From the NCBI RefSeq assembly GCF_003574085.1, contig NZ_QWKZ01000018.1:1-36285 (forward strand): a DNA stretch of 36,285 bases, in the 5' to 3' direction. The notes under the pieces were generated by a model. It did no database searches and was not told the origin of the DNA. It was given only the letters and a program-made list of their open reading frames with translations. The position numbers were made by a program, and so were the translations under genes. Source of the stretch: Meiothermus luteus (lineage in GTDB: Bacteria; Deinococcota; Deinococci; Deinococcales; Thermaceae). Positions 1 through 36,285 of this stretch are shown piece after piece. Numbering within the stretch: position 1 is the stretch's first letter; every line of letters starts with the position of its first letter.

Positions 1-199
1 TTACTGGGCCTGCTCTTCCTCTTTTTCTTCATCATCCTCCCAGCGCTCCAGGGCCTCCTGCGGCGGACGGCTGCGTCCTCTCGCCCGGGAGAGGAATCTC
101 GTCTGGCTCAAAGTCGGGGGGTATCTGCTGCCCCCGCCGCAGGAGGCCCTGGAGCGCTGGGAGGATGATGAAGAAAAAGAGGAAGAGCAGGCCCAGTAA
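1..199. repeat. Perfect 66-bp inverted repeat at window edge
   Basis: Bases 1-66 are the exact reverse complement of bases 134-199, separated by a 67-base unique loop (67-133). The right arm and loop read as part of a gene that starts at 214 on the minus strand, so the left arm appears to be a mirrored copy of coding sequence. A long, mismatch-free palindrome that begins exactly at base 1 is typical of a chimeric fold-back at a contig end. The palindrome could continue left of the window. A genuine genomic hairpin is less likely. Confidence 0.95.
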
Positions 200-214
200 G
201 TCGTCTAAACCCAT
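32..214 (-). CDS. Small membrane protein downstream of floA, 3' end replaced by fold-back
   Basis: The ATG at 214 has a good ribosome site (GGGGAGG, three bases before the start) and lies 10 bases after the floA stop, so it is probably the third gene of the nfeD-floA unit. The N-terminus is one hydrophobic helix (residues 6-23, rich in Leu and Phe), followed by a basic turn and an acidic, proline-rich tail. Only codons from 214 down to about 67 should be trusted. After that the frame enters the mirrored arm (1-66), where it reads a Gly/Ala-rich tail and stops at 32, so the natural C-terminus is missing. No family was recognised. Its position resembles Bacillus yqfB next to yqfA, but no sequence similarity is claimed. 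Confidence 0.55.
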   Translation of the reverse strand: MGLDDLLGLLFLFFFIILPALQGLLRRGQQIPPDFEPDEIPLPGERTQPSAAGGPGALGG

Positions 215-224
215 AAACCTCCCC

Positions 225-1226
225 TTAGCGTGTTCCGCTGGTGCCCGAACCGCCCTCGGGGATGTTGCCGCTGCTGGCTCGGCTGATGGACTCCCGCATA
301 TCCGTGTCGGCCTCTATGTTCTTGAGCTGGTAGTAGTCCATCACCCCCAGGCGCCCGCTCCGCAGAGCTTCGGCCAGCGCTAGGGGGACCGCGGCCTGGG
401 CCTCTACCAGCTTGGCCCGCATGGCCTCTACTAAAGCGGCATTTTCCTGCTCCAGAGCCACCGCCATGGCCCGGCGCTCCTCGGCCTTGGCCTGAGCGAT
501 CTTTTTATCCGCCTCGGCCTGGTCGGTGCGAAGCTGAGCGCCGATGTTCTTGCCCACGTCTACCTCGGCGATGTCCACAGAGAGGATCTCAAAGGCCGTA
601 CCCGCGTCTAGGCCTTTGGCCAGCACGGTCTTGGAGATGCGGTCGGGCTGTTCCAGCACCATCTTGTGGTCTTCCGATTGGCCGATGGAGGCCACGATGC
701 CCTCACCCACCCGGGCCACGATGGTTTCCTCCCCAGCCCCCCCCACCAGGCGGTCAATGTTGGCCCGCACGGTGATGCGGGCGGTCACCAGGAGTTGGAT
801 GCCGTCTTTGGCCATCCCAGCCACCGTGGGGCTGGTGATGACCTTAGGGTTGACCGAGAGCTTGACCGCCTCCAGCACATCCCGACCGGCCAGGTCTATA
901 GCCGCAGCCCGATCAAAGTTGAGCTTAATCCCTGCTTTGTCCGCAGCAATTAGGGCGTCTACCACCCGGTCTACGTTTCCTCCGGCCAGGTACTGCGCCT
1001 CGAGCTTGGCGGTTTCCACCGGGATACCCGCTTTGAAGGCCTTGATCATGGGGTTCACAATTTTGGCCGGGGGGATCCGGCGGAAGCGCATGCCCACCAA
1101 AGAGGTGAGGGGCACGTTGACCCCAGAGAAGAGCGCGGTGATCCAAAGGGGCACCGGGACCAGATAAAAGAAGAGAAAAACTGCCAACAGCGCGATACCG
1201 GCTAGGATTAAAGCACCTATCTCCAT
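225..1226 (-). CDS. floA: Flotillin-like protein FloA
   Basis: This 333-residue protein belongs to the bacterial flotillin FloA/YqfA (UPF0365) family, which organises lipid-ordered membrane microdomains. Residues 1-32 form an N-terminal membrane hairpin. The SPFH-like core follows, with conserved stretches around [13 protein letters not shown] and [10 protein letters not shown] helical region rich in Ala, Glu and Lys (about 230-285) precedes a Gly/Ser-rich tail. Length and order match the family. The ATG at 1226 is preceded by AGGAGGA at ideal spacing. It lies 43 bases downstream of the NfeD-type protease gene on the same strand, the usual pairing, which suggests co-transcription. Confidence 0.95.
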
Positions 1227-1269
1227 GGAGTCCTCCTAAGGTCTTGCGGCTTAGCCTACCAGATATTGC

Positions 1270-2544
1270 CTAGCCCTCCACCTTGCGCACCACAACCCTT
1301 GGACCTTCCACCTGGATTACCCGGATGGTCTGCCCTCGGTCAATGAACTCCCCTAGGGTGACCACGTCCACCCGCCGGTCGCCGAACTGGGCGGTTCCAG
1401 CCGGACGCAGGTCGGTGAGCGCAGTGCCGATAGCCCCCAAAAGGGACTCCAGCTCGTTCTTTGGAGGAGCCACTTCTTCTACTGCGCTGCTCAGCACGAA
1501 GGGGCGGGCCACCCGGCCTTTGGGTAGGTAGCGGAACATCAGGAAGAGGCCCACCGCCAGCCCGATGATGGCGTAAGAGCCCACCTGCAGGGCCTCGTCC
1601 CCGAAGGTGAAGTAGATGGAGGCCCCAATCAGTCCGAGCCCCAGCAGGCCGGGGATGCCGAAGCCCGGGGTGACGAAAAGCTCAAAAGCCACCAGGAGCA
1701 GCCCGGCGAAAAGCAGGATGATGGTAAGGGCGCTGGAGAGCCCGGCCAGGTACCCTCCCAGGAAGAAGAGCCCCAAGGAGGTGAGGCCGATGATGGCAGG
1801 AATGAAGGTTCCCGGGGTGAAAAACTCCAGCACCAGCCCCAAGACGCCTACCGCCAGCAGTATGGCGGCGATGGTGGGGTCGGTGAGGAAGCGGGCCACC
1901 CGCACCTGGGGGCCCGGCTCGAGGGTTTCTATTTCGCTGCTGAAGCCCGCTTTCTCTAGGGCCGCCCGTAGGCTCGCCACCTCGGCGTCGGCCACCTTGA
2001 GCTCTACCGCTTTTTTAGCCGAGAGGGTCAGCGGCTCGCCTTTGGTGGTGATGCCCCGCACCTCTACCTCGGGGTCCACCATGGCCTCCGCGATGTTGGC
2101 TGGCCGCCCGCGGGCCTCGGCCACCGCACGGAACTTGCCTTTGAGCGCGGAGATAACCTTGCGATCGGCGGGGTTGGTGTTCTCCACCACCGGCGTAACC
2201 GTGATCGGCAGCGCTGCGCCGATGTTGGAGCCGGGCAGCATCATAATCTGCTGGGCAGCCAGTGAGATTAGGGCCCCCGCGGAGAAGGCGTTTTCTATCA
2301 CTGCCAAGGTAGGCACGCTGGAGGCCAGAATGCGGTCGGTGATGCGGATGGCGGCGTCTACCCGCCCTCCAGGGGTGTTGATGCGGAAGACCACCCCGCT
2401 GGCCCCCTCCCGCTCAGCCCGCGCCAGCGACTGCTCCACGAAGGTCGCCAAAGGTCCGTCAATGGTCCCCTCAATGGGGACGACATAGGTTCGCGCCTGT
2501 GCCAGGCCGGCAAGCAACAGCAAGGCGAAAATTAGGTTTCTCAC
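1270..2544 (-). CDS. NfeD-family membrane-bound ClpP-class serine protease (long form)
   Basis: This 424-residue protein is the long NfeD/YqeZ type. It has a signal peptide (residues 1-17, ending AQA), a ClpP-fold protease domain, four or five membrane helices (about 215-335) and a C-terminal OB-fold NfeD domain (about 360-424). By comparison with the Pyrococcus 1510-N protease, the likely catalytic Ser is S88 in NAFSAGAL, with the Lys near K135 in SALKGKF. Long NfeD proteins pair with flotillins such as the adjacent floA, and are thought to act in membrane quality control. The GTG start at 2544 has no Shine-Dalgarno sequence but lies 7 bases after a TAAGAT box, so the transcript is probably leaderless. 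Confidence 0.93.
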   Translation of the reverse strand: MRNLIFALLLLAGLAQARTYVVPIEGTIDGPLATFVEQSLARAEREGASGVVFRINTPGGRVDAAIRITDRILASSVPTLAVIENAFSAGALISLAAQQIMMLPGSNIGAALPITVTPVVENTNPADRKVISALKGKFRAVAEARGRPANIAEAMVDPEVEVRGITTKGEPLTLSAKKAVELKVADAEVASLRAALEKAGFSSEIETLEPGPQVRVARFLTDPTIAAILLAVGVLGLVLEFFTPGTFIPAIIGLTSLGLFFLGGYLAGLSSALTIILLFAGLLLVAFELFVTPGFGIPGLLGLGLIGASIYFTFGDEALQVGSYAIIGLAVGLFLMFRYLPKGRVARPFVLSSAVEEVAPPKNELESLLGAIGTALTDLRPAGTAQFGDRRVDVVTLGEFIDRGQTIRVIQVEGPRVVVRKVEG

Positions 2545-2551
2545 CAGCTTT

Positions 2552-2582
2552 ATCTTAGCAAGCCGAGCTGGTGGGAGTGTAA
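2552..2582 (-). promoter_or_regulatory. Leaderless promoter of the nfeD-floA unit
   Basis: On the minus strand a TAAGAT -10 box (2552-2557) ends 7 bases before the GTG of the NfeD gene. A TTACAC element (2577-2582) lies 19 bases further up as a weak -35. Transcription would begin at or next to the start codon, a common arrangement in Deinococcus-Thermus. The promoter faces away from that of aroE. Confidence 0.55.
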
Positions 2583-2598
2583 GGTGGGGGCGGCTGCC

Positions 2599-2627
2599 TG
2601 GGCAAGCCTACCTTGGTGGCGTAGAAT
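2599..2627 (+). promoter_or_regulatory. Leaderless promoter of aroE
   Basis: TGGGCA (2599-2604, four of six consensus -35 positions), a 17-base spacer and TAGAAT (2622-2627, -10) are followed after 6 bases by the GTG of aroE. There is no Shine-Dalgarno sequence between, so the mRNA should be leaderless. Confidence 0.6.
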
Positions 2628-2633
2628 CCTCCT

Positions 2634-3449
2634 GTGAAGCTGGGTTTGATAGGCTTTCCTTTGCGCCACACGGTCTCCCCGGCCATGCAGGAGGCGGCCT
2701 TGAGGGCGGCGGGGCTTCGGGGTTCCTATCGGCCGCTGGAAACCCCCCCGGAGGGATTGAGGGATCGGCTTCAGGAGGTGCGGCGGGAGTATACAGGGGT
2801 CAACGTCACCATTCCCCACAAGGAAAGCGTGCTGGATTGGATTGATGCCATGAGCCCGGAGGCTCGAGCCATCGGGGCGGTGAACACCATACAGGTAAAG
2901 GACGGCAAATTAATCGGCCACAACACCGATGCACCGGGGTTCATAGCTGCCTTGGGGGAGGCCGGCGTGGTGTACCGGGGGAAGAGGGCCCTGGTCCTAG
3001 GGGCTGGGGGTGCTGCCCGGGCGGTGGTCTATGCCCTGCGGGAAGGAGGGGCCTACGTGGGCGTGCACAACCGCAGCTTGGAGCGGGCCCAGGCCCTTTG
3101 CCGGGACCTGGGGGCCTACCCGGTTACCGAGGCTGACCTCGAGGCCGCGGTGGAGGGCTGCGACCTCTTGGTCAACGCTACCAGCGTGGGGATGAAAGAC
3201 CCCCATGCCTCTCCCTTGCCAAGGGGGCTTTTGCCTCGCTGGGGAACGGTGGTGGACATCGTCTACAACCCCCTTCAGACCCGCCTTTTGCGCGAGGCGG
3301 CCGAGGCCGGGCTGCCTACCTTAGGGGGGGTGCCCATGCTGGTCTGGCAGGGGGCCTTGGCCTTTGAACTGTGGACTGGCCGCAGGGCCGATGTGGAGGC
3401 GATGTATCAGGCTGCCCTGGCGGTGCTTGAGGGCCCCTCTAGACTGTGA
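2634..3449 (+). CDS. aroE: Shikimate dehydrogenase AroE
   Basis: This 271-residue enzyme reduces 3-dehydroshikimate to shikimate with NADPH in aromatic amino-acid synthesis. The family hallmarks are all present: the RHTVSP substrate loop (residues 11-16), catalytic Lys63 in NVTIPHKE, Asn84 in GAVNT, Asp99 in GHNTDAPGF, and the nucleotide-binding glycine loop LGAGGAARAV around 121-131. The GTG at 2634 gives the canonical N-terminus (MKLGLIGFPLRH) and sits 6 bases after a -10 box. The gene stands alone, divergent from nfeD and convergent with rnj. Its stop codon lies inside a terminator hairpin. Confidence 0.96.
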   Translation: MKLGLIGFPLRHTVSPAMQEAALRAAGLRGSYRPLETPPEGLRDRLQEVRREYTGVNVTIPHKESVLDWIDAMSPEARAIGAVNTIQVKDGKLIGHNTDAPGFIAALGEAGVVYRGKRALVLGAGGAARAVVYALREGGAYVGVHNRSLERAQALCRDLGAYPVTEADLEAAVEGCDLLVNATSVGMKDPHASPLPRGLLPRWGTVVDIVYNPLQTRLLREAAEAGLPTLGGVPMLVWQGALAFELWTGRRADVEAMYQAALAVLEGPSRL

Positions 3450-3458
3450 GGGGCCTTT
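3432..3458 (+). terminator. Hairpin terminator overlapping the aroE stop
   Basis: GGCCCCTC (3432-3439) pairs perfectly with GAGGGGCC (3448-3455) around an 8-base loop, followed by TTT. The aroE TGA (3447-3449) is at the loop/3'-arm boundary. The T-tract is short, so efficiency is uncertain. Read on the minus strand it would also sit just past the rnj stop. Confidence 0.55.
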
Positions 3459-5187
3459 AGCCTTGTATCACGATGGGCAAAATCACCGGGTTTCGGCCGG
3501 TGTTCTTGGCGATGAACTTCTTGACCGGGTAGTAGATGTCGTCGCGGATTTCCTCCAGGCGCTTTTTCTCCCGCATGCCCCGGTGGAGAGAGTCTAGGGC
3601 CATCCTCCGCACCTCGCCCAAAAGCCGCTCCCCAGCCTTCACAAAGCCCTTGGAAATCACCTCTACCAGCGGGTCGCGGCTCACCAGCGCGGTGATGACC
3701 ACCACCCCTTCAGCGGCCATGTGGTTGCGGTCCTCCAGTATCTCGTCGGTGATGTCGCCCACCCCCAGGCCGTCCACGTAAAGCTGCCCATGGGGTACCT
3801 TTCCGTCAAACTCAATGTGGTCGGAGCTGAGCCGGATGAGACGGCCGTTTTCCGGGATGAGGACCTTTTCCGGAGGGTTGGGCAGACTTTCCGCCAACCA
3901 CTTGAAGTTGACCTGGTGCCGTACCTCGCCGTGCCAGGGCAGGAGGAAGCGGGGCCGGGCCAGGTTCAGCACGGTTTTTAGCTCCTCGTGGCTGGCGTGG
4001 CCCGAGGCGTGAACCTTGTAGCGGGGCGGGTAGAACACGTAGGCCCCTAGGGCGTACAGGCGGTTAATCATGGTGTTCACCGCCTCCTCGTTTCCGGGAA
4101 TGGGGCTGCTGCTCAGGATGACCGTATCCCCCTCTTTGATGGCGATTTTGGCGTGGTTCCCCGAGGCCAGGCGGGATAGGGCGGCCTCGGGCTGGCCCTG
4201 GGAGCCGGTGGCGATGACCAGCACCTGCTCATCCGGAAGGTCTTTGATTTCATCTAGGGTGTAGAAGCGGTCTTTTTGCTTGAAGTAGCCCAGCTCGAGC
4301 GCGATTCGCGCGTATTTGAGCATTGAGCGTCCTTCCACCGCGATTTTCCGCCCATACTTTTCCCCTGCGCTGACCACCGACTGGATGCGGTGAATGTGGG
4401 AGGCGAAGGTGGTGACGAAGATGCGCCCCTTGGCCGCACCGATGACCTTGTCCAGCTCCTCGGCCACCTCGCTCTCGCTGGGGGTGGTGCCAGGCCGCTC
4501 GCCGTTGGTGGAGTCGGCGATTAGGCAGAGCACCCCTTCAGCCCCGGCCTGAGCGATCTTTTCCAGGTGAGAGGTCTGGCCGTCAATGGGCCGCGGGTCC
4601 AGCTTGAAGTCGCCGGTATGGACGATTTTGCCAACCGGGGTGTGGATGACCATCCCAAAGTTGTCGGGGATGGAGTGGGTCATCCGGAAGAGGTCTAGAA
4701 GGAAGTAGCGACCGATGCGGATGCGGTCGTCTGTGGAGACCTCCTTGAAGTTGTACTCGCCCGGATTGATGCCAAATTCCTCCAGCTTTCCCCGGACCAG
4801 GCCCAGGGTGAGCCGGGCCCCGTAGATCGGCACTTTGGGGAGCTGCGGGAGGAGGTAGGGCAGGGCCCCGATGTGGTCCTCGTGTCCGTGGGTGAGCACC
4901 CATCCTTTGATCAGGTCCTTGTTTTGGATCAGGTAGTCAATCCGAGGGATGACGATGTCCACCCCCAGCATGTGCTCGTCGGGGAAGGCCAGCCCCCCGT
5001 CAACGACGAACACCTCATCTTCGTAGCGGAACACGGTGATGTTTTTTCCAATCTCTCCGGTCCCGCCGAGAAAGACGATTTCAACAGACCCACCCGGCTT
5101 GCCTAGGAGGATAGGTTCCTTGGGTTTTGGCCGGGGTTGCCGGCGGCGCGGCCCCCGAGGACGAACGGCGTTGGAACTCTCATTCAT
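3457..5187 (-). CDS. rnj: Ribonuclease J
   Basis: This 576-residue metallo-beta-lactamase/beta-CASP nuclease matures and degrades RNA with both endo- and 5'-exonuclease activity. Residues 1-25 form a very basic, proline-rich extension (PRGPRRRQPRPKPKEP). The metal-binding motif HGHEDH is at 100-105, with further ligands in the THSIPD and HTGDFKLD segments. The beta-CASP motifs follow (around GRSM, SSSPIPGNE and HASGHASHEELK), then the C-terminal dimerisation domain. Its size is normal for RNase J. The ATG at 5187 has AGGAG five bases upstream. It lies 74 bases after pnp on the same strand, so the cell's two 5'- and 3'-directed RNA-decay enzymes are probably expressed together. Confidence 0.96.
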   Translation of the reverse strand: MNESSNAVRPRGPRRRQPRPKPKEPILLGKPGGSVEIVFLGGTGEIGKNITVFRYEDEVFVVDGGLAFPDEHMLGVDIVIPRIDYLIQNKDLIKGWVLTHGHEDHIGALPYLLPQLPKVPIYGARLTLGLVRGKLEEFGINPGEYNFKEVSTDDRIRIGRYFLLDLFRMTHSIPDNFGMVIHTPVGKIVHTGDFKLDPRPIDGQTSHLEKIAQAGAEGVLCLIADSTNGERPGTTPSESEVAEELDKVIGAAKGRIFVTTFASHIHRIQSVVSAGEKYGRKIAVEGRSMLKYARIALELGYFKQKDRFYTLDEIKDLPDEQVLVIATGSQGQPEAALSRLASGNHAKIAIKEGDTVILSSSPIPGNEEAVNTMINRLYALGAYVFYPPRYKVHASGHASHEELKTVLNLARPRFLLPWHGEVRHQVNFKWLAESLPNPPEKVLIPENGRLIRLSSDHIEFDGKVPHGQLYVDGLGVGDITDEILEDRNHMAAEGVVVITALVSRDPLVEVISKGFVKAGERLLGEVRRMALDSLHRGMREKKRLEEIRDDIYYPVKKFIAKNTGRNPVILPIVIQG

Positions 5188-5261
5188 GTTTTCTCCTGCG
5201 ACGACCCCGGAACGGCTTGCCCCGAGGAGGCATAACTGCGCGAACGCGCGCGGCCTGTAGA
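5188..5261 (-). other. pnp-rnj intercistronic spacer with GC hairpin
   Basis: The spacer contains a compact GC-rich hairpin (about 5233-5246 on the plus strand: GCGCG arms around a 4-base loop) and no T-tract or recognisable promoter, so it looks like an RNA processing or stability element inside one transcript, not a terminator. Confidence 0.3.
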
Positions 5262-7400
5262 CTAGCGTTTGGCCGGGCGTCGGGGCACGATTCCTTCCAG
5301 CTCCGGTCGGATGAGGTCAACCCGCCCCTGCTCGTCAATGCTGTTGACTTTGACCCGCACCTTTTGGCCGAGCTTTAGCACATCCTCCACCCGTTCTACC
5401 CGCCCTTTGGCGAGCTGGCTGATGTGAAGGAGACCGTCCTTGCCCGGCAGGATTTCCACGAAGGCCCCGAAGTTGGTGATCCGGGTTACGGTGCCCTCGT
5501 ATATCTCACCCACTTTGGCCTCCGCGGTGAGGCTTAGGATGCGCTTTTTGGCCTCTTCAGCAGCGGCGGCGTTGGAGCTGTAGATGCGGATGGTACCGTC
5601 TTGCTCAATGTCAATCTCCACCCCCAGCTCCTCGAGCTGACGGATGTTCTTGCCGCCAGGGCCAATGATGAGCCCGATTTTTTCCGGGCTTACCTTGAGC
5701 GCGAGGATGCGCGGCACATGGGGCTTCATCTCGGCGCGGTGGGTGGGGAGGGCCCGTTCCATAAGCTCCAGGATATGCAGCCGGGCTTCGCGGGCTTGGT
5801 AAAGGGCTTGGCGCATCAGTTCGGGAGAGAGGCCCTTGATTTTGATGTCCATCTGCAGCGCGGTGACCCCATCGCGAGTTCCGGTCACCTTGAAGTCCAT
5901 GTCGCCCAAGGCATCTTCCAACCCCAGGATGTCGGTGAGCACCACTGCCCGTTCTCCTTCCTTCACCAACCCCATGGCCACCCCGGCCACGTGTTTTTTG
6001 AGCGGTACCCCGGCGTCTAGAAGGGCCAAGCAGCCCGCGCAGACCGTGGCCATGCTGGAAGAACCGTTGGACTCCAGCACATCCCCCACCACCCGGATGG
6101 TGTAGGGGAACTCCTCTTGGCTGGGCAGCACTGCCTTGAGGCCGCGCTTGGCCAGGTTGCCGTGCCCTACCTCTCGGCGGCTTACCCCGCGCAGCCGCCG
6201 CACCTCGCCGGTGGAGTAGGGGGGGAAGTTGTAGTGGACCAAAAAGGGGTCTTCGGTCTCAATGCCCAGGTCGTCCACGAGCTGGGCGTCCTGGCCGGTA
6301 CCCAGGGTCACCACCCCCAGCACCTGCGTTTCACCCCTGGTGAAGAGGGCTGAGCCGTGGGCCTTGGGCAGGACGTCGGTCTCTATCCAGATGGGCCGCA
6401 CCTCCTTAGGGGTGCGTCCGTCTGCCCGGCGGTTTTCCTCTAGGATAAGGCGGCGCAGCTCTTTGCGGATCACCTCATCAAAGGCCCCGGACACCTGCTT
6501 GCGCCGCAGGGGGTCTACCGTGCCGTCCTCAGCGGGGGGGGCGAACTCCTCTACCAGCGCTTGGGCGAAGGCCTCCAAAGCCTTGGAGCGCTCGCCCTTA
6601 GAGGCGGTCTGCAGTACGCTGGAGAGGCCCTTTTCCATGGCTCGCTGGTAGAGGGCGGCCTGGGCTTCGGCCTCGAGCCCGGCGGGAGGGGTAAAGGAAA
6701 ACTTTTCTTTGCCCAGCTCGCTGCGCATCTGCTCCTGCAGGGCCAGGATGGGCTGCATGGCTTGGTGGGCGAACTCCAAGGCCTCCACTAGCTTATCCTC
6801 CGAAACTTCCTGGGCGGCGGCCTCTACCATGATGATGGCGTCCTTGGAGCCAGCCACCACCAGGTCAAGCCGGCTTTCCTCCTGGGCGGTAGGGTTCAGC
6901 ACCAGCCGGTCGCCCTGCAGGCCTATCCGAACCGCTGCGATGGGGCCTTCCCAGGGGATGTCGGAGAGCATCAGGGCGGCACTGGCGGCGATGGGACCCA
7001 GGATGTCCGGGGTGTTTTCCTGGTCGGCTGAGAGTACCGTGATGATGACCTGCACCTCGTGTCGGAAGCCCTTAGGGAAGAGGGGGCGGATGGGCCGGTC
7101 GGTTAGGCGGGCCGATAGAATGGCCTTTTCGCCGGGCCGGCCCTCCCGACGCATGAAGCTACCGGGGATACGCCCTACGGCGTAGTGGCGCTCCTCAAAT
7201 TCCACCGTGAGGGGTAGAAAGTCGGCCTCAATGGGGTTCTCGGAGGCCTGAGCGGTGGCCATGACCACGGTGTCGCCGTAGCGTACCCAGACCGAGCCCG
7301 AGACCTGTTTGGCGTACTTTCCTGTTTCGATGCTCAGGGTGCGGCCCCCCAGCTCCACGCTGTAGCGCTTGCCTTGGGGTACTGGACTGGCTTGATTCAT
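5262..7400 (-). CDS. pnp: Polynucleotide phosphorylase
   Basis: This 712-residue enzyme degrades RNA 3' to 5' by phosphorolysis. The order is standard: first RNase PH core (about 10-140), helical linker (145-230), second RNase PH core (about 320-545) with the catalytic acidic cluster around [15 protein letters not shown] domain (about 555-610; [11 protein letters not shown]) and S1 domain (about 625-690; [15 protein letters not shown]). The ATG at 7400 is preferred to an in-frame TTG at 7412 because GGGAG lies five bases before it and [13 protein letters not shown] leads into the conserved start of the core. It lies downstream of rpsO, separated by a strong terminator and a 180-base leader, and upstream of rnj. 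Confidence 0.97.
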
Positions 7401-7420
7401 GGCGGCTCCCAATAGCCCAG

Positions 7421-7440
7421 ATTATGCGCTGGGCGCGCAT
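7421..7440 (-). promoter_or_regulatory. Putative -10 box and inverted repeat in the pnp leader
   Basis: On the minus strand CATAAT (7421-7426) matches five of six -10 positions and overlaps a perfect inverted repeat with 6-bp arms (ATGCGC at 7424-7429, GCGCAT at 7435-7440, 5-base spacer), about 20 bases before the pnp SD. I could not find a convincing -35. It could be a promoter with an operator, or an RNA hairpin for PNPase autocontrol. The remaining leader (7441-7582) shows nothing else I can support. Confidence 0.3.
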
Positions 7441-7582
7441 TGTTTTCATCGCTCTAACTTGTTCTTGCCTGGCCGGCTTTGCACGTTGCCCGTGCTGCAT
7501 ACGATCAAAACCGCTTTCCTAACACCAAGACACCAGCGGAGCCATACCCCGGCCCCGCCTACCTTGCTAAGTCCATTGTACA

Positions 7583-7615
7583 TGAAAATCCCCGGGGGCA
7601 ACCCCGGGGCTTTTT
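7583..7615 (-). terminator. Strong bidirectional intrinsic terminator after rpsO
   Basis: CCCCGGGG (7590-7597) and CCCCGGGG (7602-7609) form an 8-bp perfect stem with a GCAA tetraloop as read on plus. On the minus strand it is followed by ATTTTC, and on the plus strand by CTTTTT. It sits just past the rpsO stop codon, and should end or attenuate rpsO transcripts before pnp. Confidence 0.88.
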
Positions 7616-7884
7616 CACTTGCGGAGACCTAGCTTCTCAATGAGGGCCTTGTAGCGCGCCTCATCTTTTCTTTCCAGGTATCGCAGAAGCCGCTTGCGCT
7701 GACCCACCAGCATGAGAAGGCCCCGCTTGGCGGACATGTCCTTTTTGTTGGTGGTCAGATGGGCCGAAAGGCGGTTGATGCGCTCGGTCAGAAGAGCCAC
7801 CTGCACCTCGGTAGAGCCAGTATCGCCGGGCTTTTGCGCGTGCTGCTCAATGATACGGGCTTTTTCCTCACTAGTAAAGGGCAT
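7615..7884 (-). CDS. rpsO: 30S ribosomal protein S15
   Basis: This 89-residue protein is a full-length S15. The characteristic GDTGSTEVQVALLTERI and the RKRLLRYLERKD segment that binds the central domain of 16S rRNA are present. The ATG at 7884 has GAGGTG upstream. It is transcribed from a near-consensus promoter with a structured leader of about 60 nt. The downstream order rpsO-pnp-rnj places ribosome assembly beside RNA decay, as in many bacteria. Confidence 0.97.
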   Translation of the reverse strand: MPFTSEEKARIIEQHAQKPGDTGSTEVQVALLTERINRLSAHLTTNKKDMSAKRGLLMLVGQRKRLLRYLERKDEARYKALIEKLGLRK

Positions 7885-7952
7885 TTTTCACCTCGCCAGG
7901 CAAGCCTTAGCTGACTCGCCAAGGCTCCCTCAAGCCCTTACCGGGCCAACTA
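7885..7952 (-). promoter_or_regulatory. Structured 5' leader of rpsO, candidate S15 autoregulatory site
   Basis: The leader between promoter and ATG contains AGCCTT and AAGGCT arms (6 bp around a 12-base loop) and repeated GGCGAG segments near the ribosome site, so several pairings are possible. S15 of Thermus thermophilus is known to repress its own translation by binding an rRNA-like fold in its mRNA. That this leader makes the same fold is inference. Confidence 0.45.
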
Positions 7953-7981
7953 AGTATAGGGTGGCCCTTTGCTTGGGTCAA
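7953..7981 (-). promoter_or_regulatory. Near-consensus sigma-A promoter of rpsO
   Basis: On the minus strand TTGACC (7976-7981), a 17-base spacer and TATACT (7953-7958) give a -35/-10 pair with five of six matches in each box. Transcription should begin near 7946, leaving a leader of about 62 nt. This is the best promoter in the window. Confidence 0.85.
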
Positions 7982-7991
7982 GCGGGTGTAA

Positions 7992-8017
7992 TCGGTCAGC
8001 CCATTTGGGATGACCGA
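7992..8017. repeat. Stem-loop upstream of the rpsO promoter
   Basis: TCGGTCA (7992-7998) pairs with TGACCGA (8011-8017). Inside, CCC/GGG pair across an ATTT loop with a single mismatch, giving an almost continuous 11-bp hairpin. No T-tract follows on either strand. It lies 10 bases beyond the -35 box, so it may be an operator or a remnant of a terminator from the decayed genes to its right. Confidence 0.5.
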
Positions 8018-8140
8018 CGATTCCTACCGACCCTGTGGGGAAACTGCTGGGGGAGAGAGGCGAACACGGAGGGAAGCGGCGTTAGTCAATACACAAAGCC
8101 CTCGAGCCTCCGGCTAACCCGAGCCTCGGGAGGGATCCCA

Positions 8141-8300
8141 ATGAAAAAGTGGATTTGGACTGCTGTTTATCGGGGTTGTCTTGGCGCAGGTGGCCAGCCT
8201 GGCGGAGAATATTCGCGGCTATGCAAGCTGGACGCAGGTGAATGTGAACAAAATCAACACCGCCGGCGCCCACCCCTTACCTCGAGGGCTTTTAGCTTGA
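8141..8300 (+). pseudogene. Frameshifted remnant of a small secreted protein gene
   Basis: An ATG at 8141 with GGGAGG seven bases upstream begins MKKWIWT. One frame later, from 8163, the sequence reads a signal-peptide core and mature start (LFIGVVLAQVASLAENIRGY, then SWTQVNVNKINTAGAHP) until TGA at 8298. Removing one frameshift after codon 7 restores a normal signal peptide with an Ala-rich cleavage region. The C-terminal part is gone, replaced by the end of a Crp-like remnant on the other strand. The SWTQVN segment is loosely like cytochrome P460-type periplasmic proteins, but this is only a guess. Confidence 0.55.
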
Positions 8301-8537
8301 CCCGGTAACGGCCCCGGGTCCCCTCCACCAGCCCCAGGCTGCGCAGCTCGCCCAGGTATGGGTGACCGTTACCCGGGTGGTGCCGCACATGGCGGCCAGT
8401 TCTTCTTGCTTGAGCTCCATGGGCAAGTCGCGCCAGGGCGAAAAGTCGGGCAGGCCGAAGCGCCGGGCCAGCCAGGCAAATGCCTGGCCAATGCTGACCA
8501 TGACCAGGATGTAGACCTCGCGGGGAAGCCGACGCAC
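8254..8537 (-). pseudogene. Frameshifted C-terminal remnant of a Crp/Fnr-family regulator
   Basis: On the minus strand from 8537 the frame reads REVYILVMVSIGQAFAWLARR, then MELKQEELAAMCGTTRVTVT, the helix-turn-helix entry of Crp-family regulators. At about 8358 the reading continues one frame over as YLGELRSLGLVEGTRGRYRV, the recognition helix and wing. A single missing base in the codon after TVT explains the switch. The cAMP-binding-type N-terminal domain is missing. This is therefore a broken fragment. It shares its 3' end with the secreted-protein remnant, which points to a deletion joining two decayed genes. Confidence 0.65.
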
Positions 8538-8587
8538 CTGCCCAGTCTAATCGCTCTTGGCTTAGCACCCCTCGAGGTGGCTTGGGA

Positions 8588-8617
8588 TTGAAACCGGAGG
8601 GATGCCTTCGGTATCCT
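8588..8617 (+). promoter_or_regulatory. Promoter of efp
   Basis: TTGAAA (8588-8593), an 18-base spacer and TATCCT (8612-8617) lie 46 bases before the efp ATG. A small hairpin (CCCCA/TGGGG, about 8634-8648) sits just before the AGGAGG ribosome site. Confidence 0.55.
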
Positions 8618-8663
8618 AGACCTCTGGTTTTCCCCATTCTTTGGGGATGGTCAAGGAGGCTGA

Positions 8664-9218
8664 ATGATCAGCGTAACCGACCTGCGCAACGGTACCAAGG
8701 TGAAAATGGACGGTGCCCTCTGGCAGTGCATTGAGTACCAGCACCAGAAGATAGGCCGGGGTGGAGCTAAGGTGGTGGCCAAGTTCCGCAACCTCGAGAC
8801 GGGCGCCATTGTGGAGCGTTCCTTTAACTCGGGTGAGAAGCTCGAGGACATCTATATTGAGACCAAAGACCTGCAGTACCTTTACCCCGAAGGGGAGGAG
8901 CTGGTCTTTATGGACATGGAGACCTACGAGCAGTTCCATGTGCCCAAGAGCATCTCCGACTCTACCCGCTTCCTCAAAGAGGGCATGGTGGTCCAGGGGG
9001 CCATGTACAACGGACGGCCACTAGAGATAGTGCTGCCGGCTTCGGTGGAGCTTAAGGTGGTGGATACCCCGCCAGGGGTACGGGGCGACACCGTTTCGGG
9101 GGGCAGCAAGCCGGCCACCCTCGAGACCGGAGCCGTGGTGCAGGTGCCCCTTTTTGTGGAGCCCGGCGAGGTGATCCGGGTGGATACCCGCACGGGGGAG
9201 TACCTAGGCCGGGCTTGA
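8664..9218 (+). CDS. efp: Elongation factor P
   Basis: This 184-residue protein relieves ribosome stalling at polyproline stretches. It has the KOW-like N-terminal domain, a central OB domain and a C-terminal OB domain (GDTVSGGSKPATLETG is the family signature). The loop that reaches the peptidyl-transferase centre reads KIGRGGAKV, with Arg32 at the tip where E. coli has the modified Lys34. No Lys-modification enzyme (EpmA/EpmB) is visible nearby. The ATG at 8664 has a consensus AGGAGG upstream. The gene heads an efp-accB-accC cluster. Confidence 0.96.
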   Translation: MISVTDLRNGTKVKMDGALWQCIEYQHQKIGRGGAKVVAKFRNLETGAIVERSFNSGEKLEDIYIETKDLQYLYPEGEELVFMDMETYEQFHVPKSISDSTRFLKEGMVVQGAMYNGRPLEIVLPASVELKVVDTPPGVRGDTVSGGSKPATLETGAVVQVPLFVEPGEVIRVDTRTGEYLGRA

Positions 9219-9386
9219 CCGGATTTGCCCGACCTGAGGAGGCCGACCTTCCGGCGGCCGCCTTTGGGTGGTGGGTGGGGTTCGCTTGCTCCCCGACGGG
9301 CTTCGGGCTTTAGCTTCCGGCTTTGGCCTTATACTTCTATAGGCTGGCTTCTGCAAAGCGAACCTTAGCCCTTTTTGGAGGCAGTC

Positions 9387-9872
9387 ATGAATGCAAAGGA
9401 GCTCAAGTCCATCCTCCAGGCCCTGCAAGACCACGAGGTTTCGGAGCTTACCCTGGAGACCCCCGACTACAAGCTCACCATCAAGCGCGGGCCGGAGGTG
9501 CAGTACGTGGCCCCGCCGGCCCCGGTGCCCCAGAATCAGCCGGTGCCCCAGGCGGCCCCGGTTGTCCCTCAGGCTCCAGCTGTTGAAGCGCCCCCCCCCA
9601 AGGCCGAGCCCCCCAAGGAGGAAACTGGAAAGTACGTGGAGGTCAAAGCCCCCATTGTGGGCACCTTTTACCGGGCTCCTTCTCCCGACGCCGAGCCCTA
9701 TGTGAAGGAGGGGGATACCGTGAAGAAGGGGCAGGTGCTCTGCATCATTGAGGCCATGAAGCTCATGAACGAGATTGAGAGCGAGGTGAGCGGCGTGGTG
9801 CGGAAAATTCTGGTGCAGAACGCCGAACCGGTGGAATACGGGCAGGTCCTCTTCTTGATTGAGCCTGCCTAA
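9387..9872 (+). CDS. accB: Biotin carboxyl carrier protein of acetyl-CoA carboxylase
   Basis: This 161-residue carrier holds the biotin that shuttles carboxyl groups from AccC to the carboxyltransferase. It has an N-terminal helix region (1-35), a flexible Pro/Ala/Val linker (40-80) and a C-terminal biotinyl domain (82-161) with the biotinylation site EAMKLM, Lys125. The ATG at 9387 is chosen over an in-frame TTG at 9375 because GGAGG lies five bases before it. accC begins 13 bases downstream. The spacer after efp (9219-9386) has TATACT (9330-9335), a possible -10 without a clear -35, so a separate promoter is possible. Confidence 0.95.
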
Positions 9873-9884
9873 CGCGGAGCGGCT

Positions 9885-11228
<1,344 letters not shown>

Positions 11229-11264
11229 TTTTGGGCGGGGGGATTCGTATAGACTGGTGGCAGC

Positions 11265-11891
11265 ATGTTTTTCTTTGAGCTTCTTGGCAGAGACTCCCTG
11301 GCCTACTTGGTGGCCTTTGCTGGGGGCGCTTTCGGTTTGGTAATTCACAACCTATTTCAGGCCTATCTAGCCGACCGTTATAGGGACACCGAGCCCCGCC
11401 GGTACGGTTTTTTGACCCTCGAACCCAGGGTACACCTGGACGCTTTGGGGCTTCTGTTCCTGGCCCTTTTGGGCTTCGGCTTTCCCCGGCTGGTGCCTTG
11501 GCGGCTTTTCGGGTCAAAAGGGGCCCAGGTGGCCCTGATGGGGCCTTTGGGTTTTTTTGTGGCCGCCTTTTTGTACATCCTTCTAGGGCGGCTCCTGGAG
11601 CCCCTAGGACCGGCCACCTCGAGCCTTGCCCTGGGCCTGCAGGTGGCGGGCTCGCTCATGATAGGCCACGCGGCGGTCTTCCTGTTCCCGGTGCCGCCTT
11701 TGGATGGGGCCCGGGTGGTCTATGCGGTGGGCAGCGCGGAGGCCCGGCGCTTTATGGACCAGCTTCAAAGCTACGGGTTCTTGGGGTTCTTTGTGATTTT
11801 TCTGGTGCTCAACCTCACCGGGGTCCTCCCGGCCATTCGGGCGGGGCTAAGTGGCCTTTTGAACGGCCTGTTCTCGGCCATGGGGCTATAG
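11265..11891 (+). CDS. Site-2-protease-like membrane protein with a lost catalytic motif
   Basis: This 208-residue, multi-helix protein is a paralogue of the next gene. The shared pattern is a first helix, the LTLEPRVHLDALG segment (VTLNPLRHLDPIG in the neighbour), and the membrane motif FPVPPLDGARVV (LPIPPLDGSKIL in the neighbour). The metal-binding HExxH of the family is HNLFQ here, so the catalytic Glu and second His are absent while the distal Asp is kept. It is thus probably a non-proteolytic M50-like protein, perhaps a partner or regulator of the intact copy. Its TAG is directly followed by the ATG of the next gene. It starts 36 bases after accC. Confidence 0.75.
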   Translation: MFFFELLGRDSLAYLVAFAGGAFGLVIHNLFQAYLADRYRDTEPRRYGFLTLEPRVHLDALGLLFLALLGFGFPRLVPWRLFGSKGAQVALMGPLGFFVAAFLYILLGRLLEPLGPATSSLALGLQVAGSLMIGHAAVFLFPVPPLDGARVVYAVGSAEARRFMDQLQSYGFLGFFVIFLVLNLTGVLPAIRAGLSGLLNGLFSAMGL

Positions 11892-12545
11892 ATGGGGTTG
11901 ATATCCCTGCTGCAAAGCGACCCGCTGGCCTTTTTGTTGGTGGTGCTGGCGCTGGCTTTTTCGCTGGCCCTGCACGAGTGGGGCCACGCGGCGGCGGCGC
12001 TTTGGATGGGCGACCCCACCGCCAAGGAGCAGGGTCGGGTAACCCTAAACCCCCTTCGCCACCTCGACCCCATTGGCTCCCTCCTGGTTTTGCTGGTTGG
12101 GGTGGGCTGGGCCAAACCGGTGCCCGTCTATCCCCCCAACTTCCGCCACTACCGGTTGGGGCTTTTTGTCGTTTCGGTGGCGGGGATTGTCGTAAACCTT
12201 CTGATCGCCACCGCACTGGCCCTTTCCCTCCGGTACTTGCTCGAGGCTGGCCTGCTGCAAAGCCCGGGGGCCTTCCTTCGGGGCTTGGTGCAGGCGCTCG
12301 CGGTGGCGGCCAGCGTTAACCTTGTCTTGGCGGTCTTCAACCTGTTGCCCATCCCCCCTCTGGACGGCTCTAAAATCCTGCAGAGCTTTCTCCCTCTGCG
12401 CTGGCACCCTTTTGTATGGCGGCTCGAGCGCAACCCCACCTATGCGGTGGTGGCCCTGCTCCTGCTCCTCACGGTTTTCCGCCAGCCCCTAGGGGAGCTG
12501 CTCTCATGGGCCCGCGAGGGGTTTTTTGGGCTGTTTGGGCTATAG
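11892..12545 (+). CDS. Site-2 protease family (M50) intramembrane metalloprotease
   Basis: This 217-residue membrane protein has the minimal site-2 protease fold without a PDZ domain. Zinc ligands are in LHEWGH (HExxH, about residues 26-30) and the third ligand is Asp in NLLPIPPLDGSK (about 150-160). About five or six hydrophobic helices surround these motifs. This compact family cleaves membrane proteins within the bilayer; the substrate cannot be told from sequence. The start abuts the stop of the degenerate paralogue, implying translational coupling. The 3' end overlaps rsfS by 6 bases tail to tail. Confidence 0.9.
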   Translation: MGLISLLQSDPLAFLLVVLALAFSLALHEWGHAAAALWMGDPTAKEQGRVTLNPLRHLDPIGSLLVLLVGVGWAKPVPVYPPNFRHYRLGLFVVSVAGIVVNLLIATALALSLRYLLEAGLLQSPGAFLRGLVQALAVAASVNLVLAVFNLLPIPPLDGSKILQSFLPLRWHPFVWRLERNPTYAVVALLLLLTVFRQPLGELLSWAREGFFGLFGL

Positions 12546-12887
12546 CCTCTTGGCATCGGCCCAGAAGCCCTCGAGGTCGTAGTACTCCCGTGCTTCTGGG
12601 CTCATCAGGTGGACCAGCACTGGGCCGTAGTCCAGAAGGACCCAGCGAGGGCTGGGCCCCTCCACATGGTCGGCTCGGAGGCCCTGGCTTTGCAGCCTCT
12701 CCCGCACGGCCCGCTCCAAGGCTTGCAGATGGGGCTGGGAGGTCCCGGTGGCGATTACAAAGTAGTCCAAGGTGTCGGAAACCTCCCTCAGGTCAAGGGC
12801 CACCACGTCCAGGGCCTTTTTGTCCTCTAGGGCTTCTTTGATCTCGGCAATCAGAGTTAGGGCATCCAGGGTTTTGACCATTCCCAC
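12540..12887 (-). CDS. rsfS: Ribosomal silencing factor RsfS
   Basis: This 115-residue protein of the RsfS/YbeB family binds L14 and blocks subunit joining during starvation. The conserved core is recognisable in LDYFVIATGTSQPHLQAL, the EG-PRWVLLDYG segment and VLVHLMSPEAREYYDLE. The GTG at 12887 directly follows the obgE stop and has GAGGT seven bases before it. An ATG two codons inside (12881) is an alternative. Its pairing with obgE couples two factors acting on the 50S subunit. In many genomes rsfS instead follows yqeK, which here is 2 kb away on the other strand. Confidence 0.93.
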   Translation of the reverse strand: MGMVKTLDALTLIAEIKEALEDKKALDVVALDLREVSDTLDYFVIATGTSQPHLQALERAVRERLQSQGLRADHVEGPSPRWVLLDYGPVLVHLMSPEAREYYDLEGFWADAKRL

Positions 12888-14138
12888 CTATTCTACCTCA
12901 GGAATGTACTCAAACTCGTGGGCCCCAAGGCGCACCATGTCGCCGGCCCGCACCCCGTGGGCTTTCAGGACTTGCTCTACCCGGTAGCGTCTGAAGAGCT
13001 CCTGGAGGTAGCCTGCGGCCTCCATCAAATCCCCTCTAATCCGGTTGAGATGTCGCTCAAGCTGGGGGGCTTCCAGCGCAAACACCCCCTCGGCCACCCG
13101 GGTCACCCTAATCTCCTCGCTGGGGGCAGGCTTTGGCCGGGGCTGCTCGAGCCGCGGCCTCGGGGCGGCCTTGACCATAGCGAAAAGGGCTTCTACCAGC
13201 TCCGGAAGCCCTACTTGGCTTGCGGCGGAGATGGCCAGCACCGGCAGGCCGCTTCGGGCTAACTGGGCGAGGTGCTCCTCCACCTCTTTGGGGCCCAAGA
13301 GGTCTATTTTGTTCAGGGCGATGAGGGCCGGCCGGGTGAGCAGCTCGGGGTTGTAGGCCCGCAGCTCCTCCTGAAGGGTGCGCAGGGCTTCTGCCGGTCC
13401 TTCGGTTCCGTCCAGCACGTAAAGGAGGACCCGGGTGCGGGCGATGTGCCGCAGGAACTCTAGCCCCAGCCCCCTTCCCTGGGCGGCCCCTTCAATGATG
13501 CCGGGGATGTCGGCGATGGTTAGCCGTTCCAGCTCCCGCTCGATCACCCCCAGGTTGGGGGAGAGGGTGGTGAAGGGGTAGCTGGCGATCTTGGGGTGGG
13601 CGTGGGTAAGGGCAGCGAGCAGGCTGCTTTTCCCTGCGTTGGGGTAGCCCACCAGGCCCACGTCGGCTAGGAGCATCAGCTCTAGGCGCAGCCTGCGCTT
13701 TTCTCCCGGTTCTCCCGCCTCGGCGAACCGAGGGGCCTGGCGGGTGGGGGTCACAAACCGAGGGTTTCCAAAGCCGCCCCGCCCCCCTCGAGCCGCCACA
13801 AAGGTCTGCCCCTCCTCAACCAGGTCGGCCAGCAGCTCTCCAGTTTCCGCGTCGTAAACCCGGGTGCCCCGAGGTACCTCTACCACCAGGTCCTTGCCCG
13901 AGCGGCCGGATAGGCCCTTGCCCATGCCGTGCTGCCCGTTCTCGGCCTTGTATATCCGCTTGGACAGGGTGGAAAGGGAGTCCACCTCGCCCCGGGCCCG
14001 CAGGATGACCGAGCCTCCATCGCCCCCATCGCCTCCGTCGGGACCGCCTTTGGCGATGTACTTCTCCCGCCAAAAGCTGATGCAGCCGTCGCCCCCGCGC
14101 CCGGCCTCTACCTGGATTTCCAGGACATCCCTGAACAT
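12888..14138 (-). CDS. obgE: Obg family GTPase
   Basis: This 416-residue GTPase acts in 50S assembly and stress control. The glycine-rich Obg fold occupies residues 1-155 ([16 protein letters not shown]). The G domain follows with G1 [10 protein letters not shown]3 DIPGIIEG and G4 NKID. A C-terminal OCT domain follows a Pro-rich linker (about 335-416). The ATG at 14138 gives the canonical [16 protein letters not shown]; an in-frame TTG three codons earlier (14147) is less likely. No Shine-Dalgarno sequence is visible: the start directly follows the T-tract of a terminator hairpin, so expression probably depends on readthrough from rplU-rpmA. Confidence 0.95.
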
Positions 14139-14176
14139 AGAAAACAAAGGCTGAAAGCCGCTTCCGGCCTTCAGCC
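14139..14176 (-). terminator. Intrinsic terminator or attenuator between rpmA and obgE
   Basis: On the minus strand a hairpin of 7+4 bp (arms 14170-14176/14149-14155 and 14165-14168/14157-14160, one mismatch, 4-base loop) is followed by TTTGTTTT (14141-14148). It begins 13 bases after the rpmA stop, and its T-tract ends two bases before the obgE ATG. No separate obgE promoter fits in between. Confidence 0.85.
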
Positions 14177-14189
14177 CGGTTGGCGCCCC

Positions 14190-14462
14190 TTAGCTTAGCT
14201 GGGCGGATTCCAGGGGCCTGACCCGCACAAAGCGCCCCATCCGCCCCTTGTCGGCGAACTCCACCACCCCGTCCACCAGGGCGAAGAGGGTGTAGTCGCG
14301 CCCCATGCCCACCCCGGGACCGGGGCGGAACTTGGTACCGCGTTGCCTTACCAGGACGTTCCCGGCGCGGACCACCTGCCCTTCAAAGCGCTTAACCCCC
14401 AGCCGCTTAGACTGGCTGTCGCGCCCGTTTTTGGTTGAGCCTAGACCCTTTTTGTGTGCCAT
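14190..14462 (-). CDS. rpmA: 50S ribosomal protein L27
   Basis: This 90-residue protein begins [20 protein letters not shown], the short mature L27 start that reaches the peptidyl-transferase centre, without the cleaved extension seen in Firmicutes. It lies 10 bases after rplU, in one transcript with it, and ahead of a terminator and obgE, the classical rplU-rpmA-obg order. Confidence 0.97.
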
Positions 14463-14472
14463 GCCTGCCTCC

Positions 14473-14778
14473 TTAGGCGCGAATCTCCTTCACCACAATC
14501 TCCGTATAGGGTTGCCGGTGGCCGCGCTTGCGGCGGTACTGGACCTTGGCTTTGAACTTGGCCACCACCACCTTCTTGCCCTTGCCGTGGCCCACCACCT
14601 CGGCCACCACCTTGGCCCCCGGGACAGTGGGGGTTCCAATCACGGTTTTCTCGCCGCCCAGCATGAGGGCCTCAAACTCCACGGTTTCGCCGGGGTTGGC
14701 CTCGAGCTTCTCCACCCGCAACCGGCTGCCGGCCTCGGCCCGGTACTGTTTTCCACCGGTTTTGATGATTGCGTACAT
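14473..14778 (-). CDS. rplU: 50S ribosomal protein L21
   Basis: This 101-residue protein starts [20 protein letters not shown] and ends with the conserved [18 protein letters not shown]. The ATG at 14778 is chosen because the family starts there and GGAG lies nine bases upstream. Open sequence further upstream (to 14880) is the leader. Transcription is from a promoter 55-80 bases ahead. Confidence 0.97.
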
Positions 14779-14832
14779 GCTACACTCTCCAAAAAAACCA
14801 AAAAGCTCGGGTGTGAACCCAGCCATCTGAAA

Positions 14833-14861
14833 ACTATAGCCTTTTCCAGCGCTTGGCGCAA
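14833..14861 (-). promoter_or_regulatory. Promoter of rplU-rpmA(-obgE-rsfS)
   Basis: On the minus strand TTGCGC (14856-14861), a 17-base spacer and TATAGT (14833-14838) form a clear -35/-10 pair, leaving a leader of about 50 nt. It is divergent from yqeK, whose start lies 76 bases to the right. Confidence 0.75.
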
Positions 14862-14936
14862 GGGTGTTGGAAATTTCCAAGGGATGCTGGTAGGCTGCTA
14901 GCCGGTAGGCGTGTTCCTTCTTTTCGGAGGCAGGAA

Positions 14937-15506
14937 TTGACCAACCCGGTTGCAGCTATGGACTTTTTGGAAAGGGTGCGCCAGCGGGTGAAGCCCGAGC
15001 GGTTTGCCCACATCCTGCGGGTGGCTGAGTTGGCCGCCGCGATCGCTCGAGCCAACGGCCTGGACCCGGACAAGGCTTATTTGGCGGGAATCCTGCACGA
15101 CGCCGCGCGCGACCTGAGCCCTGAAGAACTCGTCCTGCTGGCGCCGCCGGAGAACGAGGTGGAGCGCCGGCACCCCTTGGCCCTGCACGGCCGCGCCGCT
15201 CGGCGGATGGCCCAGGAGTGGGGCGTTCAGGATGAGGAGGTACTGGAAGCGATTGAAGGCCACGTGTACGGCGTGGACCCCGCTCAGGGAATTGGCATGG
15301 CCCTCTATGTGGCCGATGTTTCTGAGCCAGGCCGGGGGGTCAACCACGAGATTCGGCAGCGGGCCTTAGAGGGTAGGCTGCTGGAAGCCTATCAGGAGGC
15401 TGTGGCCTGCAAGGTGAATTACCTGCAGAGCAGGGGCATAGAACCACACCCGCGCACCCAGGCGGCCTACGCAGCCTTGCAGGGCCCGCCCTTCCCTAAA
15501 GCGTAG
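14937..15506 (+). CDS. yqeK: YqeK-type HD hydrolase (diadenosine tetraphosphatase)
   Basis: This protein of about 189 residues has the HD-domain pattern of the YqeK family, which cleaves diadenosine tetraphosphate symmetrically: His25, the HD pair at 54-55 (GILHDAARD), later histidines in HPLALHG and EGHVYG, and the family-typical ADVSEPGR. The TTG at 14937 is preferred because GGAGG lies seven bases before it. An ATG at 14958 has no ribosome site. The LCP gene starts 5 bases after its stop. nadD and rsfS, its usual neighbours, are not adjacent. Confidence 0.85.
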   Translation: MTNPVAAMDFLERVRQRVKPERFAHILRVAELAAAIARANGLDPDKAYLAGILHDAARDLSPEELVLLAPPENEVERRHPLALHGRAARRMAQEWGVQDEEVLEAIEGHVYGVDPAQGIGMALYVADVSEPGRGVNHEIRQRALEGRLLEAYQEAVACKVNYLQSRGIEPHPRTQAAYAALQGPPFPKA

Positions 15507-15511
15507 CCGCT

Positions 15512-16738
15512 ATGGCCTGGGTGCGCCCAAAAGGTTCAACCCCTCGTCTTTCCCTTTTGCTCCTTGGTCTGGCCTTGCTCCTGCTGGCCGCCGCCCTGGC
15601 CTATGGGCCCCGCCTCCAAGAAGCCCAGGGGGCTCCTTTGGTCCTTTCCCAGGACCTCCCCAAGGAGCTGAGCTTGGTGGTGGCTGCGCGCGACACCGAG
15701 TACTGTGGCTACCACACCCCTTGCGGGCCTGGCCGTCGGACCGACACCATCTTCTACCTTCGCCTTCAGGGAGCTGAGGCGACCTTGGTGGCTATTCCAC
15801 GTGACCTGTACTACCAGGGGGAGACCCCCAGCGGGCCTTTTGCTGGAAGAATTAACGCGGTCTACGAGCGAGCTGGCCCAGAGGGACTGCGCTGGGCGGT
15901 GCAGGAGCTTTTAGGTGTGCCGGTGCCGCACTACCTAATTCTCACCTTTGATGTGGTGATGCGGCTGGTGGACGCGGTGGATGGGGTAGAGGTGGAGCTG
16001 CCCTACCCCATGCGCTACACCGACCGGGCCGCGGGGCTGTACATAGATTTTCCCGCTGGCCGGCTGCACCTAAACGGCAAGGACGCAGTTAAGTACATGC
16101 GTTTTCGCCGCTGGGAAGGGGCCGACCTGGGCCGAATAGACCGGATTAAGGAGGTCTTGCAGCAGGTGGCCCAGAAGGCCCAAAGCCCCCGTTACTGGCC
16201 CCGCCTGCCAGGGGTGGCGGCTTCCCTTTGGGCCTCCTTGGAGACGAACCTCTCGTTGGCCCAGGCGCTGGAGCTCCTTCCGGGGTTGCGCGGGGTGGTG
16301 CTGCGCAGCGCTACCTTGCCCACCCTCGAGGAGGGCCCCTACCTTGTCCCTGACCCCGTGGCCATGCCCGCTTTCACCTCGGCCCTGCTGGGCTACCGTG
16401 CCGACGCTGAGGCCATGGCGCGGCTGGTGCAAGCTGAGGCCCTGGGGCTTAGGGTTCTTTTGCTGGACCAAAGCGGTGCGGGCCTAGGGGCGCGTTTCCG
16501 GCAGGGCTTCCTCGAGCTAGGCCTTTCCCCTCCGGAGATGCGCCTGGCGGGGCCTGGGGGGCAGAGCCGGGTCCTGGTGCAAAGTGGGGTTTCCGTCGTG
16601 GGGCGTGAATCTCCAGCCCTTCTGCTGGCTAGAGACCTGGCCGACCTGCTGCACCTGCCCTTGCAGACCCGCTTGCGTCTGGAGCCTGGTGGCTACAGCG
16701 TGGTGGTGGTTCTTGGAACCGATTACGCCTCCCGGTAG
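15512..16738 (+). CDS. LytR-CpsA-Psr (LCP) family envelope protein
   Basis: This 408-residue protein has one membrane helix (about 12-33) and an extracytoplasmic LCP domain (about 50-250). Recognisable motifs are RRTDTIFYLRL, VAIPRDLYY, RINAVYERAG and the Arg-rich KYMRFRR...GADLGRIDRIKEV, which binds pyrophosphate of the lipid carrier. The C-terminal part (about 310-405) looks like a LytR_C-type domain (LLDQSGAGLGARF). LCP enzymes transfer polymers from lipid carriers to the cell wall; the polymer here is unknown. It follows yqeK by 5 bases and overlaps rodA by 16 bases tail to tail, near other wall-growth genes. Confidence 0.9.
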   Translation: MAWVRPKGSTPRLSLLLLGLALLLLAAALAYGPRLQEAQGAPLVLSQDLPKELSLVVAARDTEYCGYHTPCGPGRRTDTIFYLRLQGAEATLVAIPRDLYYQGETPSGPFAGRINAVYERAGPEGLRWAVQELLGVPVPHYLILTFDVVMRLVDAVDGVEVELPYPMRYTDRAAGLYIDFPAGRLHLNGKDAVKYMRFRRWEGADLGRIDRIKEVLQQVAQKAQSPRYWPRLPGVAASLWASLETNLSLAQALELLPGLRGVVLRSATLPTLEEGPYLVPDPVAMPAFTSALLGYRADAEAMARLVQAEALGLRVLLLDQSGAGLGARFRQGFLELGLSPPEMRLAGPGGQSRVLVQSGVSVVGRESPALLLARDLADLLHLPLQTRLRLEPGGYSVVVVLGTDYASR

Positions 16739-17805
16739 CGGTCTCGGTGGATCAGGAGGGCCAGCCCGAGCCCCAGGTAGACCATCAGCAGGCTGCTGCC
16801 GCCTTTGGACACCAGGGGGAGGGTGAGCCCGGTGACCGGGGCCAGGCCCAAGGTTACCGCGACGTTGACCGCCACCTGGAAGGCCAGCATGGAGAGTATA
16901 CCTGCGATGACCAGCCGGTCTTCCATGCGCACGCACTCGGTGGCCATCCGGCCCAGCCGGAAGAAGAGCAGCCCGTAAAGGAAGAGCAGCCCTGTGGCCC
17001 CCACGAAGCCCCACTCCTCGGCCAGCACGGAGAAGATGAAGTCGGTTTGCCGCTCTGGGACGAAGCCCAGTTGGGTCTGGGTACCAGCCCCGAAGCCTTT
17101 TCCGGTAAGCCCGCCTGAGCCGATGGCGATGGTGGACTGAATTTGCTGGAAGCCTTTGCCCCGCGGATCTTTGGAGAGGTCAAAGAGAATTTCCACCCGT
17201 TCTCGCTGATAGGGGCTTAAGTTGGGCCAGACCACCGTGGGCATCAGGGCTGCAGCAACGGCCAGCCCTACCGCGATGTGCCGCATGGGCATGCCCCGTA
17301 CGAAGAGCATCCCCAGCACCCCCGAAAGGAGGACCAGGGTTCCGCCCAGGTCCGGCTGGATGAAGACCAGCCCCAGCACCGGGGCCGCAATGATGGTCGG
17401 CAGCAGGTAGTCGGTCAGCCGCTCCAGCGGGCGCAGCCCCAGCACCCGGGCCAGCACCAAAACCAGGCTGATTTTGGCCACCTCGCTGGGCTGGAAGCTG
17501 GCCGGCCCCAGGTCAAACCAGGCCTTGGCCCCGTTAATCTCACGGCCCACGAGCAGGACAAGGATAAGCAGCCCGATGGAAAGGCCGTAAAGCGGAAAGG
17601 CCCAGGAGAAAGCCTGCCGTCTTGGGAGAATTTGCACCAGGACTCCTAGGGCCACGGCAATGGGAAAAGCGACTACCTGTTGGGTCCACACCGCTTTGCT
17701 CGGGGCAGCGCTGTAGAGGGTGACCAACCCCACCAGGTTGATCAGCAAGACCAGGCTGATGAGGACCCAGTCGTAGGCGAGCACCGGAACCCTAGGCAGC
17801 GTCAC
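16723..17805 (-). CDS. rodA: RodA, peptidoglycan glycosyltransferase of the SEDS family
   Basis: This 360-residue, ten-helix protein polymerises lipid II during rod elongation. Motifs are GAKAWFDLGPASFQPSEVAK (about 92-111), IQPDLGG (149-155), and FVPERQTDFIFSV with Asp255, the position of the essential aspartate in the Thermus thermophilus RodA structure. The late motif reads LPLVSKGGSS. The GTG at 17805 lies 6 bases after a TAGACT box and has no Shine-Dalgarno sequence, suggesting a leaderless mRNA. The 3' end overlaps the LCP gene. No partner bPBP2 gene is in the window. Confidence 0.94.
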   Translation of the reverse strand: MTLPRVPVLAYDWVLISLVLLINLVGLVTLYSAAPSKAVWTQQVVAFPIAVALGVLVQILPRRQAFSWAFPLYGLSIGLLILVLLVGREINGAKAWFDLGPASFQPSEVAKISLVLVLARVLGLRPLERLTDYLLPTIIAAPVLGLVFIQPDLGGTLVLLSGVLGMLFVRGMPMRHIAVGLAVAAALMPTVVWPNLSPYQRERVEILFDLSKDPRGKGFQQIQSTIAIGSGGLTGKGFGAGTQTQLGFVPERQTDFIFSVLAEEWGFVGATGLLFLYGLLFFRLGRMATECVRMEDRLVIAGILSMLAFQVAVNVAVTLGLAPVTGLTLPLVSKGGSSLLMVYLGLGLALLIHRDRYREA

Positions 17806-17811
17806 GGCTTT

Positions 17812-17835
17812 AGTCTACATGGGGAGTGGTAGACT
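17812..17835. promoter_or_regulatory. Divergent -10 boxes between rodA and the small membrane protein
   Basis: On the minus strand TAGACT (17812-17817) ends 6 bases before the rodA GTG (leaderless). On the plus strand another TAGACT (17830-17835) precedes the GGGAGG ribosome site of the small gene at 17852. Neither has a clear -35. The two boxes point away from each other, only 12 bases apart. Confidence 0.45.
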
Positions 17836-17851
17836 TTTCCGGGAGGTTGTT

Positions 17852-17956
17852 ATGGACGAAGCCATTACCATAGCTGCGGCGGTGGTCATCGTGCTTCTTT
17901 TGTTGATGTTTGTTTTCCTGGTTAAGGATAAGGGGCTTCCCGACAAGGACCACTAG
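17852..17956 (+). CDS. 34-residue single-helix membrane protein
   Basis: A short frame with ATG at 17852, GGGAGG five bases upstream and a TAGACT -10 box just before that encodes 34 residues. It has an acidic start (MDEA), one strongly hydrophobic helix of about 20 residues (ITIAAAVVIV then LLLLMFVFLV) and a charged tail (KDKGLPDKDH). The charge pattern suggests an N-out single-span protein. It lies between rodA and smpB, divergent from rodA. No family was recognised. It could be a small partner of the elongation machinery, but only position supports that. Confidence 0.6.
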   Translation: MDEAITIAAAVVIVLLLLMFVFLVKDKGLPDKDH

Positions 17957-17975
17957 AGGTGTAGTAGATTTTTTT

Positions 17976-18007
17976 CACGAGCGGGTAAAATCGTGAACAA
18001 TATCACG
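17976..18007. promoter_or_regulatory. CGTGA-type repeats and -10-like box upstream of smpB
   Basis: Three half-sites, CACGA (17976-17980), TCGTGA (17991-17996) and TCACG (18003-18007), form two overlapping inverted repeats around a TAAAAT box (17986-17991). The arrangement looks like an operator at a promoter, but no -35 is evident. The smpB start has no Shine-Dalgarno sequence. Confidence 0.35.
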
Positions 18008-18015
18008 TAAACACC

Positions 18016-18447
18016 ATGGCCGGCCTCGAGAACCGCAAAGCCAGGCACGACTACGAGGTTCTGGAAACCTTTGAAGCCGGGCTAGCCCTAAAGGGCAGCG
18101 AGGTAAAGTCCATCCGGGCCGGTCGGGTGGACTTTACCGGTACGTTTGCCCGCTTCCAAGGCGACGAACTCTTTTTGGAGAACCTCTACATAGCCCCCTA
18201 CGAAAACGGCGGCTACACCAACCACGAACCCAGACGCTCCCGCAAGCTGCTGCTGCACCGCAGGGAGCTGGACCGACTAAAAACGCGGGTGGAGCAAAAA
18301 GGGCTTACCTTGGTGCCTCTCAAGATTTACTTCAACGAGAGGGGTAAGGCCAAACTCCTCTTGGCGCTGGCTCGAGGCCGCCGCGACTACCAGAAAAAAG
18401 CGGAGGACAAGCGGCAGGCCCTACAGCGGGCACTCAGGGAGATTTAA
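18016..18447 (+). CDS. smpB: SsrA-binding protein SmpB
   Basis: This 143-residue partner of tmRNA rescues stalled ribosomes. It starts with ENRKARHDYEVLETFEAGL, keeps the family core GSEVKSIRAGRV and LYIAPYENGGYTNHEPRRSR, and ends in the basic tail RGRRDYQKKAEDKR that enters the mRNA channel. The ATG at 18016 gives the expected start. The tmRNA gene is not in the window. It is convergent with hisS, six bases from its end. Confidence 0.96.
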   Translation: MAGLENRKARHDYEVLETFEAGLALKGSEVKSIRAGRVDFTGTFARFQGDELFLENLYIAPYENGGYTNHEPRRSRKLLLHRRELDRLKTRVEQKGLTLVPLKIYFNERGKAKLLLALARGRRDYQKKAEDKRQALQRALREI

Positions 18448-18453
18448 CTTGGT

Positions 18454-19734
18454 CTATCGTGGCCCCTCAAACAGGCTGTGAAGCTGAAGCGGCTCGAGCT
18501 CCCTCTGCTCACCGGTAGGCAGGTGTTTGAGGGTGACCACCCCTTTGGCCCGCTCATTCTCTCCTAAAAACCCGACGTACTCCACCCCTCTCCTTAGGGC
18601 TTCCTCCAGGGCTTTGCGCGGGTTTTTGGGAACGTACCCAATCTCCACGAAGGCCTTGGGCCGGAGCTGCTCGGCCAGGACCAGGGCCTCAATCTTGGCC
18701 GCCTCGTCCAGAGGGGCTAGGTAGAGGATAGGGGAGGGGTCGGGGGGGATGGCCACCCCTTCCTGTTCCAAAGCGAGGGCTACCCGCTCAACACCGATTC
18801 CAAAGCCCACCCCAGGCACCCGGGGACCCCCCAGCATCTCCGAAAGCCCGTCGTAGCGGCCCCCACCGCCTAGGGCCGACTTGGCCCCAACGTGGGCATG
18901 GTGCACCTCCCAGGCCGTGCGGACGTAATAGTCCAGCCCCCGCACCAGGTTGGGGTCTATCGTGTAGGCCACCCCCAGTCGCTCCAAGTAGCGGCAGACC
19001 TGCTCGTGAAAGGCCTGGGCCTCCTCTCCTAGGAACTCCAGCATCGGCTTGACCCCAAGCTCGGCCAAAACCGCCTGGTCTTGCTCGTCCTTAGAGTCCA
19101 GAATACGCATGGGGTTGGCCTCCAGGCGAGCCCTTGATTCGGGTGAAAGCCGGTTGGCGTGGGGTAGGAGCAGCCCCCGCAGATACTGGTTGTAGCGGGC
19201 CCGGTCCTCTGGGTCACCCACCGAGCCCAGACGGAGCTCAAAGTTCTGGAGCCCCAAGGCCTTGTAGATGCGCACCATAAGCGCAATGGCCTCGGCATCC
19301 AAAACGGGGTCGGCCAAGCCCAGGGCCTCGTAGTCCACCTGGTGGAACTGGCGGTAGCGGCCCTTTTGCGGCCGTTCCCCGCGAAAAATGGGACCCCAGG
19401 TGAACAGCCGCACCGGCTGGGGCCAGACCTTCATGCCATGCTCGTTGTAGGCCCGCACAATAGCCGCGGTCGGCTCCGGGCGCAGGGCCAAAAGCCGCTT
19501 GCCCCGGTCTTCCAGCACGAACATTTCCTTTTTGACCACGATGTCCGAGGTAGAGCCGGCACCCTTTTGGAAGACCTCCAGATACTCAAAGATGGGGGTG
19601 TGGATCATCTGGGCCCCGGCCCCCCGCAGCACCTCTTCGGCGGTCTTCACAATGTAGCGAAAAACCGGTTCGCGGAATGGGTATTCCTTAGCCTGGGGAA
19701 GGATGTCGCTGCTTCCAGAAACCGCCTTCAACAT
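18454..19734 (-). CDS. hisS: Histidyl-tRNA synthetase
   Basis: This class II synthetase of 426 residues charges tRNA-His. Motif 2 is seen in FRGERPQKGRYRQFHQVD, the histidine-binding segments in RGLDYYVRTAWEV and GGGGRYDGL, motif 3 in GVGFGIGVERVALAL, and the anticodon-binding domain covers about the last 100 residues. Two ATGs are possible. The one at 19734 is preferred because it gives the family-like MLKAVSGSSDILP and lies 7 bases after a TAGAAT box (leaderless). The upstream one at 19743 would overlap that box and add only MRP. Confidence 0.95.
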   Translation of the reverse strand: MLKAVSGSSDILPQAKEYPFREPVFRYIVKTAEEVLRGAGAQMIHTPIFEYLEVFQKGAGSTSDIVVKKEMFVLEDRGKRLLALRPEPTAAIVRAYNEHGMKVWPQPVRLFTWGPIFRGERPQKGRYRQFHQVDYEALGLADPVLDAEAIALMVRIYKALGLQNFELRLGSVGDPEDRARYNQYLRGLLLPHANRLSPESRARLEANPMRILDSKDEQDQAVLAELGVKPMLEFLGEEAQAFHEQVCRYLERLGVAYTIDPNLVRGLDYYVRTAWEVHHAHVGAKSALGGGGRYDGLSEMLGGPRVPGVGFGIGVERVALALEQEGVAIPPDPSPILYLAPLDEAAKIEALVLAEQLRPKAFVEIGYVPKNPRKALEEALRRGVEYVGFLGENERAKGVVTLKHLPTGEQRELEPLQLHSLFEGPR

Positions 19735-19741
19735 GGGCCTC

Positions 19742-19747
19742 ATTCTA
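19742..19747 (-). promoter_or_regulatory. Leaderless -10 box of hisS
   Basis: TAGAAT on the minus strand ends 7 bases before the ATG at 19734, with no clear -35. The same box-to-start spacing recurs at several genes in the window. Confidence 0.45.
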
Positions 19748-19769
19748 AGCCGGGGCTCCAGTTAGGAGG

Positions 19770-21932
19770 CTAGGTGGACGCCCGCTTGTCCGCGTACATC
19801 CGGTCGTCGGCCAGGCGCAGCAGTCCTTCGGCGTCCTGGGCCTCCTGGGGGAAGGTAGCCTGCCCCAGGTTGGCCGAGAGGCAGATACCCTCTAAACAGA
19901 CCTGGGCAATGGCCGCGAGCAGCCGCTGCCCGACCGCCAAGGCCCCCTCGGCATCGGTCTGAGGCAGCAGCACCGCGAACTCGTCTCCCCCCCAGCGGAA
20001 GACCATGTCCCCAGCCCGCCCCTTCTGCAAAAGTACCCGGGCCACCTCCCGCAGGGCCCGGTCACCAGCAGCGTGGCCGAGTTGATCGTTGATGGGCTTG
20101 AAGTTTTTGAGGTCAATGACCAGAAGGGAGATGGGATAGCGGTAGCGGCGGGCCCGCTCCACCTCCTCCTTGAGCCTGAGGTCGAAGGCCCGGCGGTTGT
20201 ACAGCCCGGTAAGCCCGTCGGTCAGGGCGGCTTTTTCCAAGGCTGCGCGGCTTTGCAGCTCGTGGACTAGTGTAGCGATGGGGGTGGCAAACAGCCGGGC
20301 AGCGGCCAAGGAGTCCTCAGCGAAGGCCTGGGGGTCCTGGCTGTCCAGGTTGAGGTAGGCCAGCACCCGGCCTTGGTGAGCTACCGGCAGGCAGAGGTTA
20401 GCCGCAAAGCCTGCCTGGCCGCTGTCCTCAGCGCGGATGCGGGGCGCCCCCTCCAGGGCCCGGGTCGAACCCTCGGCGTACCACTCGAGCATATCTCCCT
20501 CACCCTGCCGCGCCTCGCAGTCCCAGACCTCGCCTATCGCCGCGCGGCAAGCGTAGGCCTCCTCCTCCCATATCCAAAGGCTCCCCGTCTCGCTACCGGG
20601 GACCAGCTCCACCGCGGCCTCGAGGATGCGCTGGTAGACCTCCTGCGAAGGGTACGACCAGGCCTCGGTGAGCAGCCGGTTAATTCGTTGGTGCAGCTCA
20701 TCTTGCAAAGCCCGCTCCAAAGCCGAGCTAAAAATCCGTTCCACCCCCAGCAGAATCTCCTTACGGCTCCGCGTCCAGGCCAGTCGGCCGCGGTGCCCCA
20801 GCACCAGCACCACCCGACCCTTTGTGGCGTCGCGGGTGTGGACCGGGTAGGCTACCAGGGTCTCAAAGCCGAGCTGTTTGAGCTCCGGCAGGGCCTCGGG
20901 GTGGGCGCCGTAGTCCTCGGTGAAGAAGGGCATGCCGCTGTGGTAGGCCTGCCAGGCCAGGCCCCGCGGGCGGGCAAGCCGGCGGGCCAGAGGGGCCAGG
21001 GTGGGGCGCAGGTCTTGGGGGATCTCCCAAGCCACCCCCTGCAGCATCCCCCGGCGGTGCTGAAAGACCACCCCGCCCTCCATCCCCAAAGCGGGCATCA
21101 GGCTTTGCAGGGCCGCTTGGGCCACCTCACGCTTGTCGTGCGCGGCGGCCAGCCGGTCGGCCACTTGGAGCAAAAGCCGGCGCAGCTCGAGGTCGTGCAG
21201 GTGCTCGAGCTGCCGCCCGATGGTCTGGGCCAGCCGGGCGAAGAGCTCCAGCTCTTCGGGCCGCCAGGCCTCGCTCCGGACAATCTGCAAGACCGCCACC
21301 GGCTCCTCCCGCGCCAAAATGGGTAGCGCTAGCTCGTAGGGCCTGCCCCCGCCGGGAAGCCAGGCGATCCTCGTGGGCTCGTGCCATACCGGGCGGCGCT
21401 CCCGCAGGGCCCGCTGGGCCAACTCGCTCGGGGCCTTTGGACCCTCCTCCAGCGGCTCAAGCCGATCGGCACCGCTGTACACCCAGATATGAAGCTGGCT
21501 GTTCCGAAGCAGCCGCGAGAGCAGCCGGGGCAGCTCGCGTAGGAGCTGGTGGCGCTCAAAGAAGCGCGGCACCACCTCCAGGCCCTGCAAAAAGACCTCC
21601 TGAATCTGGGCCAGTTGCTTGGCCCGGCGGTGGGCCCGGCGCAGGCTTTCCCCCACCAGGTGGGCCAGGTGGGCCGAGAGAAAGAGGATGAAGCCCATGA
21701 CCAGGTAGTCCTGGAGGCTCGAGCGAAAAAAGTGCAGCCCGGCCACCGAGGCCGCTGCTGCTAGGAACCCAGGACCCGGCCCGTAGACGCTGGCGGTGAT
21801 GGCGGTGAAGAACATCATCCAGGGCAGGGCGTAGACGCCGGCCATACCCAGGCTGTAGACCGCCACCATGGCTGCCAGCGAAAGGACTAAAACGGCAGGG
21901 TAGGGTATGACCATAAGCGAGGCCCGCTGCAC
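19770..21932 (-). CDS. Membrane GAF-GGDEF diguanylate cyclase
   Basis: This 720-residue protein should make cyclic di-GMP. Three or four membrane helices (about 10-95) come first, followed by a short coiled stretch and what look like three GAF-type sensory domains (about 110-250, 255-405 and 410-545). The C-terminal cyclase has an intact RWGGDEF (GGDEF at 648-652) and a canonical product-inhibition site RxxD (RAGD, 639-642), so it is probably active and feedback-controlled. The ligands of the GAF domains are unknown. The GTG at 21932 has no clear ribosome site; an ATG at 21914 is an alternative. It sits 35 bases upstream of hisS, which has its own -10 box. Confidence 0.88.
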   Translation of the reverse strand: MQRASLMVIPYPAVLVLSLAAMVAVYSLGMAGVYALPWMMFFTAITASVYGPGPGFLAAAASVAGLHFFRSSLQDYLVMGFILFLSAHLAHLVGESLRRAHRRAKQLAQIQEVFLQGLEVVPRFFERHQLLRELPRLLSRLLRNSQLHIWVYSGADRLEPLEEGPKAPSELAQRALRERRPVWHEPTRIAWLPGGGRPYELALPILAREEPVAVLQIVRSEAWRPEELELFARLAQTIGRQLEHLHDLELRRLLLQVADRLAAAHDKREVAQAALQSLMPALGMEGGVVFQHRRGMLQGVAWEIPQDLRPTLAPLARRLARPRGLAWQAYHSGMPFFTEDYGAHPEALPELKQLGFETLVAYPVHTRDATKGRVVLVLGHRGRLAWTRSRKEILLGVERIFSSALERALQDELHQRINRLLTEAWSYPSQEVYQRILEAAVELVPGSETGSLWIWEEEAYACRAAIGEVWDCEARQGEGDMLEWYAEGSTRALEGAPRIRAEDSGQAGFAANLCLPVAHQGRVLAYLNLDSQDPQAFAEDSLAAARLFATPIATLVHELQSRAALEKAALTDGLTGLYNRRAFDLRLKEEVERARRYRYPISLLVIDLKNFKPINDQLGHAAGDRALREVARVLLQKGRAGDMVFRWGGDEFAVLLPQTDAEGALAVGQRLLAAIAQVCLEGICLSANLGQATFPQEAQDAEGLLRLADDRMYADKRAST

Positions 21933-22051
21933 CAGCTTGGCACTACTTTAGCAAATCAAGCGCGGGGCCGGCCGCTGACCCGGCCGCCAAAGCTGGACTG
22001 GGGTACATGTAACGCCAGAAGGGTGAAATCCCACCGGGAGAGGCCCCACAA

Positions 22052-23632
22052 ATGGCTATCATTCGGACGATGAGGATGAGAATTCTTATCCACGCCCTCC
22101 TGGTCGCGACCACCACGGCCCAAGCCCTCCCAAGCGACGTCCCCAAGGACCACTGGGCGGCCCAGGCCGTTGCGGAAGTGGTGGCCCGGGGTTGGCTGCA
22201 GGGCTACCCCGGGGGCCAGTTCCGCGGCGAGGTGACCCTTGACCGCTATCAGCTTGCCACCACCCTGGCTCGAGTTTTGGCCGAGAGCCCCTTGCCGGTG
22301 CGCGAGGCCGAGGTTCGCTTCAAGGATGTCAAGCCCGATCACTGGGCTCTGCCGGGCATCCGCCGGATGGTGGGGGAGGGCCTGGTAGAAGGATTCCCCG
22401 ATGGAACCTACCGGGGCGGAGCGGGGCTGACCCGCTACCAGCTCGCCCTTGTGCTGGACAGGCTCACGCAAAACCTGGGCATCGGGACGCCGGCCAAGGT
22501 GCTGCGCCCTGAAGACCTACCCGGGGGGCACTGGGCGGAGGCGGCGGTGCTGCGGATGGTCGCCCTGGAGGTGCTGCCGCTGGGTTCAGACGGCCGCTTC
22601 CGCGGCGCAGAGCCGGTCAACCGCTACCAGATGGCCCGGGCCCTGTGGCGCATCGCCCAGCTAATCCCCGGTCCCAAGGGCGCGCCTCAGGCTGCACCTG
22701 AGATACCTATAGCGCCCCCGCTGGCCCGGCCCACCCAAGAACCGGTGGTCAAGGTGGATGGTTCACAGAACGTGGCCCCACCGGAGGGTGCGGCGCTGGG
22801 TCAGATCAGCCGGGTGCCGCTGCCGGAGGGCTGGGCCGAGGCCCCCCTCGAGCAGAGCCTGACCCACCTGGGCCAGGCCCATAAGGCCGGGCAGGTCTGG
22901 GCCACTCTCCAGCACCAGGGCCAGCGGGCCATCGCCCTGCTTCGGCTGGCCGAGGCGCCCAGCCTGGAAGCCTTTTTCCCGGTAGATAGGGCGGTGATGG
23001 CGGCCAGCGAGGGCTGGGCCTGGCTCGAGGGTGGCCAGGGGCTTTTGTACCTGGACCCCAAGACCCAAAAAACCCGGCTCTACGGGCCTATCGGTCAAAG
23101 CCAGGCCAAGGAAGCCCTGCCTCCGGTCTTTGCGGCTGGGGCTGTGCCAGGGGCGCTGGGTGGGGTGGCCCTGGACGAGAGCCGCAACTATCTGGCCCTT
23201 ATCAACGGCAAGCCCCTGTGCCTCCCGGACTGCGATCGGGCCGCCCGGTCGCCGGTATTGCGGCTGGTGCTTTTGAGCCTGAACCCCGACGGGCTTTTTG
23301 CCGAGTACGCCTACTTCCTGGATGCCCCTAGCAGCCAGGTGGTGGGCCTGGCCTGGCCCAAGCCCAGGCTCCTGCTGGTTCACGAGCACGACGGCGCCAA
23401 AAGCCGCATCTACAGCGTAGACCTGAACCAGGCCGATGACCTGGCCTTTACCGAGTGGGACACCCCCGAAGCGGGCCTCGAGCTGCGCCCCCAGGTACGG
23501 CCCCTGCCCAAAAAGCTGGTGCTCGAGGTGCCCCTGGAGAACCCCCGCGGCCTGGCCCTCCCAGGGCCCGCCGAGCTGGTGGTGGTCCAGCGGGGCCTGC
23601 TGCGGCTTAGCCTAGAGAAACCGCTTTGGTAG
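22052..23632 (+). CDS. S-layer homology domain protein with beta-propeller-like C-terminal domain
   Basis: This 526-residue secreted protein has a signal peptide (cleaved around TTAQA, residue 25) and three SLH repeats (about 28-75, 88-135 and 150-200; e.g. DVPKDHWAAQAVAEVVARG and RFKDVKPDHWALPGIRRMV), which attach proteins to secondary wall polymers. A Pro/Ala linker follows, then about 300 residues resembling the esterase-like/phytase-like propeller fold, ending VPLENPRGLALPGPAELVVV. Enzyme activity cannot be inferred. The ATG at 22052 has GGAGAGG eight bases upstream. It is the first of four collinear envelope/chromosome genes. Confidence 0.8.
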   Translation: MAIIRTMRMRILIHALLVATTTAQALPSDVPKDHWAAQAVAEVVARGWLQGYPGGQFRGEVTLDRYQLATTLARVLAESPLPVREAEVRFKDVKPDHWALPGIRRMVGEGLVEGFPDGTYRGGAGLTRYQLALVLDRLTQNLGIGTPAKVLRPEDLPGGHWAEAAVLRMVALEVLPLGSDGRFRGAEPVNRYQMARALWRIAQLIPGPKGAPQAAPEIPIAPPLARPTQEPVVKVDGSQNVAPPEGAALGQISRVPLPEGWAEAPLEQSLTHLGQAHKAGQVWATLQHQGQRAIALLRLAEAPSLEAFFPVDRAVMAASEGWAWLEGGQGLLYLDPKTQKTRLYGPIGQSQAKEALPPVFAAGAVPGALGGVALDESRNYLALINGKPLCLPDCDRAARSPVLRLVLLSLNPDGLFAEYAYFLDAPSSQVVGLAWPKPRLLLVHEHDGAKSRIYSVDLNQADDLAFTEWDTPEAGLELRPQVRPLPKKLVLEVPLENPRGLALPGPAELVVVQRGLLRLSLEKPLW

Positions 23633-23647
23633 GTGCTGAAGGCCACC

Positions 23648-23674
23648 GGGCAGGGTTTTTGTGAGGCCCTGCCC
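23648..23674 (+). terminator. 8-bp GC hairpin after the SLH gene
   Basis: GGGCAGGG (23648-23655) pairs with CCCTGCCC (23667-23674) around an 11-base loop. No T-tract follows on the plus strand, so termination is uncertain. It directly abuts a -35-like TTGCGC. Confidence 0.4.
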
Positions 23675-23703
23675 TTGCGCTCGGTCCCCTTCCCCAGTAA
23701 AAC
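23675..23703 (+). promoter_or_regulatory. Promoter of the amidase-GerMN-smc unit
   Basis: TTGCGC (23675-23680, the same -35 as at rplU), a 17-base spacer and TAAAAC (23698-23703) precede a GAGG ribosome site and the ATG at 23719. Confidence 0.5.
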
Positions 23704-23718
23704 TGAGGCGGTGTTTGG

Positions 23719-24957
23719 ATGCGGCGCGCCCTTGTTCTCGCATTGTTTGTTCTCGGGCTCGGCTCGGCCCAGTACGAAAACCTCCTCCGGGTGGGGGCCC
23801 AGGAGGCCCAGGTCATCCGCCCGGGAGGTGCGGAGGCCTATGGCCAGGCCCGCCGAATCGCGGATGCCCTGGGGCTTGGGTACCTGGAGACGCCGGATCG
23901 GCTTTACCTGAGCCTAGGAAGCCGGGTGGCGGCCTTTGAGGTTACCGCCCAGGAGGCCGAGGCGGCCCGTTCGGCGGTGGCCTACCGCTACCAGGGCGGG
24001 CTATGGGTTCCGGTGCAGGAGCTGGCCCGTCGGCTTGACCTCTACTACCGCACCGACTACGGCGCCTCGGTGCTGGCCCTGCGCCCGGCCCGGCTGCTCA
24101 GCGTAGAGCGGGCCGCGTTGGAGGGGGTGGAGCGCTACATCCTGCGCTTTGACCGGGAGGTACAGGCCCGGCTCCTCCCGGGAAGCCCCCCGCGGGTGGC
24201 CCTAATTGGGGTCCAGGAGGTCCCCGATGCCCCTCCAGGGGCCCCTGTGAGCTTTAGCCAGGAGGAGTGGGGCAGCGAGGTCTACCTCCCCCAAGGGGAC
24301 GGGCCCCTGCGGCTCTTCTTCCTGCCACGCCAGGTGGTGGTGGAGAGGGGGGAGGGTCGGCGGGCGGCTCGAGTGGTGGTGGACGCGGGCCATGGCGGGA
24401 GCGACGCCGGGGTGAGGGTGGGCGAGCTGCGGGAGAAGGACCTGACCCTGAGCCTTGCCCTGCGCCTGAGGAGGCTTCTGCAGGCCCGCGGCTTGGAGGT
24501 CGCCCTGACTCGGGAGGCCGACCGCGAGGTTCCCTTGCTGGCCCGCGCCCAGTACGCCTCCACCGCCCAGGTCTTCCTGAGCCTGCACGCCGCTGCGGGG
24601 CGGCAGACCACGGTCTACACCCACCCCGAGATTCAGACCCTGCGCCTTCTGGAGCGGGGCCGTGAGCTTTTAGCCCGCACCTCCGGCGGCCAGCGGGAGC
24701 TGCTGGAGCGCTACGTGGCCCCCCCCGGCGCATCGGCCCGCCTGGCCCAGGCCATATCGGGGGGGTTCGCGGCTCGAGGGGTGGTGGCTCAGGTCAGCCA
24801 GGACGCGATGTACGTCCTCTCGCTGGCCGGGGGCGCGGCGGTTTTGGTGGAGGTGGGCTTTGAGCAGCTCCGCACGGCCCAAGGGCGGGATCAGGCCGCC
24901 GCGGTGCTGGCCCAGGCGGTCTTTTCCTACTTGGGGTTGGGAGGCAACCGCCCATGA
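23719..24957 (+). CDS. N-acetylmuramoyl-L-alanine amidase (Amidase_3)
   Basis: This 412-residue secreted zinc amidase cleaves the bond between MurNAc and the stem peptide. A signal peptide (1-18) is followed by an N-terminal region of about 190 residues, possibly copper-amine-oxidase-like/AMIN-type (ALGLGYLETPDRLYLSLGSR). The Amidase_3 domain runs from about 218: zinc ligands in VVVDAGHGGSDAG (His), ELREKDLTL (Glu) and VFLSLHA (His), and the catalytic Glu near the end in AVLVEVGFEQL. Its last four bases (ATGA) overlap the start of the GerMN gene, implying translational coupling. Confidence 0.9.
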   Translation: MRRALVLALFVLGLGSAQYENLLRVGAQEAQVIRPGGAEAYGQARRIADALGLGYLETPDRLYLSLGSRVAAFEVTAQEAEAARSAVAYRYQGGLWVPVQELARRLDLYYRTDYGASVLALRPARLLSVERAALEGVERYILRFDREVQARLLPGSPPRVALIGVQEVPDAPPGAPVSFSQEEWGSEVYLPQGDGPLRLFFLPRQVVVERGEGRRAARVVVDAGHGGSDAGVRVGELREKDLTLSLALRLRRLLQARGLEVALTREADREVPLLARAQYASTAQVFLSLHAAAGRQTTVYTHPEIQTLRLLERGRELLARTSGGQRELLERYVAPPGASARLAQAISGGFAARGVVAQVSQDAMYVLSLAGGAAVLVEVGFEQLRTAQGRDQAAAVLAQAVFSYLGLGGNRP

Positions 24958-25487
24958 GAAAGTGGCTGACCCTGACCAACCTAGCAGGGCTTCTGGTCCT
25001 TTTGCTGGGGGGGCTGGCCCTATGGGCCACCCAGGAGTCCTCGGAGTTCAGGCCCCTAAACCTTCCCTCGGGGCCACAGCCCCAGGAGCCGGGCGCCCGC
25101 ACCCTCCGGCTTTACTTTGCCAAGGATACCCAAGACAGCCTGGTGGTGGAGGAGCGCACCGTCCAGGTGGCCGAAGGGGAAAACCTCCTGGAGCGGGCCC
25201 TAGAGGAGCTGACCAGAGGACCGCAGCTCCCCGGTGCCGCCCCCCTGGTTCCGGCCGGCTCTCCCACCCCTACGGTCTTCCTGCGCGACGGCACCGCCAT
25301 CGTGGACCTGCCCCGCTCCTACGCCAACCTGGGTTTCGGCGCCGCGGGCGAGTCGTTGCTCATCTACGGCATTGCCAATACCCTGCTGGAGTTCAAGGAG
25401 GTGCAGCAAGTTAGGTTCCTGCTGGGGGGACAGGAGGTGGAAAGCCTGGGGCACCTCTCCCTCCTTGACCCCTTCAAGCGCCCCTAG
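24954..25487 (+). CDS. GerMN-domain membrane-anchored protein
   Basis: This 177-residue protein has an N-terminal membrane helix (about 9-27), a Pro-rich linker and a GerMN domain (about 50-170; LRLYFAKDTQDSLVVEER, GTAIVDLPRSYANLG, VQQVRFLLGGQEVESLGHLS). GerMN domains occur in SpoIIQ-engulfment/GerM proteins of spore formers but also in non-spore formers as wall-linked proteins; this organism type does not sporulate. It overlaps the amidase gene by 4 bases, so the two probably act together at the cell wall. Confidence 0.85.
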   Translation: MRKWLTLTNLAGLLVLLLGGLALWATQESSEFRPLNLPSGPQPQEPGARTLRLYFAKDTQDSLVVEERTVQVAEGENLLERALEELTRGPQLPGAAPLVPAGSPTPTVFLRDGTAIVDLPRSYANLGFGAAGESLLIYGIANTLLEFKEVQQVRFLLGGQEVESLGHLSLLDPFKRP

Positions 25488-25501
25488 CCTGGAGACCCCC
25501 C

Positions 25502-28500
25502 ATGCGCATTGAGCGGCTGATTGTTCAGGGCTTCAAGTCGTTTGGCGAGCGGACCAGCCTGGAGTTTGGGCCTGGCGTCTACGGAATTGTGGGGCCCAAC
25601 GGTTCGGGAAAGAGCAACCTGGTGGAGGCCCTGCGCTGGGCGGTGGGGGCCCGGGCCCGGGAGCTTCGGGGGGAGGAAGCGCTTTCCCTGATCTTCCACG
25701 GCTCAGAGGAGCGGGCTCCCCTGGGCTTTGCCGAGGTGACCCTGGAGCTGGGTGGAGGCGGCCGCCGGGTGGTGCTGAGCCGCCGCCTGGAAAGGGACGG
25801 AAGCGGTGAGGTGCGCCTGGGAGGGGTGCGCAGTAGCCTTCGCCAGGTGGAGCAGGCCCTGATGGGCACCGGCCTTTCCCGCAGCGGGTACGCCATCGTG
25901 GGGCAAGGCGAGGTGGGCCAGGTCCTGCAGGCTGGGCCAGCGGTTCTGCTCGGTTATCTGGAGGAGGCCGCGGGGCTACGGGCGGTGGCCCAGGCCAGCC
26001 GGGTGGCCCAGGAACGGCTGGAGGTGGCTGGCCTCGAGCTGGACCAGCGCTCCAAGGAGCTGGCTGAGCGCAGGGCTACCTTGGCCGAAAAGGCCCTCCA
26101 GCTCGAGGCCTCTCGAAAGGCCAAGGCCCTAGCCGCCCGCGCCCTGGCCCTAAAGCGCGGCCTCCTCCTGGCCCGGGTGCGGGAGGCCGAGCAGGAGGCG
26201 GCGGCTTCCCGGGAGAGGGCACAGGCCCTGGAGGCTGAGCGGCAGGGCATTGAGCTGCGGCTGCGGGCTCTAGAAACCCTAAAACAGGAGGCCTCAGAGG
26301 AGCTGGAACGGGCCCAAAGCGCCTACGCCGAGGCCCTGCGCCAGGCCGAGGCCCTGGCTGGGGAGCTGCGGCTGGTAGAGCAGGAGCAGGCTTCGTTGGA
26401 GCGGCTTTTGGGACGGCTCCAGCGGGAGCGGCAGGAGCAGCGGGAGCGGCTTGAGAGGCTCCGTTCGCTAGAACCCCCATCCCCGCCCCAGGAGCCAGAG
26501 CCCAACCCCTCCACCCTGCAGGAGGCCGAGCTTCGCCTGAGGGAGCTTCAGCAAGGCATACGCGCCGAGGAAGAGCGGCTTCGGGTCCGGCGGCGGGCCT
26601 ACGAGGCCTACCTTCAGGCCCAGGCCAGGTATCAAGCCCGCCTGCAGGTCTACGAGGAGGCCCAGGCCCAGCGCGAGGCCCTGGAGGCTGAGGAGGCCCG
26701 CTTGCGCTCTGAACTAGAGGCCCTAAGGGACCGGATTTCCCAGATCCAGGCCCGTGAGCGGGAGCTGCGGGCCAGGCTGGAGGAAGGCCGCCGGGAACAA
26801 GGGCGGCTTTTGGGCGAGGCCCAAGGGGCCCTTTCCGAGGCCCGCCGCCTGGAGGACCTGCTGCGTTCGGGCGCCGACCTGGCCGAGGGGCCTAAGCGGG
26901 CCCGCGCGGCGGGAATCCCCGGCATTATCGGGGTGGTGGCGGATTTGCTGCAGGTACCCGCGGGCCTCGAGCTGGCCCTGGAGGTAGCCCTGGGCGCTCG
27001 GATGCAGTGGGTGCTGGCCGAGGACGAGGGGGCTGCCCAGGCGGCCATTGAGTACCTCAAGCGGCACGGGGGGCGGGCCACCTTCCTCCCTCGAAGCCTG
27101 CTCAAGCCCCCGCGGGGGGGACCAGACCTCAGCGGCCACAGCGGGGTGGTGGGCCAGGCCCGCCGGCTGGTGGCCCTGCCGGCCTGCCCGGAGGCCCTGC
27201 CTGTCCTTCTGGGGGAAACCCTGGTGATGGAGAGCCTCTCTGCGGCCCTGGCCTTGGCCCGCCGCTACCCCCAGCATCCCCGCTTGGTGACCCTGGAAGG
27301 GGAGCTCTTGGAGAGCAGCGGGGCCCTCACCGGAGGACGGATGCAGCGGGGAGGGCAGGCGCTGGCGCTTCGGCGCCGCTACCGGGAGGCCCTTTCAGAG
27401 GCCCAGCGCCTGGAGGAAGAGGCCAGGGCCATCGGAAGACGCCTGGAAGCTCTCCAGGCTGAGCTGGATGGCCTTGGCCTGCCGGCCTTGCGGCAGCAAG
27501 AGGCCCGGTGGGCCTCCGAGCTGGGGGCGCTCCGCTCTAGCCTGGCCCGGCTGGCCCAGGGCCCGCCCCCCCAGGCCCCCACCCCGGTGGAGTCTCCTGA
27601 CCCAGACCGCCTGGAGGGGCTCCGCCGTGAGCAGGAGCTTCTGGCCGCCCAGCTTGCGGCGGCCCGGGAGCTCTACCAGCGCTGGCAGCGCTACCGGGAA
27701 GGACAGGAACGCTACTGCCTGGCCCAGCAGGAAGCCCGACAGGTGGAGGAGCGCATTGCGGCTTTGCAGGCTGAGGAGGAGGAGCTGTCCCAGCGGCGCT
27801 CGGCCCTCTTGGAGCGCAAAGAGGCCCTGCAGCGGGCCCGTGAGGCGCTTCGGCTTAGGCCTTTGGAAGAGCGCCTGGACCTGGCCCGGCAGCAAAACCG
27901 CGTCTTAGACGAGGAGGGGCGGCGCCTTCTGGCTCGAGCCAACCAGCTTCTGGCCGAGCTGGAGGCCCTCCACCTGGCCCAGGCCCGCCGCGAGGCCGCT
28001 GCGGAAACCCTGCGTCAGGAGCTGGCCACGCTGCCCCCGGGGCCGGCCGAGACGGGGTCGGTCCGCAGCCTGGCTCGAGCCCTGGCCGAGGTTGAGGCGG
28101 CCCTGGGTTCCTTGGGCCCCGTCAACCACCTGGCCGAGCAGGAACACGCCCACCTGGAGGAGGAGGTGGGCCGGCTCGAGGCGGCCCTGCAGGAGGCAGA
28201 AGCGGCCGCAAAGCGCCTAGAGGAGGAGCTTCGGCGGGTTGAGTCAGACTACCGGGGGCGGCTGGAGCGGGTCTATGCCCGCTTTAAGGAGCGCTTCGCC
28301 CACTACGCCAAGGCCCTGCTGGACGCCGAGGTCGGCCTGGAAAAGGGCCCCCAGGGGCTCGAGCTGGTGCTCAGACCCGCCGGTAAGCGCACCGTGAACC
28401 TGGGCCTCCTGTCCATGGGGGAGCGCACCATGGGGGCTTTGGCCTTTCTTTTCGCACTCGCGGAGATTGGGGAAGGGAATGGGCTTCCTATCGCCGTGCT

Positions 28501-28702
28501 AGACGAGGTGGACGCGCCTTTGGATGAGGCCAACCTTCAGCGCTTTTGCGGCTTTCTGCGGCGCTTTGGGGCCCAGACCCAGTTCATTCTGGTTACCCAC
28601 CAGAAGCGCACCATGGAGGCCTGCGACGCCCTCTACGGGGTGACCACCGACCGGGGGATAAGCCGGGTCTACAGCATCAGGCGGGCCGAGGCGTTGGCCT
28701 GA
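25502..28702 (+). CDS. smc: Chromosome segregation protein SMC
   Basis: This 1066-residue condensin subunit is shorter than the usual 1150-1200, mostly in the coiled coils. Walker A is GPNGSGKSN (31-39). The first coiled coil is about 160-450, the hinge about 455-600 (IPGIIGVVADLLQV...), and the second coiled coil about 610-900. The head has Walker B AVLDEVDAPLDE (Asp1001, Glu1002) and the H-loop FILVTHQKRTM. The ABC signature reads LLSMGERTMGALAF (969-982), with Met where LSGGE is usual. GGAG lies seven bases before the ATG. It starts 14 bases after the GerMN gene. ScpA and ScpB are not in the window. Confidence 0.95.
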   Translation: MRIERLIVQGFKSFGERTSLEFGPGVYGIVGPNGSGKSNLVEALRWAVGARARELRGEEALSLIFHGSEERAPLGFAEVTLELGGGGRRVVLSRRLERDGSGEVRLGGVRSSLRQVEQALMGTGLSRSGYAIVGQGEVGQVLQAGPAVLLGYLEEAAGLRAVAQASRVAQERLEVAGLELDQRSKELAERRATLAEKALQLEASRKAKALAARALALKRGLLLARVREAEQEAAASRERAQALEAERQGIELRLRALETLKQEASEELERAQSAYAEALRQAEALAGELRLVEQEQASLERLLGRLQRERQEQRERLERLRSLEPPSPPQEPEPNPSTLQEAELRLRELQQGIRAEEERLRVRRRAYEAYLQAQARYQARLQVYEEAQAQREALEAEEARLRSELEALRDRISQIQARERELRARLEEGRREQGRLLGEAQGALSEARRLEDLLRSGADLAEGPKRARAAGIPGIIGVVADLLQVPAGLELALEVALGARMQWVLAEDEGAAQAAIEYLKRHGGRATFLPRSLLKPPRGGPDLSGHSGVVGQARRLVALPACPEALPVLLGETLVMESLSAALALARRYPQHPRLVTLEGELLESSGALTGGRMQRGGQALALRRRYREALSEAQRLEEEARAIGRRLEALQAELDGLGLPALRQQEARWASELGALRSSLARLAQGPPPQAPTPVESPDPDRLEGLRREQELLAAQLAAARELYQRWQRYREGQERYCLAQQEARQVEERIAALQAEEEELSQRRSALLERKEALQRAREALRLRPLEERLDLARQQNRVLDEEGRRLLARANQLLAELEALHLAQARREAAAETLRQELATLPPGPAETGSVRSLARALAEVEAALGSLGPVNHLAEQEHAHLEEEVGRLEAALQEAEAAAKRLEEELRRVESDYRGRLERVYARFKERFAHYAKALLDAEVGLEKGPQGLELVLRPAGKRTVNLGLLSMGERTMGALAFLFALAEIGEGNGLPIAVLDEVDAPLDEANLQRFCGFLRRFGAQTQFILVTHQKRTMEACDALYGVTTDRGISRVYSIRRAEALA

Positions 28703-28704
28703 GC

Positions 28705-29541
28705 CTAGCCCCGCCGGCCTGGGGCTTCCCGCCCATAGGGGATGGGCACGTACTGGACGCTGGGTTTTCCCCCGCGCGGTTGGGGGTACATGCCCATCAG
28801 CTCGTAGACCTCTAGGGGCATCTCGGTGGAGACCCGTAGGCCCAGGCTACGAGCCTCCTCTACGCTGATGGGGTAGTCGTGGGTCCAGGTGCCCTGGGAG
28901 AGAAGCTCCGCTAGGGCCTCACTCTTCTCCTGGTCAAAGTGCTTGCGCAGCAGTCCCGCTACGGTCCGCTTGACCTGGGCCAGGGCCTTCCGGGCCACAT
29001 CGGCCATAATCAAGGTCTGGTCGTCAATCTCAGCGATGGGTTTTTGCTCGAGCACCTTCAGGATGGAGGCGGCGGGGTACTGGCCAAGCTGTGGGTCAAC
29101 CGGCCCCAGCACCGCATTTTCGTCCATCACAATTTCGTCGGCGGCCAAGGCGATTAGGGTGCCGCCGGACATGGCGTAGTGGGGGATGAAGACCGTGACC
29201 TTGGCAGGGTGCTTTAGAAGGGCTTCGGCGATTTGCTCGGCGGCCAGCACCAGCCCACCCGGGGTGTGCAGCACCAGGTCAATGGGAATCTCCTTGTCGG
29301 TGAGCCGTATGGCCCGCAGGACCTGCTCTGAGTCGTCAATGTCAATGTAGCGGGCAAAGGGAATTCCCAGGAAGGAAAAGCCTTCTTGCCGATGGATAAG
29401 GGTGATGACCCGGCTTTTACGCTTCCGCTCCAGGTCGGTGATCCGTCGGGCGCGGGCGGCCAGCAGCATCTGCTGGTTGAAGTAGGGGCTCAGGGCGGAG
29501 AGGATGAAGAAGAGCCAGAACAGCTGGAAGAAAATTTCCAT
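28705..29541 (-). CDS. SDH-family (ClpP-fold) membrane serine protease
   Basis: This 278-residue protein belongs to the SDH_sah (Pfam PF01972; "serine dehydrogenase proteinase") group of the SppA/ClpP fold. An N-terminal membrane helix (1-22) precedes a basic linker. The core has HTPGG (oxyanion segment, 92-96), the nucleophile Ser125 in HYAMSGGTLIALAADEI, the VLGPVDPQLGQ segment, and WTHDYPI with the likely His. It is the second ClpP-fold membrane protease in the window after the NfeD gene. The ATG at 29541 has AGGAGG four bases upstream. The preceding spacer (29542-29613) holds a TACGAT box (29567-29572), a possible -10. Confidence 0.88.
   Translation of the reverse strand: MEIFFQLFWLFFILSALSPYFNQQMLLAARARRITDLERKRKSRVITLIHRQEGFSFLGIPFARYIDIDDSEQVLRAIRLTDKEIPIDLVLHTPGGLVLAAEQIAEALLKHPAKVTVFIPHYAMSGGTLIALAADEIVMDENAVLGPVDPQLGQYPAASILKVLEQKPIAEIDDQTLIMADVARKALAQVKRTVAGLLRKHFDQEKSEALAELLSQGTWTHDYPISVEEARSLGLRVSTEMPLEVYELMGMYPQPRGGKPSVQYVPIPYGREAPGRRG
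28707..28726 (+). terminator. Weak hairpin at the smc / SDH-protease junction
   Basis: AGCCCC (28707-28712) and GGGGCT (28721-28726) can pair around an 8-base loop just past the smc stop, followed by only TT. It overlaps the 3' end of the convergent protease gene. Confidence 0.25.
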
Positions 29542-29613
29542 GGGGCCTCCTTTAGCGTTGCCGCCTATCGTACCAGCCAGGAGCGGGGTGCGTCGGCGGG
29601 CAGTATGCCCTCC

Positions 29614-30048
29614 TCAACCTGCGGGCTTTCTTTCCTTTCCGTATGGAAAGGCGATGGCCAGGGCCCGGGCCCCAATTAGGGCCAGGATGCCCGCGCTCCA
29701 GACCAGGACGTCTGCCCCACGGATGTCGCCGGAGAAAAGCCCCAGCATCATCTCCCGCAGCACAAAGACTACCGCCACCTCCACCAGGATTTCAGCCCGG
29801 ATGCGCTCGTACTCAAAGTAGTCCACGAAGGCCCGAACCAGCTCGAGCACCACCACTAGTGAGAGGATGTTGGTTACCAGGTCCTTTAGCCCCAGCCGCA
29901 CGGTGGGCTGGCTGAAGGCCAGGCCAAGGTCAAGCAGGGTCCGGGCTACGCTCACCAGGAGCCCAACCAAAAGGGCCACCAGGGCCAGGTTGAAAATTAT
30001 CCGGGTGACGATCCGGAAAAACATCAGCAAGTTTTTCTGGGTAACCAT
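29614..30048 (-). CDS. PsiE-like four-helix membrane protein
   Basis: This 144-residue protein has four hydrophobic helices (about 12-36, 55-75, 85-103 and 112-132) and the family-like pattern FEYERIRAEILVEVAVVFVLREM of phosphate-starvation-inducible PsiE proteins. The function of the family is unknown. The ATG at 30048 follows a TAGACT box by 7 bases and has no Shine-Dalgarno sequence, so it is probably leaderless and transcribed apart from the recombinase gene, whose TGA abuts that box. Confidence 0.78.
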   Translation of the reverse strand: MVTQKNLLMFFRIVTRIIFNLALVALLVGLLVSVARTLLDLGLAFSQPTVRLGLKDLVTNILSLVVVLELVRAFVDYFEYERIRAEILVEVAVVFVLREMMLGLFSGDIRGADVLVWSAGILALIGARALAIAFPYGKERKPAG

Positions 30049-30055
30049 TGCCTAG

Positions 30056-30061
30056 AGTCTA
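30056..30061 (-). promoter_or_regulatory. Leaderless -10 box of the PsiE-like gene
   Basis: TAGACT on the minus strand lies directly next to the recombinase TGA (30062-30064) and ends 7 bases before the ATG at 30048. No good -35 was seen. Confidence 0.45.
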
Positions 30062-31096
30062 TCAGCTTTCTTCCTCGAGCCTGTCCACCAGGGAAAAAAG
30101 CCCTTCCATATCCATCTTGGCGTAAATTGCGCTGGTGTTCACGTTGGCGTGGCCCAAAAGCCTGGCGGTGGCGTGGAGGTCCCGGCTCTTTCTGTAGATG
30201 CGGGTGCCCGCGGTGTGCCTGAGCAGGTGGGCCCCGTAGTAGCGGGGGGGAAAACCCAAGGTGCGGTAGTGCCGATTGAGCCGCTCCCGCAAGGTCTTCT
30301 CGGTCATGCCCCGGCCATGGCCCTTGCGCTCTCCCAGGTTGATGAGCAGGTGTTTATCGCCAGGGCGGGCGTGGGCCCGGCGGACTAGCAGCCAGGCCGA
30401 AAGCTCCTCGGCCAGCGAGCGGGAAATGGGAACGCTGCGCCGCTTCCCGCCTTTTCCGGTTACCTCGAGCAGCCGTTCCTCCAGGTGCACCTCCGGTAGC
30501 TCCAAGTTAACAACCTCACTTATGCGCAGTCCGGCTTCGCCCATGAGCCGTACCGCCAGCCGGTCTCGGCGGGCCTGGGGCTCGTCGTGGGCTAGATGGG
30601 CCAGGAGCCTCTGGTAAAGCTCCAAGGGCAGGGCTGGGCGGCGTTCGTGGGCTGGGGTGGGGTCCTGCGGGGCCCGTGCCTGGGGCAGCTCGGCGGCTTT
30701 GGCCCAGGCTAGGGCCCGGTAAAATGAACGCACCGCGGCCAGGTAGGTAGCGATGCTGCCGGGTTTGAGGGGGCTGGGGTTTGGGTTGAGGTGCCCGCCT
30801 TGGGTTTCCAGGTCGTGTACCCAGCGGTCAAGGTCATCGCCGGTGGCCTTCAAGATTTCTATCTTAGGCCCACAGGCCCCGGGCGGCCAGGCCCAGGCCA
30901 GATAGTCGCGGATGGCCACCTGGTACAGGGCTAGGGTTTTTGGGCTCAGCCGGGCCCGTTTGCGGCCCTTGAGCACCAGGTAGGCATGGTGTAGCTCGAG
31001 CAGCTTTTCCTCGTCGCGCTCGTGCGCGGCTCGAATGGCCTCAAGGCGCCGCTTGGCGGGGTTTTGCCAGGTGCTCAGGGGAACTAGAGCGCCCAT
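30062..31096 (-). CDS. Xer-type tyrosine recombinase
   Basis: This 344-residue protein is a complete tyrosine recombinase: N-terminal SAM-like DNA-binding domain (about 30-150) and catalytic domain with Arg191 (AGLRISEV), Lys at 215-218 (TGKGGKRR), His290 and Arg293 (AHLLRHTAGT), His316 (LLGHANVNTS) and the nucleophile Tyr325 (AIYAK). Length and the GHANVNTS signature fit XerC/XerD-like chromosome-dimer resolvases rather than phage integrases, with an N-terminal extension of roughly 30-40 residues over typical XerD. The ATG at 31096 lies 6 bases after TATAGT (leaderless). A large dif-like palindrome lies 14 bases upstream of the start, so this may be a single-recombinase Xer system with its site beside its gene. 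Confidence 0.9.
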   Translation of the reverse strand: MGALVPLSTWQNPAKRRLEAIRAAHERDEEKLLELHHAYLVLKGRKRARLSPKTLALYQVAIRDYLAWAWPPGACGPKIEILKATGDDLDRWVHDLETQGGHLNPNPSPLKPGSIATYLAAVRSFYRALAWAKAAELPQARAPQDPTPAHERRPALPLELYQRLLAHLAHDEPQARRDRLAVRLMGEAGLRISEVVNLELPEVHLEERLLEVTGKGGKRRSVPISRSLAEELSAWLLVRRAHARPGDKHLLINLGERKGHGRGMTEKTLRERLNRHYRTLGFPPRYYGAHLLRHTAGTRIYRKSRDLHATARLLGHANVNTSAIYAKMDMEGLFSLVDRLEEES

Positions 31097-31102
31097 GGGG
31101 CC

Positions 31103-31108
31103 ACTATA
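31103..31108 (-). promoter_or_regulatory. Leaderless -10 box of the recombinase gene
   Basis: TATAGT on the minus strand ends 6 bases before the ATG at 31096. The -35 region falls inside the dif-like palindrome, so recombinase binding there could repress its own gene. Confidence 0.55.
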
Positions 31109-31110
31109 CC

Positions 31111-31144
31111 AAAAAGTGCGTTTAGGTATATAAACGCACTTTTT
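31111..31144. repeat. dif-like palindrome next to the recombinase gene
   Basis: Two perfect 14-bp inverted arms (31111-31124 and 31131-31144) flank a 6-bp centre GGTATA (31125-31130). The inner 11+6+11 layout (31114-31141) equals a dif site: left arm AAGTGCGTTTA, right arm TAAACGCACTT. E. coli dif has left arm GGTGCGCATAA and centre TGTATA, so both the GTGCG core and centre are similar. The outer A5/T5 would also allow a weak bidirectional terminator, which is the main alternative. Confidence 0.6.
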
Positions 31145-31209
31145 GTGTTGGGAACCCAGCGGCCCACGGGCGTTCAGACCGGATTAAGGATGGCTTTACT
31201 ACCCTCTGT

Positions 31210-31293
31210 CCTGGAGCATCCAAGCTCCAGGAGGTGGAGATGAAAGCAGAGATGAAAGGCGCCCGGCGCACGGCTCCTCTCTCTGAGAGGAGC
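31210..31293 (+). repeat. Two perfect hairpins upstream of a broken lipoprotein gene
   Basis: Hairpin 1: CCTGGAGC (31210-31217) and GCTCCAGG (31224-31231), 6-base loop. Hairpin 2: GCTCCTCTC (31273-31281) and GAGAGGAGC (31285-31293), 3-base loop. The 3' arm of hairpin 2 holds the GAGGAG ribosome-site sequence, so folding would mask it. The remaining bases from 31145 to 31307 show only a short possible frame starting at ATG 31240. Confidence 0.5.
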
Positions 31294-31307
31294 ATCCGCC
31301 GCGGTGG

Positions 31308-31572
31308 GTGGCGGGCCTCCTGCTGGTCCTTTCCGCCTGCACCCAGCCCACCGCTTCCCCTCTCCAGGACCTGGCCCAGGCGAAGGCGGTGGTGCACACC
31401 CAAAGCCAGCAGGTTTTGGCGGAGGCGGCTTTCGCGGGGGTGTTCTCCCAGGGAGTTGCGGCTTTGGATGCGGCTGTACGGCCTTTTGCCCTTGCCCGGG
31501 ACAGGGAGGAGAACATCTACCTGGTGGGGGCAAGGCCGGTTCTAGACCCCGCTTCCCCTCCCCCCTTTGTGG
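31308..31572 (+). pseudogene. Remnant of a lipoprotein gene cut by the insertion sequence
   Basis: The frame reads a lipoprotein signal core (VAGLLLVLSAC, lipobox Cys) and a mature part (TQPTASPLQDLAQAKAVVHT, ...GVAALDAAVRPFALA, ...NIYLVGARPVLDP). It lacks a proper start. A stop lies at 31284 in this frame, and the natural N-terminus with Arg residues (RSIRRG) is one frame off, beginning at ATG 31240 behind AGGAGGTGG. The 3' end runs into the transposase region and continues as unrelated residues to 31631. No matching second half was found on the other side of the element. Family unknown. Confidence 0.6.
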
Positions 31573-32440
31573 TCATCCGCTGCCCGAGCAAGCGCCCTTG
31601 TTACGCTTCAAGAGAACCCGGCTGCGAATGAGGTTATGCACCAGAAGGATGAGGTTGACCCGAGCCACCAGCCCCCAGTAGGAGCGGGCTTCTATCCTGT
31701 GCAACCCCAATGACCGCACCATTACACTGAACCGGGTCTCGATCCAGTTGCGCACCTTCCCCATCCAATCCTTCCACCCTGTCTCCACCACCTTCCCTCC
31801 CCTAAGCCGGTAGGGAGGCGTCTGGATACCCTGAACCCACCGGAAGCCCCGATCCCCCAGGACCGCGGGCAGTCGGCTACCAGCTCCCTCCCCCAGGTTT
31901 CCCGGGCGTTCCCAGAAAGGAGGGCATAACGGAAGAAGAGGCCTCGCTCGTTCATCACTGACATCAGTACGTACCCGCGCCCCCAAAGGGCCCACCCCCA
32001 CGGCGGCTTCAGGGAGATCCAGGCTATGCATGCGGTGACCTTGGGCCAGGGGGAGGGGCTTCAGGTCGACCACCTGGAGGAGGTGGGCCAGCAGCCCCTG
32101 GGCCTTCTGCAGTACGCGGTAGCAGCGGGAGAGGTGGGGGAGGGAGGGGAAGTAGGCCTTGAGGGTGGCTTTAGCGGAGAGGAAGCCTTTGGCGGGATCC
32201 TGGCCTTGTAGCAGGAGAAAGATGGCGAGGGCCAGGAGTTCCGCCAGGGTAGCCTTCTGGTGCTTTTGTTTCTTGGGGAGGCGGATTCCTTGGGCCTTCA
32301 GCGCTTTGAGCTGGTCATCTACCCAGATATAGGTAGCTGTCAGGAGGGTCTCTGCATCAAGATGGTAGAGGGGGTGCTCGCGATCTGAGTGCATTAGCAC
32401 CCCCTCTTTTTTCACATCTCGGAGTCCAGATCAAGTAGCA
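31570..32440 (-). mobile_element. IS982-like insertion sequence, ends not resolved
   Basis: The element carries one transposase gene on the minus strand. I could not find matching terminal inverted repeats, so both boundaries are estimates from the end of the lipoprotein remnant on the left and the start of the transposase leader on the right. It interrupts the lipoprotein remnant. Confidence 0.55.
31573..32394 (-). pseudogene. IS982-like DDE transposase with two compensating frameshifts
   Basis: The N-terminal part (WVDDQLKAL, LAELLALAIFLLLQGQ, LKAYFPSLPHLSRCYRVLQ) and C-terminal part (LGDRGFRWVQG, WIETRFSVMVRSLGLHRIEA) fit IS982-type transposases, with Asp in SLDLPEA, Asp in GDRGF and Glu in WIETRFS as the DDE set. 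Between about 31997 and 31875 the open frame reads unrelated residues, while the frame next to it reads a plausible transposase segment (WGRGYVLMSVMNERGLFFRY, then ALLSGNARETWGRELVA). One extra G in the run at 31995-31999 and one missing base near 31874 explain this. The protein is probably inactive. Start ATG 32394 with GAGGGGG upstream; the last residues may lie outside the element. Confidence 0.7.
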
Positions 32441-32503
32441 CACGAAGGTATTAGATGACTTTAACTCCCTCATCAAGTAGCGGTGGGGGATGCCTGGAGT
32501 TAA
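32430..32503. repeat. Direct and inverted repeats upstream of the large lipoprotein gene
   Basis: ATCAAGTAGC occurs twice (32430-32439 and 32472-32481), 42 bases apart. TTAACTCC (32461-32468) is inverted as GGAGTTAA (32496-32503). The second is followed by a short GGTT/AACC inverted pair. These may be regulator sites or marks of the insertion-sequence end. No clear -35/-10 was found here. Confidence 0.4.
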
Positions 32504-32548
32504 GGTTTTTGTAACCTCCGCTGCCCCAGGATGGAAGGGAGGTGCAGC

Positions 32549-34816
32549 ATGAGAAGACACCTTTGGCCCTTTTGGCTCTTGGGTCTTGCCCTCCTCCTCG
32601 CGGCCTGCGGGGGGCAGGGGGGTGGTGGCAATGGCGGCGGTGGAGGAAGCAACGGCGGCACAGCGGGCACCGTGGACACCCCAGGCGGCCAGGTGCAGGT
32701 CTCCCTCCAGGGGGGCACCTTCACCCAGCAGCCTTCTTCCGTCCAGGTGAACGCCAGCGGCTACCAAACCCCCTACGGGGGCGTCGCCTTCACCGCCCGC
32801 CTCCCCCAGGCCGGGGGGACCCTCACCGTGACCCTCACCTTCCCCCAGGACATCCCCCAGGGGGCGGTCCTCCTCAAGTGCCTGAACGGCGCGTGCAACC
32901 CCATCCCGGGGGCCCAGCTCCAGGGGCGCACCGCCACCTTCGGGGTGCAGGACGGGGGGCCCCTGGACGCCGATGGGCGGGCCAACGGGCAGGTGCAGGA
33001 CCCGGTGGCCCTGGGGGTGGCGCAGGGGGGGGATACCGTGGCCTTTCTGGACACCCCGGGCGGGCGGGTGCGGATTTCCATCGAGGGAGGCACCTTTACC
33101 GAGCGCCCCACGGGCTTTGGTGCGGTAGGCCCCGATCAGCCTTTTGGGGGGATAGCGTTCACAGCCAACGTGCCCGTCGGGGGCGGCCTGAGGGTTACCC
33201 TGTCCCTCCCAAGCCCCCTTGACCGGCAGGCGCTTCTCGCGAGTGGCGCAGGCATACCCATGCAAACCTTGAGTCCTCAGGGGCAAACCGTCACCTATGA
33301 GCTGGTGGACGGGGAATACCTGGACGAGGACAACGCGAGGAACGGCCTAATCGTTCACCATTTGGCCGTGGCCCTCTACGATGAAGATGAACGCACCGCG
33401 CTGGTGCAGACCCCGCTGGGCCCGGTGCTGATAAGGATTTACCTTCACATGGTCGGGGCAGAAGAACAGGTGAGCTTCGCTCAGCGCCCCGTCTACAGGG
33501 AAACCGGCTTCCCGAGGGCGGATTTGCCCTACGGGGTCTTTAGCTTCTCCCTGAACTACCTCTACCAAGGCGAAGGATCCCCGTCAACATGGGTAGGGGT
33601 CACATTCCCCCAAAGGCTTCCCCCGCGCAACGCCGTCCTCATGCGATGGCAACGCCCCGAGAACGACCCCCTAACACCCGTGCCGTGGGAGGGGCAGGTG
33701 GGCTACTATCAGCGAGATGGGGCGAGCGTCCACAGCTTAATCCCCGGCAAACCCGGAGAGCCCACCACCGTGGAAATCGCCCTCTTCACCTTGCCCCAAG
33801 CGGTCTCGCTCCTCACGGTCACCAACGATACACTCGCACAGTTCGGAGGTGTAGGGGACAACGGGGCCGTGGCCTACTACTCCGGCTTCCCGAACGGGAA
33901 AGTGTATTACTGGACACCGAGTGGGGGAACGGTGGTCCTGGACGATCCTACGGCGAGCGGGAGTGGCTATACCGTTGGTGCGCCTGTCCTCTCCCCGGAC
34001 GGCAACCGGGTGGCGTGGGAGCGTATTGTTCCATACGAATCGTGTTTTATCAAAGTGTGGGAGCCGGGGACGGGCGTTCGGGTGCTCCCCCTTCCCAGCC
34101 CGCCCTCACCCTGGCAACTCGACGACAACTGCATTAGGCTGGAAACGGCTTTCTCCCCGAACGGCCGCTACATTGCCGGGTTCATCGGGGTTAAGGACCC
34201 CGCGGCTAATTACTCAACGCTGACCGCCCGCTACGATTTCCTCCAGGGGACCTGGACCCTGTTCCCACGGGACTGCCTGGCCAGCGCGGTGGCCAACGAC
34301 GGTTCCATCCTCGGCGTTCGCGAGCAAACCGGTCAGCCCTGCAGGCGGTATGGGCCATCCGCTTCGGAAATCGAGCTTCTGGGACAAGAAGCCTTCTTCG
34401 GGGTAAGGTATTTCACCAGCGATCTAGGGGATGAAGCCTGGCTATCCAACTCGTGGGCATCCAACCTGGCTCTGGCTCGGCTTCACCGTTGGACGCGAGG
34501 GGGCGGACTGCAGCCCTTTCTCAGGGAGGCGAGGGCTTTAGGGGCTTCTTTCCAGGAAGGGAGTTTGTTGGTTTACTACTCCGTTCACGGTCCACCCCTC
34601 TATCTCTGGCGGAAAGACTGGGGCTTGGTATCCCTTTCCGCTCTCTATCGGCCCTTGTTGCCCCCGGACCACTTCTGGCATGGATTCGAACAAGTTCAAC
34701 AGCCGTCTACACCCGTGGGACCATTCATCTCCGCAAACGGCCGCTATGTGCTTCTGGTGACCACGGACGGGGTCGGTTCCCCGGCTAGCGTGGTTCTCCT
34801 GGACCGCGGCCCCTAA
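32549..34816 (+). CDS. Large lipoprotein with three anchor-U-like repeats and propeller-like C-terminus
   Basis: This 755-residue protein starts at ATG 32549 behind GGGAGGTG. A lipoprotein signal ends in LLLAAC, followed by a Gly/Ser/Asn-rich spacer. Three repeats of about 125 residues follow (from about 42, 166 and 290), each with a TPGG or TPLG start, a GGVAFTARLPQAGG-like strand pair, and a VTLTFPQDIPQGAV-like segment. The first also has VQDGGPLDADGRANGQVQDP, the closing motif of the "choice-of-anchor U" domain. Residues about 430-755 show TolB/WD40-like blades (VLSPDGNRVAWE, AFSPNGRYIAGF, FISANGRYVLLV). It should be an outer-surface or periplasmic binding protein of unknown ligand. No CTCGAG occurs in it, unlike the backbone genes, which suggests acquisition. 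Confidence 0.8.
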   Translation: MRRHLWPFWLLGLALLLAACGGQGGGGNGGGGGSNGGTAGTVDTPGGQVQVSLQGGTFTQQPSSVQVNASGYQTPYGGVAFTARLPQAGGTLTVTLTFPQDIPQGAVLLKCLNGACNPIPGAQLQGRTATFGVQDGGPLDADGRANGQVQDPVALGVAQGGDTVAFLDTPGGRVRISIEGGTFTERPTGFGAVGPDQPFGGIAFTANVPVGGGLRVTLSLPSPLDRQALLASGAGIPMQTLSPQGQTVTYELVDGEYLDEDNARNGLIVHHLAVALYDEDERTALVQTPLGPVLIRIYLHMVGAEEQVSFAQRPVYRETGFPRADLPYGVFSFSLNYLYQGEGSPSTWVGVTFPQRLPPRNAVLMRWQRPENDPLTPVPWEGQVGYYQRDGASVHSLIPGKPGEPTTVEIALFTLPQAVSLLTVTNDTLAQFGGVGDNGAVAYYSGFPNGKVYYWTPSGGTVVLDDPTASGSGYTVGAPVLSPDGNRVAWERIVPYESCFIKVWEPGTGVRVLPLPSPPSPWQLDDNCIRLETAFSPNGRYIAGFIGVKDPAANYSTLTARYDFLQGTWTLFPRDCLASAVANDGSILGVREQTGQPCRRYGPSASEIELLGQEAFFGVRYFTSDLGDEAWLSNSWASNLALARLHRWTRGGGLQPFLREARALGASFQEGSLLVYYSVHGPPLYLWRKDWGLVSLSALYRPLLPPDHFWHGFEQVQQPSTPVGPFISANGRYVLLVTTDGVGSPASVVLLDRGP

Positions 34817-34847
34817 GCGGAGGGTGTTTGACATGAGGACCCTCCGC
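34817..34847 (+). terminator. Perfect 9-bp hairpin right after the large lipoprotein gene
   Basis: GCGGAGGGT (34817-34825) and ACCCTCCGC (34839-34847) flank a 13-base loop starting at the base after the TAA. There is no T-tract, so it could be a terminator of low efficiency or an mRNA 3' stabiliser. Confidence 0.5.
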
Positions 34848-34866
34848 TACCACCCCTGGCAAACGC

Positions 34867-34908
34867 GGGCGGCCCTCCTCCGGCTCCCCCTCGAGGGCGG
34901 GGCCGCCC
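34867..34908. repeat. 8-bp inverted repeat in the spacer
   Basis: GGGCGGCC (34867-34874) and GGCCGCCC (34901-34908) are inverted around 26 bases that include the first CTCGAG to the right of the accessory stretch. No function is evident. Confidence 0.35.
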
Positions 34909-35005
34909 GGGCTGGGGGTGGAGTTCTGACACGCCCTTGGCAATTTCTCACAGGGTTTTCCAAACACCTGGTCTACCATACCAGCCAAGGAGGCGAAAAA
35001 GAATC

Positions 35006-35503
35006 ATGAAACTCCTACCAACAGCCCTGGCAATTGGGCTAAGCCTGACGGCGCTGGTATCCTGCGTTCCCGCCGCAAGCGGCTCGGGGGCCATTCCAAG
35101 GCGGGATGCCGAGGCAATGGCCGCTCGCAATGTTGCCGTCTCGATGAATCTAGCCTCGCTTCTAAGCCGGGAGATGGGCCGCCAGGTGGCCCCTCGACTG
35201 GTAGATGCTTGGTTGTCGGAAGCGCCCTCGGGAAGATACAGCCCGTACAAACAGATAGGTCGGTCTGGCAGCGGCAATCTTTTTTTGGTCGCGGTTTCCG
35301 AATACGACGGGGACCGTATCTCTCTAGTCATCTACGACGACAGAGGGCAAGAGCAGGATCGCGGAGAGCCCACCGCACACTACGACTTTTTGGTCCTCAA
35401 GCCCACAACCCACAGCTTTAGGGTGCACATGGTCAATTGCTCGCTTCCCTCCTCTTCGGCCTGCTCGGTATCTATTGGCCTCTACCGAATCGAGCCGCGG
35501 TAG
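35006..35503 (+). CDS. Small secreted lipoprotein, PPC-like fold possible
   Basis: This 165-residue protein begins with a lipoprotein signal (LSLTALVSC, Cys about residue 20). The region up to about 75 is helical (AEAMAARNVAVSMNLASLLS). The rest is a beta-rich domain (NLFLVAVSEYDGDRISLVIY, YDFLVLKPTTHSFRVHMVNC, ending VSIGLYRIEPR), loosely similar to bacterial pre-peptidase C-terminal (PPC) domains. The ATG at 35006 has AGGAGG 12 bases upstream, a long spacing; the open frame back to 34937 has no better start. It precedes a secreted protease by 28 bases, so it may be a partner or inhibitor of it, based on position only. Confidence 0.7.
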   Translation: MKLLPTALAIGLSLTALVSCVPAASGSGAIPRRDAEAMAARNVAVSMNLASLLSREMGRQVAPRLVDAWLSEAPSGRYSPYKQIGRSGSGNLFLVAVSEYDGDRISLVIYDDRGQEQDRGEPTAHYDFLVLKPTTHSFRVHMVNCSLPSSSACSVSIGLYRIEPR

Positions 35504-35531
35504 ACGGTGCGTTTGGCTCGTGGGGGTTGTT

Positions 35532-36285
35532 ATGAAGGAAGGGTATAAAGGATTGATTCGTGTAAGCCTGCTGTGTTTATGGGTCTTGTGGGTTGGAGGG
35601 ATGGCCCTGGCCCAAACCTTGCCGCGCGACGTGCGTGAGCGCATTATTGCGGCCACAGTACTCATCACCACCGGCAACAACGACGTAGGTTCGGGCACGC
35701 TCATTAGCCCTCAGGGCTTCATCCTGACCAACTACCACGTGATCGGCGACCTCGAGAAACGTCGCATTGCCCCACGCCTTTTTGTGGGCACCACCCGCTT
35801 TGTGGATCAGCCGCCCGAGATCCGCTATCTGGCCGATGTGGTGGCGACCGACCCCAACCTTGATCTGGCCATCCTGCGCATCACCCGCACTGCCGATGGG
35901 CAGCCCATCGGCAACGTCACCTTTCCGGCGGTTCCCATCGGCGACTCCAACAAGCTGATTGTGGGCGACCCCATCTATGTGTTCGGTTTCAAGGCAACCG
36001 GGGGCTATACCATCACGATGTCTACCGGGGTGGTGGGTGGTTTCACCGGCGAAGACATGGAAAGCGGGGGCAAGCAGTGGATCAAGCACGACGCCCAGAT
36101 CGGCCCCGGCAACTCCGGGGGCGGCGCTTTCAACGGGGACGGGGAGCTTGTTGGCATCAACACCCTTCTTTCGGTATCGAGGGATGGAAACTCCCGCACG
36201 GCCTTCATGCGCCCCTCGGCCCTGGCCTGGGGCCTGATTGGCCCCAATGTGACGGGGTTGGTCAACCGGGCCCCCACTGCATCCA
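35532..36285 (+). CDS. Secreted trypsin-like (S1C, Deg-type) serine protease, cut by window edge
   Basis: The frame from ATG 35532 stays open to the last base, giving 251 residues without a stop. A signal peptide (cleavage near MALAQ, about residue 31) is followed by a trypsin-like domain with the full triad: His in LTNYHVIGD, Asp in DPNLDLAILR and Ser in GPGNSGGGAF. The pattern IGPGNSGG and the GDPIYVFGF strand fit the HtrA/Deg group; whether PDZ domains follow cannot be seen. An extra segment between the His and Asp strands (RRIAPRLFVGTTRFVDQPPE) is longer than in typical DegP. It starts 28 bases after the small lipoprotein gene, with a weak GGGGG ribosome site. Confidence 0.85.
   Translation, partial: MKEGYKGLIRVSLLCLWVLWVGGMALAQTLPRDVRERIIAATVLITTGNNDVGSGTLISPQGFILTNYHVIGDLEKRRIAPRLFVGTTRFVDQPPEIRYLADVVATDPNLDLAILRITRTADGQPIGNVTFPAVPIGDSNKLIVGDPIYVFGFKATGGYTITMSTGVVGGFTGEDMESGGKQWIKHDAQIGPGNSGGGAFNGDGELVGINTLLSVSRDGNSRTAFMRPSALAWGLIGPNVTGLVNRAPTAS

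Follow-up and report, generated by a model that had tools for sequence, protein, structure and literature searches.

We analysed a stretch of 36,285 nucleotides, here called the window, from the hot-spring bacterium Meiothermus luteus. It contains a perfect inverted repeat directly upstream of a gene for an Xer-type tyrosine recombinase, P0001, which is encoded on the minus strand. The features of this locus, in positions of the window, are the following.

30062..31096, minus strand: Xer-type tyrosine recombinase P0001, 344 aa, assigned from PF00589 (3.5e-28), the catalytic residues and solved relatives
31102..31107, minus strand: xer promoter element, a −10-like box (TATAGT) located after the site and before the ATG, assigned from the sequence and from a TATACT/TATAGT-like box at the same place in relatives
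31110..31145, no strand: dif candidate, the whole site, with perfect 15-bp arms and a 6-bp centre, single copy in the genome
31110..31124, plus strand: outer arm CAAAAAGTGCGTTTA, the distal copy relative to the map, a putative binding site for one Xer protomer, its dyad kept with covariation
31125..31130, no strand: 6-bp centre GGTATA (TATACC in the xer direction), the proposed strand-exchange region, constant in length and variable in letters among aligned relatives
31131..31145, minus strand: second arm TAAACGCACTTTTTG, a putative binding site for the second Xer protomer

A dif site has a core of about 28 bp, made up of two inverted arms and a centre of 6-8 bp; it is present in a single copy per chromosome and lies near the replication terminus, at the turn of the GC skew. 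An initial sequence-only reading had proposed such a site here, formed by two perfect 14-bp arms around GGTATA. The repeat and its centre (31125-31130) were as described, but each arm extends one base further, giving 15-bp perfect arms at 31110-31124 and 31131-31145. The 28-bp core at 31114-31141 was correctly identified as an 11-6-11 arrangement, and the gap between the site and the xer ORF is 13-14 bases, in agreement with the 14 bases originally given. Perfect 15-bp pairs with a spacer of up to 40 are expected by chance about 0.001 times in the whole window. One strand of the site folds with z = −3.9. When up to 3 mismatches were allowed, the site had one match in the 2.87-Mb M. luteus genome (G000, a draft of 224 contigs).

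P0001 carries the complete R-K-H-R-H-Y catalytic set (R191, K215/K218, H290, R293, H316 and Y325), as the sequence-only reading had claimed. Its best NCBIfam matches are XerC, XerD, XerA and XerS, and every one lies far below its cut-off, with scores of 132.9 against 335 and 118.3 against 330 for the XerC/XerD equivalogs, 92.8 against 267 for XerS, and 115.4 against 220 for archaeal XerA (NF040815). Its sequence relatives among solved structures are XerD, an XerC-like XerA, and XerH (2.8e-15 for XerH). An SMC gene is located at 25502-28702 of the window, 1.4 kb from the end of xer and near the dif candidate.

The site had also been thought to cover the −35 region of xer. This is true of its position only: no good −35 was found for xer, and the conserved element is the −10 box outside the right arm. 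From its start region, the xer mRNA is predicted to be probably leaderless. Because the site adjoins the xer −10 box, it is plausible that binding of Xer there would lower its own transcription.

Conservation was assessed in 50 Thermaceae genomes. A pattern search of these 50 genomes for the site, tolerating 3 mismatches, recovered only the copy in the window, a result that would be misleading if taken as a lack of conservation, because the letters of the site diverge while its symmetry stays. P0001 itself has a match in 50/50 genomes and a clear orthologue (53-89% identity) in 22 non-Thermus genomes and one genome of the genus Thermus; among the named matches of this gene are those in Meiothermus rufus and a Meiothermus MAG. 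The region upstream of the orthologues has a common layout, with a 14-6-14 dyad about 27-34 bases 5' of xer and, between it and the start codon, a TATACT-like box; the dyad letters vary widely (AAAAAGTGCGTTTA, AAAATGCGCACTTA, AAAATTTCCCCTAA and others). Across 19 aligned sites, 88.7% of cells are paired compared to 71.9% in shuffles, both sides have changed in 10 of the 14 arm pairs, and pairing is below 50% when the partner is shifted by one column. The arms are thus alike, perfectly in the window and to this extent across the relatives, such that one protein might bind both. The arms are asymmetric in some relatives (L005-L007), the G010 Xer lacks an upstream dyad, and in G011 the xer gene is cut by the contig end. 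A covarying dyad of this kind would be expected where a protein dimer binds and the arms keep pace with shifts in its binding specificity. The prediction that the site stays next to xer in relatives was borne out by the dyads of the 19 aligned genomes and, as far as these alignments indicate, the gene and its site form a unit that recurs across the Thermus family with changing letters and preserved symmetry.

The chromosomal position of the site was assessed by sampling skew in stretches of relatives, with the cumulative skew of G008 taken on contiguous 1.4-1.8 Mb. In G008, a closed chromosome in one contig (3097457 bp), dnaA is located at 55 and the site at 1588868, which is 51% of the way round; the GC skew is positive before the site and negative after it, and the cumulative GC-skew and keto maxima are 29 kb and 11 kb away, respectively. 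The G001 site lies 63% along a 3.25-Mb map but within 69 kb (GC) or 64 kb (keto) of the cumulative maximum, and therefore it tracks the skew turn rather than geometry. For G018 the fit is loose, with 90-170 kb between the site and the change in skew sign. The M. luteus window has a skew of +0.022 to the left and −0.005 to the right of the site, in a stretch too short to count. The predicted location at the skew turn is confirmed in G008 and G001 and looser in G018, with the near-terminus position of these orthologous sites being shared partly by descent.

None of the 50 Thermaceae genomes encodes an XerC/XerD above the NF001399 cut-off, and every one contains other tyrosine recombinases. A covariance model (R1) was built from 19 sites, all picked upstream of xer; the window site scores 45.5 bits against it. 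Of the 23 genomes that have this Xer, R1 finds sites in 21, and it finds none in the 27 that lack it (Fisher 4e-12). The co-occurrence of the model sites with xer is by construction because of how they were picked, and thus the informative part is the extra sites outside the model, which are present in 13/23 genomes with the Xer and in 0/27 without it (Fisher 3e-6). The extra sites have other 6-bp centres and mostly arms like those of the dif of their own genome (a mean of 3.1 differences, compared to 7.9 with permuted genomes; p 5e-5, with relatedness not fully corrected). In G002, an extra site shares even the odd C in TTAGCGG with its own dif; the two extra sites of G000 are unlike its dif, with 8 and 11 differences. 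One extra site is on a 348-kb contig of G001, probably a plasmid, away from any recombinase. Many others have an integrase of about 390 aa a few hundred bases away, and several are upstream of integrase genes or other promoters. The extra sites are best read as places where the host Xer would resolve plasmids and circular forms of integrative elements. The earlier expectation of one copy per chromosome therefore holds for the exact sequence in G000, but not for similar arms with other centres, which are found on plasmids and mobile elements.

A second Xer (~60% identity) is present in G005, G017, G021 and G000; upstream of it, equally far from the gene, is a different dyad, TATTTCGCATAA-GTAAAA-TTATGCGAAATT or similar. 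In M. luteus, this second gene is split over the end of contig G000:C176 and the start of G000:C184, with the same dyad at the gene start. In Thermus spp., the Xer is a different, unrelated-looking one (~30% identity), and CGCGAAA-GGTACA-TTTCGCG immediately precedes its −10 box. This Thermus site is identical or nearly so in most Thermus genomes, and the Thermus xer is 0.49-0.55 of the way round from dnaA in G029, G048, G024 and G041, with contigs treated as whole chromosomes. The symmetry of the Thermus site is confined to the inner 7-8 bases of each arm, which is why it escaped a 12-6-12 dyad scan; it was recovered by a motif search. In plasmid-type relatives of the Thermus Xer (L248-L252), the dyad differs again.

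Several individual Thermus loci depart from this pattern. The arms are kept and the centres changed to GCGCGA in L225 (G045) and to GATTTC in L240 (G028), and on a different contig of G028 there is a further site, whose centre, GGTATC, is near-standard. At G024:C3:579634-579656, Thermus-type arms with another centre are found near a 394-aa integrase (578170-578931), which parallels the Meiothermus elements. One genome of the genus Thermus (G037:C23:63052-64092; L024, L066) is without the genus-typical Xer and the invariant site, and has a Meiothermus-type Xer with its own dyad; here, the whole xer-dif module looks to have been replaced.

From these comparisons, we consider it very probable that the repeat serves as the dif site of the chromosome, in a single-recombinase Xer system that resolves chromosome dimers. 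The original dif assignment is strongly supported by the single copy of the site, its retention beside xer in relatives and its proximity to the skew turn in closed relatives. In the proposed mechanism, two P0001 protomers would bind the two near-identical arms, four protomers would bring together the two dif sites of a chromosome dimer, which would be resolved by strand exchange across the 6-bp centre. The gene and the site would be one heritable unit near the replication terminus, and Xer bound directly upstream of the −10 box would probably also reduce xer transcription. Plasmids and integrative elements, by combining host-like arms with private centres, could have their multimers resolved by the host Xer without being recombined with dif.

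The dyad could instead be only an operator for self-repression by Xer, or by another dimeric regulator, with recombination occurring elsewhere or absent. Its place directly upstream of a conserved −10 box would suit an operator, as would the several extra sites that precede integrase genes or other promoters. The strict 6-bp spacing, however, is that of a tyrosine-recombinase core site, and the proximity to the skew turn in G008 and G001, the plasmid copy far from any recombinase, the extra sites with changed centres and host-like arms, and the two Thermus genomes with a changed centre and unchanged arms all speak against a purely regulatory role, which we regard as improbable.

Still less probable is a reading in which xer and its site belong to a mobile element, or to what was once a plasmid, and serve its resolution or integration rather than being the chromosome's own system. 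In its favour, paralogous modules whose arms differ are present in the same genomes, a plasmid and integrative elements carry similar sites, and in the window the site borders a transposase-like region. Nevertheless, the module was counted in 22/22 Meiothermus-type genomes and is at the terminus in closed chromosomes, and no other Xer above the XerC/XerD cut-off is available. We give hardly any credence to an intrinsic transcription terminator or a chance palindrome. The latter is refuted by the chance expectation for the window. A terminator would fit the good RNA folding and the stem followed by a T run on either strand in M. luteus, but it was rejected since the stem has only 4-5 G-C pairs, a terminator scan did not report the site, the T run is gone in L018 and L020 where the dyad is kept, and just upstream of a conserved −10 box is not where a terminator belongs.

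Compared with known Xer systems, the predicted Meiothermus dif system is most readily set beside those with one recombinase, of which XerS, XerH and XerA (PMC5357621) and XerL (PMC9765430) have been described. In XerS/difSL of streptococci and lactococci, the single recombinase likewise has its site immediately beside the gene and near the terminus (PMC5357621), but the difSL arms are imperfect and unequal with an 11-bp centre, in contrast to the near-perfect 14-15 bp arms and 6-bp centre in M. luteus. According to its published description, XerL/dif of the Legionellales shares the single recombinase, the perfect-dyad arms and the dif-bearing mobile elements (PMC9765430). The Meiothermus site is linked to xer, whereas the XerL dif is not: dif and xerL of L. 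pneumophila are >400 kb apart, and the arms are 10-12 bp (PMC9765430). XerH/difH of Campylobacter and Helicobacter also combines a single recombinase with a site near the gene, and the solved XerH is among the sequence relatives of P0001, but difH has a different sequence and only partial dyad symmetry (PMC9765430). Archaeal XerA/dif has a single recombinase and an 11-6-11 site, and XerA matches P0001, although far below the XerA cut-off; the xerA-dif linkage varies in archaea (PMC5357621). XerCD/dif of most bacteria has the same 11-6-11 core and one site near the terminus, but uses two recombinases and asymmetric arms, unlike the Thermaceae, which are without XerC/XerD above the cut-off. Judged by its sequence features, the Meiothermus system resembles XerS/XerH in the linkage of site and gene and XerL in its perfect dyad, and P0001 scores below all the named Xer cut-offs.

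We found no account of a dif in Meiothermus or Thermus in the literature searched and, within the same scope, a single-recombinase xer-dif module is undescribed in the Deinococcota. A 2026 survey was unable to identify a canonical dif in Deinococcus radiodurans (PMC13342612), and Deinococcus, Thermus and Meiothermus are absent from the main text of a genome-wide dif prediction of 2011 (PMC3025954). The present analysis provides concrete, testable dif sites for Meiothermus, Thermus and their relatives, and suggests where to look for dif in Deinococcus. The many diverged recombinase-site pairs constitute a natural experiment on the co-evolution of tyrosine recombinases and arms, and the heat-stable Xer proteins are attractive for biochemistry. 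For the Deinococcota as a class, we tentatively suggest, with somewhat less than even confidence, that self-contained single-recombinase modules are used, in which a palindromic dif in the promoter region of its own xer would couple dimer resolution to xer expression; such modules may pass between lineages as a whole, and plasmids and integrative elements may exploit them by mimicking the host arms while keeping private centres.

Among more distant Xers, no clear dyad was found upstream of family f3 and others, for which the gene searched may not be the housekeeping Xer. Family f4 has the dyad TATTCCCGTTAA-GGGAAA-TTAACGGGAATA and variants, and dyads are also present in some f5 genomes. Two further loci concern mobile elements of Meiothermus. 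An integrative element with a Prim-Pol and a 393-aa integrase carries an Xer-type site, the 134 bases around which are identical in four Meiothermus genomes (L109-L113). In M. luteus, a second, diverged DNA polymerase III beta clamp (L123:8504-9508, G000:C1) is located near an extra Xer-type site and an IstB-like ATPase, in a region that is probably a mobile element.
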